Origin: Geodermatophilus marinus
Lineage (GTDB): Bacteria; Actinomycetota; Actinomycetes; Mycobacteriales; Geodermatophilaceae
DNA length: 64,000 nucleotides
Direction: 5' to 3'
Assembly (NCBI RefSeq): GCF_003428645.1
Contig: NZ_QVQH01000024.1
Location: 1 to 64,000, forward strand
Below the pieces are notes generated by a model, which saw only the letters and a list, made by a program, of their open reading frames with translations, did no database searches and had not been told where the DNA came from. Positions 1 through 64,000 of the stretch are shown here, one piece after another (position 1 is the stretch's first letter; each line of letters opens with the position of its first letter). The translations under genes were made by a program, and so were the position numbers.

Positions 1-834
1 TCGATCACCCCAATGGTGCGGGTCTCGACCCGGCCGTGGCCGACCGAACGGACCCGGGCGGCCTCGGGCACCTGCGCCCACGGCAGCGCCTTGAGCCGGG
101 TGTGCAGCGTCTTCTGGTTGCCCTTGATCCGCAGCATCCAGTGCGCGCCGCGGGAGCGCAGGTCGGCGGCCAGCTCCCGGGCGGTGAACCCGGCATCGAC
201 CGTGATCACCGAGTCGGCCAGCAGGCCGCGGTCATCGAGGATGGCGGCCAGCTCTGTGGCGGCGGCGACCTCACCGCCCCTGCCGGCCTCGGCTGAGCAG
301 GCGACCTGGCCGAGGGTGACCCCGCTGGCGTGGTCGTAGCCGGCGACCAGATGGGTGCGCCCGCCACCCTGGGCCGCGGCGGCACGCTGCTCGGGCGTGG
401 CGCGGGGCGCCGATCCGCGCAGCGTCTTGCCGTCGATAGCGATCACCCGCCGGCCGAGGTCGGCCGGCACCAGATCGACGGTCGCGCAGGCGGCCAGCGC
501 CTGCTGGGCGGTCAACCGGCCGACGGCCCAGCCGGCGACCGCCGCCCTGCGCAGCGGCCCACTCGCCGATCGCCACGTACGACGACGCCCCGGTCAGGCA
601 GGCGCACGCCGCGATCGCCAGCATTCCGATCAGCTCATGCCGCCGACCCCGGCGATGACGGGCGTCGGGCACCGCCGCCAACGCGGTGGCCAGCGACGAC
701 ATCGACGCCGCATCACCGGCGCCGAGCTCGGTGACCAGACTGGCGGCCAGGTGCGCGGGCAGCTCAGCGGGCAGCGTCACCGGCGCCCGTGCGGGCGCCT
801 GGTCGCTCACCGCGCGGGCAGGGGAAGATGCCAT
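1..834 (-). pseudogene. ISAs1-family transposase, frameshifted and cut by the window edge
   Basis: Two minus-strand frames together give an ISAs1-type transposase. The N-terminal part (834 to about 545) has the family opening, with DARHRRGRRHELIGMLAIAA and SSYVAIGEWAAA. The reading then continues in another frame from about 545 to the window start, with the DDE core IDGKTLRG, then VDAGFT and RIKGNQKTLHTR, and runs off the edge at VETRTIGVI. The linker between the N-terminal domain and the DGKTLRG motif is much shorter than usual, so there is probably an internal deletion as well as the frameshift. It is not expected to make an active protein. A sequencing indel is possible but would not explain the short linker. 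Confidence 0.8.
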
Positions 835-1168
835 CGCGGGTACGGGCTCTCACGGTCGGGGAAGGCTTCGACACCCTCATCCTGCGACCAGCCGGCCCGT
901 ACCCGTCCTCACTCCAAGATCAGTTCCTCATCGACGCAGGTCACCGTGGGTCAACACGACTTTGCCGACCCCCTGGGCCCAGGCCCACCTCGACGCCGGC
1001 ACCACTGACATGCCGATGGCCTTCCCGGTCATGGTGGACATCCCCCCAAGGCTCCGGCGTCCCGCACCAGCCTCCGGCAATCGCCGGCGGGCGCTCATGA
1101 GGCTTTCATCTAGCCCCGGCCGTCTCTACAGGCCATAACGCGCTACGAAAGAATGCCCAGAACCGAGT
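835..1168. other. intergenic stretch, no gene seen
   Basis: This is the gap between the transposase remnant and the 3' end of the tRNA. I see no convincing reading frame or RNA. It becomes less GC-rich towards the tRNA and marks the left edge of the lower-GC island. Confidence 0.5.
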
Positions 1169-1263
1169 TGGCGGAGGCGGACGGGAATCGAACCCGCCAG
1201 GCAGGATGAACTTGCCTCACTGGTTTTGAAGACCAGGCCGACCACCAGGTCGGGTACACCTCC
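1169..1263 (-). tRNA. selC: tRNA-Sec (anticodon UCA)
   Basis: On the minus strand this 95-nt stretch folds as a selenocysteine tRNA, which inserts Sec at UGA codons. The acceptor strand GGAGGTGT pairs with CCGCCTCC (one terminal mismatch in the long 8-bp stem), followed by discriminator G and an encoded CCA at 1169-1171. The anticodon stem CTGGT/ACCAG holds the loop CTTCAAA with anticodon UCA at 1227-1229. A long extra arm (GTGAGGCAAG to the T arm) and the TTCGAT T loop are present. Length, extended acceptor, large variable arm and UCA are diagnostic of tRNA-Sec rather than tRNA-Ser or a suppressor. A good promoter lies directly upstream. The gene points away from the two UGA-containing candidates nearby, which are its likely clients. 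Other sel genes must lie elsewhere. Confidence 0.95.
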
Positions 1264-1578
1264 ACGCTAGATCATAGCAGAATGCAAGCACGCTTTAAAG
1301 CATGTTGGCGCCCCTACGCCGAGCCGACGGCAGTGACACATCAGCCTCAGGACCATACCAGTGAGACGGGCCACGCCGAGACGACTATCGAAGATCCGAC
1401 ACGGTATCGCCCTGACGAGCTCCTCCGGCGCTGAAGGACCGAGAATCCCGGATCAGTGAAGCTCCGTTGGTATGTTCTACGTCGTCCAACAGTGACCGGC
1501 TTCAGGGCGCCACCCTAGACATGCCTCGATCCCGACGGACGTGTTCTCTACTGTGGCGCTATCCGGTAGACTCCAGAC
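1264..1578. other. divergent promoter region between tRNA-Sec and the AhpD-like gene
   Basis: No coding frame is convincing here. The left end holds the selC promoter. At the right end TAGACT (1567-1572) lies 6 nt before the ATG at 1579, the spacing of a leaderless actinobacterial promoter, which fits the absence of a Shine-Dalgarno sequence before that ATG. Confidence 0.5.
1271..1299 (-). promoter_or_regulatory. selC promoter
   Basis: Read on the minus strand, TTTAAA (1299-1294) and TATGAT (1276-1271) are separated by 17 nt. The -10 box ends 7 nt before the first base of the tRNA, as expected for direct tRNA transcription. The match is by eye. Confidence 0.6.
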
Positions 1579-2157
1579 ATGACATGGATAAAGGTGGAGT
1601 CGCCAGACGAGCACCCGGGAGTCGCCGACGCGATCGACCGTGCCACTGGCGCGTACCCACCTGGATACGACCCAAGCCGACGTGGCGAGCGTCGCCTTCC
1701 TTCTGTAGTGGCCAATGACAGCATCATCATGGCGCACTCGCTCATACCAGCCGCTCTCCAGCACATGATCGCCGGGTTTGGAGCCTTGATGTCACCCGAC
1801 TTGCCGTTGACGCGTCGGGAGCACGAACTTGTCGCCGCGACGACGTCGACCCTGAACCGGTGCTTCTATTGAATGGAGTCACACGCAGAGTTTCTGCGTC
1901 TTGTCACGATGGATGAGGGATTAGCCGAGGCGGTCAAGCGTGACTGGCGGGCCGCGCCACTCTCTGGCCGCGAGCGAGCGATGCTCGCCTATGTTGAAAA
2001 GCTCACCCTTGCACCTTCCAAGGTAGGGCGCGATGATGTCGACGCTCTCCGCGGGATGGGACTTGACGACCGCGGCGTCCTGCAGCTCAATCTTATTTGT
2101 TCGTGGTTCAATTACATCAATCGGGTCGCGGAAGGGTTAGGAGTCGGCCGCATGTGA
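1579..2157 (+). CDS. AhpD-like (CMD family, peroxidase-related) selenoprotein, Sec at residue 98
   Basis: Reading through the in-frame TGA at 1870-1872 gives one 192-residue protein of the carboxymuconolactone decarboxylase/AhpD superfamily, a thiol-based peroxidase-type enzyme. The AhpD active-site pattern Glu-x11-Cys-x2-Cys-x3-His is met exactly as Glu83, Cys95, Sec98 and His102, with UGA in place of the second cysteine codon (CFY-U-MESH). Sequence on both sides of the UGA is family-like: the N-terminal part alone would end at the active site, and the C-terminal part (GLDDRGVLQLNLICSWFNYI) is the usual helix pair. A hairpin with a GUU loop begins 11 nt after the UGA. The tRNA-Sec gene lies about 300 bp away, divergent. 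Translation is probably leaderless. The alternative, a nonsense mutation in a Cys gene, is unlikely given the tRNA and hairpin. Selenoprotein AhpD-like members are a known class. Confidence 0.9.
1883..1899 (+). promoter_or_regulatory. bacterial SECIS-like hairpin of the AhpD-like gene
   Basis: ACGCAGA (1883-1889) and TCTGCGT (1893-1899) pair perfectly around a GTT loop (1890-1892). The loop G is 18 nt after the UGA, inside the range used by bacterial SECIS elements. The GU in the apical loop matches what SelB recognises in known cases. It lies inside the coding sequence. Confidence 0.75.
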
Positions 2158-2475
2158 ATGGCGCACCCCCGAGGCGACAGGGTCAGCCGCCGTACCGCCA
2201 TGTGCAGCTCTCCAGCTGGACGAGACGGACGAGCGTGTCGTCGCTCGCAAGAGCCGAGAAAAACTTGAGCGCGCGGGGCTGCCGAGGTGCGCCACAGTGA
2301 TGCCACTTCAGCCTCGCGGGCAGTACCCTGTCTCCGCGGCGCAACGTCCGCCAGATGGGGGTGTGATTCGACATCTCGCGGTGCAGCTCACCTGTAGTCC
2401 TAAGCGAACCTCTGGCCCAATGCATGAGGTGACTTGCCTCCTGCGAGTACTAGCCGGCCACGGGCAATTGGCGTT
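2158..2475. other. intergenic stretch between convergent genes
   Basis: This gap separates the AhpD-like gene from the end of the JAMM gene on the other strand. I see no supported gene or strong terminator hairpin. Base composition remains island-like. Confidence 0.4.
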
Positions 2476-2916
2476 CTACCGGTCGGCCATCACCTCGACC
2501 GAAATCGGGTGTAGCGCGCCGCTATCGGTCAGCCAAGCGCCAGTCCGCCACAGTCGCCTACCGACCTCCTGTGACGCCACGACGAGATGGACGCAATTCC
2601 AGTCCATGGCGAAGACGCGATCGGCCGGCGACAAGATGGGAGTTCCGCCGGGGTGGGAGTGGTATATGCCCACGAGTTCTAGACCTCGGCGCTTCAGTCT
2701 CTGGATGCCGACGAATTGCTCGTAGGGGTCGGCAATGAAGACCCTTCCCTTCGCGAGATTCGTCAGGGGGACGGCGCACCGCGCCACCAAACGGCCACCC
2801 TCCTCATTTCCGCCGAGCAATCCGACCACTTCCCCAGCCCCTTGGCGCTCCGCATGCTGAACAACATGCGAAAGAACCGACTGAGGCAGTTGGAGTTGCC
2901 GTGGCCTCATCATCAC
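2476..2916 (-). CDS. JAMM/MPN+ metalloprotease (Prok-JAB type)
   Basis: This 146-residue protein is a stand-alone JAB/MPN zinc isopeptidase-like domain. The full metal site is visible: Glu29 in EVVGLLGG, then His86-Ser-His88-Pro, Ser96 and Asp99, fitting the HxHP-x6-SxxD pattern. Prokaryotic JAMM proteins typically cleave after ubiquitin-like or sulfur-carrier C termini or process small substrates; no such carrier is encoded nearby, so the substrate is unknown. The start is a GTG overlapping the stop of the upstream carotenoid-oxygenase-like gene, so the two are coupled in one operon. It is the last gene of the operon and ends in TAG. Confidence 0.85.
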   Translation of the reverse strand: MMMRPRQLQLPQSVLSHVVQHAERQGAGEVVGLLGGNEEGGRLVARCAVPLTNLAKGRVFIADPYEQFVGIQRLKRRGLELVGIYHSHPGGTPILSPADRVFAMDWNCVHLVVASQEVGRRLWRTGAWLTDSGALHPISVEVMADR

Positions 2917-4493
2917 AACTGAGCGAATACCATGTGCGGTGGATCTGGACGGAAGTGGGTGTCCCCCCAGGTGTGCAGCCGCGCACTAACGGCATGAGCC
3001 ACCACGCACTGGAGGTCGTCCGCTCGGTATATGCGCAGTCCGATCTCAGGCGAGAAGGTGCACACGAACGACCGAGCTGTGTCGCCAACCACTGCCATGG
3101 CAACTGGTTCGGCATAACTGAGGTACGAGCGTCTATCGTCATAATCCGGCTCCAACGTATCGGCGCGCAACCTCATCAGTAGGGGAGGCACGTAGCGCAT
3201 CCTGGCCATGTTTGCAACACGGTCGGGATATGCAGTTGCCACAAAATCAGGCAACAACCGAGGGTGAAAGCCGCTGAAACTCGCGAAGACGAACTCTCCC
3301 GAGGGATCGATGTCGAGGTTGATCGGAAGCCAGGTGTGGCCGTGCGAGGTGCGTCGGAAGTCGTACGCGCGCTGCAGGCGGCCAATGGAACTCTTCCCGC
3401 CTCTACGCTCGTACCGCATTACCATCCCTGTGTTGAGGGGCTCGATGAGCATTCCGGCGTAGTGCTCCAGGACATTGTCTGGAGACTCCCCGTAACAATT
3501 GACGCCCTGCGTCTCCTCGGCAACGTCGGCTTCCTTAAAGTTTGCATACAGGACGAAGCCATCACCGGAGCGGGCATCACAGTCAAGGTGCGAGAGGGCC
3601 AAGCCGTTCATCTCCCGTACGCCAGGAAGGAGCTGGGCTTGGATAGTGTGTGCCGTTTCATCAATCTCGAGAGACCAGATCGTGGACGGCTTCATCGGCT
3701 CGAGCGTTCGGTCTTCTTCCGTGCGTCTGTACGGGGAAAGATGCTCGATCACTGCTCCTGTCTTCAACAGGCCCACGAAGCGTCTGCCCGCTTCCTCGTA
3801 GTAGAACGCGGAATGAAAGTTCGCTCCCTCCAGCGCGTCATCGTCCTGCGGCGGAACGATCGACCACGTCCGAGCGTCACTCGTCCTGGTGTCTAGCTGT
3901 ATCAGCTTCAATTCCGCTGTCTGAACGGGGGATTCGCGCCGCTCCCGCGTTAAGAGCGACTGGTGGAAGTAGGCGTAGCGTCGGTCGAGGCTTATGGCAA
4001 AGTGTGCCGTTGTCGTAACCTGTGGCGCCTGTTCGTCCAGGTCCACGTAACGCAGCACACGGGTAGGATCCCACCGCTTAAGATCTACCTCGAGCGGTGC
4101 GCCATACATGAGATTGGTGAACCAGCCTGTGGAACCGACGATGGTGACACCGTGATTGGGTTGAGTGGCGTAGAAGGGGCCGCATCCTCCTCCTCCAGGA
4201 AGGTCTGCAGCCCGTGGATCTACGGGCATGATGTGAGCGAGAACCCGCCCCGGACGACCCGGCGTTAGGTCGAGTCTGAGCAGGTCCGCTTGCGAGTCAT
4301 GCCAGCGCGCGAACTTCTTCTGGTCCTTATGTCTCCGACTCATGGGAACGAAGAGAGACCCGTCAAACTCGGCAGGTATCTCACCTCGCACCATGAGCTC
4401 GATCCCCTCGAGGCACGTGGCGGTCGTCATCGATAGCCCCTTCTTGCGGGAGACGCGTGGTCCTGCGGCTGTGACGCGTTCTCCACTGCTCAT
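2913..4493 (-). CDS. carotenoid-oxygenase-like (RPE65/CCD family) protein
   Basis: The 526-residue protein resembles carotenoid cleavage dioxygenases, beta-propeller enzymes that hold Fe(II) with four histidines and split conjugated or stilbene double bonds. Family features are the opening GEIPAEFDGSLFVPM and plausible iron ligands at His164 (TAHFAISLD), His227 (ANFHSAFY), His302 (LSHLDCD) and a C-terminal His507 or His513. HGHTWLPINLDIDPSGEFVF (from 384) is also typical of the fold. The ATG overlaps the stop of the preceding cistron as ATGA. A second ATG at codon 22 is an alternative start. Divergence from textbook members is large, so the substrate cannot be assigned. The gene is about 55-60% GC, below the window norm. 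Confidence 0.7.
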   Translation of the reverse strand: MSSGERVTAAGPRVSRKKGLSMTTATCLEGIELMVRGEIPAEFDGSLFVPMSRRHKDQKKFARWHDSQADLLRLDLTPGRPGRVLAHIMPVDPRAADLPGGGGCGPFYATQPNHGVTIVGSTGWFTNLMYGAPLEVDLKRWDPTRVLRYVDLDEQAPQVTTTAHFAISLDRRYAYFHQSLLTRERRESPVQTAELKLIQLDTRTSDARTWSIVPPQDDDALEGANFHSAFYYEEAGRRFVGLLKTGAVIEHLSPYRRTEEDRTLEPMKPSTIWSLEIDETAHTIQAQLLPGVREMNGLALSHLDCDARSGDGFVLYANFKEADVAEETQGVNCYGESPDNVLEHYAGMLIEPLNTGMVMRYERRGGKSSIGRLQRAYDFRRTSHGHTWLPINLDIDPSGEFVFASFSGFHPRLLPDFVATAYPDRVANMARMRYVPPLLMRLRADTLEPDYDDRRSYLSYAEPVAMAVVGDTARSFVCTFSPEIGLRIYRADDLQCVVAHAVSARLHTWGDTHFRPDPPHMVFAQL

Positions 4494-5467
4494 CAGCCGC
4501 TGGCCCTCTCAGGCGGTACGTCTTCGGCGCGTAGGCCTTCCTTCGGCGTCTCGCCGATGAAGGTCCTCCGGTAGTACGCTTGGTGGTCCAGCCGGACCCA
4601 TCCCTCCGACGAGAGCGGCAGATAGGGATGGGAGACGTCGGTGGGTTCGAGGGTGAGCAAGTGCTCGACGTGGGACGTAGTGCGGTAGAGCCCACCGAAG
4701 AGCGGTTTGTCCATCCACTCGATCTGCGATGAGGGAAATGTCATGCGCAAGCATGCGGCCTGCATGAAGACTGGCTCCCCGTTGGCTGACGGACGCCCCG
4801 GGGCGTACATGTTGCTTTGTACAACTTCGCCTTGGGCTAGGCGTCGGACCATGTGTTCCAGGGTGCTCGGGAAGCAGCCTGCGTCGTGGAGCAGGAGCCA
4901 GAAGACAAGGTCCCGCGTCGAGTAGAAGAAGTTGTAGTTGTACAGTTCGACCGGCTGGATCTCTCCTAGTGCCGCCCACTGGGGGAGAGCCGCGAGGCCG
5001 TCCCCAAGCTGTCTTGTCAGCCGATCGAGGGCATCGGCTGGGAGCACCGAGAACTCGGTGTCTGCTGGGAAGGGACCCATCAGATTGAAGTGACTGCCGA
5101 CGCCTCCCATGACCAAACGACCCAAACGGGTCATGGTCCGGCCATCGTGGATGTGAATGAGCTCCTTGGCGACGACATCAGCAGCCGCCCTCTGCGCGAA
5201 GACCTCGGGTACCTCGCTGAAGTCGAACTTGGCAGCTTCTAACGCTCTGACGCGGTCCTCGGTCTCGCGAACCAGGCGGACGAACTCTGGGCCTTCAACT
5301 GAAGCCCGGTTAACGGCCATTCAATATTGCCAGGCCCCCACCATGGGTACGTACTCGTCGTCCAACCATGAGGCAAAGGCCGGGTCGGCCTCGAGCAGTG
5401 CTCGGTTCGATTCTCTGTACGCGACGACCAGCTTCAGGACCGACTCGCGGTACGCACTCTCGTTCAT
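4493..5467 (-). CDS. candidate novel selenoprotein, Sec at residue 49 (or two cistrons of 48 and 275 aa)
   Basis: An ATG at 5467 with a strong GGAGGAG site 5 nt upstream opens a 48-residue frame that stops at TGA (5323-5321). The same frame continues without a break for 275 codons to 4493. Read through, it is a 324-residue protein with Sec49 in the context AWQY-U-MAVNR. An SECIS-like hairpin lies 14-32 nt after the UGA. The ATG just after the TGA has no ribosome site at normal spacing, which argues against independent initiation, although stop-start re-initiation remains possible. I do not recognise the family. Visible features are an acidic, helical N-terminal segment, KELIHIHDGRT, a Gly-rich LVMGGVGSHFNLMG stretch, aromatic-rich VELYNYNFFYSTRDLVFW and two cysteines. 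It heads an operon with the CCD-like and JAMM genes. Confidence 0.6.
5289..5307 (-). promoter_or_regulatory. SECIS-like hairpin after the UGA at 5321-5323
   Basis: On the minus strand GGGCTTCA (5307-5300) pairs with TGAA plus GCCC (5297-5294 and 5292-5289) with one bulged G at 5293. The apical loop is GT, or AGTT if the closing A-T opens. The loop G is 22 nt after the UGA. A bulge in the upper stem and a GU apex both resemble known bacterial SECIS elements. Confidence 0.55.
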
Positions 5468-5802
5468 CGTCTCTCCTCCGCTCGTACGAGGATTGTGGCA
5501 GTCCACCGTCACCGATGCGTCACCGATGCGTCACCGTCGCACGATGCCGAGACTCGCTGAGGCGACCCGGCGAGTCGAGAGGCTCCAGTCTTGAGGAGGA
5601 TTGAGTGGTCGCCGGTCGGAACACGTTCTATTCGCGGCAGCCTCGGGGTCGGGTCGGGCGCGGTCCCTACGTCCAGGTCGGATTGCGCGGCCGGGCGGAG
5701 GTGAGGCGGTCGGTCGCGAAGCAGCTCGGGATCGGCTGCACTGGAGCATCCCCGTCGGCTGAACACCTCCAGACTTGGCGCAAGCCAGGGAGGAGAGCCC
5801 GG
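5468..5802. other. promoter region of the island operon and start of IS debris
   Basis: No gene is supported here. The left part is the leader and promoter of the minus-strand operon, including the tandem repeat. The right part has short stretches resembling the middle of IS3 OrfA (VAKQLGIG), out of order with the next fragment. Confidence 0.4.
5507..5536. repeat. tandem 11-bp repeat CGTCACCGATG in the operon promoter region
   Basis: CGTCACCGATG occurs twice head to tail (5507-5517, 5518-5528), followed by the partial copy CGTCACCG (5529-5536). It sits 40-70 bp upstream of the start of the island operon. An 11-bp period is one helical turn, so it may be an activator or repressor site. Confidence 0.6.
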
Positions 5803-5958
5803 GTGGACCGAGGAACCAAGTACCCTGAGGAGTTCCAGCAGCGCGCTGCGCAGGTGGTGCTCGACGGCCCGCGGCCTGGCCGGCACCCAGCTGGGCGTCT
5901 CCGACGCGCACACCGGACTGCACGCCGCGATCGGCGCGGTGCTGCTCGGCGCCGGTTA
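5803..5958 (+). pseudogene. fragments of an IS3 OrfA and an IS256-type transposase
   Basis: About 5803-5865 reads as the N terminus of an IS3-type OrfA (DRGTKYPEEFQQRAAQVVLD). Directly after, in another frame, 5872-5958 reads GLAGTQLGVSDAHTGLHAAI, the conserved VSDAH..G region of IS256/mutator transposases, followed by a stop. Both are short remnants with no intact product. Confidence 0.6.
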
Positions 5959-6181
5959 GCAGCGCTCATCTGCTGACATCAGCTTTGGCGAGAGGTTCCC
6001 GCCGGTCACCTCCGCCGCCGGGAGAGGACCTTGGCAGCGTGGCCTTCGAGGTCCAGCGGCAGACCCGTCCCTCCCGGCGGCGGCGGGCTTGGTACTGGCC
6101 AGTTGGAGTCGTGCCTCAAGCACCGAGATGAGCGTCCAGCCGCGCCGGCCACGGGGTGACCGGACTCGAAGGGCCAGGTGC

Positions 6182-6834
6182 ATGGGGAACAGCAACACGA
6201 TCGATCTCAGCGTCGAGGAGGTCTTCATCGGCATCGACTGGGGCGCCAGCCACAATCAACTCTGCGCGGTCAACGCCACCGGAGCGCGGCTACGGCAGGT
6301 CCGCGTGGGCCACGACGTCGCCGGCCCCTACCAGCTCGATGCCGAGTTCGCCCGGCTGGGAACCGGCCTGCCGATCCGCGTGGAACGCGCCGAGGGCCTG
6401 CTGGTCGAGCGGCTGCAGGCCGGCGGGCACCGCGTCTTCCCGGTCAATCCGCGGATCGCCGTCCGCGCTCGCGAGCGCTACCGGGTGGCCAGCAGCAAAG
6501 ACGACGTCTTCGACGCCTTCACTCTGGCCGACACCCTGCGCCATGAACACGCGCACTGGCGACCCCTGCCCGTTGCCTCGCCGGCGCTGGCCGAGCGGCG
6601 CGCGGTTTCCCGCGACCGGGATCGATTGCTGGAGTTGCAGCAGCGCGTCGAGGCGCAACTGCACGCCATCCTGGACACTTATCACCCGGCGCCGGCGCAG
6701 TTGCTCTCCTCGATCGACCGGGACATCACGCTGGCCTTCATCGCCGACTATCCGACCCCGCAGGCCGCCGCCCGCATCGGCGCGCAGCGGATGGCCGCTT
6801 TCTGCCGGCGGCAGTTGTCTCGCCCCGAGTTCAG
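6182..6834 (+). pseudogene. IS110-family transposase, N-terminal part only
   Basis: The frame begins at ATG 6182 (MGNSNTIDLS) and encodes the DEDD RuvC-like N-terminal half of an IS110 transposase: FIGIDWGASHNQLC with the first Asp, then VNPRIAVRARERYRVASSKDD and DAFTLADTLRH with later acidic residues. It is cut at 6834 by the left end of the IS3 element, and the reading frame ends by chance at 6865 inside that element. The C-terminal serine-containing Transposase_20 half is missing, so it is inactive. Confidence 0.85.
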
Positions 6835-7153
6835 TGGAGGCTCGGAACTGACGCGGCGACGGTAGTCGCCGCGGGGTGGTGCCGGTAGAAGGTGTCCTCG
6901 TGCTCGGCCGGTGGGATCAGACCGATCTCGCCATGCAGGCGTCGGTGGTTGAACCAGTCGATGTACTCGGCGGTGGCGAACTCGAGGTCGTCGATGCCCT
7001 TCCAGGGGCCCCGGTTGCGCACCAGCTCGGCCTTGAACAGCGAGTTGAACGCCTCGGCCAGCGCGTTGTCGTAGGAGTCGCCGGTGGAACCGACCGAGGC
7101 GACCGCGCCGGCCTCGGCGAGGCGCTGGGTGTAGCGCACCGCGAGGTACTGCC

Positions 7154-9531
<2,378 letters not shown>

Positions 9532-9570
9532 GAATCTCATCCTCCGTGGATTGAGAGCCTCCATCAGACC

Positions 9571-9888
9571 CGGGGCGAGACAGACCGGGTGCTGGCCGAT
9601 CGCGCCTACTCCGGCCGCGGCAACCGCGCCTACCTGCGTCGACGCGGTATCCCGGCGACCATTCCGAACAAGGTCGACCAGCTTGCCCACCGCCGCGCGA
9701 AGGGCTCGGCCGGTGGCCGGCCGCCGGCGTTCGACCGGGAGCGGCACGCCGTGGAGTGCGGCATCAACCGGCACAAGCAGAACCGCGCGTTCGCCACGCG
9801 ATACGACAAGCTCGCCGTCCGCTATGACGCCACCGTCGAGATCACCAACATCAACATCTATCTGCGCGACTTATCAAACAGGGCCTAG
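9571..9888 (+). pseudogene. IS5-type transposase, C-terminal fragment
   Basis: The plus-strand frame reads VLADRAYSGRGNRAYLRRRG, the conserved second-Asp region of IS5/DDE_Tnp_1 transposases. It continues with NRHKQNRAFATRYDKLAVRY, which contains the final acidic-region signature, and ends at TAG 9888. The N-terminal two thirds are missing; the junction is where the IS3 inserted. Confidence 0.8.
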
Positions 9889-10105
9889 GCGCAGGACATG
9901 AGCCCTCTCGCTCGCGCCGTCAGCGGGCTCTCAGCCAAGCCCTTCCACCGCTCGACGACCCTCTTCTCGCCCTGGCACCGCCGCGCCGACCGACCCCTCG
10001 ATCGCTACTGGCGAAGACCAAGATCGCGAGGCATCACACCTCTTGCACTCCGGGTCCGTCAACTCGTCGGACGGGTTTCAGGAGGTTGCCCCGGACGCTG
10101 AGGGC

Positions 10106-10621
10106 ATGGCAGTTGGAGGAAGCGCCGACTACCGAGCTCGCCGGCGGGAAGCCGAACGACAACGTCGGGAACGGACCGCGCGGCGAGGAAGCTCCGACCA
10201 GTCCGCGGGGGCCGACGTGCCGGCGCGCACAGCCTCTGATGGCGGTGCGCGGCGGGCAGCCGCTGAGTCCTGCGCCTGGTGCGGCGGTGCCATCACGCCA
10301 CGGTCTCGAGGGCCCATCCCGAAGTGGTGCTCGGACAGCTGCCGACGGCGCGCATGGGAGCAGGGCCGTGCGGCGGCCTCCGGGCGCTCAGCTGTGGAAG
10401 TGGTCGAGCGCCGAGTCGAGATTCCGACCCCGCTCGCGCCGACGCGTCGGGACTGGGGACCGCTCCTCATCGAGCTGGCCCGCCAACTGGAGGACGGCCG
10501 CGTCTATGACCGTGACCTCGTTGCACTCGCCATGGCGCTGAACACCGTCCTCGATGCCTACAGCCGACGCCCCTACGTCCGGGACCGGAGCCGCACAAGA
10601 GGCTTCCCCCATCTGCGATGA
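10106..10621 (+). CDS. hypothetical protein with a zinc-ribbon-like CxxC...CxxxC
   Basis: From ATG 10106 the 171-residue protein starts with a long basic, charged helix (DYRARRREAERQRRERTARR). A four-cysteine cluster follows: CAWCGGAI and, about 17 residues on, WCSDSCRRRAWEQ, a likely zinc site. The C-terminal part (LLIELARQLEDGRVYDRDLV, then ALAMALNTVLDAY) is helical. Similar proteins occur as uncharacterised actinobacterial genes. A start further upstream at 10043 is possible but less GC-rich. The function is unknown; the metal site suggests nucleic-acid or protein binding. Confidence 0.6.
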   Translation: MAVGGSADYRARRREAERQRRERTARRGSSDQSAGADVPARTASDGGARRAAAESCAWCGGAITPRSRGPIPKWCSDSCRRRAWEQGRAAASGRSAVEVVERRVEIPTPLAPTRRDWGPLLIELARQLEDGRVYDRDLVALAMALNTVLDAYSRRPYVRDRSRTRGFPHLR

Positions 10622-10888
10622 GCGCCCCGGGCCGGGTTTAGCTCTGGAGCCTTCGGCCTGCGCGGCATGCCTTGAACCCTGAGCGCAAGCCGGAGTCTCC
10701 AGTTGTTCTGCAGTGGAGACGACACGGGAAGGACCGGAGCACCAGTCACCGCGGCCGCCAGAGGTCGGGAGCCCGCGTCGCTGGGACTGCGGATGAACAG
10801 GAGACTTCAAGCGCCCTCGATCACGAGGGTCCGTACAGGGACTGCCTTGCCGGAGATAAACCGGAGAAGCAACCGCAGCCTGGCCTCC

Positions 10889-11185
10889 ATGACGGCCGAC
10901 CGCTCCCTGATCGCGCGCTTGGCTGCGCACGAGTCGTGGGCCAACACGGCCGACCCCAGTGCGCGGACGGCGCCGGCACGTCGCGCGCTGCTGGATCGCT
11001 TCGAGCGTCAGGTCGACCCCGACGGCGTGCTGTCACCGGAAGAGCGGGCGCGCCGGGCCGGGCACGCGCGCAAGGCCTACTTCGTTCGCCTCGCGCTGCG
11101 GTCGGCCCAGGCACGGCGGAAAGCGCCCGGCGCCAGCGACGAAGCCGGGCGGTCGAGCAGACCGGACGAGAACCAGCCGGAGTAG
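10889..11185 (+). CDS. hypothetical actinobacterial protein, helical
   Basis: This is 98 residues from ATG 10889 (MTADRSLIARLAAHESWANT). The sequence (RRALLDRFERQVDPDGVLSP, then ARRAGHARKAYFVRLALRSA) is a familiar uncharacterised actinobacterial family, often found near mobile DNA. It is alpha-helical and basic, with no membrane segment or catalytic motif. It follows the zinc-ribbon gene on the same strand with a gap of about 270 bp that shows no gene. Confidence 0.6.
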   Translation: MTADRSLIARLAAHESWANTADPSARTAPARRALLDRFERQVDPDGVLSPEERARRAGHARKAYFVRLALRSAQARRKAPGASDEAGRSSRPDENQPE

Positions 11186-11870
11186 CCAGGCCGCCCTCAT
11201 CGACTCGGACGAGCGGTCCGTCGGAACGCACCGATGATCGCCGAGGAGTATCCGACCGCACGGAGGTCGGAGCGCCCGAGCCCTCCCCCGCGGCTTGCCG
11301 AAGACGGCCCGATCGGGTCTCGTGCGGCAGCGAGCACCATTACCGTGACGGCGGTCGTGGTGGCACGGCAGTGGGACTCTCGCCCGGCTCCAAGGCCCGG
11401 GAACTCGCCCGATAACCCACCCGCTTACGCTCATGCACGACCTGCGGTTTCGCCGCTCTGAACAGCGCTTTCGGGTTCTGCTCCCCGAAAATGCCGGGAG
11501 AACCCATGCGGGTCCAACCGAGCAGGGCCAGGCGTCCGACCAGCGCGGACGACTGAACCGGCGCTCCGCGACAGGGAAGCACGGCGCACCCTCGACGGAC
11601 AACCCGCGTTCTTCAGTAGATCTCGCGTACTCCTCCGGTCGCCTCTCGCGGCGCATGCTCGATCGACGATGACGGCGAGGTGTGGGCCCGAGCGCTGCAG
11701 GCCGCCCCGGCGAGGACTGCCTGGGGAGATGGAGCTCCCGGGTCGCAGCAGAGGTGGCCGGATCGCAACTGTCGTCGCCCCCCTGCTGCGAGGCCCCTCC
11801 ACCCGCATCCCACGGCAACCCTCGGCCGCGCTCCTTGACCCCAGCCAGCGGTCTGACCAAAATTAAGGTC
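11186..11870. other. gene-free stretch with a long repeat copy
   Basis: No gene is convincing. It contains the first copy of a long repeat (11401-about 11660) and, at its right end, the leader of the first toxin-antitoxin pair, which is also duplicated at 16.5 kb. A short frame at 11433 is preserved in part in the other repeat copy, but I do not call it. Confidence 0.5.
11401..11660. repeat. long dispersed repeat, copy 1 (intact)
   Basis: The stretch begins GAACTCGCCCGATAACCCAC and ends near TCTCGCGTACTCCTCC. It matches 12611-12743 followed by 14910-15037 with scattered differences. The second copy is the same block split by an IS21 element. Confidence 0.8.
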
Positions 11871-12146
11871 ATGACGACGCAGTCGCTGGCAGCGGTCAAG
11901 GCGCACTTCAGCCAGGTGATCGACGAGGTCGCCGGCACGCACGAGCGCGTCACCGTCACGAGGAACGGCAGCCCGGTCGCGGTCATCCTCGCCGTCGAGG
12001 ACTACGAGTCCCTGATGGAGACCCTGGAAACTCTGTCCGATCCCCGAGCGCGCTCGGACATCAGGCAGGCAGAGGAATCGATGGCCGCCGGTGAGGTCTA
12101 CGGCGAGGTCGAGGTGCGTGCCGCACTCGCGGCCCGTCGGCGGTGA
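11871..12146 (+). CDS. type II antitoxin, Phd/YefM family (TA locus 1)
   Basis: The 91-residue protein starts MTTQSLAAVKAHFSQVIDEV, the Phd/YefM dimerisation and DNA-binding N terminus. It continues with RVTVTRNGSPVAVILAVEDY and an acidic, helical C-terminal part that would wrap the toxin. Its stop overlaps the toxin GTG by GTGA, so the pair is coupled, and the antitoxin probably autoregulates the operon. A near-identical second copy exists at 16636. Confidence 0.9.
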   Translation: MTTQSLAAVKAHFSQVIDEVAGTHERVTVTRNGSPVAVILAVEDYESLMETLETLSDPRARSDIRQAEESMAAGEVYGEVEVRAALAARRR

Positions 12147-12418
12147 GCGGCCCTCATCGGTACACCGTCGTCCTCTCGGCGGCGGCCAAGCGGGCGATCG
12201 AGCGAGACCTCCCCGAGCGGGTGGCCGTCGCGGTCGTCGACTTCCTCTACGGGCCGCTGGCTGCGGACCCGTACCGCGTCGGGAAGCCGCTGCGCTTCGA
12301 TCTCGAGGGCTACTGGTCCGCGCGACGGGGCCAGTACCGCGTCATCTACTCGATCCACGACGACGAGGTCCTGGTCAGGGTCGTGCGCATCTCGCACCGC
12401 GCCGACGTCTACAGCTGA
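12143..12418 (+). CDS. type II toxin, RelE/ParE superfamily (TA locus 1)
   Basis: The 91-residue protein (GTG start) shows the compact RelE fold pattern: VVLSAAAKRAIERDLPERVA, DPYRVGKPLRFDLEGYWSAR and the C-terminal RGQYRVIYSIHDDEVLVRVV with HRADVY at the end. The Arg/Tyr/His-rich C terminus is where RelE-type mRNA interferases hold their active site. It is translationally coupled to the upstream antitoxin. Full length suggests it is functional, unlike the frameshifted copy at 16.9 kb. Confidence 0.9.
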   Translation: MSGPHRYTVVLSAAAKRAIERDLPERVAVAVVDFLYGPLAADPYRVGKPLRFDLEGYWSARRGQYRVIYSIHDDEVLVRVVRISHRADVYS

Positions 12419-12610
12419 CCGGCATCTCCGTGCCAGCACCGGGCATGCGCGGAAGCACTGTGTCCCTCCTCGGACGCAGCAGCGAGACCCGTGGCCGGTG
12501 CCCCTCTCTCCGTGCCCCGAACCATACGGGTGGGTGGCCGGCTCGACGGCCGGGCGAGGATCGGGGCCGGGAAGGCACGGGACGGGCATCTGCGCGGACT
12601 CCGGGCGAGA
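12419..12610. other. downstream flank of TA locus 1, duplicated at 17.2 kb
   Basis: No gene. The sequence after the toxin resembles the flank after the second toxin copy (about 17189-17330), so the duplicated unit extends beyond the genes. Confidence 0.5.
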
Positions 12611-12743
12611 GAACTCGCCCGATAACCCACCCGCTTTCGCTCATCCCCGACCTGCAGTTCTGCCGCTCTGAACAGCGGTTTCGTGTGTCACACCCCGAAG
12701 ATGCCGGGAGAACCCATGCGGGTCCAACCGAGCAGGGCCAAGC
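12611..12743. repeat. long dispersed repeat, copy 2, left part
   Basis: It matches 11401 onward (GAACTCGCCCGATAACCCAC, later CCGGGAGAACCCATGCGGGT) and stops at GGGCCAAGC, where the IS21 element begins. The repeat resumes at 14910. Confidence 0.8.
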
Positions 12744-12803
12744 GTGTCAACGACGCTCGAAAGTTGACCCCCTAGCGACGGCCGAAAGTTGACCCCCTGC
12801 TGG

Positions 12804-13577
12804 TCATGCGTCTTCGGTGGCGGCCGCGGAGCGGCCGAGGTCTCGGTCTTTGAGCCGGTAGCTGTCGCCCTTGAGGGAGATGACCTCGGCGTGGTGGACC
12901 AGCCGGTCGATCATGGCGGCGGCGACGACCTCGTCGCCGAAGACCTCGCCCCAGCGGCCGAAGGGCTTGTTGCTGGTCACGATCAGGGAGGCCCGCTCGT
13001 AGCGGCTGGAGACGAGCTGGAAGAACAGGTTGGCGGCCTCGGGCTCGAAGGGCACGTAGCCGACCTCGTCGACGACCAGCAGCGGGTAGCGGCCCAGCCG
13101 GCGCAGTTCCTGCTGCAGGACTCCGGCGTGGTGGGCCTCGGCCAGGCGGGTGACCCACTCGGTGGCGGTGGCGAACAGCACCCGGTGCCCGGCCTGGCAG
13201 GCCCGGATGGCCAGGCCGGTGGCCAGGTGGGTCTTGCCGGTGCCGGGCGGGCCGAGGAGCAGCACGTTCTCCTTCGCGGTGACGAAGTCCAGGGTGCCCA
13301 GGTGCGCGATCAGGTCCCGTTTGAGGCCGCGGGCGTGGTCGAAGTCGAACTCCTCCAGGCTCTTGCGGGCCGGGAACCGGGCGGCGCGGATGCGGCCCTC
13401 GCCGCCGTGGGACTCCCGCGCGGCGACCTCCCGCTGCAGGCAGGCGATGAGGAACTCCTCGTGCGACCAGGACTGCTCGCGAGCCCGTTCGGCCAGCCGC
13501 GGCACCGCCTCCCGCAGGGTCGGTGCCTTCAGCGCCCGGGTCAGGAACGCCACCTCGGCGGCCAGGTCCCGGCTCAT
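12804..13577 (-). CDS. istB: IstB-like AAA+ helper ATPase
   Basis: The 257-residue protein has a Walker A GPPGTGKTH and Walker B LLVVDEVGYV, then SLIVTSNKPFGRWGEVFGDE (sensor region) and AAAMIDRLVHHAEVISLKGD, the IstB pattern. It is the AAA+ regulator that helps IstA select and use target DNA. The ATG at 13577 overlaps the istA stop (ATGA). The C terminus ends SYRLKDRDLG, then a short tail. The frame is intact. Confidence 0.93.
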   Translation of the reverse strand: MSRDLAAEVAFLTRALKAPTLREAVPRLAERAREQSWSHEEFLIACLQREVAARESHGGEGRIRAARFPARKSLEEFDFDHARGLKRDLIAHLGTLDFVTAKENVLLLGPPGTGKTHLATGLAIRACQAGHRVLFATATEWVTRLAEAHHAGVLQQELRRLGRYPLLVVDEVGYVPFEPEAANLFFQLVSSRYERASLIVTSNKPFGRWGEVFGDEVVAAAMIDRLVHHAEVISLKGDSYRLKDRDLGRSAAATEDA

Positions 13578-14815
13578 GCCACGCCTCCGTCGGTGAGCCC
13601 GAGCGCGGCGTCGTAGTCGCTCAGCGGCCGGATCTCGACTTCCTCGGTGGCCGGGGCCGGGCGGAGCAGCCCGATCCGGGCGGCGCGCAACGCCTTGGCG
13701 GCGGTGATGTGCTCGGCGGCCGAGATCGTCTGGTGCCGGGCCCAGATCCGCTCGTGGTCGGCCACGACCCGCCCGTCGCAGAGCACCCGCACCCGGTGCA
13801 GGTCGGCGAGCACCTCGACCCGGCGGCCGATCACCGCCGGATGGACCGAGTAGTCGTTGCCGTCCAGGCGCACGTAGTGGTCCCGGGCCAGCCGCGTGCT
13901 GCTGCGCCAGCCGGTGGCCGGGGCGACCGGCGGCAGGGTGAGCATCCGCTCCAGATCGGCGGCGATCCGCTCGGTCGGCGCGCATCCCAGCGCCCGCCGG
14001 GGACGGGTGTTCACCAGCGCCAGCCAGGCGGCCAGTTGGGCGTTGAAGTCCGCCGGGCCGGTGAACGTCCTCCCGGGCAGGAACGAGCGCTCCAGGTAGT
14101 CGTGCAGCCGCTCGACCAGACCCTTGGCCTCGGGATCGGCCGGCCGGCAGATCAGCACCTTCGCCGCCAGCGTGCCGCGGAAGGCCTGGCAGTCGGCGGT
14201 GAGCTCGCTGCGCCCGCCGCGCCAGCGGCCGACCGCGCCCTCGCCGTCCCAGACCAGCGCCCGCGGCACCGCTCCGAGCGCGGCGAGCAGCTGCCACCAG
14301 CCGGCGAACAGGTCCTCGGCGGTGCGCGAGGGGATCAGGACCCCGGCGGCCCAGCGGGAGTAGCCGCAGACCATCGTCAGCACCGGCAGCTGCTTGGCGG
14401 TGCGGTGCTGACCGGAGCCGACCGGCAGCGTGATCGGCGGGAACCACAGGTCGCACTGGGCGATCTCGCCGGCCACATAGGCGGTGCGAGACGCCGGATC
14501 CGGGGGCAGATACACCGGCCGTAGCTCGGCGACCCGCTTCTTCAGCACCGTCATCGACCGGGTCCAGCCGATCCGCTCGGCGATCACCGTGGCCGGCATC
14601 GTCGGGAACGCCTGCAGCAGCTCCCGGATCCGCGGCTCGACCTCGTCGACGATCGAGGTCTGCCCGACCCGCTCGTACTTCGGTGGCCGGTCGGCCCGCA
14701 ACGCGGACCGCACGGTGTTCCGCGAGACGCCCAGCACCCGGGCGATCTGCTTGATCGGGATGCCCTCGGCCCGATGCAGCCGGCGGATCTCCGCCCAGTC
14801 CTCCACGGACAACAC
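13574..14815 (-). CDS. istA: IS21-family transposase IstA
   Basis: The 413-residue protein has an N-terminal HTH (IKQIARVLGVSRNTVRSALR), a DDE integrase core with AQCDLWFPPITLPV, then LVWDGEGAVGR and the ADPEAKGLVERLHDYLERSF segment supplying the third acidic residue, and the IS21 C-terminal DNA-binding region (YSVHPAVIGRRVEVLADLHR). It is the DNA strand-transfer enzyme. It precedes istB in the same operon. The frame looks intact, so the element may be mobile. Confidence 0.93.
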   Translation of the reverse strand: MLSVEDWAEIRRLHRAEGIPIKQIARVLGVSRNTVRSALRADRPPKYERVGQTSIVDEVEPRIRELLQAFPTMPATVIAERIGWTRSMTVLKKRVAELRPVYLPPDPASRTAYVAGEIAQCDLWFPPITLPVGSGQHRTAKQLPVLTMVCGYSRWAAGVLIPSRTAEDLFAGWWQLLAALGAVPRALVWDGEGAVGRWRGGRSELTADCQAFRGTLAAKVLICRPADPEAKGLVERLHDYLERSFLPGRTFTGPADFNAQLAAWLALVNTRPRRALGCAPTERIAADLERMLTLPPVAPATGWRSSTRLARDHYVRLDGNDYSVHPAVIGRRVEVLADLHRVRVLCDGRVVADHERIWARHQTISAAEHITAAKALRAARIGLLRPAPATEEVEIRPLSDYDAALGLTDGGVA

Positions 14816-14909
14816 CTCGTCCCTCCCCGGCTCGGCTCGAGCCAGGGTCTCGGGAGGGGGTCAGTTTTCGAGTGTCGCGAGGGGGTCAGTTTTCAGGCGC
14901 CGTCGACAC

Positions 14910-15037
14910 AAGCGTCCTACCAGCGCGGACGGGTGATCCGGCCGCTCCACAACAGGAGAGCACGGCGCACACTCGACGGACAACCCGCGTACTTCAGTAG
15001 TTCTCGCGTACTCCTCCAGTCGCCCTTCCTGCTACCC
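14910..15037. repeat. long dispersed repeat, copy 2, right part
   Basis: It continues the repeat after the IS21 insertion: AGCGTCCTACCAGCGCGGAC, later ACCCGCGTACTTCAGTAG, matching 11530-11655. Confidence 0.8.
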
Positions 15038-15238
15038 GGGGCCGCTCACGAGGCATCGCGGCTGATCGAGCTCTACAGCCGGAGCGTCCGCTCCTCCGCT
15101 GGCAGGCTGGCACCGCCGCGAGCCGGTGCCCGACGAGCTCCCCCGGCGCGCGATCGCCACGTCACCGGCCGAGCCGGCCGGAGCCACTGAGCACTCACCG
15201 TCGGCACACGGCTACGCGGCAGGCGTCGGGGGCGGCCG

Positions 15239-15634
15239 GTGGCTGGGCCCCGGTCTCTGCGGGTGCTCCTCGGTCCGCGCCGAGTCAGCCGGGTCCGCGG
15301 CGGCATGGGTGCAGGCGCCCGCGCCGCGGCCCTCGCCCGGCTCGAGCCCCGCCCCGGCGGGCCCTCCCTGCTGGCCGTCGCCTCGGGTCCCTACATCGGC
15401 GAGGGCTTCGACTGCCCTGCGTTGGGCACCCTCTTCCTCGCGGCCCCGGTCGCCTTCAAGGGTCGTGTGGTCCAGTACGCCGGACGGATCCTGCGCCCCC
15501 ACCCCGGCAAGACCACCGCCGAGGTGCACGACTACCACGACGTCGCCACCGGCGTCCTCGCCTCGTCCCTGGCCAAGCGCGCTCCCGGCTGCACCAGCCT
15601 CGGATTCGCTGACCCACGCCGGCTGACCCAGTGA
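15239..15634 (+). pseudogene. C-terminal fragment of an SF2 DEAD/DEAH helicase
   Basis: Homology is clear from about 15283. It covers the helicase C-terminal domain: SLLAVASGPYIGEGFDCPAL (motif V region), TLFLAAPVAFKG, VVQYAGRILRPHPGK (motif VI with the arginine finger), VHDYHDV and the LAKRAPGCTSLGF ending. The whole N-terminal half with Walker A and DEAH is absent, so this is a remnant of a larger restriction- or repair-type helicase, probably truncated by the repeat and IS events to its left. Confidence 0.75.
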
Positions 15635-15762
15635 GAAGGCCGGCTCACCGGCCCGCCGACCGTCGGTGGGGCGCGGACGCCGGAAGCCCGGGCCGTACCG
15701 TACTCCCACGGCCGAGGGAGCAGGAACACCGGGAAACAACGTGAGCGTTATATGGTGGGCTC

Positions 15763-16122
15763 GTGTGGGAGGTGGTGCTCCTCGACGAGGTCAGCGACTG
15801 GTTCCTGGCCCTGGACAGGCCCACCGCCAACCTCGTCGCCGCGGCCATCGATCTCCTGGCCGACGAGGGACCGTCGCTCGGCCGGCCCCTCGTCGACCGG
15901 GTGAAGGGCAGCTCTCGCCACAACATGAAGGAACTGCGGCCGGGCTCACGTGGACGGAGCGAAGTACGGATCCTGTTCGTCTTCGACCCGGGGCGACAGG
16001 CAGTCCTCCTCGTCGCCGGAGACAAAGCCGGTCGGTGGAGCGACTGGTACCGCAGCAACATCCCCGTCGCGGAAGCTCGCTACGACGAGTGGCTCCGTGG
16101 CGAACGAGCGGAGGAGACCTGA
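15763..16122 (+). CDS. higB: HigB-like toxin (phage Gp49-like/RelE superfamily)
   Basis: The 119-residue protein from GTG 15763 reads WEVVLLDEVSDWFLALDRPT, then a GRPLVDRVKGSSRHNMKELR core and SEVRILFVFDPGRQAVLLVA, the Gp49-like DUF891 pattern of HigB toxins. DKAGRWSDWYRSNIPVAEAR follows. The toxin precedes the antitoxin, the inverted order usual for HigBA. The HTH antitoxin begins 2 nt after its stop. Confidence 0.88.
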   Translation: MWEVVLLDEVSDWFLALDRPTANLVAAAIDLLADEGPSLGRPLVDRVKGSSRHNMKELRPGSRGRSEVRILFVFDPGRQAVLLVAGDKAGRWSDWYRSNIPVAEARYDEWLRGERAEET

Positions 16123-16123
16123 C

Positions 16124-16441
16124 GTGGCACGGCAGTGGAGGGACGTCCGCACGGACGGCGTGAACAGCGGCCTAGTGGACGAGCAGCGCGTCGAGCAGGA
16201 GCGGCGGAAGCTCGCCGACGCCGTCCAGGCCCAGCGATTGGCCGACATCCGCAAGGCACACGCCCTCAACCAGCGAGCCCTCGCCGACCGGATGAACGTG
16301 AGCCAGGCGCGCATCAGCAAGATCGAGCACGGGGCACTCATCCACACCGAACTCGGCACGCTCGAGTCCTACGTCGAGGCTCTCGGCGGCAGGCTCCGCG
16401 TCGTCGCCGAGTTCGACGACCAGACCATCGCACTGCACTGA
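16124..16441 (+). CDS. higA: HigA-like XRE antitoxin
   Basis: The 105-residue protein from GTG 16124 is preceded by GGAGGA at proper spacing inside the end of the toxin gene. A cro/C1-type HTH is clear (LADIRKAHALNQRALADRMN, then VSQARISKIEHGALIHTELG), followed by LESYVEALGGRLRVVAEFDD. It neutralises the HigB toxin and should repress the operon. Confidence 0.88.
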   Translation: MARQWRDVRTDGVNSGLVDEQRVEQERRKLADAVQAQRLADIRKAHALNQRALADRMNVSQARISKIEHGALIHTELGTLESYVEALGGRLRVVAEFDDQTIALH

Positions 16442-16635
16442 TCACAGCCCGCCGCGCCCACGGAACAGCGTCTTGCCACATGCGGCGGGCGCCGAAGTCC
16501 ATCGCCGGGGTGCACGGTCGACAGCGCTCCGCACGACGACGCAGCGATGACTGCGAGGCCCCCCCACCCGCATCCCGCAGCAACCCCCGGCGCGCTCCTC
16601 GACCCCAGCCCGGCCGGCTGACCAGGATCGAGGTC

Positions 16636-16911
16636 ATGGCGACGCAGTCGCTGGCAGCGGTCAAGGCGCACTTCAGCGAGGTGATCGACGAGGTCGCCGG
16701 CACCCACGAGCGCGTCACCGTCACGAGGAACGTCAGCCCGGTCGCGGTCATCCTCGCCGTCGAGGACTACGAGTCCCTGGTGGAGACCCTGGAGGTCCTC
16801 CCCGATCCTCGAGCCCGCTCGAACATCAGGCAGGCCGAGGAGACGATGGCCGCCGGTGACGTCTACGGCGAGGTCGAGGTGCGCGCCGCCCTCGCGGCCC
16901 GTCGGCGGTGA
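16636..16911 (+). CDS. type II antitoxin, Phd/YefM family (TA locus 2, duplicate)
   Basis: The 91-residue protein is nearly identical to the antitoxin of locus 1 (MATQSLAAVKAHFSEVIDEV), with a handful of substitutions such as NVSPVAV for NGSPVAV. The leader upstream is also duplicated. The frame is intact and overlaps the next gene by GTGA. Its partner toxin is frameshifted, so it may now act only on the locus 1 toxin or operator. Confidence 0.9.
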   Translation: MATQSLAAVKAHFSEVIDEVAGTHERVTVTRNVSPVAVILAVEDYESLVETLEVLPDPRARSNIRQAEETMAAGDVYGEVEVRAALAARRR

Positions 16912-17188
16912 GCGGCCCTCGTCGCCACACCGTCGTCCTCTCGGCAGCGGCGAAGCGTGCCATCGAGCGAGACCTCCCCGAGCCGGTGGCCGTCGCGGTC
17001 GTCGACTTCCTCTTCGGGCCGCCGGCTGCGGACCCGTACCGCGTCGGGAGGCCGCTGCGCTCCGATCTCGAGGGCTACTGGGCTGCGCTGCGCGGCGGGG
17101 CCAGTACCGCGTCATCTACTCGATCCACGACGACGAGGTTCTCGTCAGGGTCGTGCGCATCTCGCACCGCGCCGACGTCTACGGCTGA
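16908..17188 (+). pseudogene. RelE/ParE-type toxin, frameshifted (TA locus 2)
   Basis: The first two thirds match the locus 1 toxin (VVLSAAAKRAIERDLPEPVA, DPYRVGRPLRSDLEGYW). At about 17082-17104 this copy has 23 nt where locus 1 has 18, a net +5, which shifts the frame. The real C terminus (GQYRVIYSIHDDEVLVRVV with HRADVYG) is still readable in another frame up to 17188. The catalytic C-terminal region is therefore lost from the main product. Confidence 0.85.
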
Positions 17189-17333
17189 CCGGTAGCTCCG
17201 TGCCGGCACCGGCTCGTGCAGAAGCGCTGCACTCTCCTCGGACACGGCAGGGAGGCCAGGGGCCGGTGTCCCCTCTCCACTCCCCCACCGAACGATGGAC
17301 GGCCGGCTCGACGGCGGGGCCGGCCGGGCCGGA

Positions 17334-18269
17334 TCACGCGGGCGGAACCGTCTGACCGTGGAACAGCAGGGACGTGCCGACGTTCGCCGAGACGCCGACG
17401 AGGGCGCCGCCGGCACCCCCGGCCGCAGCCACCTCGACCGTCCCCGCCACCGTGACGTTCGCAGCGGTGATCAGGACCCCACCCACGGTGTACAGCAGCC
17501 GCCGACCCCGGAGCGACCTCCACCAACCACGACGCCCGACCGGTGTGCCCGGGTCCTGCCGGGTGACCACCGGGTCGGGTTGGTCCAGGTGAGCCAGGGC
17601 GGCAGCAGAGCCGCCGCACAGCACGGCCCGGACCGCCCGGACGCGGTCCAGGATCGAGTCGGGCGTGATCTCCGTCGAGGGGGCCGGCGCGAGGCGCTGG
17701 ATGGCCCATGCCTCGTCGATGAGCGCCTGCGCGCTCTCCTGCGGCAGCCCGGCCAGCACGAGAAGACGCACCTCTGCCCGGCGGTACGGCTCGCTGTCCC
17801 AGTGATCCGGCGTTCCGGTGACGTTCCCGACGTGCTCGCGCAGGTCGGAGAGCACGGTCCGGTCCGCGAGCAGCGCGCCGAGCCCCTCGCAGGCCAACCG
17901 GGCCGCGGTGGCCCGCATCTCGACAGCAGCCGCGAAGTCGCCGGGTGCGCGCTCCTCCGCCGCTGCGAGCAGGTGCTCCACCCGGCGGTAGCGGTCAGCC
18001 AGGACCGCGACCCCCGTCCGCGGCGGCTCACCCGGCGCATCGGGGGACGGTGATCCCGCTGCCGGCGCCAACGCGGCAACTGCTCGGTCCACGCGTTCGA
18101 CGTCGAGGCGCAGTCGGCGGACCTCCGTCAGCACGTCCTCGATGGAGTCGCCCGGCGGGCCGGCGGTCGCTGCACCGCCGCGCGGTGCCGCCCTGTCCGG
18201 CTCGCCCGAGGACTCCTGGTCGGCGATGTCGACCGACGCCTGCGGGGGCATGTCTGCAGATCCGGGCAC
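17334..18269 (-). CDS. hypothetical protein with helical domain and C-terminal hydrophobic segment
   Basis: The 311-residue protein is not recognised. It opens with a Pro/Ala/Gly-rich, probably unstructured stretch, then a coiled segment (IEDVLTEVRRLRLDVERVDR), a helical middle (RYRRVEHLLAAAEERAPGDF) and a C-terminal GRRLLYTVGGVLITAANVTV segment. That last part may be one or two membrane passes or a glycine-rich hydrophobic tail, ending LLFHGQTVPPA. It stands alone between the TA region and the reductase gene. Confidence 0.6.
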   Translation of the reverse strand: MPGSADMPPQASVDIADQESSGEPDRAAPRGGAATAGPPGDSIEDVLTEVRRLRLDVERVDRAVAALAPAAGSPSPDAPGEPPRTGVAVLADRYRRVEHLLAAAEERAPGDFAAAVEMRATAARLACEGLGALLADRTVLSDLREHVGNVTGTPDHWDSEPYRRAEVRLLVLAGLPQESAQALIDEAWAIQRLAPAPSTEITPDSILDRVRAVRAVLCGGSAAALAHLDQPDPVVTRQDPGTPVGRRGWWRSLRGRRLLYTVGGVLITAANVTVAGTVEVAAAGGAGGALVGVSANVGTSLLFHGQTVPPA

Positions 18270-18447
18270 GCCCCGATGTGAGCACGTCCTGCGTCACCGG
18301 ACCGTCACGACCGTCACCGCTGCTCCCTCGGGACCCCTGCTCCGGTCCTGGCCCTCGACGCCCCCGGTCCGCCGGCGCACCGCTGAGTTCGCCGGCACCC
18401 GCCGGTCCAACCCTCGCAGGAGACCGCCACCTCACCGGGAGCAGGGC

Positions 18448-19086
18448 ATGGGCCTCATCCACATCGAGCTGTTCGCGACCCTCGACCTCGTCGGGCAGGC
18501 GCCCGGCGGCCCCGACGAGGACCCGGAGGGGTTCCCGTTCGGCGGCTGGCAGGCGCCGCTGCTGGACGAGGTCGCCGAGGCGCAGGTCGGGGCCGCGTAC
18601 GAGGGCACCGACGCCCTCCTGCTCGGCCGGCGGACGTACGACATCTTCGCCGCCTACTGGCCGCACCAGGAGGGCGGCCCGGACGACGGGATCGCCCGGC
18701 TGTTCAACCGCGTCCCCAAGTACGTGGCCTCCCGCGGCCGGCCTGACCTCTCGTGGGCCGGGTCCGCGCAGCTGGGCCCGGATCTCGCGGGCGCGGTGCG
18801 CGGGATCCGGGACCGGCACGAGCAGGTGAAGGTCGTCGGGAGCCTGGACCTGGTGCAGACCCTGCTGCGCGAGAAGCTCTTCGACCGGCTCGACCTCTGG
18901 GTGCACCCGGTCGTGCTCGGCGTCGGCAAGAAGGTGTTCGACGGGGGCGCGGTGCCCACGAACGTCACCCTCCTCGAACCACCGGCGGCCAGCCCGAAGG
19001 GCACCGTGTACCTGCGCTACGGGCTGGCCGCCGGCACGCCCGGGACGGGGGACATGAGCGCCCCCGACCGCGGTGCCGCGCCGTGA
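18448..19086 (+). CDS. dihydrofolate-reductase-like protein (RibD C-terminal domain)
   Basis: The 212-residue protein has the bacterial bifunctional deaminase-reductase C-terminal fold: LIHIELFATLDLVGQAPGGP at the start, DALLLGRRTYDIFAAYWP (the family G-R-x-TY motif), PKYVASRG, then KVVGSLDLVQTLLREKLFDR and HPVVLGVGKKVFDGGAVP. It probably uses NADPH; the substrate is unknown. ATG 18448 is chosen because similarity begins at once; the longer upstream reading is GC shadow. Confidence 0.85.
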   Translation: MGLIHIELFATLDLVGQAPGGPDEDPEGFPFGGWQAPLLDEVAEAQVGAAYEGTDALLLGRRTYDIFAAYWPHQEGGPDDGIARLFNRVPKYVASRGRPDLSWAGSAQLGPDLAGAVRGIRDRHEQVKVVGSLDLVQTLLREKLFDRLDLWVHPVVLGVGKKVFDGGAVPTNVTLLEPPAASPKGTVYLRYGLAAGTPGTGDMSAPDRGAAP

Positions 19087-19109
19087 GCGACCCGCCGGCC
19101 GGCGACGGG

Positions 19110-20147
19110 TCACCCGGCGCCGAGCAGCAGGACGCCGGCCAGCGCGATCCCGACGATGAACACCGTCGACGCCGTGGCCACGGCCAGCGCCGGCCCGCCG
19201 CCCCTGAGCAGCGAGCGCAGCCGGACGCCGGCGCCCATCCCGAACAGCGCCGCGGCCAGCGCGGCGACCTGCAGCTGCGAGATGACCTCCAGTGCGCCGG
19301 ACGGCACGACCCCCGTGCTGCGCAGGGCCACGCACCCCACGAAGCCCAGCACGAACAGCGGCACGACCGGGGGACGCGTCGCCGCCGCGTCCCCGCCCCC
19401 GGAGGCGAGCCGTCGCCCGGCGCTCACCGTCGCGACGACCGGGGCGAGCAGCAGCACCCGGGTCAGCTTGACCACGACGGCCACGCCCACGACCGCCGCG
19501 CCCCCGGCGCCCGCCGCCGCGACGACCTGGCCGACCTCCTGGACGCTCGCGCCGGCCCAGATGCCGTACTGCTGGTCGCTGAGCCCGAGCGGGTGCCACA
19601 GGAGGGGCAGCAGCACCATCGTGATGGTCCCGAGCAGCGTGACCATCGCGATCCCGACCGCGACGTCCTCCTCGTCCGCGCCGGCGGTCTCCTCCATCGC
19701 GGCGATCGCCGAGGCGCCGCAGATGGCGAAGCCCGTGCCGATCAGCAGGCTGCGCGCGCGCCCCAGGCCCACCCGGTTGCCCAGCCAGGTGGTGGCGACC
19801 AGCGTCGCCACCAGCGTCCCGGCCACCAGGGCGACCGTGCCCGCGCCGAGCGCCGCGATCGCGCCGAAGGACACGGAGAAGCCGAGCAGCACGATCCCGA
19901 TGCGCAGCAGGCGGCGGGTCAGGCGACCGAGGGACGACCGCGCATCTCCGCGCAGGAGGCCGGTGTTCCCGGCGAGCATGCCCAGGGCCACCGCCCAGGT
20001 GAGCACCCCGATCGCCGGCACGAAGCGGTGGGCCAGCAGTGCGCCGCCGAAGCCGACCGCGGCGGCCACGAGCCCCGGCCAGCGCCGGGGCGGCGCGGCC
20101 GCGGCGGTCGCGGCGGCGCGCACGCCGGCGTCCTGGACCGCGGTCAT
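19110..20147 (-). CDS. YeiH/UPF0324-family membrane protein
   Basis: The 345-residue integral membrane protein has about ten hydrophobic segments. Family features are LTWAVALGMLAGN near the N terminus, LLRIGIVLLGFSVSFGAIAA, FAICGASAIAAMEET and YGIWAGASVQEVGQVVAAAG. Members are proposed sulfate or sulfite-related exporters, without firm proof. ATG 20147 overlaps the stop of the hydrolase upstream, so it ends a three-gene operon (MFS, hydrolase, YeiH). Confidence 0.85.
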   Translation of the reverse strand: MTAVQDAGVRAAATAAAAPPRRWPGLVAAAVGFGGALLAHRFVPAIGVLTWAVALGMLAGNTGLLRGDARSSLGRLTRRLLRIGIVLLGFSVSFGAIAALGAGTVALVAGTLVATLVATTWLGNRVGLGRARSLLIGTGFAICGASAIAAMEETAGADEEDVAVGIAMVTLLGTITMVLLPLLWHPLGLSDQQYGIWAGASVQEVGQVVAAAGAGGAAVVGVAVVVKLTRVLLLAPVVATVSAGRRLASGGGDAAATRPPVVPLFVLGFVGCVALRSTGVVPSGALEVISQLQVAALAAALFGMGAGVRLRSLLRGGGPALAVATASTVFIVGIALAGVLLLGAG

Positions 20148-20761
20148 GCCGGCACGAGGGCCGGCCGCGGCCCGCGGACGGGGTCCGCGCCGGGTGATCC
20201 GGCGCCGTCCCCGAGCTCGTCGACGAGCGGGAGCGCCTCGGGCCAGTTCCCGAACCCCGAGGCCGGGTTCAGGTGCCCGACGGCACCCAGCGGGTGCACC
20301 CGGCTGCCCCACGCGGCGGCCAGCGCCCGCAGCCGTACCGGGTTGCCCAGCGGGTCGTCGGAGCTGACCGCGAGGATGCTCGGGAACGGCAGCCGCCGCC
20401 GCGGGACCGGGAGCCAGCCGGAGGCCCGGAGCTGCGCGATGGACGGGTAGCCCGCCGGCAGCGGGTCGGCGAGGGCCGGCGGGGTCACCAGCAGCGCCCC
20501 GACGACCGCCGTCCCCTCGTACGTCGCCGCCCAGTGCACGGTGGTCAGGACGCCGGCGCTGTGGGCGACGACGACCACCGGGCCGTCCGCCTCGGCGACG
20601 ACGCGGTCCAGCAGGTCGACGCGGGCCCGCAGGTCGGGGTCCGTCCGGCCCAGCGGAGGAACGGTCCGGGCCCCCGGCAGCGTCGCGGCCAGCCGCGTCT
20701 GCCAGTGGTCCTCGACGTGCCCGCGCAGGCCGGGCACCAGGACGACGGTCGCCGCGGTCAC
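20144..20761 (-). CDS. RBBP9/YdeN-type alpha/beta hydrolase
   Basis: The 205-residue serine hydrolase starts at GTG 20761, overlapping the MFS stop as GTGA. It has VVLVPGLRGHVEDHWQTRLA, the nucleophile elbow VVVVAHSAGVLTTVHWA (Ser in HSAG), ILAVSSDDPLGNP with the acidic residue and a C-terminal VGHLNPASGFGNWPEAL His. This layout is the RBBP9-like family. The substrate is unknown. Confidence 0.88.
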   Translation of the reverse strand: MTAATVVLVPGLRGHVEDHWQTRLAATLPGARTVPPLGRTDPDLRARVDLLDRVVAEADGPVVVVAHSAGVLTTVHWAATYEGTAVVGALLVTPPALADPLPAGYPSIAQLRASGWLPVPRRRLPFPSILAVSSDDPLGNPVRLRALAAAWGSRVHPLGAVGHLNPASGFGNWPEALPLVDELGDGAGSPGADPVRGPRPALVPA

Positions 20762-22080
20762 CGGGTCACCGCCGTCCTGCGGGCACGGACCAGGCTGGCC
20801 GGGTAGGCCCGCCGGCCGAGCACCAGGGCGATCAGCGCGCCGACCGCGGCCAGGGGGACCACCTGCATCGCCGTCTCCAGACCCAGCCGGTCGGCGAGGA
20901 TGCCCGTCAGCAGCGGTCCCGCGGCCAGCCCGAGCAGGTTGTTGGCGAGGGTGAGGCTGCCGAACGCCGTGGCCCGGATCGACTCGTGGGTCAGGTTGGA
21001 CACCATGGCCCCGGCCGGGCCGGTGACCCCGGCGGCGAAGAAGATGCCGACCGCGAGCAGCAGGAGCTGCAGCCCGCCCGGGCCGAGCAGGAACGCGCTG
21101 CCCAGGAACACCAGCGACACGAGCGAGTAGACGATCGCGGTCGTCCACTTCCGGATGGCCACGTGCCGGCTCAGCCGGTCGGTGACCCAGCCGCAGATGA
21201 TCATGCCGGCGCCCATGAACAGGATGGCGACGGCCGCGATGCCGGCCGCCCGGTCGGGTGCCAGGTCGTAGGCGCGGTTGAGGTAGCTGGGCAGCCAGGC
21301 GAACAGCGAGCCGGCGATGAACAGCTGCAGGCCGCTGCCGATGTAGGCGCAGATGACCGACGGGGTGCTGAACAGGGTGCGCAGCTTCGCGCGCTCCCCC
21401 TTCGGGGCCACCGGCTCGCCCTCGGCGACGTCGTCGACGCGGAACCGGTCGAGCTTCTCGTCGCTGATGAACAGGCGGTACAGCGCGACCAGGACCAGGC
21501 CGAGGATCGCCATGACGCCGAACGACCAGCGCCAGCCCAGCTGCACGGCGAGCGCGCCGCCGAGCGCGACCCCGAGCACGGAACCGAACGAGCCGCCGGC
21601 CATGAACGCGCCGGTGAAGGACGCCCGCCGGTGGGCGGGGAACACGGCGAGGACGACGGCCAGGCCCACGCTGCCGTAGGCGGCCTCCCCGACGCCGATG
21701 AAGACGCGGGCCAGCATGAGCTGCTCGTAGTTGGCCGCGACCGCGCAGCCGGCGGTGGCCAGGCTCCAGATGACGGCCATGAGCACGATCGAGCGGACCC
21801 GGCCCCACCGGTCGCCGAGCAGGGACAGCGGAACGGCCAGCAGGCCGACGGTCAGCGCGACGACGCTGGTGAGCCCCCCGAGCTGCGTGTCGGTGAGCGC
21901 CCACTCCAGCTTGAGGAACGGGAAGACGGCCGAGAGCACCTGGCGGGACATGTAGTCCGACAGGAGCAGGGCGAACGTGAGGGTGAAGACGAGCCAGGGG
22001 AAGACCTTGCGGGCCCGGGCGGACGGGGCCGGCGCGACGGCGGTGCCGGCGCCTCGGCTCTCGGTGAGCAGCGATGCCAT
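20758..22080 (-). CDS. MFS transporter
   Basis: The 440-residue protein has 12 predicted helices and the motif A region GDRWGRVRSIVLMAV after TM2, with RVFIGVGEAAYGSV in TM4 typical of the ACS or spinster-like organic-anion groups. The first helix follows RKVFPWLVFTLTFALLLSDY. ATG 22080 is preferred to the upstream codon at 22176 because the extra stretch lacks family similarity. It leads the operon with the hydrolase and YeiH genes. It may import the substrate of the neighbouring BKACE cluster, though a strong terminator separates the two. Confidence 0.85.
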   Translation of the reverse strand: MASLLTESRGAGTAVAPAPSARARKVFPWLVFTLTFALLLSDYMSRQVLSAVFPFLKLEWALTDTQLGGLTSVVALTVGLLAVPLSLLGDRWGRVRSIVLMAVIWSLATAGCAVAANYEQLMLARVFIGVGEAAYGSVGLAVVLAVFPAHRRASFTGAFMAGGSFGSVLGVALGGALAVQLGWRWSFGVMAILGLVLVALYRLFISDEKLDRFRVDDVAEGEPVAPKGERAKLRTLFSTPSVICAYIGSGLQLFIAGSLFAWLPSYLNRAYDLAPDRAAGIAAVAILFMGAGMIICGWVTDRLSRHVAIRKWTTAIVYSLVSLVFLGSAFLLGPGGLQLLLLAVGIFFAAGVTGPAGAMVSNLTHESIRATAFGSLTLANNLLGLAAGPLLTGILADRLGLETAMQVVPLAAVGALIALVLGRRAYPASLVRARRTAVTR

Positions 22081-22185
22081 GACGACGCTCCAGGGTGCGA
22101 CGATTCGAAGTCGGATCCGGTGCCGTCCGGTGACGGGACCGGGGCGTCGACCTCGAACCGTGTTCGCAGTCGACATGGTGGCGCA

Positions 22186-22220
22186 GGGGCGGGCCCGGGG
22201 GGAATGCCCGGGCCCGCCCC
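22186..22220. terminator. strong terminator between BKACE and MFS genes
   Basis: GGGGCGGGCCCGGG (22186-22199) and its perfect complement (22207-22220) form a 14-bp GC stem with a 7-nt loop. It lies just after the BKACE stop. Confidence 0.75.
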
Positions 22221-22239
22221 GCGCGTGGTGCGGGCCCGC

Positions 22240-23292
22240 TCAGGCGTGGTGGAGGAAGCCCACCTGGCCGGGCTTGCGGTTCGGCGGGTAGCCGAGCTTG
22301 GCCAGCGCCTCGTCGGCGCTGCCCCAGTACTCGTCGAGCCGGTAGATCTCGCGGGATTCCTTGCCGGTCGCGACCTCGCGGCCGAGCTCGCCGGCGATGC
22401 GCACCAGCTGACGGACGGCGTCGGCGGAAGTGCACTTCTCGCCCAGCCGGCCCCAGAGGGTGTCCTCGTTGCCGCACCGGGTGTGCAGGCCCAGGGCGAT
22501 CGCCATCGTGTTGATCGGCAGGACGTTGCGCATGATGCTCTCGAGCGTCAGCGACGCGCCGTCGGGCACCCGGCGGACGAACTCCATCATCGTGTAGGGG
22601 TTCGGGCCGTCGAAGCCGCCGCCGATCGCCACCCAGGTGATGTTCAGCGGCCCGGTGTAGACGCCGCGGCGGACCAGCCGCTCCACCGTCTCCAGCTGCG
22701 CGCTGTGCGCCAGCTGGAAGTGCGGCTGGATGCCGTTGGCGACCAGCCGCCGCAGGTGCTCCTCGACCCACTCCGGGGAGGCCGGGACCTCCATGTTGCG
22801 GTAGGTCTCGTACAGCTCGGGGCGCTGGAACGACGTGCCGGCGATGTCCGAGTCGGTCATCAGCTCGACGATGTTCATCTGCGAGGTGTTGATCGCGATG
22901 GTCACCTGGTCGGGCTTCGGGTCGAGCTCGGCGAGCATGTGCCGCGTGTCGTCGGACAGCCACTTGGCGTCGGCCCCGTCGCCCTCAGGGGCGAAGGAGA
23001 TCGAGCCGCCGACCTGCAGGATCATCTCCGGCACGGCCTCGCGCAGCCGGCGGAGCAGCTCGTTGAACTGCGAGAGCCGCTTGGAGCCCTTGCCGTCGAG
23101 TTCGCGCACGTGGATGTGCAGCACGGTGGCGCCGGCCTCCCAGCAGTCCACGGCCTGCTGGACGTGCTGGTCCATGGTCAGCGGGATGTCCTCGGGGAAG
23201 TCGGCCGGCTCCCACTCGGGGCCGTAGGGGGCCGCGGTGATGACCAGCTTCTCCTGGTTCTCGGGGAACAGGGAGTCGTCGAGGAAGTGCAT
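22240..23292 (-). CDS. beta-keto acid cleavage enzyme (BKACE, DUF849)
   Basis: The 350-residue zinc enzyme condenses a beta-keto acid with acetyl-CoA to give acetoacetate and a new acyl-CoA. Family features are LVITAAPYGPEWEP at the start, ATVLHIHVRELDGKGS with the zinc HxH, LQVGGSISFAPEG, MNIVELMTDSDIAG and NITWVAIGGGFDGPNPYTMM. The exact keto acid cannot be read from sequence; dehydrocarnitine, 3-keto-5-aminohexanoate and others are known. It is preceded by the shared 42-bp element and probably has its own promoter. Confidence 0.9.
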   Translation of the reverse strand: MHFLDDSLFPENQEKLVITAAPYGPEWEPADFPEDIPLTMDQHVQQAVDCWEAGATVLHIHVRELDGKGSKRLSQFNELLRRLREAVPEMILQVGGSISFAPEGDGADAKWLSDDTRHMLAELDPKPDQVTIAINTSQMNIVELMTDSDIAGTSFQRPELYETYRNMEVPASPEWVEEHLRRLVANGIQPHFQLAHSAQLETVERLVRRGVYTGPLNITWVAIGGGFDGPNPYTMMEFVRRVPDGASLTLESIMRNVLPINTMAIALGLHTRCGNEDTLWGRLGEKCTSADAVRQLVRIAGELGREVATGKESREIYRLDEYWGSADEALAKLGYPPNRKPGQVGFLHHA

Positions 23293-23379
23293 GGAAGTTG
23301 CTCCAGTCGATCGGTGCGGGAGGGTTCAGGAACGGGCTTGCCGGGCGATGCATGAAGTGTCCGAGCAGCGGCCCGTCAT

Positions 23380-23421
23380 GGCTGTACGGATCCGGACAGG
23401 ATCGGCGACCCTTTCGGACAC
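23380..23421. promoter_or_regulatory. 42-bp regulatory element, copy 1 (upstream of BKACE)
   Basis: GGCTGTACGGATCCGGACA (23380-23398) is followed 9 nt later by ACCCTTTCGGACAC, ending at 23421. The same composite with the same total length lies at 25539-25580. The first half is an imperfect palindrome. It lies 88-129 bp upstream of the BKACE start. Confidence 0.7.
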
Positions 23422-23444
23422 GCAGGGTCGGCCGGGACGAGGGG

Positions 23445-24362
23445 TCAGAACGTGGGGCTGCCGACGATCCCGGCGCGCTCCATGCGGCGGACGGCGGGCC
23501 AGTAGTCCTGGACGGCGTAGTGCTGGGTGTTGCGGTTGTCCCAGATGGCGAAGCTGTCGTTCGTCCAGCGCCAGCGCACCTGGTACTCGGGGACCGACGC
23601 CTGCCGGATCAGGTAGTTGAGCAGCTCGCTCGCACCCGGCGAGTAGTCGTGGCCGAAGCGCACGTTCTCCGGCGTGTGGTAGTTCGTGAAGTGCGTCGTG
23701 AACGCGTTCACGAACAGCACCTTCTCGCCGGTCTCCGGGTGGGTCCGCACGACCGGGTGCTCGGCGTCGGGGAACCGCTCGTGCAGCGCGTGCCGCTGCT
23801 CCTCGGGCATGGCGGCGCCGAAGCTGGCCTCGATGCTGTGCCGGGCCTTGAGGCCGTCGATCCGCTGCTTCACGTGCTCGGGCAGCCGCCGGTAGGCCTC
23901 GGCCATGTTCACCCAGATGGTGTCGCCGCCGACGGCCGGGCCCTCGACGCAGCGGAGCACCGACCCGAAGGGCGGGGCCACGCGCCAGGTGGCGTCGCAG
24001 TGGAAGGCGTTCTCGTAGTGCTCCGGCTTGCTGTCGAGGTCCTTGTAGATGCGGACCAGGCCCGGGTGGTCGGGGTCGCTGCCGGCGACCGGGTGGTCCT
24101 CGAGCGGGCCGAACCGCTCGGCCAGGGCGACGTGCTCGGCGCGGGTGATGTCCTGGTCGCGGACGAACAGCACCTTGTACTGCAGCAGCAGGGCCCTCAG
24201 CTCGGCGAAGAGGCCGTCGTCCCGCGAGGCGGCGGCCAGGCTGACGTTGCGCAGCTCCGCGCCGATCGTCGCGGTGAGCGGGACGACCTCGATGGCGGTC
24301 GCGCCGACGTGGACCGACGGCCAGGCTCGCCGCGGCACGGTGTGGTCGATGACGGTGGTCAC
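23445..24362 (-). CDS. TauD/TfdA-family Fe(II)/2-oxoglutarate dioxygenase
   Basis: The 305-residue protein shows the 2-His-1-Asp iron site: FHCDATWRVAPPFGS (His and Asp) and the distal WDNRNTQHYAVQDYWP (His), with the 2-oxoglutarate-binding Arg after it. The opening (ATIGAELRNVSLA, VLFVRDQDITRAEHVALAER, FGPLEDHPV) is standard for TauD. GTG 24362 is chosen because AAGGAGA lies 6 nt upstream. These enzymes hydroxylate and thereby cleave C-S, C-O or C-N bonds in small substrates. The gene lies between BKACE and the quinone oxidoreductase. Confidence 0.92.
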   Translation of the reverse strand: MTTVIDHTVPRRAWPSVHVGATAIEVVPLTATIGAELRNVSLAAASRDDGLFAELRALLLQYKVLFVRDQDITRAEHVALAERFGPLEDHPVAGSDPDHPGLVRIYKDLDSKPEHYENAFHCDATWRVAPPFGSVLRCVEGPAVGGDTIWVNMAEAYRRLPEHVKQRIDGLKARHSIEASFGAAMPEEQRHALHERFPDAEHPVVRTHPETGEKVLFVNAFTTHFTNYHTPENVRFGHDYSPGASELLNYLIRQASVPEYQVRWRWTNDSFAIWDNRNTQHYAVQDYWPAVRRMERAGIVGSPTF

Positions 24363-24413
24363 GGTGGTTCTCCTTGCTCGGGGGTGGGACGTGCTCATCG
24401 GTGGGACGGGGGT

Positions 24414-25394
24414 TCAGGAGTCGAGGACGAAGACGGAGGAGCCGACCCCGCGGCCGGACTCGAGGTCGCGGTGCGCCTGGACGGCCTCGTCCAGCGCGTA
24501 GCGCCGGTCGATCCGGACGGCGATGCGGCCGGCGGCCACGTGGTCGAAGAGCTCACCGGCCAGGGCGGCGCGCTCCGCCGGGTCGGCGATGTAGTCGGCC
24601 AGGGCGGGACGGGTCACGAACAGCGAGCCCTTCAGGGCCAGCTGCATCGCGTCGATCGGCGGGACGGGCCCCGACGCGGTGCCGAAGCAGACCAGCAGTC
24701 CCCGCCGGGCGAGCGAGTCCAGCGACGAGGCGAACGTGCTCCGCCCGACGCTGTCGTAGACGACGGGGACGCCGGCGCCGTCGGTGAGCTCGCGGACCCG
24801 GGCTGCGACGTCCTCGCGCGTGTGGACGATGGTGTGCGCGCACCCGTGCGCCCGGGCGACCTCGGCCTTCTCGTCGGTGGAGACGGTGCCGATGACGGTG
24901 AGGCCGAGCAGGCGGGCCCACTGGGTGAAGAGCAGGCCGACCCCGCCGGCCGCCGCGTGCAGCAGGACGGTGTCGCCGGGGTCGAGCCGGGCGATCCGGC
25001 GCAGCAGGTAGGCGCAGGTGAGGCCGCGCATCGTCATGGCGGCGCCGGTCTCGAACGGGATCCCGGCCGGCAGCGGGATCAGGTGCGCGGCGTCCATCAC
25101 GCGCTCGGTGCTGTACGCACCGAGCGGGCTGCCGGTGTAGGTGACGCGGTCGCCCGCGCCGAAGCCGGTCACCCCGGGGCCGATCGCCTCGACGACACCG
25201 GCCGCCTCCACCCCCATGCCGGCCGGGAGGGGCGCCGGGTAGAGCCCGGTGCGGAAGTACGTGTCGGCGAAGTTCAGCCCGACCGCCGCGTGCCGGATGC
25301 GCACCTGCCCGGGGCCCGGCTCCCCGACGTCGAGGCGTTCCCGGCGCAGCACCTCCGGTCCGCCGGTCTCGTGGAAGCGGATGCCCTCGGCCAT
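24414..25394 (-). CDS. NADPH:quinone oxidoreductase (zeta-crystallin type MDR)
   Basis: The 326-residue medium-chain reductase lacks the catalytic zinc ligands, as in QOR. Features are VGLNFADTYFRTGLYPAPLP, MGVEAAGVVEAIG, YSTERVMDA and the Rossmann motif LLHAAAGGVGLLFTQWA, with VVYDSVGRSTF later. ATG 25394 begins MAEGIRFHETGGPEVL, the usual start. It is the first gene after the divergent AraC regulator, 51 bp ahead of the dioxygenase gene, and likely shares its transcript. Confidence 0.92.
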   Translation of the reverse strand: MAEGIRFHETGGPEVLRRERLDVGEPGPGQVRIRHAAVGLNFADTYFRTGLYPAPLPAGMGVEAAGVVEAIGPGVTGFGAGDRVTYTGSPLGAYSTERVMDAAHLIPLPAGIPFETGAAMTMRGLTCAYLLRRIARLDPGDTVLLHAAAGGVGLLFTQWARLLGLTVIGTVSTDEKAEVARAHGCAHTIVHTREDVAARVRELTDGAGVPVVYDSVGRSTFASSLDSLARRGLLVCFGTASGPVPPIDAMQLALKGSLFVTRPALADYIADPAERAALAGELFDHVAAGRIAVRIDRRYALDEAVQAHRDLESGRGVGSSVFVLDS

Positions 25395-25538
25395 GTGATC
25401 GGTCCTCCTGGTACGTCGACGGCGCGTGCCGGGCACGCGGGGGGTGGTGGGGGTGCGGTGGCGATCTGTCCGCCGACCGGCCGGGACGTGGATCGGCTCT
25501 CCCGGACGGCTCTCACTGTGGCAGCGGCGCCAGCCGGA

Positions 25539-25580
25539 GGCTGTACGGATCCGGACACATGCCTTACCCTTGTCGGACAC
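25539..25580 (+). promoter_or_regulatory. 42-bp regulatory element, copy 2, and araC-type promoter
   Basis: GGCTGTACGGATCCGGACA (25539-25557) then ACCCTTGTCGGACAC to 25580. Read as a promoter for the AraC gene it offers TGTACG, a 17-nt spacer and TACCCT, about 40 bp before the ATG. It may serve both autoregulation and control of the divergent operon. Confidence 0.65.
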
Positions 25581-25610
25581 GGCCTGCCCGGCCGGCGGAG
25601 GGAGCACGGC

Positions 25611-26621
25611 ATGCGTCCCGGTGTCCGCTGCGCGACGCTCGACGGCTACGTCGGCCTGGCGCGGTCCTGCGGGCTCGACCCGGCACGGCTGCTGGCCGAC
25701 GAGGGTCTGGCCGTCGCCGACCTGGCCGTGCCCGACACGTGGGTGCCGGCGGCCGCGGTCGCCCGGCTGCTGGACCGGTCGGCCGAGGAGGCCGGCATCG
25801 AGGACGTGGGCCTGCGGCTGGCCGGGCTGCGCCGGCTGGCGACGCTGGGGCCGCTCAGCGTCGTGCTGCGCCAGGAGCCGGACCTGCGCAGCGCGCTGGG
25901 GCTGCTCTGCCGGTACGAGCACAGCTACAACGAGGCGCTGCGGCTCCGGCTGGACGAGGCCGGGGATCTGGCGACCATGCGGCTGTGGTTCGAGTTCGGG
26001 GAACCGGCACCGACCCGGCAGGCCCTGGAGCTGGCCACCGCGACGCTGCTCGGGATCATCCGGGAGCTCCTCGGCCGGCAGTGGGAGCCGCTCTCCCTGT
26101 GCTTCACCCACCCCGCTCCGGCGTCGACCGCCACCCACCTGGCGGTGTTCGGCCCCCGGCTGCGGTTCGGGCACGAGTTCACCGGGCTGGTGTTCCACGC
26201 CGCGGAGCTGGACGCCGCGAACACGATGTCCGACCCGCTGCTGCGGCCGTACACCGACCAGCTGCGCCGGGCGCTCGGCGCCCCGCCCGCCGAGACCGTC
26301 ACGGGGCAGGTGCGGCACCTGGTCGAGATGCTCCTGCCCGTCGGGCGGTACTCGACGCAGCAGGTGGCCCGCAGCCTGGGGACGACCCAGCGGACGCTGC
26401 ACCGCCGGCTCGCCGCGGAGGGGACGTCCTTCTCGTCCATCGTCCACGAGACCCGGGCGGCGCTCGCGGAGCGCTACCTGACGGCAGACCGCTGGACGCT
26501 GACCGACGTCTCGGAACGGCTCGGCTTCACCGCGCCGAGCGCGTTCTCCCGGTGGTTCCGGCAGGAGTTCGGGATGACGCCCACGGCGTGGCGGACGACC
26601 GCCCGGGCCTCCGCGTCGTGA
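25611..26621 (+). CDS. AraC-family regulator (arabinose-binding-like N-terminal domain)
   Basis: The 336-residue protein has an N-terminal Arabinose_bd-type domain (CGLDPARLLADEGLAVADLA, LRRLATLGPLSVVLRQEPDL) and a C-terminal AraC double HTH (LGTTQRTLHRRLAAEGTSFS, then LGFTAPSAFSRWFRQEFGMT). ATG 25611 follows GGCGGAGGGAG. It is divergent from the QOR-dioxygenase genes and shares a 42-bp element with the BKACE promoter, so it is the likely activator of this catabolic cluster. A paralogue is at 35304. Confidence 0.93.
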   Translation: MRPGVRCATLDGYVGLARSCGLDPARLLADEGLAVADLAVPDTWVPAAAVARLLDRSAEEAGIEDVGLRLAGLRRLATLGPLSVVLRQEPDLRSALGLLCRYEHSYNEALRLRLDEAGDLATMRLWFEFGEPAPTRQALELATATLLGIIRELLGRQWEPLSLCFTHPAPASTATHLAVFGPRLRFGHEFTGLVFHAAELDAANTMSDPLLRPYTDQLRRALGAPPAETVTGQVRHLVEMLLPVGRYSTQQVARSLGTTQRTLHRRLAAEGTSFSSIVHETRAALAERYLTADRWTLTDVSERLGFTAPSAFSRWFRQEFGMTPTAWRTTARASAS

Positions 26622-26630
26622 ACCGACCGG

Positions 26631-28220
26631 TCACCCGCCGAGGAGCCGGGCCTTCTCGCGGCTGAACTCCTCCTCGCTCAGGACGCCGGCGTCGCGCGCC
26701 TCCCCCAGGCGCACGAGCAGGTCGAGCCGGCCGCTGAGGGTCGAGAGCGTCTCCGGCGTCAACGCGGCCGGCAGCAGCGGCTCGGGCGCCGGGGCCGTGT
26801 CGACCAGGGTGGCGACCGGCGCGCCGCCGGGTGCGCCGCCATCGGGGGCCGGTCCTGCCGTCCACCGCGGGGCCGGGACCGCGGCCGGGGGCCCCGCCGA
26901 CGGCTCGGGCGCCGCCGGGCCGGGCGTGCCCGCCGGCGCCCCCGCGGCGGCCGGACGCTGCCCGTCGGCGGCCGGCTCCGCCGCCCGGTTCTGCAGCCAC
27001 TCCAGGGCACCGAGGTAGAGGGCGACCAGAGCGGCGACCCAGACGAGCACCGACAGCGTCGGCTCCGGCCAGAACAGCAGGACCACCGCGCCGACGGTGA
27101 TCCCCGCCCACCGGGCCGGTCCCAGGTGGGCCCGCACCGAGGCGCCGAGGCGAGCGCTCCGCTCCGGGAGCTCCAGCCCCTCGGCGAAGCCCCGCCACCA
27201 GGCGGCGACGCGCCGCGCCCAGGGCTCCCCGGCCGCCGGAGCGGCCGCCTCGCCCGGCGCGACGGCCTGGCCCGGCGCGGCACCCGCAGCGGCCTGGGCC
27301 CGGGCCTCCTGCCGGCGGCGCACCTGGGCCCGCGCCGAGGCGAGCCCGCGCCGCACGCCGGCCACGAGGCCGAGCCGGCCCCACACCAGCGTCAGCACGA
27401 GGACCAGCAGGACGGCGGCCAGCAGCCACAGCGTCCAGGACCGCAGGCTCCCGGCGAGGACGTCGTACACCGCGCCCACGGCGTCCCGGTTCTCCTCGCG
27501 CACCCGTGGGAGCAGCAGCCCCCGGGCCACCCGCAGGGCCGCGAGCACGAGCAGGACCAGCACCGTCGCGGTCACCGCCCAGGCCCGCAGCGTGCCGCGG
27601 CGGCGGCGCGAGATGCCGAGGGCGCCGGCGAGCGCGCCCAGGGCGATGAGGCCGAGCCACCACCACACCGACTCGAGCAGGTCGATGGCCGAGTAGACCT
27701 CCGGGGACCCGGCCGGGGTGAGGAGGGTGACGCCCACGTCGTCGGGCAGCAGGTCCAGCACCTGGCCGGCGACCCCGTCCTGCGCCGCGTCGGGCACGAG
27801 CCCCTTGGCCTGCCCGAGGGTGTACTCCACCGGCTCCCCGGCGACGAGCTGGCCGTGCGCCGAGGTGAGCGCGGCGGTCGTCAGCGGCCGGAACGGGTCG
27901 TTGGTCAGCAGCCGCTGCACCCCGGCGGCGACCACGGAGCGGACCCCGCTCTCCACGGTGGGCTCGAACTGCTGCAGCCGCTCCGGGAGAACCGCCACGG
28001 CCTCGTCGACGGCGTCCTCTACCGCCGGCTGGGTCATGACGGTCTCCGTCACCCGCTCCGTGATGCGGGACTCGACCTCCGGCAGGTCGACGATCGTCTC
28101 GACGGTGGACACGAACGCCTCGGTGTCGACCACGTTCTGGCGCGTCCACAGCGACACGGAGGCCAGCACCAGCGTGAGCGCGCTGGCCAGGACCAGCAGA
28201 CCGGTGATCAGACGACGCAT
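26631..28220 (-). CDS. membrane protein with C-terminal SHOCT domain
   Basis: The 529-residue protein has an N-terminal membrane segment (LITGLLVLASALTLVLASVS), a long extracytoplasmic stretch with VVDTEAFVSTVETIVDLPEV, then several helices (WWWLGLIALGALAGALGISR onward). A Pro/Ala/Gly-rich linker and a SHOCT motif (LVRLGEARDAGVLSEEEFSR, then EKARLLGG) complete it. Similar proteins are common in actinobacteria; their role is unknown. ATG 28220 (MRRLITGLL) is preceded by GGGAGGGACGA. It converges with the AraC gene, with only 9 bp between them. Confidence 0.75.
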   Translation of the reverse strand: MRRLITGLLVLASALTLVLASVSLWTRQNVVDTEAFVSTVETIVDLPEVESRITERVTETVMTQPAVEDAVDEAVAVLPERLQQFEPTVESGVRSVVAAGVQRLLTNDPFRPLTTAALTSAHGQLVAGEPVEYTLGQAKGLVPDAAQDGVAGQVLDLLPDDVGVTLLTPAGSPEVYSAIDLLESVWWWLGLIALGALAGALGISRRRRGTLRAWAVTATVLVLLVLAALRVARGLLLPRVREENRDAVGAVYDVLAGSLRSWTLWLLAAVLLVLVLTLVWGRLGLVAGVRRGLASARAQVRRRQEARAQAAAGAAPGQAVAPGEAAAPAAGEPWARRVAAWWRGFAEGLELPERSARLGASVRAHLGPARWAGITVGAVVLLFWPEPTLSVLVWVAALVALYLGALEWLQNRAAEPAADGQRPAAAGAPAGTPGPAAPEPSAGPPAAVPAPRWTAGPAPDGGAPGGAPVATLVDTAPAPEPLLPAALTPETLSTLSGRLDLLVRLGEARDAGVLSEEEFSREKARLLGG

Positions 28221-28446
28221 GGCTCGTCCCTCCCGCAAACTGGCGGGCGCGGCGCCCGGCCGACCGGGGTCAGCGTGGTCCCGCGGGGAACGGCGCTCAT
28301 CACCCACGGCGGATGAGGGCGGGCACCGGCGCGGCGCGCGCCGGCGGCGTCCCGCGGGCGTGCTGCGTCGTCCGCACGGGGTGAGGACCGGCGTCGTCCC
28401 CCTCACGAGGCTGGCCGCCGTAGATCCCCGCCCGTCAGGAGGAGCC

Positions 28447-28812
28447 ATGACCCAGACCGCCCCGGACAACGCACTCGGCCGCATCGCCGAGGGGGACACC
28501 CCGGTCCTCGAGACGCTGCTGCAGATGAACCTCGACGCGCTGGAGCGGTCGGGTCTCGACGCCGAGACCTACCTGCTCGTCCGGCTGGCCGCCCTCGTCG
28601 CCATGGACGCCGCCCCGGCCTCCTACCTGATCACGCTCGGGATGGCCGAGGAGGGCGGCCTGACCGCCGAGAAGGCACAGGCCGTCCTGGTCGCGATCGC
28701 CCCCATCGTCGGCAGCGCACGGGTCACCGCGGCGGCGGGCGCCATCGTGCGGGGGGTGCTGGGCGCCGCCGCGCTCGTCGACCAGGTCGTCCCCGAGCAG
28801 CGCACCCCGTAG
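28447..28812 (+). CDS. small helical CMD-like protein without CxxC
   Basis: The 121-residue protein from ATG 28447 (GGAGGA upstream) reads LETLLQMNLDALERSGLDAE, VRLAALVAMDAAPASYLITL, GLTAEKAQAVLVAIAPIVGS. The helical pattern recalls carboxymuconolactone-decarboxylase-like proteins, but the CxxC pair is absent, so no thiol chemistry is expected. The function is unknown. It stands alone and ends at a bidirectional hairpin. Confidence 0.65.
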   Translation: MTQTAPDNALGRIAEGDTPVLETLLQMNLDALERSGLDAETYLLVRLAALVAMDAAPASYLITLGMAEEGGLTAEKAQAVLVAIAPIVGSARVTAAAGAIVRGVLGAAALVDQVVPEQRTP

Positions 28813-28869
28813 GCCGGCAGGCCGCCCCGGCGCCGCCCCGTCCTCCGGGACCGCGACAGCGCTCCGCAC

Positions 28870-28918
28870 CCCGTCCGGCACCGGTACCGCGGCTCACGCG
28901 GTGCCGGTGTCGGACGGG
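28870..28918. terminator. bidirectional hairpin between convergent genes
   Basis: CCCGTCCGGCACCGGTACCGC (28870-28890 in full) pairs with 28898-28918 with two mismatches around a 7-nt loop. It overlaps the stop of the minus-strand gene. Confidence 0.6.
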
Positions 28919-29124
28919 TCCGGGTGGGCGGCGCGGACCTCCAGCAGGTCCAGTCCCTGGCTGCGCAACCGCTGCAGCACGCCGTGCAGGCCCGGTTGGT
29001 CCGTCGGCCCCGTCCGGAGGACGGTCAGCGGCGGCTCCTGGCCGAGGTCCTCCGCGCCGATCTCCTCGATGAGCTCGGCGGGGACCGGCCCGCGCACCCG
29101 GAGTTCGTACACCCGACGTCCCAT
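28894..29124 (-). CDS. small conserved hypothetical protein (YELRVRG type)
   Basis: The 76-residue protein begins MGRRVYELRVRGPVPAELIE and has LGQEPPLTVLRTGPTDQPGL, then LQRLRSQGLDLLEVRAAHPD. The beta-alpha-beta pattern suggests a small ferredoxin-like fold. It shares the opening YELRV and the closing L-x-EVR with the gene at 30746, so the two are probably related. No catalytic residue is evident. Confidence 0.65.
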   Translation of the reverse strand: MGRRVYELRVRGPVPAELIEEIGAEDLGQEPPLTVLRTGPTDQPGLHGVLQRLRSQGLDLLEVRAAHPDPSDTGTA

Positions 29125-29419
29125 GTCTGCGCGCTCCCTCGCGATCGACGGGGGCACCGCTCCCGGTGCGGGCTCCGTTCCGCAGGAGCCCTCCCCCGGA
29201 GCACCCGGCCGGCCGGATCCGACCCGGGGAGCCCGGGCACCCGGGCCTGCGGGTCCGGTCCGACGTCCGGGAGCCTCGTGAACACGGGCGCCGGCGGCAT
29301 CCTCCCGCCCGGATGAGCGGCTCCGGCGGCTGCCCCGGGTCGCCGGCCGGGGAGGACCGCCCCGTCCGGGCCGACGCCCCGTGCCGCGGGCCGCGCCCCC
29401 GGAGGGGAGGGTCCGCACG

Positions 29420-30037
29420 ATGGCCGCACAGCACGAGTCGTTCGCCCGCCGGTCGCTGCGGCGCTGCACGCTCGGCAGCGGACCGCTCAGGCGCCGCTCG
29501 GACCGGGTGCAGGTGGTCGGCCGGCTCGTCGTCGTCCTGTCGTTCCTCGTGGCCCCGGTGGCCGCGGTGGCCGCCTCGACCGCCACGGCGGCGCACCTCC
29601 ACGCGGTCGCGGCCGCCGAGGCCGCGGAGCGCTTTCGCGCCCGCGCCGTCGTGCTCGAGGAGGCGCCGGGACCGGCGCACCCCCGTGACGGGGCCTACGG
29701 CACCCCTCCCGGGACGGTGGTGCCGGTACGGGTCGCCTGGACCGCCCCCGACGGCCGGCCCCGGGAGGGTTTCGTGCCGGTGCAGCGCGGCACGCCGGTC
29801 GGCACCGCCGTGCGGCTGTGGGTCGACCGGGACGGCGACCTCGCCCCGGCGCCGCTCGACCGGTCGAGCATCCCGGACCGGGCGGCTGCCGCCGGGGCGT
29901 TGCCGCTGCTGGCGCTCCCCCTGGCGACCTGGGCCCTCCACGCCCTCCTCACCTCCGTCCTGGACGCCCGCCGGGAGCGGGCCTGGGAGGCGGAGTGGGC
30001 CGCGGTGGAACCGGGGTGGAGTTCCCGGCCGCGCTGA
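29420..30037 (+). CDS. Rv1733c-like membrane protein
   Basis: The 205-residue protein resembles the mycobacterial Rv1733c family. A basic N-terminal region with RRSDRVQVVGRLVVVLSFLV leads into the first membrane helix, followed by an extracytoplasmic domain (TVVPVRVAWTAPDGRPREGF) and a second helix (AGALPLLALPLATWALHALL) near the C terminus. In Mycobacterium the family belongs to the dormancy (DosR) regulon; whether that applies here is unknown. ATG 29420 follows GGAGGGGAGGGTCCGCACG. Confidence 0.8.
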   Translation: MAAQHESFARRSLRRCTLGSGPLRRRSDRVQVVGRLVVVLSFLVAPVAAVAASTATAAHLHAVAAAEAAERFRARAVVLEEAPGPAHPRDGAYGTPPGTVVPVRVAWTAPDGRPREGFVPVQRGTPVGTAVRLWVDRDGDLAPAPLDRSSIPDRAAAAGALPLLALPLATWALHALLTSVLDARRERAWEAEWAAVEPGWSSRPR

Positions 30038-30060
30038 CCCGGGGGCGTGCGGGCGCACGT

Positions 30061-30089
30061 CACCCGCCCGGGCGCGGCCCGGGCGGGTG
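30061..30089 (+). terminator. terminator after the Rv1733c-like gene
   Basis: CACCCGCCCGGG (30061-30072) and CCCGGGCGGGTG (30078-30089) pair perfectly around CGCGG, 24 bp after the stop. Confidence 0.7.
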
Positions 30090-30136
30090 CGGCTGCCGTC
30101 ACCGTCCGGCCGGCCGGCCGGAGGCGCTCCCGGCGG

Positions 30137-30580
30137 TCAGCGGAGTGCCCTGACCTCCCGGCCGTGGACGATGATCGCGTAGATCACGATGACGTCGAGG
30201 GCGATCACGATGGTCGACCACACCGGGTAGGCCGCGATGAACACCAGGTTCGCCAGTGCGCTCAGCACGGCGATCCCGACGCCGACCACACGGGCCACCG
30301 TGTTGCCCGCCAGCAGTCCCACGCCGGTGAGGACCGCGACGATGCCGATGACGAGGTGGATCCAGCCCCAGGTGTTGTAGTCCACGTCCACCACGAGGCC
30401 TTCGGACGTCACCGCGTAGAAGCCGTCGTCGAAGAGGGCGACCAGCGCCTGGATGACCTGGAAGGCACCCAGCGTGATCAGCATGACGCCGGCGAAGACG
30501 ACCCATCCCGCCCAGGCGGTGGGCGGTTCACCGTACGGGCGGCCGGTCTCGGTGGAGCCGCGGTGCGAGGTGTCGGTCAT
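30137..30580 (-). CDS. four-helix membrane protein (DUF7144 type)
   Basis: The 147-residue protein has a polar N terminus, then four hydrophobic helices: AWAGWVVFAGVMLITLGAFQ, NTWGWIHLVIGIVAVLTGVG, VARVVGVGIAVLSALANLVF and VIALDVIVIYAIIVHG. This is the common actinobacterial DUF7144 family of unknown function. Single gene, transcribed towards the Rv1733c-like gene. Confidence 0.85.
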   Translation of the reverse strand: MTDTSHRGSTETGRPYGEPPTAWAGWVVFAGVMLITLGAFQVIQALVALFDDGFYAVTSEGLVVDVDYNTWGWIHLVIGIVAVLTGVGLLAGNTVARVVGVGIAVLSALANLVFIAAYPVWSTIVIALDVIVIYAIIVHGREVRALR

Positions 30581-30745
30581 GTCACTGTCCTCCGGGTCCG
30601 CTCCCGCCGCGTCCGCCCTGACGGGAGGCTGTGAGCGGGGTTCTGGTGGCGTGCGCTGACACTGTGGGACGCCGGCGGTGGGCCGGCATCGTCCGCCGTG
30701 AGTGAGACGCGGGGAGCACCTGCCGGGGTGCCCGCGGGGACCGGC

Positions 30746-31111
30746 TCAACCGGCCGAGGGGGCGTCCGCCGACCGGCCGGTCCCGGAGGCCGCCGGGAAG
30801 GGGACGACGACGCCGTCCCCTCCCGCGGTGCACCCCCCGGCGGGTGGGGCGGCCTGCGCCGGTCCGGCCGGTGCCCCACCGGTGGCCGAGCGCGGCGGGG
30901 CCGGGCACCGGCGGATCTCCAGGACCTGCACGTCGCTCTCGATCAGCCGGTCCAGCACCTCGGTCAGGTCACGGTCGGCCGGGATCCGGAGCCGGTACAG
31001 CGTGTGCCGCGGCACGACCGTCGGTCGCACCGGGACGCGGAAGGTGGCGAGCGTGGCGCTGCTCAGGTGGCTCCCCACGCGGAGTTCGTACCGGGACCGT
31101 GCCGCTTCCAT
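30746..31111 (-). CDS. small hypothetical protein related to the gene at 28894
   Basis: About 121 residues: MEAARSRYELRVGSHLSSAT, then TLYRLRIPADRDLTEVLDRL and VQVLEIRRCPAPP, ending in a Pro/Ala/Gly-rich tail of low complexity. The YELRV opening and the closing LEIR match the small protein at 28894. A GTG two codons upstream is an alternative start. It lies just downstream of the large LuxR gene on the same strand and may be in its operon. Confidence 0.55.
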   Translation of the reverse strand: MEAARSRYELRVGSHLSSATLATFRVPVRPTVVPRHTLYRLRIPADRDLTEVLDRLIESDVQVLEIRRCPAPPRSATGGAPAGPAQAAPPAGGCTAGGDGVVVPFPAASGTGRSADAPSAG

Positions 31112-31209
31112 GTCCACCGACCCCCACGACGTCCGAACCGATGGGACCGACGGTGCGGGAGACGACGGGACGGCGCCTCACCCGCACCGCACGAGGCTGC
31201 CGACCGCCC

Positions 31210-33894
31210 TCAGAGGAGCCCGCGCTCCCGCGCTCTCCGCACCGCCTGGCTGCGGCGGCTCACCGACAGCTTGCGCAGGATGCTCCGGATGTGCGTCCGC
31301 ACGGTGTTCACCGAGATGAACATCGTCGCCGCGATCTCGGCGGTGGAGAGCATCTCCGCCAGGTGGCGGAGGACCTCCATCTCGCGGTCGCTGAGCTCCT
31401 GGACCACCTCGGTCGCCGGGGGCGCCGCGGCGTTCCCGGCACCGGTCGGCCGGGCCCCGCTCGAGGGGTTGAGCCACGCACCCGGGCCCTGCAGCCGGGG
31501 GTGCGTGCGCAGCAGCCGGCGGGCCTGCGGCGGCGTGTCGACGAACGGCCAGCGGAGCAGCTCGGGTCGGGCGAGCTCGAGCGCCGCCGCGAGCTCCTCG
31601 GCCGCGGCGGACAGGTCGCCGCTCTCGACCAGCTGGCAGGCCCGGACGACCGTCGACTCGACGATCTGCGCCGGGGATCCCCGGAACTGCTCGTCCGGTG
31701 GCACCTCCACCGCCTCGTCGCCGCCGAGGAGGCCGACCGACGCCTGCAGGCGCCGGCTCCACGGCTCGCCGCCGCCCCTGTCCCGGAGCATGGCGAGCCC
31801 GTCGGCCACGTGCCCCCGGGCCACCGCCAGCCGCACCACCTCGGTGACGACCTGCTCCGCGACCCACCGCGGGAGGGACGGGCCCTCCAGGTGGGGGCGC
31901 AGCACCTGCTCCGCGAGCTCGTACTCGTGCCGCATGCGGAAGTGCTGGCCCTGCAGCACGGCCTGCAGGGGGCCGGGCCCGATCGCGCCCGGGCCGGCGG
32001 ACCGCTCCCGGTTCCTGGCCCGCCCGAGCCACTCCCGCGCCTCGACCAGCGAGTAGCGGCGGAGGTGGGCCCACGCCAGGGCCGTCGCGGCGGCGGGGTC
32101 GCGGGCCGACTCGTCCCTGCCCTCCTCGGTGGCGAGCGCCTCGGCGTCCAGGGCGAGCTGGACGGCCCGGGTCAGGTGCCCCTCGAGCGCCTCGAGGAGC
32201 GCGAGCCGGCCGAGCGCCCAGCACCGGAGCCTGCGGGAGCCCGCCGCCTGCGCCGCGGTCGCCGCTGACCGCACCGCGGCGAGCAGCTGCCGTGGCGGAG
32301 CGCTGGTCCCGAGGACCGCCTGCGCGCGGAGGTGGCCCAGCAACGCCACGGCCTCGCTGCGCGCCTGGTGCTCGTGCTCCGGGAGCTCGGCGACGAGCGC
32401 GGTCGCGGCGTCGAGACGCGGGAGCAGCGCCGCAGGTGCGGCGTCCGTCCCCGCGCTCGCGGTCAGGCAGGCGAGGGTCGCCGAGACGCGCAGCGGGAGC
32501 CGGTCGCCCTCCTCCTGGGCCCGCACCGATGCCGCCAGGTCGGCCGGTGCCGGGGAGCTGCCCGCGGCGAGGGCGACGACCGTCCGGACGACCGCGGCCT
32601 CGGCACCGCGGAGTCCCGGCGGGAGCGACTGCAGACCGCGCACGGCCGTGTCCGTCCCGTGCACCAGCAGGCGCGGGACGAGCAGGTCGTCGACGAGCAG
32701 ACGGCTGACGAAACCCCAGTCCTCGGCGGCCACGGCGTGCACGACCGCGTCCTGGGCGCGGCCGGCGGCGGCGTACCACTCCGCGCAGGTCCGGTGCAGC
32801 CCGGCGACCTCCCCCGGGTGCTCGTAGGCCAGCTGCGCCTGCAGCATCTCCCGGAAGAGCGGGTGGACGCGCAGGCCGCCCGGCGCGCCCGGGGACTCCT
32901 CGACGAACGCGTTGGCGTGCGCCAGCCCCACGAGGACGCGCCGGCTGTTGCGGCGGCCGCAGAGCCGGTCCGCCAGGTCGGGCCACAGCTCCGAGGTCAC
33001 GCTCGTGCGGAGCAGGACGCGGCGGACGGTGGCCGGCTGACCCTCCAGGACCTCCGCGAACAGGTACTGGGCCACGCTGCCGTCGTCGTGCGCCAGCGAC
33101 GTGACCAGCCGCTCGGGTGACACCCCCCGCTTGAGCGGCGCGGCGGCGAGCCGGAGCCCGACGGCCCAGCCCTCCGCCTCCGCGCACAGGGCCCGGGCGA
33201 CCTCCGCCGTCACCGGGACGCCCATCGCGGCCAGCAGCTCGCGGGTCTCGTCCGCGGTGAAGCCGAGCTGGTCGCCGCGGATCTCCGACAAGGAGCCGTC
33301 GAGCCGGTACCGGTGCAGGGGCAGCAGCGGGTCGGACCGGGCGCACAGCACCAGCCGGAGCCGGTTGCCGGCCTGCCGCACGAGCAGGTCGAGACCGGCG
33401 GTGACGGACCGGTCGGTCAGGTGGTCGGCCTCGTCCAGGACGAGCACGACGGGGCGGGCGGAGGAGGCGACGTCCGCCACCAGGCGCGGGATGAAGGAGG
33501 CGCCCGGCGGCTCCCCGGGGGCCAGCGCGGGCACCTCGGACCACTGCACGCCGACGCGGGTCAGGGCCTCGACCACGTAGCCCCAGAACCGGGCCGGGTC
33601 GTCGTCGTACTCGTCCAGGCTCAGCCAGGCGATCGGCCGTCCCGCACCCTGGCTCTGCCGCCAGGAGGATGCCAGGACGGTCTTGCCCGACCCCGCGGGA
33701 CCGCTGACGAGGGTGACCGGGGACCGCTGCACGTGCCCCGCCAGGAGGTCGACCAGGCGCCGGCGGAGCACGGTGGCGTGGGCCGGCTCGGGCGGCGCGA
33801 GCTTCGACCCCAGCAGGGCCGTGCCCTGCCGGCCGGCCGCACCGGCGGGCCTCGTCAGCGCCGCGGGGGCACTCGCCGTCGACGGTCTCGTCAT
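31210..33894 (-). CDS. MalT/LAL-type LuxR regulator (AAA-like ATPase, TPR, HTH)
   Basis: The 894-residue protein is a large ATP-binding LuxR-family regulator. It has a Walker A VTLVSGPAGSGKTVLASSWR near residue 60, a Walker B RPVVLVLDEADHLTDRS, then LVLCARSDPLLPLHRYRLDG as in MalT. A long alpha-helical, TPR-like middle leads to a C-terminal LuxR HTH (LSDREMEVLRHLAEMLSTAE, then ISVNTVRTHIRSILRKLSVS). Such proteins activate transcription when an inducer is bound. The upstream region has two adjacent dyads at 34128-34168. It is followed by the small YELRV-type gene. Confidence 0.93.
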   Translation of the reverse strand: MTRPSTASAPAALTRPAGAAGRQGTALLGSKLAPPEPAHATVLRRRLVDLLAGHVQRSPVTLVSGPAGSGKTVLASSWRQSQGAGRPIAWLSLDEYDDDPARFWGYVVEALTRVGVQWSEVPALAPGEPPGASFIPRLVADVASSARPVVLVLDEADHLTDRSVTAGLDLLVRQAGNRLRLVLCARSDPLLPLHRYRLDGSLSEIRGDQLGFTADETRELLAAMGVPVTAEVARALCAEAEGWAVGLRLAAAPLKRGVSPERLVTSLAHDDGSVAQYLFAEVLEGQPATVRRVLLRTSVTSELWPDLADRLCGRRNSRRVLVGLAHANAFVEESPGAPGGLRVHPLFREMLQAQLAYEHPGEVAGLHRTCAEWYAAAGRAQDAVVHAVAAEDWGFVSRLLVDDLLVPRLLVHGTDTAVRGLQSLPPGLRGAEAAVVRTVVALAAGSSPAPADLAASVRAQEEGDRLPLRVSATLACLTASAGTDAAPAALLPRLDAATALVAELPEHEHQARSEAVALLGHLRAQAVLGTSAPPRQLLAAVRSAATAAQAAGSRRLRCWALGRLALLEALEGHLTRAVQLALDAEALATEEGRDESARDPAAATALAWAHLRRYSLVEAREWLGRARNRERSAGPGAIGPGPLQAVLQGQHFRMRHEYELAEQVLRPHLEGPSLPRWVAEQVVTEVVRLAVARGHVADGLAMLRDRGGGEPWSRRLQASVGLLGGDEAVEVPPDEQFRGSPAQIVESTVVRACQLVESGDLSAAAEELAAALELARPELLRWPFVDTPPQARRLLRTHPRLQGPGAWLNPSSGARPTGAGNAAAPPATEVVQELSDREMEVLRHLAEMLSTAEIAATMFISVNTVRTHIRSILRKLSVSRRSQAVRRARERGLL

Positions 33895-34418
33895 GCGTCA
33901 CTCCCGTGCCTTCCGAGTGGTCCACGCCCGTGGCGCCCCGGCCACGGCCGGCGGGTCCCCCGAGAGTCCGCACGACCCCCCTCGGCGCCTGCCGTCCCGC
34001 CGGTCAGGGTCCGAAGTCGTGTCCCGTGAGGGCACTCCTCCGCACGGAGGTCGGGCCCCGGGAGGACGCGCCTCGGGACCCCGGACCGGCTGCCGTACGA
34101 GGGTGCCCCCGCACCCCTGCCGTGCGGTCTCACCCGTACCGGGTGAGATCTCATCCGCACCGGGTGAGGGAACCGCGCTCCCGGTGCCGGAGGCTGCCGC
34201 GCGGCACGGACGGCGAGGCCGCCGGAGCCGTTCGGGTCCCGGCGGCCCGCGGGAGTCGTGGACCGTGCCACGCCGACCGGCGGACGGGCGCGGCGCCGGT
34301 CGTCCGCCGGGGACGATGCCGGGTGCCCGCGGTGGCGGCACGCTCGGGTCGCCGGGCGACGGCCGAGGCGGCCCGCTCGGCCCGGGAAGGCCCCGACACG
34401 ACCAGCGGGGGGACCACC
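33895..34418. other. long divergent promoter region
   Basis: This 524-bp gap between the MalT-like gene (minus) and the small gene at 34419 (plus) contains no supported gene. It holds the two operator-like dyads around 34128-34168 and Gly/Arg-rich GC shadow frames. Confidence 0.5.
34128..34168. promoter_or_regulatory. pair of adjacent GGGTGAG dyads
   Basis: TCTCACCC (34128-34135) with GGGTGAGA (34141-34148) is a perfect 8-bp dyad around GTACC. Directly next to it CTCATCCG (34150-34157) faces CGGGTGAG (34161-34168) with one mismatch. The half-site is GGGTGAG. It sits in the divergent region between the LuxR gene and the gene at 34419, a good candidate operator. Confidence 0.65.
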
Positions 34419-34673
34419 ATGACAGCGCCCGCGCCGCCCCTCGACGGTCTCGCCGTCCTCGACCGGCTCATCGTGGAGGCCTTCGCCGATCTCCGGTCGG
34501 CGCGGGCCGCCGCGGCGCGGACCGGCAACCGCCGGAACCTCGACGTCCTGACGCGGGCCGAGGAGCACCTGGACGCGCTGCTCGAGTACCGCCACGCCGT
34601 GGTGCACCGGGCCTCCCCGCCCGCCGCCGGCGTGGCGGCGGAGCCCGGCCGCCGTCGCGACCGCCCCCGGTGA
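34419..34673 (+). CDS. small hypothetical helical protein
   Basis: The 84-residue protein from ATG 34419 reads LDGLAVLDRLIVEAFADLRS, then NRRNLDVLTRAEEHLDALLE, with a basic disordered C terminus. GGGGGGA lies just upstream. No family is recognised. It converges with the orphan LuxR HTH gene. Confidence 0.55.
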   Translation: MTAPAPPLDGLAVLDRLIVEAFADLRSARAAAARTGNRRNLDVLTRAEEHLDALLEYRHAVVHRASPPAAGVAAEPGRRRDRPR

Positions 34674-34723
34674 CCCCGCGCGGGACCCGGGGACCGGCGC
34701 GCCGGCGGACCCGGGGAGGGGTG

Positions 34724-34781
34724 CCCCGCCAGGCGACCGCACCACGGACCTGCGGGGCCCTCCGTCGTCCGCCTGGCGGGG
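34724..34781. terminator. long-loop hairpin between convergent genes
   Basis: CCCCGCCAGGCG (34724-34735) and its perfect complement (34770-34781) are 34 nt apart. It can serve both strands. Confidence 0.55.
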
Positions 34782-34816
34782 GTCAGACGAGTGTGCCACC
34801 GGGCGCCGGTCGGGGC

Positions 34817-35143
34817 TCAGCGGGCGGCGCTGCGCCGGGGCGGGACGGCGAGGACCCCGAGGTCCCGGGCCGCCTGGACCGCGGCCTCCCGGCCCGCGAC
34901 GCCGAGCTTGGCCTGTACCCGCCGGATCCTCGTGCGGGCGGTGTTCGTCGACACCGAGAGGCTCGCCGCGATCTGGGCGGTCGAGCGCCCCTCGACCAGG
35001 CAGCGGAGCACCTCGAGGTCGCGGCGGTTCAGCGCCGACGCGGGGACCGCACCGGCGGGGGCGTCCCCCCGGACGGCCGGTGGCGCCGGGCGGCGGGGCA
35101 CCGGCAGCGGGACGGCGGGGAGGGACAGGTGCTCGCCGGACAT
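34817..35143 (-). CDS. orphan LuxR-type HTH protein
   Basis: The 108-residue protein consists of a Pro/Ala-rich N terminus and a single LuxR/GerE HTH (LNRRDLEVLRCLVEGRSTAQ, then LSVSTNTARTRIRRVQAKLG). No receiver or ligand domain is present. ATG 35143 follows GGAGGTGGGG. The HTH resembles that of the MalT-like protein nearby (SVSTNTARTRIR versus ISVNTVRTHIR), so it could compete for or cooperate at its sites. Confidence 0.8.
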   Translation of the reverse strand: MSGEHLSLPAVPLPVPRRPAPPAVRGDAPAGAVPASALNRRDLEVLRCLVEGRSTAQIAASLSVSTNTARTRIRRVQAKLGVAGREAAVQAARDLGVLAVPPRRSAAR

Positions 35144-35245
35144 CCCCACCTCCGCGGCCTCGTGCGCGTGCGGTCACGGCCCGGGCCGCCGTAGCCCGTG
35201 GTCCAGGACCGACGTGGCACCACGCTAGGGGCAGCGGGTCCACCC

Positions 35246-35287
35246 GGCTGTACCGGCGGCATCACAGCCCTTACCCTTTCGACCGGC
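35246..35287 (+). promoter_or_regulatory. promoter of the second AraC gene, related to the 42-bp element
   Basis: GGCTGTACCGG starts at 35246 and ACCCTTTCG at 35273, the same offset (27) as in the element at 25539. TGTACC, a 17-nt spacer and TACCCT give a plausible -35/-10. The distal half is less conserved. Confidence 0.55.
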
Positions 35288-35303
35288 GCGGAGGAGATCC
35301 CCG

Positions 35304-36356
35304 ATGCTGCCTCGCATCCGCACGGCCACCCTCACCGGCTACCCCGAGCTGGCCCGGTCGCTCGGGCTCGACCCGGCGGCCCTGATGGCGCAGGTGGGGC
35401 TCGATCTCGCCGACCTCGCCGTGCGCGACCGCTGGATCCCGGCCGCGCCCGCGGCCCGGCTCCTCGACCTGTCCGCGCGGCAGTCCGGCTGCCCGGACTT
35501 CGGGCTGCGCCTGGCCGCGGCCCGCTCCCTCGGCACCCTCGGACCCGTGAGCGTCGTGGTCCGCGACGAGCCCGACCTGCGCGGCGTCCTGCACCTCCTG
35601 GCCACGCACGCGCACGTCTACAACGAGGCGCTGCACCTGCGGCAGTGGGAGGACGGCGACCTCGCGGTGGTCGAGGCCTGGCTCGAGTTCGGTGGCCCGG
35701 CACCGCACGACCAGGCGCTCGACCTGGCCATGGCGGCGCTCGTGGGCGTCGTCCGGACCCTGGTCGGCAGCGACTGGCGACCCCAGGCCGCCGCCTTCGC
35801 CCGTCCCCCTCCCCCCGAGGTCGAACCCTGGCGCCGGCTCTTCGGCCCCGGTGTGGTCTTCGCCCGCCAGTACACCGGCCTGGCCTTCCCGGCCCCGGAC
35901 CTCGACACGCGGGTGATCACGGCCGACCCGTCGCTGCGGCCGTACACCCAGCTCTTCCTCCGCACGTTGCTGGCCTCCGGGGTGCCCGCCACGACCGCGG
36001 CCCCGGCGGACCTGCGCCCGGCGGACGTGGCGGACGTGGTGGAGTTCCTGCTGCCGCTCGGGCGCCAGTCGATGACGCGGGCGAGCCGGCTGCTCGATGT
36101 CCGCCCGGGAGAGCTCCAACGGCACCTGGCCGAGCAGGGCGAGACCTTCTCCTCGGTCCTCGACACGACCCGGGCGCGCCTCGCCGAGCGATACCTGGCC
36201 AACGACCACCACTCGCTGACCGAGGTGTCGCAGCTGCTGGGCTTCAGCGCGCCCAGCGCCTTCTCCCGGTGGTTCCGCCGCCAGTTCGGCATGAGCCCCA
36301 CGGCCTGGCGGCGGGCGGCCCGCGACGGGTCGGGGAGCGGCACCCCGCCGGGGTGA
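35304..36356 (+). CDS. AraC-family regulator, paralogue of the one at 25611
   Basis: The 350-residue protein has the same layout: N-terminal Arabinose_bd-like domain (LGLDPAALMAQVGLDLADLA, RSLGTLGPVSVVVRDEPDLR) and C-terminal AraC HTHs (LDVRPGELQRHLAEQGETFS, LGFSAPSAFSRWFRRQFGMS). ATG 35304 follows GGAGGAGATCCCCG-type spacing. It is flanked by convergent or tandem genes with no obvious target operon; a 42-bp-like element lies at its promoter, suggesting autoregulation or cross-talk with the 25611 paralogue. Confidence 0.92.
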   Translation: MLPRIRTATLTGYPELARSLGLDPAALMAQVGLDLADLAVRDRWIPAAPAARLLDLSARQSGCPDFGLRLAAARSLGTLGPVSVVVRDEPDLRGVLHLLATHAHVYNEALHLRQWEDGDLAVVEAWLEFGGPAPHDQALDLAMAALVGVVRTLVGSDWRPQAAAFARPPPPEVEPWRRLFGPGVVFARQYTGLAFPAPDLDTRVITADPSLRPYTQLFLRTLLASGVPATTAAPADLRPADVADVVEFLLPLGRQSMTRASRLLDVRPGELQRHLAEQGETFSSVLDTTRARLAERYLANDHHSLTEVSQLLGFSAPSAFSRWFRRQFGMSPTAWRRAARDGSGSGTPPG

Positions 36357-36365
36357 GCGGGCCCG

Positions 36366-37082
36366 TCAGCCCTGCCGGTCCAGGCGCCAGGCCACCAGAC
36401 CGAACAGCACGCCGAGGGCGTTCGTCGCCCAGTGCGCGGCGATGCTGGCGAGCACGCTGCCGCTGCGCCGGCGCAGCTCGCCGAAGACCAGCCCGCCGAC
36501 CGCGGTGAACGCGACCGTCGCCGCGACGACGGTGGCGTCCCCCGCTCCACCGACCGCGCCGGACACACCGCGGTTGGTCTCGCCCAGGTCCAGCGAGGGC
36601 AGGATGTGCCACAGCCCGAACAGGACCGAGGTCGTGACCAGGACCTGCCACTGCCGCATGTGCCGCGCGAGCACTGCCCAGAGGACCGACCGGAACGCGA
36701 GCTCCTCGAGCGCCACGGTGCCCAGGGGGATGACGACGAGGGCCTTCTCGAGCGCCGCCGCGACGGGCAGGTCGTAGCGCACGTCCTGGAACGCCGGTCG
36801 GGTGGCCGGCAGGAGCAGGCCCACCACGTAGACGCCGGCGACGACGGCGACCGTGCCGAGACCCCACCGGGCCCCGGCCCCCAGGCGGTCCCGGCCCAGC
36901 CCGAGCTGCGACCAGGTCAGCCCCTCCCAGCGGGCCCAGGCGAGGAGGCCGGCCCCTTCGAGCGCGCGGACCCACCAGGGCGGGTGGAGCACCTGGTCGG
37001 CCACGTGGATCGCCGCGAGCACGACCACGACCCCGCCGGAGACCGCCCGGGAGCGCGCCCGGCGGGAGGCGGACCTGGTCAC
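36366..37082 (-). CDS. CPBP-family intramembrane metalloprotease
   Basis: The 238-residue membrane protein has the CAAX/bacteriocin-processing (Abi) signature: TVALEELAFRSVLWAVLARH (EE-x3-R), TSVLFGLWHILPSL (F-x3-H) and SIAAHWATNALGVLFG (H-x3-N). The helices run from GGVVVVLAAIHVADQV onward. A GTG at 37082 follows GGAGGTGGGCAGGG. The substrate is unknown; it converges with the AraC gene. Confidence 0.9.
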   Translation of the reverse strand: MTRSASRRARSRAVSGGVVVVLAAIHVADQVLHPPWWVRALEGAGLLAWARWEGLTWSQLGLGRDRLGAGARWGLGTVAVVAGVYVVGLLLPATRPAFQDVRYDLPVAAALEKALVVIPLGTVALEELAFRSVLWAVLARHMRQWQVLVTTSVLFGLWHILPSLDLGETNRGVSGAVGGAGDATVVAATVAFTAVGGLVFGELRRRSGSVLASIAAHWATNALGVLFGLVAWRLDRQG

Positions 37083-37252
37083 CCCTGCCCACCTCCGCCT
37101 CCTGCGGTCAGGGGGACGACCGCCGCCATGGGGCTGCCTCCCCGCGGACCGCCCCGCTCCCTCGGAGCACCGACGCTAGGAGCCCGCCGCGGTGCTCCCA
37201 CTCCTACCGGGAGGATGAACCGCGGCCCGCGTGCCCGGCCCACCATCGCGTC

Positions 37253-39256
37253 ATGGGACGTTCACGACACCGGTCCGGACGGCGACCGCCAGGACGACAG
37301 CAGGACCGCGGGGGGCACCCCGTCCGGAGCACCGCGCCCGACGTCGGGGTGGTCGTGGCCGCGGCGATGGCGCCCGGCACCTTCGCCCCGTCCCTCACCG
37401 CGCGCAGTGCGGTGGACCAGGGCCTGGTGACCGGGTTGGCCACGGGCCTGCACTACCTGCTCTCCGCCGGGACGCAGGACCTGCTCGAGGCCGCGGCGCA
37501 GACCCTCACGAGGGGGACGCCGTCCCCGTGGCTGCGGCGGGCCGGGCCGATCGCGGTCGACTGCGCGGCGGTGCCCCTCGGGCTGGCGTCGCTGCGGGCG
37601 CTGCCGCCGCGGGCGGAGGACCCGCTGCGCGGCGCCGTGCGCCAGGCGGCCTGGCGGCTCGGGGCCACGGGGTTCGGGAGCGCGCTCCTCGGCGGGGCCC
37701 GGATCGCCACCCAGGCCCTCGACGACCGGCTGGGCCTGCACGGGCGCCTCGCCGCGGTCCCGCTGGCGGTCCCCGTCGGCCTGGCCGTCGCCTACGTGCG
37801 CGACCGGCTGCGCGCGGAGGAGCACGCCGAGCGCACCGACGGGGTGGGGGTCGCGCCGCCGCTGTCGTCCCTCGGCGTCGCGGCGGGGGTCGTCGGGTCC
37901 CTCGCCGGCGCCGCGTACGGCGAGCACGCCCTCACCGACCTCGCCGCCCGCAGGGTGGCCGCGGTCCTGCCCGGGTCGCCGGAACTGTGGCGGCTGGCCG
38001 GGCACACGGGCGCCCTGGCCGGCCTGGGCCTCGGCGTCTCCGCGGTCTGGCACCGGGCGATGCGGCGCATCGAGGCGAGGACGACGGCCGACGTCCCGGT
38101 GCTCGAGCCGGACGAGGGCGACCGGTGGGTGCCGCCCACGGTCAGCGGTGGCCCCGGCAGCCTCGTCGCATGGGAGCGCATGGGGCGCGACGGCCGGCTG
38201 CACGCCCTGGCCTCGGTCCGGCCGGAGCCGCTCCCGGACCGCCCGGACGGCGTGCCCGACCTGTCGATCGGGACCGTCATGGGCACGCCCGCCCGGGCCA
38301 CCCCGGCCCAGGTGTACGTCGGGCTGGACAACGCACCGACGCCGCGGGCACGGGTGGACCTCGCGATGGCCGAGCTGGAGCGGACCGGCGCGTTCGACCG
38401 GTCGCTGCTGGTCCTGGTCTCGCCCACCGGCACCGGCTACGTCAACTACGTCGCCGTCGCCGCGCTGCAGTACCTCGCGCTCGGCGACGTCGCCACCGTG
38501 ACCCTGCAGTACTCGCGCCGCCCGTCCCCGCTGTCCCTCGGGATGGTGAAGACGGCCCGGGAGCAGAACCGGTTGCTGTGGCTGCGGGTCCTCCAGCGCC
38601 TGCGGGAGCGCCCCGGCCGCCGTCCGCGCGTCGTGGTGTTCGGCGAGAGCCTCGGTGCGCACACCAGCCAGGACGTGTTCCTGCACTGGGGCACCCTCGG
38701 CCTCGACGCGATGGGGATCGACCGCGCCCTGTGGATCGGGACGCCGTACGGGAGCGGCTGGATGCGCCAGGTCACCCGCGGCGACCGCCTCGACGTCGAC
38801 ACCGACGCCGTCGCCGTCGTCAACGACCACGACCAGTACACCGCCCTCGTGGGGCGGCGGGGCCGCTCGCCGCGCTTCGTGCTGCTCAGCCACGACAACG
38901 ACGGGGTGACGAAGTTCGGCCCGGACCTGCTGTGGTACCCCCCGGACTGGCTGGGCCCCACCCGGCCCCGCCCGGAGCCCGTCCCCGGCGGGAGCCCGCG
39001 CGGCATCCCGCCGGCCATGCGGTGGCGGCCGCTGACGACGTTCTTCCAGAGCCTCGTGGACATGAAGAACGCGCAGACGTCGGGGCCCTTCGGCGCGACG
39101 CAGCACGACTACCGCGCGGACCTGACCCGCTTCCTCAGCGACGTGTTCGAGCTGCCCGCGTCCGAGGAGCAGCTCCTCCGGGTCGAGCGGACCCTGCAGG
39201 TGCGGGAGACCGTGCGCGAGCGGATGTTCGCCGTCGTCCCCGGGGCCGTCGGCTGA
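37253..39256 (+). CDS. Abhydrolase_9-type membrane-anchored alpha/beta hydrolase
   Basis: The 667-residue protein has an N-terminal half with several hydrophobic helices (GLVTGLATGLHYLLSAG, RLAAVPLAVPVGLAVAYVRD, LSSLGVAAGVVGSLAGAA) and a C-terminal alpha/beta-hydrolase part with VVVFGESLGAHTSQDVFLHW (nucleophile Ser in GESLG), LDNAPTPRARVDLAMAELER, VSPTGTGYVNYVAVAALQYL and LLSHDNDGVTKFGPDLLWYP. This is the DUF2319/PF10081 family known from mycobacteria. Natural substrates are not established. Confidence 0.88.
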   Translation: MGRSRHRSGRRPPGRQQDRGGHPVRSTAPDVGVVVAAAMAPGTFAPSLTARSAVDQGLVTGLATGLHYLLSAGTQDLLEAAAQTLTRGTPSPWLRRAGPIAVDCAAVPLGLASLRALPPRAEDPLRGAVRQAAWRLGATGFGSALLGGARIATQALDDRLGLHGRLAAVPLAVPVGLAVAYVRDRLRAEEHAERTDGVGVAPPLSSLGVAAGVVGSLAGAAYGEHALTDLAARRVAAVLPGSPELWRLAGHTGALAGLGLGVSAVWHRAMRRIEARTTADVPVLEPDEGDRWVPPTVSGGPGSLVAWERMGRDGRLHALASVRPEPLPDRPDGVPDLSIGTVMGTPARATPAQVYVGLDNAPTPRARVDLAMAELERTGAFDRSLLVLVSPTGTGYVNYVAVAALQYLALGDVATVTLQYSRRPSPLSLGMVKTAREQNRLLWLRVLQRLRERPGRRPRVVVFGESLGAHTSQDVFLHWGTLGLDAMGIDRALWIGTPYGSGWMRQVTRGDRLDVDTDAVAVVNDHDQYTALVGRRGRSPRFVLLSHDNDGVTKFGPDLLWYPPDWLGPTRPRPEPVPGGSPRGIPPAMRWRPLTTFFQSLVDMKNAQTSGPFGATQHDYRADLTRFLSDVFELPASEEQLLRVERTLQVRETVRERMFAVVPGAVG

Positions 39257-39292
39257 CGGTGCCGTGGCCGGGGGCCGCGGCGCTGGGTGGGA

Positions 39293-39463
39293 TCACTTGA
39301 AGACGTCCTTCACCTTCTCGCCCGCCTGCTTGAGGTTCCCGCTGGCCTGGTCGGCCTTCCCCTCGGCACGCAGGTCCTCGTCACCGGTCGCCCGGCCCGT
39401 GGCCTCCTTGGCCTGCCCGCTGAGCTGCTCGGCCTTGTTCTTCACCTTGTCCGTCCCGCTCAT
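39293..39463 (-). CDS. CsbD-family stress protein
   Basis: The 56-residue protein (MSGTDKVKNKAEQLSGQAKE, then ATGRATGDEDLRAEGKADQA) is a typical CsbD: hydrophilic, with Lys/Ala/Gly repeats. CsbD genes are usually under general stress sigma control. It converges with the hydrolase gene. Confidence 0.93.
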   Translation of the reverse strand: MSGTDKVKNKAEQLSGQAKEATGRATGDEDLRAEGKADQASGNLKQAGEKVKDVFK

Positions 39464-39631
39464 GGCGAGGCGGTACCCGCGGAGGACCGCCTCACCCCTC
39501 CTGACCGACCCACCGCGCTCACCCGTCCGGGTGACGCGCCCCGGGGAGCGCGCGGCGCGCCCTCCAGGGCCGGGCACCCGCGGTCGATGGCAGGGCGTCG
39601 GGTGCGTCGGCGGCGACCGGGGAGGGTGGTC

Positions 39632-40030
39632 ATGCGGGTCTCGTTCGTCGTGTACGGCCTGCTCTACGTCCTCGTCGAGCTGGTCGGGTACCGCCTGGAG
39701 CAGGTCGGCTGGCCGCGGCTGACCGCCCTGGACGTGGCCGCCGCGATCACCGACGCGTGCCTCGCCGTGGCCGTGGTCAGCGCGGTCCTGGTCGCCGGCG
39801 ACGTGGGGCTGCGGCGCCGGCGCGCGCGGCGGGACGGGTGCCCGGTGGCGGTGGACGACGGGGTGCAGGTGCCCGACGCGCCGGGGTCCGGCCCGATCAC
39901 CGTCCGCTCCTGGCGGCCGCGGCCGGCGCTGCCGGCCGGGCACTCGGCGTACGCCGTCCCCGACGTCCCCGAGGCGGCCTACCCCACGGGCAGCCGCCCG
40001 TTCCCGGCGCACCCCGGCCGCCTGCTCTGA
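39632..40030 (+). CDS. small membrane protein
   Basis: The 132-residue protein has two hydrophobic helices, VSFVVYGLLYVLVELVGYRL and AAAITDACLAVAVVSAVLVA, then an Arg-rich stop (GLRRRRARRDG) and a Pro-rich cytoplasmic tail. GGAGGGTGGT lies before the ATG. No family recognised. Confidence 0.65.
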   Translation: MRVSFVVYGLLYVLVELVGYRLEQVGWPRLTALDVAAAITDACLAVAVVSAVLVAGDVGLRRRRARRDGCPVAVDDGVQVPDAPGSGPITVRSWRPRPALPAGHSAYAVPDVPEAAYPTGSRPFPAHPGRLL

Positions 40031-40066
40031 CCCCGGCCGGCTCGCGCCGACCCGGCCGGCTGACGG

Positions 40067-40276
40067 TCAGCCGAGCGCGAGGGAGGCGGCGCGGCGGTCG
40101 AGGTCGTGCGCGAGCAGCGCGGCCGCGGCACCGGCGCGGACGGCGCCGGCCACGGTGACCGCGTCCGCGGCGGCCAGCGCCGCGGCGAGGTCGGCCAGCC
40201 GCTCGGTGAGCTCGTCCTCCAGGTCGGCCTCGGCCAGGTCCTCGACGTCGACCAGGGCGATCGGGTGGGTGCTCAC
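40067..40276 (-). CDS. small Ala-rich hypothetical protein
   Basis: The 69-residue protein from GTG 40276 (GGAGGAG upstream) reads THPIALVDVEDLAEADLEDE, then LTERLADLAAALAAADAVTV. It is acidic at the start and helical; no function is evident. Confidence 0.55.
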   Translation of the reverse strand: MSTHPIALVDVEDLAEADLEDELTERLADLAAALAAADAVTVAGAVRAGAAAALLAHDLDRRAASLALG

Positions 40277-40496
40277 GGCGGGCTCCTCCGGGGGCTGCGG
40301 CGGCCGGGCTCCCCGGCTCCCGACCACGCTCGCGCCGCTCCCGCAGGGCCTGCGCGCGGCCGTCGCAACATCGCCGCAAGAACCGCTGTGCACCCGCCTT
40401 GCCACGAGCGGGTCGAGGACCACTAGGGTCGTCGATGTCGGGAAGGCCCTGTGCAGTGGCAGGACCCCGATGCACCACCTCAGCTAGGAGCGCGGA

Positions 40497-40700
40497 ATGC
40501 CCGAAGGAACAGTCAAGTGGTTCAACGCGGAGAAGGGGTTCGGCTTCGCCACCCCTGACGGTGGTGGGCCGGACGTCTTCGTCCACTACTCGTCCATCCA
40601 GACCAGCGGGTACCGCTCGCTCGACGAGGGACAGCGGATCTCGTTCGACATCGAGCAGGGCCAGAAGGGTCCGCAGGCGGCGAACGTCAACCCGCTCTGA
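40497..40700 (+). CDS. cold-shock protein (CspA family)
   Basis: The 67-residue single CSD protein contains both RNA-binding motifs: [10 protein letters not shown] (RNP1) and VFVHYSSI (RNP2), opening with [11 protein letters not shown]. It binds single-stranded nucleic acid and melts RNA structure. ATG 40497 follows TAGGAGCGGA. A leader of about 60-100 nt precedes it and a strong terminator follows. Confidence 0.97.
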
Positions 40701-40716
40701 CCACCTGAGCCACGAC

Positions 40717-40751
40717 AGCGCCCCCGTCCGGGTCCACCGGGCGGGGGCGCT
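40717..40751 (+). terminator. terminator of the cold-shock gene
   Basis: AGCGCCCCCG (40717-40726) and CGGGGGCGCT (40742-40751) form a perfect 10-bp stem 16 nt after the stop, with further inner pairing. Confidence 0.75.
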
Positions 40752-40780
40752 GCACGTCCCGGGCAGGTGCGCCCCGGCCC

Positions 40781-41260
40781 TCAGCGGGCCCGGGGCACGT
40801 ACCCGCCGATGAGCGCGGACATCAGCAGGGCGCCGTCCTGCGGCCCGACGGCCCGCGCGGCCTCGGCCATCGCCCGCCAGCGCGCCCGCTCGACCTCGCT
40901 GGGGGCGTTCGCGGCCCGCGCGGCCAGCTGCTCGAGCAGCCGGTCCCACTCCCCCTGCGGCGTCGGCCAGAGCCCGGCCAGCCGGCGCGCCTCGGCCGTG
41001 ATCCCGGTGAACCGGACGATCTCGCCGGCGTAGTTCGTCAGCGCCTCCACGTAGCCCGCGGCCACGAGCGCCCGGGCGGCGGAGACCACCTGCGGCCTGG
41101 GCAGCCCGCTGGCCGGCACCACCTGGCCGAGGTAGGGGGCGCCCCCGTACCTCGGCTCGTCGACCAGCCGGGCGATCGCCCGCAGCACCGGCAGGTCGCG
41201 GGTGAACCAGACGTCGGGCAGGGGCTGGTCGGGTGCGTCCACCCGCCCAGTCTCGGGCAC
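40781..41260 (-). CDS. hypothetical protein, possible winged-helix regulator
   Basis: The 159-residue protein contains TRDLPVLRAIARLVDEPRYG, YLGQVVPASGLPRPQVVSAA and RALVAAGYVEALTNYAGEIV, the pattern of a winged HTH, with a helical C-terminal region (EWDRLLEQLAARAANAPSEV). It might be a DNA-binding protein. The start may be the GTG at 41242 instead of 41260. Confidence 0.6.
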   Translation of the reverse strand: MPETGRVDAPDQPLPDVWFTRDLPVLRAIARLVDEPRYGGAPYLGQVVPASGLPRPQVVSAARALVAAGYVEALTNYAGEIVRFTGITAEARRLAGLWPTPQGEWDRLLEQLAARAANAPSEVERARWRAMAEAARAVGPQDGALLMSALIGGYVPRAR

Positions 41261-41261
41261 G

Positions 41262-41300
41262 CCGGTGCCCCGCCTCCCGGGGAGGGAGGCGGGGCACCGG
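41262..41300. terminator. 17-bp perfect hairpin
   Basis: CCGGTGCCCCGCCTCCC (41262-41278) and its perfect complement (41284-41300) surround GGGGA. It follows the stop of the membrane-protein gene on the minus strand and precedes the next gene. Confidence 0.8.
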
Positions 41301-41306
41301 GGGGCC

Positions 41307-41951
41307 TCAGCGGTCGCGGGCGCCGGTCAGCTCCGGCCGGCGGACCAGGATCAGCCCGAGGGCCACGTAGCCCACCAGCAGGTGCGCAGCCCCGATGTAC
41401 TGCGTGACCGCGGGCAGGAGGAAGGACGTCGGGACGACGACCGGCGCCCAGCTCTCGGCGACCGCCGGCCAGAACCGGGCGATCCCCGTCCAGCGGCCGG
41501 CGATGGCGATCCGGACGCCGATGGCCGCCATGCCCAGCATCGAGATCGGCCAGAACAGGTCCACCACGGAGAAGAACCCGGTGTCGTAGAGGCCCGGGGC
41601 GAAGGCCCACAGCAGCGACGAGAACATCGCCACACCGAGCAGCGCGTGCTCCAGGTGGAGCAGGTTGCGGGCCAGCCGGCCGGTCCCGATCGCGCCGGTG
41701 CGCAGCACCACCGCCACCAGGCCGACCAGGCCGAGCTGGAAGAGGACCGCGCCGAGGTTGACCACGAGGGCCTGCCAGCTGCCCGCGGGGGGCGTGGTGC
41801 CCAGGAGCGCCACCGGCACCGCCCACGCGAGGGAGCCGGCGGTGACCCCGAGGCCGGCCCGGCGGACCAGCGACGTCGGTGCGGTGGGCCGGGTCCGGGT
41901 GGCCGCGGGGGCGTCGGTGCGGGCCGGGACGGGGGTGGTGCTGATGCTCAT
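41307..41951 (-). CDS. six-helix membrane protein (DUF4386-like)
   Basis: The 214-residue protein has about six hydrophobic helices (LGVTAGSLAWAVPVALLG, ALVVNLGAVLFQLGLVGLVA, ALLGVAMFSSLLWAFAPGLY, and YIGAAHLLVGYVALGLILVR last). The layout resembles DUF4386 proteins of unknown function. ATG 41951 gives MSISTTPVPART, a polar N terminus. It is divergent from the sensor kinase gene. Confidence 0.7.
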   Translation of the reverse strand: MSISTTPVPARTDAPAATRTRPTAPTSLVRRAGLGVTAGSLAWAVPVALLGTTPPAGSWQALVVNLGAVLFQLGLVGLVAVVLRTGAIGTGRLARNLLHLEHALLGVAMFSSLLWAFAPGLYDTGFFSVVDLFWPISMLGMAAIGVRIAIAGRWTGIARFWPAVAESWAPVVVPTSFLLPAVTQYIGAAHLLVGYVALGLILVRRPELTGARDR

Positions 41952-42126
41952 CTCGTGCTCCCAGGTCGGTGTGCGGTGCCCTGTGCACCGCCTGGGAGTA
42001 CCGTCGCCGGGGCCCGTCCCGGGCACCCAGGGCCCGGCGCCACGGATCCGGTCCCGTTCGCCGTCCCGGGGGACACGGGACACCCGCCTCGTGACGTCCG
42101 GGACGCCGGCGGGTCAGGATCTGCGC

Positions 42127-44259
42127 GTGCAGGCACAGGCCCCGGCTCCCGGGTGGACGGACGCCACGGCGGAGCGGGCCCCCGCACCACCCCCGGTCCC
42201 GGCCGGCCGGCGGTGGCCCGCGCGCGCCGCCGCCTGGGGGGTGCTGCTCCTCGCCGTCGCCCTGACCGGGGCCGCGGCCGTCCTCGACGTCCTCACGCCC
42301 GCGTCCGCCCGGGCCGCCCTCGGCAGCGCGCCGGGGTCCGTGGCGGCGCTCACCGGGCTGGCCGTCGCCGCCCCCGGCGCCCTCCTGCTGCGGCGTGCGC
42401 CGCGCAACGCGGTGTCCCGGGTGCTCGCCGGGACGGGGCTCTTCTGGGCGGTCGACGGGCTCGCCGAGTCGTGGCTGACCTACGCGCTGCACTCCGATCC
42501 GCAGCTCCCCGGCGCGAGCCTCGCCTTCTGGGTGCTCGAGCGCCTCGGGTCCGCGCTGCTGCTGGGCCTCCCCCTGCTGCTCCTGCTCTACCCGGACGGC
42601 CACCTGCCGCGCGGGCGGTGGCGGGGGCTCGCGGTGGCCAGCCTCGCCTCCACCTCGCTGCTGCCGGTCGTGCTGCTGACGGTCCCGGCGGAGGTCGCCT
42701 TCACCGAAGACGCCGGCGGCGTCCCGGCGGCCTACCGGGACCTCGACCTGGACCTGACCTCGCTCCCGCTGCCCGCGTCGGTCGCCCTGCCGCTGCTCCG
42801 GATCGGCTTCCCGCTCGCCGTGCTGGGGATCGCCGTCCCGGCCGCCTCGGTGATCGCCCGCTACCGGCGGGCCGAGCCCGAGGACCGCCGCCGGATGCGC
42901 TGGCTGCTCTGGGCCGCCGTCGCCGACCTGCTCGTCATGCTCGCCACGCTGCTGCTCCCCGGCGAGCCCAGCGCCGTCGCCCTCATGGTGGCCGTGGCGC
43001 TCACGGGCGCGGCGGTGACCGTCGGCATCCTCCGGCCCCGGGCGCTCGACATCGACCGGCTGCTCGGCGGCACCCTCGTCTACGGTGGGCTGGCCGTCGC
43101 CGTCGTGCTCCTCGACCTCGCCGTCCTCGCCGCGGCCGGCGCGCTGCTCGGGGACGCGTTCGGTGAGCAGGACGCCACGCTGGTCACCCTGCTGCTGGTC
43201 GCGTTCGTCTACGTGCCCCTGCGCGACCCCCTGTGGCGGCTGGTCCGCCGGTGGGTGCTCGGCGAGCGGGAGGACCCGTACCGGGTCGTCTCCGGGCTGG
43301 CCGAGCGGCTGGAGCGGTCCGAGACCCCGGAGGGGCAGCTGCTGGCCGTCGCCGCCGGGGTGGCCGAGGCCTTCCGCGTCCCCTACGTCGGCGTCGAGGT
43401 CGATGCGGCCGACGGCGCGCAGCTGGTCGCCGAGAGCGGGCGCCGGCCGGCCGAGGTCCGGTCGCTGCCGATCGCCTACCGGGACGAGGAGGTCGGCCGC
43501 CTGCTGCTGCCGGGGCGGGGCGTGCGCGCGCAGCTGGTGGCCCGGGACGAGCGGCTGCTGGCCGACGTCGTCCGCCAGGCCGCCGCGGCCGCCCGGGCCG
43601 GCTCGCTGGCCGCCCAGCTGCAGGCCAGCCGCGAGCTGCTGGTCGGCGCCCGCGAGGAGGAGCGCCGCCGGCTGCGCCGCGACCTGCACGACGGGCTCGG
43701 CCCGTCGCTCGGCGCGGTCGTGCTGCGCATCGACACCGCCCGGAACCTGGCCGCGCACCGGCCCGAGGACGCCGACCGGCTGCTCCGGCAGGCCCGCGAC
43801 GACGTCGCCGCCGCCCTGGCCGACGTCCGCCGGCTGGTGCACGACCTGCGCCCGCCGGCGCTCGACGACCTCGGCCTGGCCGGTGCGGTCCGCCAGCAGG
43901 CCGAGCGGCTGCTGGCCCCGCGGGTCGAGGTGACCGTCGCGGCGGACGGGCTGCCCGACCTGCCCGCGGCCGTGGAGGTCGCGGCCTACCGGATCGCCTC
44001 GGAGGCGCTGGCCAACGCCGCCCGGCACGCCGCCGCGACCCGGGTGCGGGTCACGCTCGGGCGGGCGGACCGCGCGCTCGTCGTGGCGGTCGCCGACGAC
44101 GGCGTGGGCATCGCCCCGGGCCGGGCGGCCGGCGTGGGCCTGGTGTCCCTGCGGGAGCGGGCCGCCGAGCTCGGCGGCCGGTGCACGGTGACCTGCCCGC
44201 CGGAGGGCGGGACGGTGGTGCGGGCGGTCCTGCCCGTCGACGGAGGAGGAGCACGGTGA
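42127..44259 (+). CDS. NarL-type sensor histidine kinase with membrane sensor and GAF-like region
   Basis: The 710-residue protein (GTG 42127) has a long membrane part ([20 protein letters not shown] onward, at least nine helices), a soluble GAF-like segment ([20 protein letters not shown]), then HisKA_3 with [20 protein letters not shown] (phospho-acceptor His in DLHDG) and the HATPase_c boxes ([45 protein letters not shown]). The response regulator follows with overlapping GTGA. This architecture is common in actinobacteria; the signal is unknown. Confidence 0.92.
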
Positions 44260-44927
44260 CCGGGACCCCGGCGAGCGAGGACGTCGAGCCGCTGCGGATC
44301 GTCGTCGTCGACGACCACCCCGTCTACCGCGACGGGCTGGCGGTGCTGCTCGGGTCGGTCCCGGGGCTGGAGGTCGTGGGCACCGCGGCCGACGGCGCGG
44401 CCGCGGTCGCGCTGGCCGTCGACGAGCAGCCGGACGTCGTGGTCATGGACGTGCAGATGCCGGTGCTGGACGGCATCGAGGCCACCCGGCGGATCACCGC
44501 CGAGTCGCCGTCCGTCGGGGTCGTCGTCCTGACGATGAGCGAGGACGACGGCACGGTGTTCGCCGCGGTCCGCGCCGGGGCCCGCGGCTACCTGCTCAAG
44601 GGCGCCGACCAGGAGGAGGTGGTCCGCGCGATCACCACAGTCGCCTCCGGCGGGGCGGTGTTCGGGGCGGCGCTGGCCCGGCGGATCGCCGAGTTCTTCG
44701 CCGCCGGGCCGGCCGGGCCCGCGACCGCCTTCCCGCAGCTGACCGCCCGCGAGCGGGAGGTGCTCGACCTGGTCGCCGCGGGGCGGTCCAACGCGCAGAT
44801 CGCCGCCAGCCTCTACCTGTCCCCGAAGACGGTCCGCAACAACGTCTCCAACGTGCTGACGAAGCTGCAGGTCACCGACCGGGCGCAGGCGATCGTGCGG
44901 GCCCGGGAGGCCGGGCTGGGCCGCTGA
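44256..44927 (+). CDS. NarL/FixJ-type response regulator
   Basis: The 223-residue protein has a receiver domain with [20 protein letters not shown] (acidic pair), [20 protein letters not shown] (phosphorylated Asp) and LLKGA (Lys), then a LuxR HTH ([40 protein letters not shown]). GTG 44256 is preceded by GGAGGAGGA within the kinase gene. It is the partner of the kinase directly upstream. Confidence 0.95.
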
Positions 44928-44968
44928 GCGCGGGGAATGGCTCCCCCGGGCCGCCCGTTGCTCCGGGC

Positions 44969-45388
44969 ATGACGACCTCCTCCCCCCAGCCGAGGGTGCA
45001 GAAGTCCGACGCCGAGTGGCGGGCGCAGCTGTCGCCGGAGGAGTACGCGGTGCTCCGCCAGGCCGGCACCGAGCGGCCGTGGACCGGCGAGTACGTCGAC
45101 ACCAGGGCCCAGGGCGTCTACTCGTGCCGCGCCTGCGGTGCCGAGCTGTTCCGCTCCGAGGCCAAGTTCGACTCGCACTGCGGCTGGCCCTCGTTCTACG
45201 AGCCGACGTCCGGGGACAACGTCGTGCTCCGCGAGGACCGCAGCCACGGCATGGTCCGCACCGAGGTGCTCTGCGGCACCTGCCACAGCCACCTCGGCCA
45301 CGTCTTCGACGACGCACCGCAGACGCCCACCGGCGACCGCTACTGCATCAACAGCGTCTCCATCCGCCTGGAGCCCGCCGGGGCCTGA
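44969..45388 (+). CDS. msrB: peptide-methionine (R)-S-oxide reductase
   Basis: The 139-residue enzyme reduces methionine-R-sulfoxide in proteins. It has both zinc CxxC pairs ([10 protein letters not shown] and [13 protein letters not shown]), [10 protein letters not shown] and the catalytic Cys in [12 protein letters not shown]. The catalytic residue is encoded by TGC, not TGA, so this MsrB is a cysteine enzyme. ATG 44969 begins [18 protein letters not shown]. Confidence 0.97.
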
Positions 45389-45399
45389 GCCCGCCGGCT

Positions 45400-45471
45400 C
45401 GCGATCATGAGGTCCGGGAGACGACACGCCGGGCCCCACCGGTGCGTCGTCTCCCGGACCCCATGATCGCG
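45400..45471. terminator. 28-bp near-perfect inverted repeat
   Basis: 45400-45427 (CGCGATCATGAGGTCCGGGA start) pairs with 45444-45471 with two mismatches around a 16-nt loop. It lies between convergent msrB and hemQ and can act as a bidirectional terminator. Its length is unusual for a simple terminator. Confidence 0.65.
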
Positions 45472-45511
45472 CGGGCGGCCCGGTGCTACGCCAGGTCTGG
45501 CCGACCAGGTG

Positions 45512-46243
45512 CTACGCCAGGTCGGCGACGAGCTCGGCGACCGGCTTGCGCACCCCGGTGTAGAAGGGGATCTCCTCACGCACGTGCCGCCGGGCCCGGC
45601 TGGCCCGCAGGTCGCGCATCAGGTCGACGATGCGGTGCAGCTCGTCGGCCTCGAAGGCCAGCAGCCACTCGTAGTCGCCGAGGCCGAACGAGGCGACCGT
45701 GTTCGCCCGGACGTCGGGGTAGGGCCGGGCCTGCATGCCGTGCTCCTTGAGCATGTCCCGGCGCTCCTCGTCGGGCAGCAGGTACCACTCGTAGGAGCGC
45801 ACGAACGGGTAGACGCACACCCAGCGGCGCGGCTCCTCCTCGGCCAGGAAGGCCGGGATGTGGCTGCGGTTGAACTCCGCCGGCCGGTGCAGCGCCATCT
45901 GGGACCACACCGGCTCCAGGTGCCGGCCGAGCGCCGTGCGGCGCAGCCGCGTGTAGGCCTCCTGCAGGGCCTCGGCGGCGGGTGCGTGCCACCACACCAT
46001 GAGGTCGGCGTCGGCCCGCAGCCCGGCCACGTCGTACACACCGCGGACGACGACGTCCTTGCCGGCGAGCTCGTCGACCAGGCCCTGGACCTCCTCGGCG
46101 AGGGCGGTGCGGGAGGTCTCGCCGAGCGGCCGGGCCAGCCGGAACACCGACCACATCGTGTAGCGGATGGTGGCGTTGAGCTCGTTGGCCCGCTTGCCGG
46201 TGCTGCGCTGCTCCGGCGCCTGCCGGTCGGTCTGCTCGCTCAT
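45512..46243 (-). CDS. hemQ: coproheme decarboxylase (HemQ, chlorite-dismutase fold)
   Basis: The 243-residue protein performs the last step of the coproporphyrin-dependent haem pathway, turning Fe-coproporphyrin III into haem b. Features are [57 protein letters not shown] (with the reactive Tyr) and [20 protein letters not shown] near the haem-binding region. It is separated from hemE and the oxidase by the DUF4126 gene and a small gene. Confidence 0.95.
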
Positions 46244-46318
46244 GGCCTCATTGTCGCCCGCCTCGACCGGGCGGGGCCGCGGCGCCGGTCACACCCGGCG
46301 CCGGCCGGCCGGCGCCGG

Positions 46319-46483
46319 TCAGGGTGCGGTCGGGGTGCGGTCGGTGGGACCGCCGCGCGACCGGGGCAGCCGGGCGGCGCGGCAGTCGTCGCACGCCGCC
46401 ATCCACACGTGGTGGCGCAGGCAGCGGGCGGGTCGGGCGGACAGGACGGGGATCTGGTGGACGGGGTGGTGCTGGACGGTCAC
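46319..46483 (-). CDS. possible 54-aa protein with Cys/His cluster
   Basis: A frame from GTG 46483 to 46319 reads HHPVHQIPVLSARPARCLRH, then HVWMAACDDCRAARLPRSRG. The CxxC plus nearby Cys and His pair could bind zinc. Support is limited to this pattern and the fit between hemQ and the next gene. It may be a shadow. Confidence 0.35.
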   Translation of the reverse strand: MTVQHHPVHQIPVLSARPARCLRHHVWMAACDDCRAARLPRSRGGPTDRTPTAP

Positions 46484-46551
46484 ACCGGTGTCAACCCCGG
46501 GCCGGTGCCGCAGATGCCCCGCCGGGAGGTGGCGCCGGGCACCGCGGTACC

Positions 46552-46597
46552 CGGCCCGAGCGCCCGGCCCGAGCGCCCGGCCCGAGCGCCCGGCCCG
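46552..46597. repeat. 13-bp tandem repeat, 3.5 copies
   Basis: CGGCCCGAGCGCC repeats at 46552, 46565 and 46578, with a partial copy to 46597. It abuts the end of the DUF4126 gene. Confidence 0.85.
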
Positions 46598-46598
46598 G

Positions 46599-47630
46599 TC
46601 AGGGGCGGGGCAGCGGGATGAGCGGCGCCACCAGGGGCCGGCGCCCGGGCCGGCAGGCGGCCGCGGCCAGCAGCAGGGCGACGCCGTCCTCGACCAGCGC
46701 GGCGGCCCGCGGGTCGAGCCACCGGCCGGCCGCCCGACGCCACGCCGACCCGCCCCAGGTGCCGGCGGCCGCGCCGGCCACCCCGGCAACGAGCGGCAGC
46801 GCCCCGTTGGCCCGCTCCCGCGCGGCCAGGCGGGTGGCGCCCACGCCCCCGGCGAGCAGCCGGGCGGCGGCCGACTGCGGGACGGTGCGGTCCGGGGTCT
46901 CCGGCTGCTTGTCGGCGACCACCTCCCCCGCCACCGCGGCCAGCGCGCCGGCGCGGGCCAGCACGCCCCGGCCGGGGGTGGTGAGCACCGGGCCGGCGAC
47001 CCCCAGCGAGCTGCGCATCCCGGCGGCCACGCCCAGCAGGCCGGCCCGGGCGGTCAGCCCCGCCCGGGCACGGGTGAGCGGGCGCCGCCGCTCCCGCCGC
47101 GTGGGCACCGCGGCCAGCACCGTCTGCACCGTGGCGCCGTAGGCCAGGTGCGGGACGACGTCGGCCACCCAGTCCTCCCGGCTCCAGGCGCGCGGGTCGC
47201 TGACCCCGAGCAGGGCCGCGGGCACGTCGGCGGCGGCCATCGCGGCCGCCCCGGCCGCCGCCGCGCCCAGCGGCGCCGGCAGCCGCACGCCGGCCGAGCG
47301 CGCGGCGCTGGCCAGCACGCCGACGCCCAGCCCGGTGGCGGTGCCGGCGAGCGCGCCGAGGGCGTCGCGGCGCTGCTCCCGCTTCCCCTGCCCCGGCAGG
47401 TCCTGGCCGGCGGCCGCCGCCGCGGCCTCGACCACCCGGCCCGGCAGGTCCGACGACGGCCGGCCGCGCAGCAGCACGTCGAGGTGGGTGACCGCGGTGA
47501 GCACGGTGGTGCCGGCCGCGCCAGCGGCCAGCCCCCGTGCCAGGGAGCCGAGCATGCCGCCAGCGTGTGCAGCGCCGGGCGCCCCGGCAACCGGAGCCCG
47601 GCCCGGCCGCACGCCCGGCGCCTCGCTCAC
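46599..47630 (-). CDS. membrane protein with C-terminal DUF4126-like domain
   Basis: The 343-residue protein starts at GTG 47630, overlapping the oxidase stop as GTGA. Hydrophobic Ala/Gly-rich helices run throughout. The region LTARAGLLGVAAGMRSSLGV to LAAVAGEVVADKQPETPDRT and RLLAGGVGATRLAARERANG matches the DUF4126 pattern. Coupled to haem genes, it may be a partner or simply co-transcribed. Confidence 0.7.
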   Translation of the reverse strand: MSEAPGVRPGRAPVAGAPGAAHAGGMLGSLARGLAAGAAGTTVLTAVTHLDVLLRGRPSSDLPGRVVEAAAAAAGQDLPGQGKREQRRDALGALAGTATGLGVGVLASAARSAGVRLPAPLGAAAAGAAAMAAADVPAALLGVSDPRAWSREDWVADVVPHLAYGATVQTVLAAVPTRRERRRPLTRARAGLTARAGLLGVAAGMRSSLGVAGPVLTTPGRGVLARAGALAAVAGEVVADKQPETPDRTVPQSAAARLLAGGVGATRLAARERANGALPLVAGVAGAAAGTWGGSAWRRAAGRWLDPRAAALVEDGVALLLAAAACRPGRRPLVAPLIPLPRP

Positions 47631-48991
47631 AGCAGGGCGTCGACCGCCCGGTGGGCGTCCCGGATGCAGGCGGGGACCCCCACCCCGTCGAACGCGGCGC
47701 CGGCCACCGCGAGGCCGGGGACCGCGGCCACCGCCGTCCGGACCGCCGCCACCCGCGCCGGGTGCCCCACCAGGTACTGCGGCAGCCCGCCGCCCCAGCG
47801 GACCACCCGGGTGGCCACCGGCTCGGGCCGGGCCAGGCCGAGCAGGTCGGCCACGTCGGCGACGACCGCCCCGGCGAGGTCCGCGTCGTCGCGCTGCAGC
47901 TCCGCCTCGTCGCGGAACCGGCCCACCGACGAGCGCACCAGCAGGTGCTCGCCGGAGGCCAGGTGCGGCCACTTCGCCGAGGACACGGTGACCCCCTTGA
48001 CCAGCCGGCCGGTCACCGGGGGGACCAGCAGGCCCGATCCGGCGTCGAGGTCCTGCGCGGGGAAGGCCATGGCGACCACGGCCATCGACGCGTAGGGGAT
48101 GCCCCCCAGCGGGTCGACCGCGCCGGGCGCCACGTCGGCCAGCAGCCGGGCCGCCTTCGGCGCCGGCGCGGTGACCAGCACCGCGTCGGCCCGCAGGGTG
48201 CCCGGTGCCGCCGCCGCCCCCACCGACAGCTCGAACCCGCCGTCGACCCGCCGCAGCCCGTGCGCCGGCGTGCGCAGCCGGACCTGCGCCCGCGAGGCCG
48301 CGACGAGGGCCGCCGGCAGCGCGCCGATCCCGTCGCGGACGGTGGCGAACACCGGGGTGCCCGGGTCGAACCGGCTGCCCGCCCCGGCGTCCCGGGCGGC
48401 CGCGGCCGCGGCCAGCACCGACCGCGCCCCGGGGAGGGCGGCGGCCAGCTGCGGCATGGTCGCCGCCAGGGACAGCTCGTCGGCCCGCCCCGCGTAGACG
48501 CCGCCGAGCAGCGGCTCGACCAGCCGGTCGACCACCTCGTCGCCGAGCCGCGCCCGGAGCAGGCCGCCGACCGCGGTGTCGCCGTCCCACCGCAGCGGCG
48601 GCAGGTCGGCCTCGGCGGCGACCCGCGCCACGCCGGCCGGGGTCAGGACGCCGTCGAGCCCGTCGGCGGAGGCCGGCACGCCGAGCACCGTCCCCGGCGG
48701 CAGCGGGTGCCGCCCGTCCGGGAGGACGACGGACGCCCGGGTGGTCGCCGGGGTCACCAGCCGGTCGCCCAGACCGAGCCGCTCGACCAGCCCGACCGCC
48801 TCCGGCACGCGGGCCAGCACCGCCTCGGGGCCGGTGTCGTACCAGTGCCCGGCCAGCTCGACGCGGTTCAGCTTGCCGCCCACCCGGTCCCCGGCCTCCA
48901 GGACGACGACCTCGTCGTCCGGCCGCCGGCGGTGCCACTCGAACGCCGCGGCCAGCCCGGTGATGCCGGCGCCGACGACGGCCAGCCTCAT
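47627..48991 (-). CDS. hemY: coproporphyrinogen/protoporphyrinogen oxidase (HemY/CgoX type)
   Basis: The 454-residue FAD enzyme oxidises coproporphyrinogen III to coproporphyrin III in Gram-positive haem synthesis. The dinucleotide motif [18 protein letters not shown] is at the N terminus, with [33 protein letters not shown] and the C-terminal FAD contact [23 protein letters not shown] 48991 overlaps the hemE stop. Confidence 0.93.
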
Positions 48992-50043
48992 CGCGCCGAC
49001 AGCTCGTGCACGAGCTCGACGACGTGGGTGAGCACGTCGGGGTCGGTCTCCGGCAGGACGCCGTGCCCGAGGTTGAACACGTGCCCGCGGGCGGCCCGGC
49101 CCTGCTCGACCACCCGGCGCACCTCGCGGTCGACGGTGGCGCGGTCGGCCAGCAGGACGGCGGGGTCCAGGTTGCCCTGCAGCGAGCGCTGCGGGCCGAC
49201 GCGGCGGGCCGCCTCGTCCAGCGGCACCCGCCAGTCGACACCGACCACGTCGGCCCCGGCGTCACCGACGAGGGCGAGGAGCTCCCCGGTGCCGACGCCG
49301 AAGTGGATCCGCGGCACGTCGCGCTCCCCCAGCCCGTCGAACACCGCGCGCGAGTGCGGCAGCACCCGCTCGGCGTAGTCCGCGGCCGAGAGCACGCCGG
49401 CCCAGGAGTCGAAGAGCTGGACGGCGGAGGCGCCGGCATCGACCTGGGCGCGCAGGAAGGTGGTCGCCGACACCGCCAGCCGCTCCATGAGCCGCTGCCA
49501 GGCCTGCGGTTCGGCGTACATGAACGCCTTGGTGCGGGCGTGCTCCTTGGACGGCCCGCCCTCGATGAGGTAGGTGGCGAGGGTGAACGGCGCCCCGGCG
49601 AAGCCGATGAGCGGGACCGGGCCCAGCTCGGCGACCAGCCGGCGCACCGCGACCTCGAGGAAGGCCAGCCGCTCGGGCTCCAGCGGCGGCAGCGCGTCGA
49701 CGTCGGCGACGGTGCGCACCGGCCGGGCCACCACCGGCCCGACGCCGGGCTGGATCTCGATGTCCACCCCCGCGACGACCAGGGGCAGCACGATGTCGGA
49801 GAACAGGATCGCGGCGTCCACCCCGTGCCGGCGGACCGGCTGCAGGGTGATCTCGGTGACCAGGTCGGGGTCCTGGCAGGCCTCGAGCATCTTCGTGCCG
49901 GCCCGCAGCGCCCGGTACTCCGGCAGCGACCGGCCGGCCTGCCGCATGAACCACACGGGGGTGCGGGCCACCGGCAGCCCCCGGGCGGCGCGCACCAGGT
50001 CGGAGTCGGCGGGCGGGGACGTCGGGTTGCCAGCGGGGGTCAC
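48988..50043 (-). CDS. hemE: uroporphyrinogen decarboxylase
   Basis: The 351-residue enzyme converts uroporphyrinogen III to coproporphyrinogen III. Diagnostic stretches are [60 protein letters not shown] and [13 protein letters not shown], with [17 protein letters not shown] at the C terminus. The start is GTG 50043. It heads the hemE-cgoX-DUF4126 operon and is divergent from DUF3000. Confidence 0.96.
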
Positions 50044-50115
50044 GACGCCCGATCCTCCCAGAACCGGTGCGGCGCGTCGGCGCCACGGGGCCGCCCGGCG
50101 ACCTACCCTGCGAAC

Positions 50116-50760
50116 GTGGAGCCCACCAGCCCGGCCGGTGCCGGGCACGGTCCCGGCGCCCGCGCCGGCGACCAGCCCCCCGCGGAGTTCCGGGCTGCCC
50201 TCGAGTCGCTGGCCGGCGTGACCCCCCGCCCCGAGGTCAGGATCGAGCCCATCCCGGCCCCGCAGCGGCTGGCGCCCTTCGCCGCCGCGCTCGCCCTCCA
50301 CGTCGTCGACCCCGACGGCGACCCCGACGCCGGGGACGACGCCGAGGTGGCCACCGGGCGGTTCATCGTGCTGCACGACCCGGCCGGCCACGAGTCCTGG
50401 GCCGGCACCACCCGCTGCGTCGGTTACCTGTCGGCCGGCACCGACGAGCACATGGTCGACGACGCGATGTTCTCCGAGGTCGCCTGGAGCTGGCTCACCG
50501 ACGCCCTCGCCGAGTCCGGCGCGGCCCACCACGCGGTCGGGGGCACGGTGACCCGGACCGCGTCCACCCGCTTCGGCGAGCTGGCCGGCCCCGAGCACAG
50601 CGTGGACGTGGAGCTCCGGGCCTCCTGGACCGCCGCCGACGCCGCCCTCGACCGGCACCTCGAGGCCTGGCTGCAGGTCCTCGGCAACGCCGCGGGGCTC
50701 CCCCCGCCGGGCGTGCGGCTGCTGGGTCCCGGTCAGGGCGGGGACGACGGCACTCTCTAA
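50116..50760 (+). CDS. DUF3000 family protein
   Basis: The 214-residue protein from GTG 50116 matches the actinobacterial DUF3000 family: [20 protein letters not shown] near the start, [20 protein letters not shown], then [20 protein letters not shown] and [14 protein letters not shown]. The function is unknown. It is conserved beside the RNase D gene in many actinobacteria. Confidence 0.88.
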
Positions 50761-50917
50761 CATCGGGGGGAACCGGGGGAGCCGACGCGCGTTCCCTGCC
50801 GGCAGCCCCCCGCGGCCCGACGCGGAGCGTGCGGCGCCGGAGCGCCAGACCTGCGGGAAGGGAACCACCCTGAGCACCGAGCCCAGCACCGCCCCGGAGC
50901 AGGAGACCGCCCCGGCG

Positions 50918-52105
50918 GTGCCGCTCCTGGCCCCCCGCGACGGGCTGCCCCCCGTCGTCGAGACCTCCACCGCGCTGGTCGACTACGCCGACGCGCTGCG
51001 CGCGGGCACCGGGCCGGTGGCCGTCGACGCCGAGCGCGCCTCCGGCTACCGCTACGGCCAGCGCGCCTACCTCGTGCAGCTGCGCCGCGCCGGCGCCGGC
51101 ACGGGGCTGGTCGACCCCGTCCCGCTGCCCGACCTCTCCGTGCTGCAGGCGGCCATCGCCGACGCCGAGTGGGTGCTGCACGCGGCCAACCAGGACCTCC
51201 CCTGCCTGGCCGAGGTCGGGCTGGTGCCGACCCGCATCTTCGACACCGAGCTCGCCGCCCGGCTGGCCGGGCTGCCCCGCGTGGGCCTCGGGGCCGTGGT
51301 CGAGTCGCTGCTGGGCTACTCGCTGCAGAAGGGGCACTCCGCGGCCGACTGGAGCACCCGCCCGCTGCCCCAGGAGTGGCTGGTCTACGCCGCCCTGGAC
51401 GTGGAGGTGCTGGTCGAGCTGCGCGACGCGCTCGCCGCGCTGCTCGAGGAGCAGGGCAAGACCGAGTGGGCGCGCCAGGAGTTCGCGGCCGTCGTCGCCG
51501 CCGGCCCGCCGGCCCCGCGGGTCGACCCCTGGCGCCGGACGTCGGGGGTGCACGGGCTGCGCAACCGCCGCCAGCTCGGCATGCTGCGCGCCCTGTGGCA
51601 GGCCCGCGACGAGCTGGCCCGCCGGCGCGACGTGGCCCCCGGCCGGGTGCTGCCCGACGCCGCCATGGTCTCGGCCGTGCAGGCCGACCCGCGCGACGAG
51701 GCGGCCCTGCTGGAGCTGCCGGTCTTCCGAGGGCGCGCCAACCGCCGGCTCGTGGGCACCTGGTTCGGCGCGCTCGCCCGCGGGCGGGCGCTGCCGGAGG
51801 CGGAGCTGCCCCCGCACAGCCGCCCCGGGGACGGGCCCCCGCCGGTGAACCGGTGGGCCGACCGGGACCCGGCCGCGGCCACCCGCCTGCAGAAGGCCCG
51901 GGCCGCGCTGGCCGCGCTGTCGGAGCAGCACGCCGTGCCGGTCGAGAACATCCTCTCCCCCGACCTGGTCCGACGGCTGATGTGGGCCCCGCCCGAGGTC
52001 CGGGACCCCGACGCCGTCGCCGCCGTGCTGCGGGCGGGCGGTGCGCGGGAGTGGCAGGTCGCGCTGACCCTCGACGCGCTGAGCGACGCCGTCACCGCCG
52101 CCTGA
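50918..52105 (+). CDS. rnd: ribonuclease D (DEDDy exonuclease plus HRDC)
   Basis: The 395-residue 3'-5' exonuclease is involved in tRNA and RNA processing. The DEDDy residues appear in [20 protein letters not shown] (Asp, Glu), [18 protein letters not shown] (Asp) and [20 protein letters not shown] (Tyr, Asp). An HRDC domain follows ([20 protein letters not shown]). The GTG at 50918 is the conservative start. A CTG at 50870 in frame behind GGAAGGGA would add 16 residues ([12 protein letters not shown]...) and may be the true start. Confidence 0.93.
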
Positions 52106-52109
52106 CCCG

Positions 52110-52197
52110 CCCCGGCACAGCCTGTCCCGCCCGCTGCACAGGAAGCTCCTCCCACGTCCACGGCCCGTCGACGGGGGAACTGCTCCCTGTGCCGGGG
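52110..52197. terminator. long-loop hairpin between convergent genes
   Basis: CCCCGGCACAG (52110-52120) and CTGTGCCGGGG (52187-52197) pair perfectly, separating rnd from the sugar-permease gene. Confidence 0.5.
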
Positions 52198-52206
52198 GGA
52201 CGGGGG

Positions 52207-53496
52207 TCAGCGTCGAGCGGTGGTCGCCCGGCGGCGGGCCAGGGCGTCGACGCTCGCGGCCAGCAGCAGGACGCCGCCGGTGATGATGAAGTTCAGGTAC
52301 GCCTGGACGCCCAGCAGGCCGAGGCCGTTGGCGATGATCGCGATGACCAGACCGCCGAGCACGGCGTCCCGGACCCGGCCACGCCCCCCGAAGAGGCTGG
52401 TGCCACCGATCACCGCGGCGCCCACCGCGTAGAGGAGCGTGTTGCCCGCCCCGGAGCCGGGTGTCACCGAGCCGAGCCGGGAGGCGGCGGCGATGCCGCT
52501 GATCGCGGCCATCGTCCCGGCGATCACGAACACCGACACCCGGATGCGGGTGACGTCGATGCCGGCCCGGCGGGCGGCCTCGGCGTTGCCCCCGACCGCG
52601 TAGACGTGCCGGCCGTAGCCGGTGCGGCCGAGCAGGAAGGTCAGGGCCAGGAGCAGGACCAGCACCAGCGGCACGGCGTACGGGATGCCGGCGAGCTCGA
52701 CCGCCGCCGAGAGCGCTCGGTCGACGCTGAGCACGGCCGTGACGCCGAGGACGACGGCGGCGATGAGCACGATGCGGGCCACGACGATGACCAGCGGCTC
52801 CGAGGCCAGCTTCCTGGCCCGCTGGCTGCGCCAGCGGGCCAGCTGCAGGCCGGCGTAGAGCAGCACCAGCAGCACCGCCAGCAGCCACCCCAGCCACACC
52901 GGCAGGGTGTCGTTGCTGATGCCGTTGATGACCGGGTCGCGCACCGGCACGGTCCCGCCCTGGCCGATGAGGCGCAGCGTCACGCCCTGCCAGCCGAGGA
53001 ACAGCGCGAGGGTGACCACGAACGACGGGATGCCGACGATGCCCACCAGGCTGCCGGTGAACACCCCGATCAGCATGCCGGTGGCCACCGCCGCCAGCAC
53101 CGCGACCCACCAGGGCGAACCGGACTCGGCCAGCAGCTGGGCCAGGACGGCGGCGCACACGCCGCTGACGACACCGGCCGACAGGTCGATCTCGCCCAGC
53201 AGGAGCACGAACACCAGGCCCATGGCCAGCAGGGTGATCGGGACCGCCTGGACCAGGAGGTTGGTCAGGTTCAGCGGGGTGAGGAAGGTGTCCGGTCGCA
53301 GGACGGTGAACAGGATCCCGAGGACGACGATGCCGAGAACGGCCGGCAGCGCCCCCAGGTCGCCGCCGCGCACCTTGTCGACGTACCCGCGGACGATCGC
53401 GCCGACGGAGTCCGCCGCGCGGTCACCCTCGAAGCCGGAGGAGGCGCCCCCCGGCTCCTGCGCGCTGGTGGGGGTCTGGATCGTGTTCCCGGACAT
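52207..53496 (-). CDS. sugar ABC transporter permease (XylH/RbsC type)
   Basis: The 429-residue permease has about ten helices: LGALPAVLGIVVLGILFTVL, LLVQAVPITLLAMGLVFVLL, LLGEIDLSAGVVSGVCAAVL and the conserved VYAVGGNAEAARRAGIDVTR cytoplasmic loop, then GTSLFGGRGRVRDAVLGGLV. This is the BPD_transp_2 family for monosaccharides. The start is 2 nt after the ATPase stop, so it is co-translated. Confidence 0.93.
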   Translation of the reverse strand: MSGNTIQTPTSAQEPGGASSGFEGDRAADSVGAIVRGYVDKVRGGDLGALPAVLGIVVLGILFTVLRPDTFLTPLNLTNLLVQAVPITLLAMGLVFVLLLGEIDLSAGVVSGVCAAVLAQLLAESGSPWWVAVLAAVATGMLIGVFTGSLVGIVGIPSFVVTLALFLGWQGVTLRLIGQGGTVPVRDPVINGISNDTLPVWLGWLLAVLLVLLYAGLQLARWRSQRARKLASEPLVIVVARIVLIAAVVLGVTAVLSVDRALSAAVELAGIPYAVPLVLVLLLALTFLLGRTGYGRHVYAVGGNAEAARRAGIDVTRIRVSVFVIAGTMAAISGIAAASRLGSVTPGSGAGNTLLYAVGAAVIGGTSLFGGRGRVRDAVLGGLVIAIIANGLGLLGVQAYLNFIITGGVLLLAASVDALARRRATTARR

Positions 53497-53498
53497 CG

Positions 53499-54317
53499 TC
53501 AGACCCCTGCCTCCGCGACGGTGGGCTCGATCCCCAGGTCGCCCGACCGTCCGGCGGTGATGAGCTCGACCACCTGGGCGCGGTCCACCTGGTCGACGGG
53601 GACGTCGGCGGCGATCCGCCCCAGGTACAGGGCGGCGACCCGGTCGGCGACCTCGAACACGTCGACCATGTTGTGGGAGATGAAGATGACGGCGTGACCG
53701 GTGTCGGCCAGCCGGCGCACCAGGTCGAGCACCTGCCGGGTCTGGGCGACACCGAGCGCGGCCGTCGGCTCGTCGAGGATGACCAGCTTCGACTCCCAGA
53801 GCACCGCCTTGGCGATGGCCACGGTCTGCCGCTGGCCGCCGGACAGGCTGGACACCAGCTGCCGCACCGACTTCAGGGTGCGCACCGACAGCTTGGTGAG
53901 CGTGTCCCGGGCCGCCTGCTCCATGGAGGCCTCGTCGAGGACGACCCCCCGCTTGCGCTCCCGGCCCAGGAACATGTTCTGGACGACGTCGAGGTTGTCG
54001 GCCAGCGCGAGGTCCTGGTAGACGACCTCGATGCCGAGCCGGGCGGCGTCCCGCGGCCCGTGCAGGTGGACCCGCCGGCCCTCGAAGACCACCTCGCCGG
54101 AGTCGACGGGGTGGATACCGGCGATGGCCTTGATCAGCGTGCTCTTGCCGGCCCCGTTGTCACCCACCAGCGCCGTGACCTGGCCGGGGTACACCGTCAG
54201 GTGGACGTCGTGCAGCACCTGCACGGCGCCGAAGCTCTTGTTGACGCCGCGCAGCTCGAGGGTGGGGCTGCCGGGGCCGGGGTGGCCGTCGCTGGGACGG
54301 TCCGGGAGAACGGACAC
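53499..54317 (-). CDS. sugar ABC transporter ATP-binding protein, single domain
   Basis: The 272-residue protein has Walker A LVGDNGAGKSTLIKAIAG, Q-loop VVYQDLALADNLDVVQNMFL, signature SSLSGGQRQTVAIAKAV and Walker B KLVILDEPTAALGV with IFISHNM. Xylose and ribose systems often carry a tandem-domain ATPase of about 500 residues; this is the short, one-domain form that would dimerise. It is followed by the permease. Confidence 0.94.
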   Translation of the reverse strand: MSVLPDRPSDGHPGPGSPTLELRGVNKSFGAVQVLHDVHLTVYPGQVTALVGDNGAGKSTLIKAIAGIHPVDSGEVVFEGRRVHLHGPRDAARLGIEVVYQDLALADNLDVVQNMFLGRERKRGVVLDEASMEQAARDTLTKLSVRTLKSVRQLVSSLSGGQRQTVAIAKAVLWESKLVILDEPTAALGVAQTRQVLDLVRRLADTGHAVIFISHNMVDVFEVADRVAALYLGRIAADVPVDQVDRAQVVELITAGRSGDLGIEPTVAEAGV

Positions 54318-54391
54318 GCCGCTCCTTCCAGGGGTGTCACGGGCTCGGGGACGGCAGCGGACACGGGACGCCAGGACGGGTCGAGTGTCCG

Positions 54392-54428
54392 CCGTCGGGG
54401 CGCCCCCGGGTAGGGGGCGCCCCGACGG
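54392..54428 (-). terminator. perfect 16-bp hairpin between binding-protein and ATPase genes
   Basis: CCGTCGGGGCGCCCCC (54392-54407) and its complement (54413-54428) enclose GGGTA. It lies 6 bp after the binding-protein stop and 75 bp before the ATPase start, a typical place for partial termination or 3'-end protection that lets the binding protein be made in excess. Confidence 0.8.
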
Positions 54429-54434
54429 CAGGAC

Positions 54435-55526
54435 TCACTGGATGCCGAGCTCGGTGCAGGCCGAGGCGAACTCGCCGGTGCACAGGTCGGCGGCGGTGAC
54501 GAAGCCGTCGTCGACGACGTCCTTCACGTTGTCCCGGAAGATCGACACCGGCTCGAGCAGGACCGAGGGCACCGACCGGCCACCCTCCGGGTCCTCGGCC
54601 TCGCCGTTGGTCTCGGCCTCCTCGCCGTTGATCAGCGCGATGGCGAGCTCGGCGAGCGCGTTGGCCTCCTCCGCGATCGGCTTGTAGACGGTCATGCACT
54701 GGCGCCCCGCGAGGATGTTCTGCAGACCCTCGGTGGTGGCGTCCTGCCCGGTCACCGGCACCTGACCGGCGACGTTGTTGCGGGCCAGCACGGAGATCAC
54801 CGAGTTGGCCAGGCCGTCGTTGGCGGCCAGCACGCCCTGGATGTTCCCGCCGGCCTGGGTGTACATCTGCTCGAAGATGGTCGCCGCCTGCTGGTTGTCC
54901 CAGCCCGGCACGGCCTGCTCGGCGACCTGCGTGTAGTTCGGGATGGCGTCGAGGACCTCGTGCGCGCCCTCGGAGAAGAGGGTGGCGTTGTTGTCGTCCG
55001 GCGAACCGTTGAGGAAGGCGATGCTGGCCTGCGTGTCCGGCCCGAGGCACTGGGCCAGGCCCTCGCCCTGGAGCCGGCCGACCTGGGTGTTGTCGAAGGA
55101 GACGTAGTACTCGGCCGACCCGCCGAGGGTGAGCCGGTCGTAGTCGATGGTCTGCACGCCCTGCGAGGCGGCCTGCTGCTGGATCTGCGCACCGGAGGCG
55201 CTGTCCAGGTTGACGATGGCCAGGACCGTGACGCCGCTGGTGATCATCTGCTCGGCGATCGTGGCCATCCGCTGGGCGTCGCCCTCGGCGTTCTGGATGT
55301 CGTACTCGACGCCGGCCTCCTCGAAGGCCTGCTCCAGGAGCGGCCGGTCGGCGGACTCCCACCGCACCGAGGACTCGGTGTCGGGGAGGATCACGCCCAC
55401 CCTGCCGGCGGCGTCACCGCCACCGCCGCCACCGCCGCCACCGCCGTCGTCGTCCCCGCCGCACGCGGCCAGGCTGAACACGAGCGAGGCGGCCAGAGCC
55501 GTCATCAGGGTGCGGGGTCGCGCCAT
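54435..55526 (-). CDS. sugar-binding lipoprotein of the ABC transporter (XylF/periplasmic-binding 1 type)
   Basis: The 363-residue lipoprotein has signal MARPRTLMTALAASLVFSLA with lipobox LAAC, an Asp/Gly run (ten glycines) as linker, and the periplasmic-binding fold: GVILPDTESSVRWESADRPL, TVLAIVNLDSASGAQIQQQA, ASQGVQTIDYDRLTLGG, AFLNGSPDDNNATLFSEGA and QVPVTGQDATTEGLQNILAG. The last is the xylose-binding GQDA pattern. It is the first gene of the transporter operon. Confidence 0.93.
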   Translation of the reverse strand: MARPRTLMTALAASLVFSLAACGGDDDGGGGGGGGGGDAAGRVGVILPDTESSVRWESADRPLLEQAFEEAGVEYDIQNAEGDAQRMATIAEQMITSGVTVLAIVNLDSASGAQIQQQAASQGVQTIDYDRLTLGGSAEYYVSFDNTQVGRLQGEGLAQCLGPDTQASIAFLNGSPDDNNATLFSEGAHEVLDAIPNYTQVAEQAVPGWDNQQAATIFEQMYTQAGGNIQGVLAANDGLANSVISVLARNNVAGQVPVTGQDATTEGLQNILAGRQCMTVYKPIAEEANALAELAIALINGEEAETNGEAEDPEGGRSVPSVLLEPVSIFRDNVKDVVDDGFVTAADLCTGEFASACTELGIQ

Positions 55527-55691
55527 GGGGTTCCTGCCATTCGTCGTGGTCCGACACGTTCCGGCCGCAGAGTGTGGTCGCGCTCACACGACGATGGCAA
55601 CGGGGTGAGCGCCCCGTTGCGGGAACGTGACCGCGGCGCGCCGGTGCCCTCCGACCTGGGGAGGGGGTCCCGTGGCGCGATGGACCCGCCG

Positions 55692-55736
55692 GTTACCAGC
55701 GGGTAACTTGAGGCCTCCGGTCCCTACCGATCGGTA
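55692..55736. promoter_or_regulatory. two operator dyads upstream of the beta-oxidation operon
   Basis: GTTACC (55692-55697) and GGTAAC (55702-55707) form a dyad around AGCG. TACCGATCGGTA (55725-55736) is a perfect palindrome 21 bp before the thiolase start. Such sites are typical of TetR-family repressors of fatty-acid degradation genes in actinobacteria. Confidence 0.7.
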
Positions 55737-55757
55737 ACCACTCGCTGCGGAGGTCCC

Positions 55758-56975
55758 GTGTCCCGCTCCCTGCGCCATGGCGGACGAGCTGTCGTCTTCG
55801 TCGACGGCGTCCGCACCCCCTTCGGCAAGGCCGGCCCGACGGGCGTCTACGCCGAGACCCGCGCCGACGACCTCGTCGTCCGGGTCATCCGCGAGCTGCT
55901 GCGGCGCAACCCCGCGCTGCCGGCCGACCGCGTCGACGAGGTCGCGATCGCGGCCACCACCCAGATCGGCGACCAGGGCCTGACCATCGGCCGCACCGCC
56001 GCGCTGCTGGCCGGGCTGCCGACGACGGTGCCCGGCTACGCGATCGACCGGATGTGCGCCGGCGCGATGACCGCGGTGACCACCACGGCCTCCGGCATCG
56101 CCTTCGGCGCCTACGACGTCGCCATCGCCGGCGGGGTCGAGCACATGGGGCGCCACCCGATGGGCGAGGGCGCCGACCCGAACCCGCGGTTCTTCAGCGA
56201 GGAGCTGGTCGACGGGTCGGCGCTCGTCATGGGGTCGACGGCGGAGAACCTGCACGACCGGTTCCCGCACCTGACCAAGGAGCGGGCCGACGCCTTCGCG
56301 CTGGCCAGCCAGCAGAAGTACGCCAAGGCCGTGGCCAACGGGCAGATCGGCCCGGAGCTGGTCCCGGTCGCCACCCGCAGCGCCGAGCACGGCTGGGGCT
56401 ACGCCACCGCCGACGAGCCGCCCCGGCCGGGCACCACCCTCGAGGGCCTGGCCGGGCTGAAGACCCCGTTCCGGCCGCACGGGCACGTCACGGCCGGCAA
56501 CGCCGCGGGCCTCAACGACGGCGCCACCGGCTGCCTGCTCGCCGCCGAGGAGGTCGCCCGCGAGCTCGGGCTGACCGCCGGGATGCGGCTGGTCGGTTAC
56601 GGCTTCGCCGGCGTCGAGCCCGAGGTCATGGGCGTGGGCCCCGTCCCCTCGACGGAGAAGGCGCTGGCCCGCACCGGCCTGTCCATCGGGGACATGGGCC
56701 TCTTCGAGCTCAACGAGGCCTTCGCCGTCCAGGTGCTGGCCTTCCTCGACCACTTCGGCCTCGCCGACGACGACGAGCGGGTCAACCCGTGGGGCGGCGC
56801 CATCGCCGTCGGTCACCCGCTCGCCTCGTCCGGCGTCCGGCTGATGACCCAGCTGTCCCGCCAGTTCGCCGAGCGGCCCGACGTCCGGTACGGCCTGACC
56901 GCCATGTGCGTCGGCCTGGGCATGGGCGGCACCGTGATCTGGGAGAACCCGAACTGGGAGGGCTTCACCGAGTGA
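55758..56975 (+). CDS. fadA: acetyl-CoA acyltransferase (thiolase)
   Basis: The 405-residue thiolase cleaves 3-ketoacyl-CoA in beta-oxidation. The nucleophilic Cys is in AIDRMCAGAMTAVTTTASG, the His in AIAVGHPLASSGVRLMTQ and the base Cys in TAMCVGLGMGGTVIWE. GTG 55758 follows GCGGAGG. The stop overlaps the GTG of the next gene by GTGA. It may be repressed through the dyads upstream. Confidence 0.95.
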   Translation: MSRSLRHGGRAVVFVDGVRTPFGKAGPTGVYAETRADDLVVRVIRELLRRNPALPADRVDEVAIAATTQIGDQGLTIGRTAALLAGLPTTVPGYAIDRMCAGAMTAVTTTASGIAFGAYDVAIAGGVEHMGRHPMGEGADPNPRFFSEELVDGSALVMGSTAENLHDRFPHLTKERADAFALASQQKYAKAVANGQIGPELVPVATRSAEHGWGYATADEPPRPGTTLEGLAGLKTPFRPHGHVTAGNAAGLNDGATGCLLAAEEVARELGLTAGMRLVGYGFAGVEPEVMGVGPVPSTEKALARTGLSIGDMGLFELNEAFAVQVLAFLDHFGLADDDERVNPWGGAIAVGHPLASSGVRLMTQLSRQFAERPDVRYGLTAMCVGLGMGGTVIWENPNWEGFTE

Positions 56976-59059
56976 GCACCGCAGTCTTCGAGGACGAGAT
57001 CGTGACCCGGGCGCTGGTCCGGTACCTGCGGGTGCCCGGCCTGGCCGGCGAGCTGGCCCTGATCACCCTCGACAACGGGCACGACCACACCCGCCCGTCC
57101 ACCTTCGGCCCCGGCGGCCTGGCCTCCCTCGACGCCGCGCTCGACGAGATCGCGGCGCACACCCCGACCCCCGCGGCCATCGCCGTCACCGGCAAGCCGT
57201 TCGTCTTCGCCGTCGGCGCCGACCTCTCCGGCGTCCCGGCGATCACCTCGGCGGCCGACGCCCGCGCGATCGCCGAGACCGGCCACCGGGTGTTCCGCCG
57301 GCTGAAGGACTCCCCGATCCCGACGTTCGCCTTCGTCAACGGCGTGGCCCTCGGCGGCGGCCTGGAGCTGGCACTGCACTGCCACCACCGGACGATCGCC
57401 ACCACCGCCGCGGTCGCCTTCCCGGAGGTCTTCCTCGGCCTGGTGCCCGGCTGGGGCGGCACGCAGCTGCTGCCGAACCTGATCGGCCCGGACCCGGCGG
57501 TCACCGTGGTCGTCGAGAACGCCCTGGCGCAGAACCGGATGACCCCGGCACCGAAGGCGGCGGAGCTCGGCATCGCCGATGCGGTCCTCGAGCCGGCCGA
57601 CTTCCTCGAGCGGTCGATCGAGTGGGCGGCCGGCGTCCTCACCGGGGACGTCGAGGTCCGGCGTCCCCAGGTCGACCGCGCGGCCTGGGACGACGCGATC
57701 GCCCGCGCCCGCGGGATCGTCGCCGCCCGCACCCGCGACGCGTCCCCGGCCGCGCTGCGGGCGGTGGAGCTGCTCGACCGCGCCCGCGCCGGGGTGGAGG
57801 GCGACGCGTTCGTCGCGGGCACGGCCGCCGAGGACGACGCGCTGGCCGAGCTGCTGATGAGCGACCCGCTGCGGGCGAGCCTGTACTCCTTCGACCTGGT
57901 GAACAAGCGGGCCAGGCGGCCGGCCGGCGCCCCCGACAAGGCGCTCGCCCGGAAGGTGACGAAGGTCGGCGTCGTCGGCGCCGGGCTGATGGCCTCCCAG
58001 CTGGCGCTGCTGCTGGTGCGCCGGCTCGAGGTCCCCGTCGTCCTCACCGACGTCGACCAGGCCCGCGTCGACAAGGGCGTCGGCTACGTGCACCGCGAGC
58101 TGGACGAGCAGGTCACCGCCGGGAAGCTGACGGCCGACCGGCGGAACCGGCTCACGGGCCTGGTCACCGGCTCGCTGGACAAGGCGGCCTTCGCCGACGC
58201 CGACCTGGTCATCGAGGCCGTGTTCGAGGAGATGTCGGTCAAGCAGCAGGTGTTCGCCGAGGTGGAGGCGGTCGTCTCCCCCGAGTGCGTGCTGGCCACC
58301 AACACCTCCGCGCTGTCGGTGACCGAGATGGCCTCCGAGCTCGAGCACCCGGAACGCGTGGTCGGCCTGCACTTCTTCAACCCGGTCGCGGTGCTGCCGC
58401 TGCTGGAGGTGGTCCGGGCCGAGCGGACCGACGACGCCACCCTGGCCACCGCCTTCGCCGTCGGCAGGGCGCTGAAGAAGTCCTGCGTGCTGGTCGCCGA
58501 CGCCCCGGCCTTCGTGGTCAACCGGCTGCTCACCCGGTTCCTGGGCGAGGTCACCGCCGCCGTCGAGCAGGGGACGCCGGTGGCCGTGGCCGACCGGGCG
58601 CTGGACCCGCTGGGCCTGCCGATGACGCCGTTCGAGCTGCTCACCCTCGTCGGCCCGCCGGTGGCGCTGCACGTGGCCGAGCGGATGCAGGAGGCCTTCC
58701 CCGACCGGTTCGCCGTCGGCGAGGGGCTGCGCAGGATGGTCGAGCTCGGCAGGACCTCGGTCTACTCCGAGCCGGGCGTCGTCGACCCCGACCTGGCCGG
58801 CATCGACGCCGGCGACTCCCCGCAGTCCGAGGAGGAGGTCCGCGACCGGGCCGTCCGCGCGCTGGCCGAGGAGATCGGGCTGATGCTCGACGAGGGCGTC
58901 GTCCAGGCCGTGCAGGACGTCGACCTGTGCATGCTGCTGGGCGCCGGCTGGCCGTTCTGGCTGGGCGGCATCTCCGCCCACCTCGACCGCACCGGGGTCT
59001 CCGAGGCGGTCACCGGCCGGCGGTTCCTGCCGCCCGGGGTGGCGTCCCTGCCGGCCTGA
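56972..59059 (+). CDS. fadB: FadB-type enoyl-CoA hydratase/3-hydroxyacyl-CoA dehydrogenase
   Basis: The 695-residue bifunctional enzyme has an N-terminal crotonase domain (KPFVFAVGADLSGVP oxyanion hole, FVNGVALGGGLELALHCHHR, FPEVFLGLVPGWGGTQLLPN) and a C-terminal dehydrogenase domain with NAD motif VGVVGAGLMASQLALLLVRR, VLATNTSALSVTEMAS and RVVGLHFFNPVAVLPLLEVV (catalytic His). LVADAPAFVVNRLLTRFLGE follows. It works with the thiolase upstream. Confidence 0.96.
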   Translation: MSTAVFEDEIVTRALVRYLRVPGLAGELALITLDNGHDHTRPSTFGPGGLASLDAALDEIAAHTPTPAAIAVTGKPFVFAVGADLSGVPAITSAADARAIAETGHRVFRRLKDSPIPTFAFVNGVALGGGLELALHCHHRTIATTAAVAFPEVFLGLVPGWGGTQLLPNLIGPDPAVTVVVENALAQNRMTPAPKAAELGIADAVLEPADFLERSIEWAAGVLTGDVEVRRPQVDRAAWDDAIARARGIVAARTRDASPAALRAVELLDRARAGVEGDAFVAGTAAEDDALAELLMSDPLRASLYSFDLVNKRARRPAGAPDKALARKVTKVGVVGAGLMASQLALLLVRRLEVPVVLTDVDQARVDKGVGYVHRELDEQVTAGKLTADRRNRLTGLVTGSLDKAAFADADLVIEAVFEEMSVKQQVFAEVEAVVSPECVLATNTSALSVTEMASELEHPERVVGLHFFNPVAVLPLLEVVRAERTDDATLATAFAVGRALKKSCVLVADAPAFVVNRLLTRFLGEVTAAVEQGTPVAVADRALDPLGLPMTPFELLTLVGPPVALHVAERMQEAFPDRFAVGEGLRRMVELGRTSVYSEPGVVDPDLAGIDAGDSPQSEEEVRDRAVRALAEEIGLMLDEGVVQAVQDVDLCMLLGAGWPFWLGGISAHLDRTGVSEAVTGRRFLPPGVASLPA

Positions 59060-59089
59060 GGTCCCGGCCGATGACCAGGTGACCTGGTC

Positions 59090-59135
59090 GTTGCCGGTCC
59101 TGGCTCACCCCCGGTGCTGAGCCGGGACCGGCAAC
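59090..59135. terminator. 18-bp near-perfect hairpin after fadB
   Basis: GTTGCCGGTCCTGGCTCA (59090-59107) pairs with 59118-59135 with one mismatch around 10 nt. A smaller dyad, GACCAGG/CCTGGTC, precedes it at 59073-59089. Confidence 0.7.
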
Positions 59136-59172
59136 GGTGAGCCCGGACCGGCGGCGATGCCGGAGCAGGCGC

Positions 59173-59487
59173 TCAGGCACCCGGAGGCCGCGCGATGCTG
59201 TCGAGCAGCGCGCCGAGCGCCCACTCGAACTGCACCTGCCCCACCCACGTGGCCGCGGTACCCGCTGTCGCCGCGGTGAGCGGGACCGCCTCGTCCGGCA
59301 CGGCGGAGAGCCGGACCCGCCGGGCGGCGATCCGCTCGTCCTCCGGGGGGCCAGCAGCACCGCGCGCAGAGCCCGGGCGTAGGCCAGCACGCGGTCCCGC
59401 CAGGCCTCCCCCGGCCCCTCCAGCAGGGCGGTGTCGGCCTCGGCGAGCACCCGCTCCACGACCTCGCGCTTCGCCGGCGCGTTGACC
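59173..59487 (-). pseudogene. TetR-family regulator, C-terminal remnant with frameshift
   Basis: Two minus-strand frames join at about 59348, in a run of six G. The upstream part reads REVVERVLAEADTALLEGPG, then WRDRVLAYARALRAVLLA. The downstream part reads DERIAARRVRLSAVPDEAVP and WVGQVQFEWALGALLDSIAR. This is the ligand-binding domain of a TetR protein; the DNA-binding N terminus is absent. Possibly once the local regulator of fadAB. A homopolymer sequencing error could explain the shift but not the missing N terminus. Confidence 0.65.
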
Positions 59488-59549
59488 GGCGGTCCTGGGG
59501 GCCTCGCGCAGGCCCTCGCCCTCGGCCGGCGCTCTCCCCGGCGCCTGGC

Positions 59550-59745
59550 CGCGCTGACCGCGGTCACCGCGGCAGGCTTGGACCCTCGGGTGGCTGACCA
59601 CGGCGGGGGTCGGCGTGGACGTGGCACGGCACTACGCCGTCTTCGGCGCCTCCGGTGCCCTGGTCGCCACCGCGCTCACCGGGCTGCTGGCCGTCCCCGC
59701 CGTCCGGCGGGCCACCGGCCCGCCGGTCAGCGGAACTTTTGCGTG
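59550..59745 (+). pseudogene. membrane-protein fragment, frameshifted
   Basis: The plus strand reads WLTTAGVGVDVARHYAVFGA, then SGALVATALTGLLAVPAVRR, ending at TGA 59745. Upstream residues AALTAVTAAG fit the same helix but lie in another frame. It resembles the C-terminal helices of small actinobacterial membrane proteins. The 3' end overlaps the next gene on the other strand. Confidence 0.4.
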
Positions 59746-60005
59746 AGGCTGTCCATCGTCCGGCCCACCGAGGCGATCTTGACGTGCGAGATGCCGGCGG
59801 TCGCACCCGCCGCGAGCATGGCCTCGTGCGCGGCCCGCAGGGTGGCCCACACCGCGTCGTCGTCCCCCTCGAGGGTGGTGCCCAGCGCGCCCACCTCGTA
59901 GCGCAGACCCGAGGCCTCGATGACGGCGATCGCCGCCTCGACGTGCGCGTGCGGGTCCTCGGGCGTCCCGGCCGGCGAGGGCGCGACCTGGATCTCGGCG
60001 ATCAC
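59727..60005 (-). CDS. MTH1187/YkoF-type thiamine-binding-like protein
   Basis: The 92-residue protein from GTG 60005 overlaps the dxs stop by GTGA. It has [40 protein letters not shown] and [20 protein letters not shown], the ferredoxin-like DUF77 fold whose members bind thiamine. Its coupling to dxs, a thiamine-diphosphate enzyme, fits that ligand. Confidence 0.85.
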
Positions 60006-61936
60006 CGCTGGGCCCCGTCGACCGGGGCGACCAGGCCGTCCTCGGCGCGCTCGGCGAGCACGGCGGTCCACTCGGCGATCCGGCGGGCGACGTCCTGCTC
60101 GGTGAGCCCCGCGTCGGCGAGCACCTGCCCGCGGCTGCCGTGCTCGAGGAAGTCCTGCGGCAGGCCCAGCGTGCGCACCGGGACGTCGCACTGCCGGTCC
60201 TGCAGCTCGCGGGTGAGCGTGCTGCCCACCCCGCCGGCGCGGCCGCCGTCCTCGACGGTGACCACCAGCCGGGCCCCGGCCGCCATCTCGACCAGGTCCT
60301 CGGGCACGGGCAGCACCCAGCGGGGGTCGACCACGGTCACCTCGATGCCGTGGTCGGCGGCCCGCTCCGCGACGGCCTGGCACATCGGCACCACCGAGCC
60401 GACCGCGACGAGCAGCACGTCCGGCCGCTCGCCGTCCCCGCGGGCGGCCCGGCGCAGGACGTCGACCCGGCCGCGGCGCTCCAGGGCGGGGATGTCCGGC
60501 GGGAGGGTGCCCTTCGGGAAGCGGACGACCGACGGACCCCCGGTCACCGCCACCGCCTCGCGCAGGGCCTCCCGCAGCGTCGCCTCGTCCCGCGGCGCGG
60601 CCAGGTGCAGGCCGGGCACGACCGAGAGGATGGACATGTCCCACATGCCGTTGTGCGAGGCGCCGTCGTCGCCGGTGACGCCGGCGCGGTCGAGCACGAG
60701 GGTGACCGGCTGGCGGTGCAGGGCGACGTCCATGAGCAGCTGGTCGAAGGCCCGGTTGAGGAACGTCGAGTAGACCGCGACCACCGGGTGCAGGCCGGCC
60801 ATCGCCAGCCCGGCGGCCGAGGTGAGGGCGTGCTGCTCGGCGATGCCGACGTCGAAGGTCCGCTCGGGGAAGCGCTCGGCGAAGGGGGCCAGCCCGGTCG
60901 GGTGCAGCATCGCCGCGGTGATCGCCACGACGTCGGCCCGCTCGGTGCCGATCCGCACCAGCTCGTCGGCGAAGGCGTCGGTCCAGGCCAGGCCGGCCTT
61001 GCGCGCGCTGGTGCCGCTGTCGGGGTCGAACACCCCGGTGGCGTGCCAGGCGTCGACCTGGTCGGTCTCGGCCGGCGGGTAGCCGAAGCCCTTGGTGGTG
61101 ACGGCGTGCACGATGACCGGCCCGCCGAAGGACCGCGCCCGCCGCAGCGCCGACTCCAGCGCGCGCACGTCGTGGCCGTCGACCGGGCCGACGTACTTCA
61201 GGCCGAGGTCCTCGAACATGCCCTGCGGGGAGAGCACGTCCTTGAGGCCCTTCTTGATGGCGTGCAGGGCGTCGAACAGCGCCGAGCCGACGACCGGGGC
61301 GCGGTTGATCGCCCGCCGCACCTGCAGCAGCGCCTGCTCGTAGCCGGGGCGCAGCCGCAGGGTGGCCAGCGCGTCGGCCACCCCGCCGATGGTGGGCGAG
61401 TAGGAGCGGCCGTTGTCGTTGACGACGATGACGACCGGCCGGTCCTTGTCGGCGGCGATGTTGTTGAGCGCCTCCCAGGCCATCCCGCCGGTCAGGGCGC
61501 CGTCGCCGATGACCGCCACGACCGGGCGGCCGTCCCCGCGCACGGCGAAGGCCTTGGCCAGCCCGTCGGCGTAGGACAGCGAGGTGGAGGCGTGGCTGTT
61601 CTCCACCCAGTCGTGCTCGCTCTCGGCCCGGCTCGGGTAGCCGGAGAGGCCGCCGCGCTGGCGCAGCCGCTCGAAGCCCTCGACGCGGCCGGTGAGCATC
61701 TTGTGCACGTAGGACTGGTGGCCGGTGTCGAAGACGATCGGCTCGCGGGGGGAGTCGAAGACCCGGTGCAGGGCGATGGTGAGCTCGACGCAGCCGAGGT
61801 TGGGGCCGAGGTGGCCGCCGGTCCGCGCGACGCTGGTGACCAGGGCATCGCGGATCTCCGCGGCCAGGGTCGGCAGCTGGTCGGCGGGCAGCGCACGCAC
61901 GTCGTCAGGGGTGCGGATCGATCGCAGGAGCGACAC
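60002..61936 (-). CDS. dxs: 1-deoxy-D-xylulose-5-phosphate synthase
   Basis: The 644-residue thiamine-diphosphate enzyme makes DXP from pyruvate and glyceraldehyde 3-phosphate, the entry of the MEP isoprenoid pathway. Features are [36 protein letters not shown], the ThDP motif [20 protein letters not shown] to VVNDNG, and [23 protein letters not shown] 61936 gives [20 protein letters not shown], the normal start. Confidence 0.97.
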
Positions 61937-62080
61937 GAGGGGTCGGCGTCCTCTCCGTCGGCGGCAGGTCCACGGCGTCGGAACGGCCGCCGACCAACTG
62001 TAGTCGCGGTTCACCGGGTCTTCCGGTCGAGCGCCGGACCCGGATGCAGCGACCGGTCGCCGCACCGGACCGGGACCCGG

Positions 62081-62449
62081 TCAGAGCCGGGGTACCCACC
62101 GCTCGCCGCGCAACGCACCGGCGACGACCCCCACCGCGCGGGCCGCCGCGGCCAGCCGGGCGCCCTCGCGCTCGTAGGCGCGCATCGCCGCCTCCATGGC
62201 GTCGGCGGGCAGCTCGTCGGCGAGGTCGACCCGCACCGTCCGCCAGCCCGCCCGGGCCGCCTCCAGCCCGGCGGTCACGTGGTCACGGGCGAAGCGGGCC
62301 AGCAGCACCGGGTAGCGCCGCAGCACCTCGTGCGCCCGGTAGTCCGGCGGCACGAGGTCGAACAGCCAGGCCACCGCGCTCTGCTCCCAGTCGGGGGCAC
62401 CGGGCGGGCGCACGGCGTCCGGCCAGCCCGGCGGCAGCGTCTGCTCCAC
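62081..62449 (-). CDS. conserved hypothetical protein behind a LexA-box-like site
   Basis: The 122-residue protein from GTG 62449 reads WEQSAVAWLFDLVPPDYRAH, then VLLARFARDHVTAGLEAARA and WRTVRVDLADELPADAMEAA. It is conserved near dxs in related actinobacteria and lacks any catalytic motif I can name. The perfect palindrome 20 bp upstream suggests SOS control. Confidence 0.75.
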   Translation of the reverse strand: MEQTLPPGWPDAVRPPGAPDWEQSAVAWLFDLVPPDYRAHEVLRRYPVLLARFARDHVTAGLEAARAGWRTVRVDLADELPADAMEAAMRAYEREGARLAAAARAVGVVAGALRGERWVPRL

Positions 62450-62469
62450 CGGCCCAGTGTGCCACCCCG

Positions 62470-62485
62470 TCGAACACGTGTTCGA
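62470..62485. promoter_or_regulatory. LexA (SOS) box candidate
   Basis: TCGAACACGTGTTCGA fits the actinobacterial SOS box CGAAC-N4-GTTCG exactly and extends to a 22-bp perfect palindrome (62467-62488). It lies 21-36 bp before the start at 62449. Confidence 0.65.
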
Positions 62486-62497
62486 CGGCGGGATGCG

Positions 62498-62728
62498 CTA
62501 AACGGAGGTCGGCCGCTTGAGCCAGAACTGCTCGAACCCCCAGGTGCCCGCCCCGCTCGAGTGGTAGCTGACCAGCTCCCAGCCCTCGCTGCCGAGCCGG
62601 TTGAGCACCGAGCTGGTGTCCCCGCTCTGGCGTTCCAGGTGGCCTCCGGGGAGCTTGACGCTCACCCCCGCGCGGTTGGACTCCGCTTCGTTGGCCGTGA
62701 TGACCGAGGCGTACTCCCAGGTGGTCAC
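62498..62728 (-). CDS. DUF4177 small protein
   Basis: The 76-residue protein from GTG 62728 reads TTWEYASVITANEAESNRAG, then LNRLGSEGWELVSYHSSGAG and WGFEQFWLKRP. The GWELVS motif is the hallmark of DUF4177. The function is unknown. Confidence 0.85.
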   Translation of the reverse strand: MTTWEYASVITANEAESNRAGVSVKLPGGHLERQSGDTSSVLNRLGSEGWELVSYHSSGAGTWGFEQFWLKRPTSV

Positions 62729-62790
62729 ACGGGAGACGGTAGCCCGTGGCCGCCCCGGCCCTGATCGGGACCGGCCGGGTGCGGGGCGGG

Positions 62791-63480
62791 TCAGTGCGGG
62801 ACGAGGTCGCGCAGCAGCGGCGCCAGCCGGTCGGCGACCAACCGGTGCCCGCGGTCGTTCGGGTGGATGGGGTCGGCCCAGACCGCCGGATCGGCCGGGT
62901 CTATCCAGTTCTGCGCGGCCGGGTCGACGAAGGGGACGCCGGCCCGCGCGGCCGCGGCGGCCAGGGCCCGGTTGACCCGGTCGATGGTCGCCGGCGGCGT
63001 CCCGGGGTTGTGGGAGGCGCCCACCACGAGGACCCGGGTGCCCGGCCCGGCGCCGGCCCGCAGCCGGGTCAGGGTGTCCGCGGCCGCGGGCAGGAGCGCC
63101 TCCGGGGCGCCCCGGCGCTCGTTGAGCGTGCCCTGGACGACCACGACGTCCGCCCCGACCGCGAGGACGGCGTCCACCCGCTCGCCGTAGGTGCTGTCGT
63201 TCGGTCCCGGCACGCTGTACCCGCTGCCGCCCACGCCGAGCGCGACCCAGCCCCAGCCCAGCCGGTCGGCGGTCATCGGCGCGTAGCCGTGGCGGCCGGT
63301 CGCCCCGGCCCCGCGGGTCCACGAGTCCCCCAGGAAGGCCACCAGCGGCCGCCCGGCGAGCAGCTCCCCGCCGGAGGGCGGCAGCGGCCCGCGCACCCCG
63401 GGCACCAGCAGCAGCGCGAGCGCGCCGACCAGCACGGCCGCGGCGGCGAGGAGGGCGCGGGGGCGGCCCGGTCCGGTCAC
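62791..63480 (-). CDS. SGNH/GDSL-family hydrolase, membrane-anchored or secreted
   Basis: The 229-residue protein begins with an N-terminal hydrophobic segment (ALLAAAAVLVGALALLLVPG), a signal or anchor. The SGNH blocks follow: FLGDSWTRGAGA (Ser), VALGVGGSGYSVPG (Gly), VVVQGTLNERRG (Asn) and WADPIHPNDRGHRLVADRL (Asp, His). It is an extracytoplasmic esterase or lipase-like hydrolase of unknown substrate. Confidence 0.9.
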   Translation of the reverse strand: MTGPGRPRALLAAAAVLVGALALLLVPGVRGPLPPSGGELLAGRPLVAFLGDSWTRGAGATGRHGYAPMTADRLGWGWVALGVGGSGYSVPGPNDSTYGERVDAVLAVGADVVVVQGTLNERRGAPEALLPAAADTLTRLRAGAGPGTRVLVVGASHNPGTPPATIDRVNRALAAAAARAGVPFVDPAAQNWIDPADPAVWADPIHPNDRGHRLVADRLAPLLRDLVPH

Positions 63481-63634
63481 GCGCGCACCCTAGGGCCGCG
63501 GACCGCCGGCGAGGGGCCGCCCGCGCGCGGCGGACGGCCCCGAGGTCACGGTCGTCCCGCCGGCACCAGCAGCGCCACGCGCTCCACGTTGGGCAACCGT
63601 GGCGGTCCCGGCAGCCTCGCCTCGCGCCGGCCGT

Positions 63635-63826
63635 TCAGGGCATGCGTCCGCTGGCGCGGAAGGTCTCGGTCACCTCACGCAGCAGCAGACTGCACCCCGA
63701 GGAGCAGTCGAACTCGACCAGGTCCTCCCCGACGAGCAGCCCGTCGGGGCCGGTCGACGCCTGCCAGCCGGCCGCTGCGGGCCCGCCGCAGGAGGGGCAC
63801 CGTTCCCAGCTCACTCGATCGCTCAC
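63635..63826 (-). CDS. small zinc-ribbon-like protein
   Basis: The 63-residue protein from GTG 63826 reads SDRVSWERCPSCGGPAAAGW, later VEFDCSSGCSLLLREVTE. CxxC and CxxxC pairs suggest a zinc ribbon. A GTG two codons upstream is an alternative start. Nothing is seen between it and the window end. Confidence 0.6.
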   Translation of the reverse strand: MSDRVSWERCPSCGGPAAAGWQASTGPDGLLVGEDLVEFDCSSGCSLLLREVTETFRASGRMP

Positions 63827-64000
63827 GCCCACCGAGCATCACCCTGGGTAGGCACTCATGCCAGCGGCGTCACCGAACTGACACATCGGTCTGGGGCGCT
63901 CCGTGGGGGCGCCGGCCACGGCGACAGCCGGCTTCTCCGCGGGGCGGGACGCCACGACGCCGCTGCCCGCTGCCCGCTGCCCCGGACAGTGACGGCGCGC

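Follow-up and report, generated by a model that had tools for sequence, protein, structure and literature searches.

How could a UGA codon be read as selenocysteine (Sec) in a bacterium that appears to spell Sec as UAG? The question is raised by the first kilobases of the window (the whole 64,000-nucleotide stretch of Geodermatophilus marinus DNA analysed here), where a tRNA-Sec gene with the anticodon UCA stands next to an AhpD-like gene interrupted by an in-frame UGA (Table 1). We argue below that the two probably arrived together on mobile DNA and that the Sec machinery of the host could serve both codons.

Table 1. Features of the window around the UGA-containing gene (window coordinates)
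Feature	Position	Strand	Basis or remark
Transposase remnant at contig edge, two overlapping frames	3..834	-	3-515 DDE_Tnp_1; other frame 271-834
Foreign low-GC island core	1100..5600		61% GC vs 76% for 15000-64000
tRNA-Sec, anticodon UCA (1227-1229), CCA encoded, G73	1169..1263	-	ARAGORN, Rfam RF01852, fold
Divergent intergenic region between tRNA-Sec and selenoprotein gene	1264..1578		315 bp
AhpD-like/peroxidase-related (TIGR01926) predicted selenoprotein gene, 192 residues, E83...C95-x-x-U98-x-x-x-H102	1579..2157	+	Profiles, homologues
In-frame UGA (predicted Sec98), second catalytic cysteine position	1870..1872	+	Codon alignment
Candidate SECIS hairpin ACGCAG-AGUUU-CUGCGU, starting 10 nt after UGA; the A-U that closes the loop may be paired	1883..1899	+	Codon constraint, pairing
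Cargo, 146-aa JAB/MPN-domain protein	2476..2916	-	Pfam Prok-JAB, 63.2 bits
Cargo, 526-aa protein	2913..4493	-	No Pfam or NCBIfam match at E 0.001
Cargo, 275-aa protein	4493..5320	-	No Pfam or NCBIfam match at E 0.001
IS110-type transposase, right flank	6089..6865	+	Profile match
IS3-type element (HTH_21/rve, HTH_Tnp_1), split by another IS	6816..9774	-	Profiles, genome copies
Inserted IS with HTH_38/rve transposase, breaking the IS3-type element at about 7150	7149-8620		Profile match

The UGA-containing AhpD-like gene

The frame contains a single TGA, at codon 98. Read through, it gives a product that scores 112.6 bits against TIGR01926 ("peroxidase-related enzyme"; cut-off 81.8; residues 51–189) and 28.2 bits against Pfam CMD (cut-off 23; residues 58–139), and both matches span the TGA. 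The 192-residue product that a first-pass annotation had proposed from the window alone is therefore AhpD/CMD-like on both sides of the codon, and the active-site residues it had named (Glu83, Cys95, position 98 and His102) were all located at those positions, in the Glu...Cys-x-x-Cys/Sec-x-x-x-His spacing that we take to be the AhpD active-site motif. As it had also warned, the gene escapes normal annotation, a plain ORF listing splitting it at the UGA.

Position 98 was compared across 107 homologous loci, comprising that of the window, 66 on named contigs, and the best 29 and best 11 of longer lists. The codon is covered in 104 of them and reads TGA in 78 (window included), TGC in 25 and TGT in one, so that the position is predicted Sec or Cys in all 104, the conservation that the first-pass annotation had expected. 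The named-contig set is drawn largely from Acidobacteria MAGs, with some Planctomycetes, Gemmatimonadetes and others. Codon 98 is covered in 63 of its 66 loci, with TGA in 62 and TGC in one (L060); 60 of the 63 have 44–59% identity and three have 33–37%. Solved relatives with Cys at this site are 2oyo and 6k40. A chance ORF was ruled out as an explanation of the frame by the TIGR01926 match across the TGA, the TGA in 78 of 104 loci and the codon constraint of the hairpin described below. The product is most likely an AhpD-type peroxide-detoxifying protein, an activity ascribed from its family, in which Sec would replace the second cysteine of the CxxC motif.

A search of the neighbours at the 66 named-contig loci gave no conserved operon partner for the AhpD-like gene. 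The largest neighbour cluster consists of ORFs of about 155 aa in 29 loci; at L066 such an ORF lies on the opposite strand and overlaps the AhpD gene. The next cluster, in 15 of 66 loci, is presumably permease-like, judging by its sequence. None of the 66 loci carries a tRNA-Sec within the flank covered, which extends up to 5 kb and is often shorter.

A candidate SECIS hairpin downstream of the UGA

In the window gene, codons 102–107 read CAC GCA GAG TTT CTG CGT. Among 60 homologues of at least 43% identity, these six rank lowest in synonymous diversity out of 138 codons that could be tested, at 0–0.10 of expectation compared with a median of 0.90. The inner five pairs of the hairpin are intact in all 62 TGA genes of the named-contig set, with two-sided changes at one pair in two genes and at another pair in one; 59 of the 62 retain the outermost pair. 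Given this codon constraint and pair retention, the hairpin looks as a bacterial SECIS should. Folding energy is of no use as a SECIS test here: that of the hairpin is ordinary (z −0.42), and the mean energy downstream of the codon (−13.1 kcal/mol in TGA genes, −15.6 kcal/mol in Cys homologues) fails to tell the two groups apart. The inner five pairs are also retained in 4 of 26 Cys homologues. Among the matches listed from a phylum search, none of 15 TGA homologues has this hairpin at the same offset, and the element is thus established only for the subgroup to which the window gene belongs.

The named-contig locus with TGC at the Sec codon, on Latescibacterota contig SICM01000011.1 (L060:5001-5564), has the SECIS hairpin intact. 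Reading of this UGC as Sec was considered and set aside, as the sole tRNA-Sec over the cut-off in that genome has the anticodon UCA; a fossil SECIS left after Sec-to-Cys replacement is more likely.

The tRNA-Sec of the window

That the window holds a bona fide tRNA-Sec, as first claimed, is borne out by an ARAGORN call and by a full-length RF01852 match of 81.8 bits (gathering score 47). The molecule has a D stem of 6 bp, a long variable arm and G73. Its predicted fold (−44.3 kcal/mol, z −3.5) has paired helices, which together with the high Rfam score rule out a tRNA pseudogene. The divergent arrangement with the AhpD-like gene and the gap of 315 bp were likewise described correctly by the first-pass annotation (1169–1263 on the minus strand, 1579–2157 on the plus strand).

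The host machinery and its native UAG code

The window begins at the start of contig C17 in a genome of 5.23 Mb and 71 contigs. A comparison of the window with the host SelA, SelB and SelD gave nothing at E 1e-8. The first-pass annotation had made its case depend on selA, selB and selD being present somewhere in the genome, and all three lie on contig C11, each above its curated cut-off. The host SelB is a protein of 591 aa with a wing-3 domain. Its gene (L108:6658-8484, minus strand) apparently ends in TAG, also the Sec codon of this lineage.

A second tRNA-Sec gene lies on C11 between selA and selD. It scores 65.3 bits in Rfam and has the anticodon CUA; ARAGORN labels it "tRNA-Pyl", whereas Rfam identifies it as tRNA-Sec. 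On contig C70, the gene of the formate dehydrogenase alpha subunit (FdhA) is interrupted by a TAG within the motif RI*HSATV. Beyond the TAG the frame runs on for 924 codons until a TGA, and a hairpin with a GGUCU loop follows the TAG. This loop and the AGUUU loop of the AhpD-like gene both fit RGUYU. The CUA tRNA-Sec and the UAG-containing formate dehydrogenase together indicate that the native system spells Sec as UAG. Judged by its genes, then, the host lineage is one that uses UAG for Sec, a point that a view limited to the window had missed. Because the tRNA-Sec of the host itself reads UAG, the tRNA of the window is the only tRNA-Sec found in the genome that would be able to read UGA.

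UAG-encoded selenocysteine in Geodermatophilaceae was reportedly described by Mukai et al. in 2016. The available part of the Secmarker paper gives a CUA tRNA-Sec in three Geodermatophilaceae genomes (PMC5330540). G. marinus resembles these UAG-Sec systems in its CUA tRNA-Sec, its UAG formate dehydrogenase and the downstream SECIS, and differs from those described in having an additional tRNA-Sec(UCA) and a UGA selenoprotein gene.

AhpD-related genes with an in-frame TAG were also seen in this family. One, in G404 (L286:511-1485, minus strand), matches NF041238 at 238 bits (cut-off 175) and has its TAG at the same CFYU position, which means that at least one AhpD-type candidate selenoprotein in the family uses UAG and the imported one UGA. 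Two further family hits with TAG, in G400 and G480, are among the matches listed.

A probable switch from UGA to UAG in the family

A tRNA-Sec search of 112 family genomes with stricter filters, in which genes of 64–82 bits were taken, gave 110 genes from 108 genomes, 102 with CUA and 8 with UCA. No tRNA-Sec gene in this range was found in the other four (G462, G466, G492 and G493). One hundred of the 108 genomes have CUA only and seven have UCA only; both anticodons occur in G. marinus alone. With G. marinus included, 101 of the 108 carry the CUA tRNA-Sec that PMC5330540 reports for Geodermatophilaceae. The fragmented genome G432 has two tRNA-Sec copies, both CUA. The seven UCA-only genomes (G461, G463-G465 and G467-G469; loci L127-L132 and L135) come from three genera and help to place the switch from UGA to UAG.

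Of 61 loci offered for the SelA tree, 33 gave a usable SelA; among the others, 27 lacked a match and in one the sequence was too short. A branch with support 100/99 separates all 21 CUA rows from four UCA members of the family, which join UCA rows of another family from the same order. The support for this grouping is weak (86/65), and SelA alone therefore does not place the switch within the family. The SelD tree (27 rows, with five short rows dropped) contains no UCA family member and has all 16 CUA rows on one side, with support 93/91. The simplest reading of these sequences is a single switch from UGA to UAG.

A foreign island flanked by insertion sequences

The AhpD-like gene, its tRNA and three cargo genes lie within a stretch of low GC (Table 1). 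The GC3 of four island genes is 67–75%, compared with 98–99% for three host genes on C11. When 11 candidate places were scored in each of 25 congeners, positions 1000–5600 gave no DNA match except the conserved 3' end of the tRNA and pieces of the right edge, the latter a match of 38–44 bases in three of the 25. The cargo genes are tightly packed (2476-5320, minus strand).

To the left lies a transposase remnant, and the left end of the island runs off the contig. On the right, an IS110-type transposase precedes an IS3-type element that is itself broken by another IS. An ALIL pseudoknot (RF01497, 65.8 bits) lies at 9125-9253 on the minus strand; such pseudoknots are a frameshift signal of IS3-type elements. 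A scan of ten proteins gave transposases and no phage-type integrase. Foreign composition, patchy distribution and flanking IS are traits of a mobile element, and the description of the island as mobile-looking holds up: its GC and GC3 are foreign, it is flanked by IS and it is nearly absent from the 25 congeners.

Occurrence in a single genome, near a contig end and among IS remnants, means that the cassette may be a recent arrival, its gene and tRNA intact and neither of them expressed nor used. The cassette was found in one of the 108 family genomes with a strong tRNA-Sec, it lies near the contig edge by a broken transposase in an IS-rich stretch, and it retains foreign codon usage, all of which such an arrival would show. 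Against this, the frame, the active-site residues, the UGA, the hairpin and the tRNA helices are all intact, and we regard an unused cassette as an unlikely, if not negligible, explanation.

Far less probable is an assembly chimaera or contamination in which the first ~6 kb would derive from another organism. GC and codon usage are far from those of the host, C17 starts at window position 1, and the island is joined to the remaining contig via repeated IS, where assemblies can misjoin. However, this genome has further copies, of 94–99% identity, of both the IS3-type element and the IS inserted into it on contigs other than C17 (the former undivided on C44, the latter on C56), and with IS copies thus resident, a misjoin at an IS would most simply still leave the island in this genome. 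Stretches at 10.0–14.9 kb match congeners at 76–92%, partly as repeats, and the listed contamination figure is 0.02; both also speak against a chimaera. Six long ORFs, listed mechanically from the remainder of the contig, have a GC3 of 56–97%, which is no gauge of contig origin.

Origin of the island tRNA

The island tRNA shares 66.7% identity with the native CUA tRNA and 71–73% with the UCA tRNAs from the seven UCA-only family genomes, whereas the native CUA tRNA is 85–92% identical to those same seven. Its closest UCA relative in the compared set, at 79% identity, comes from another actinobacterial family. The low identity to both the native and the family UCA tRNAs argues that the island tRNA is not a leftover of the old code. 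Internal duplication of the native CUA gene followed by reversion of the anticodon would account for the final 30 nt, which are identical in the two tRNAs, and can practically be dismissed, as other genomes of the phylum (e.g. G009 and G145) have this 3' stretch at 100% identity and the overall identity of the two tRNAs is below that of the island tRNA to many UCA tRNAs of the phylum.

A proposed cassette of a codon and its decoder

We are fairly confident that the island carries a horizontally acquired cassette in which a UGA codon travels with its decoder, a selenoprotein gene with its own tRNA, to be run by the SelA, SelB and SelD of the host. At the level of sequence, a UAG-Sec gene and a UGA-Sec gene, each with its own tRNA, coexist in this one genome: both tRNAs, both apparently recoded genes, both candidate hairpins, a single set of selA, selB and selD, and a foreign island are all in the assembly. 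It is likely that this one genome uses two Sec codons, UAG through the native tRNA and UGA through the imported one, served by that single set of proteins.

We propose that a foreign island brought the UGA-containing AhpD-like gene and its tRNA-Sec(UCA) into a clade already using UAG. By established decoding rules a CUA anticodon cannot pair with UGA. Had the gene arrived without the island tRNA, its product would therefore stop at residue 97; this dependence would explain why the two genes are linked at 315 bp. SerRS is universal, and that of the host would charge the island tRNA with serine. SelA of the host, with selenophosphate made by SelD, would then convert the serine to Sec on the tRNA. 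The single SelB is predicted to recognise the SECIS hairpin and the acceptor/T region, not the anticodon, and would place Sec at UGA98 beside the ACGCAG-AGUUU-CUGCGU hairpin, just as the same proteins would place Sec at the UAG of the native formate dehydrogenase beside its GGUCU-loop hairpin.

In the parts of the literature available to us, SerRS is described as ignoring the anticodon of tRNA-Sec (PMC6267555), and tRNA-Sec with a changed anticodon is functional in Escherichia coli (PMC10778597). This independence of the anticodon and the last 30 nt shared with the native tRNA suggest that the host proteins should accept the island tRNA. We infer that the island gene is expressed, that its tRNA is charged and that Sec is inserted at UGA98.

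Relation to known systems

AhpD-like CxxU selenoproteins of TIGR01926 are tabulated in the available portion of PMC13188914. The window gene shares their NCBIfam family and motif; what sets it apart is the link to a tRNA-Sec in a UAG-Sec host. Mobile tRNA-Sec(UCA) genes near a selenoprotein gene also occur on Arthrobacter pYA7-1a and Tsukamurella plasmid 17, where the selenoprotein gene is in an fdh operon. Those plasmids carry selB-selA-tRNA-selD-fdh together, whereas the cassette has only the tRNA and one selenoprotein gene and would have to borrow the proteins of the host. Among genomes with at least two tRNA-Sec genes, Table 3 of PMC5330540, in the portion available, gives no second anticodon and includes no Geodermatophilaceae. 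The available parts of the literature searched for two-codon Sec, which includes PMC5330540, PMC13188914, PMC7609411, PMC10778597 and PMC6267555, gave no genome using both UAG and UGA for Sec; the 2016 Sec-recoding paper could contain such a case.

The meaning of a codon is usually seen as a property of the genome, and here mobile DNA appears to import its own meaning for UGA. If our reading is correct, a tRNA and one gene would form a minimal unit of genetic code that is portable and could return a codon meaning to a lineage that had stopped using it. Such a unit would explain why a tRNA-Sec moves together with a selenoprotein gene, would show how foreign genes can get past a genetic-code barrier, and would supply a two-codon Sec system that is ready for use. 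Whether SelA and SelB disregard the anticodon in vivo could also be tested on this natural case. Both halves of it tend to be hidden from plain ORF lists and tRNA callers, the gene being split at the UGA and the native tRNA called tRNA-Pyl.

Possible sources of the cassette

A phage origin was considered and found no support: the tRNA has no match in the set "phages", and the set viral_contigs gave neither a relative of the AhpD-like protein nor an exact match to the tRNA pattern. The island tRNA matches seven plasmid records; of three that were examined, two are sel clusters and one is unannotated. The AhpD-like protein matches 327 plasmid records, all below 60% identity. A direct donor of the cassette was not found in the genomes, plasmid set and viral sets searched. 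In another member of the phylum (G111, L294:3023-7739), one sel locus holds selA, selB and a tRNA-Sec together with an AhpD-like gene that has a TGA; this gene is on the other strand and lies between selB and the tRNA-Sec. An arrangement of this kind could be the sort from which such a pair of tRNA and gene was excised.
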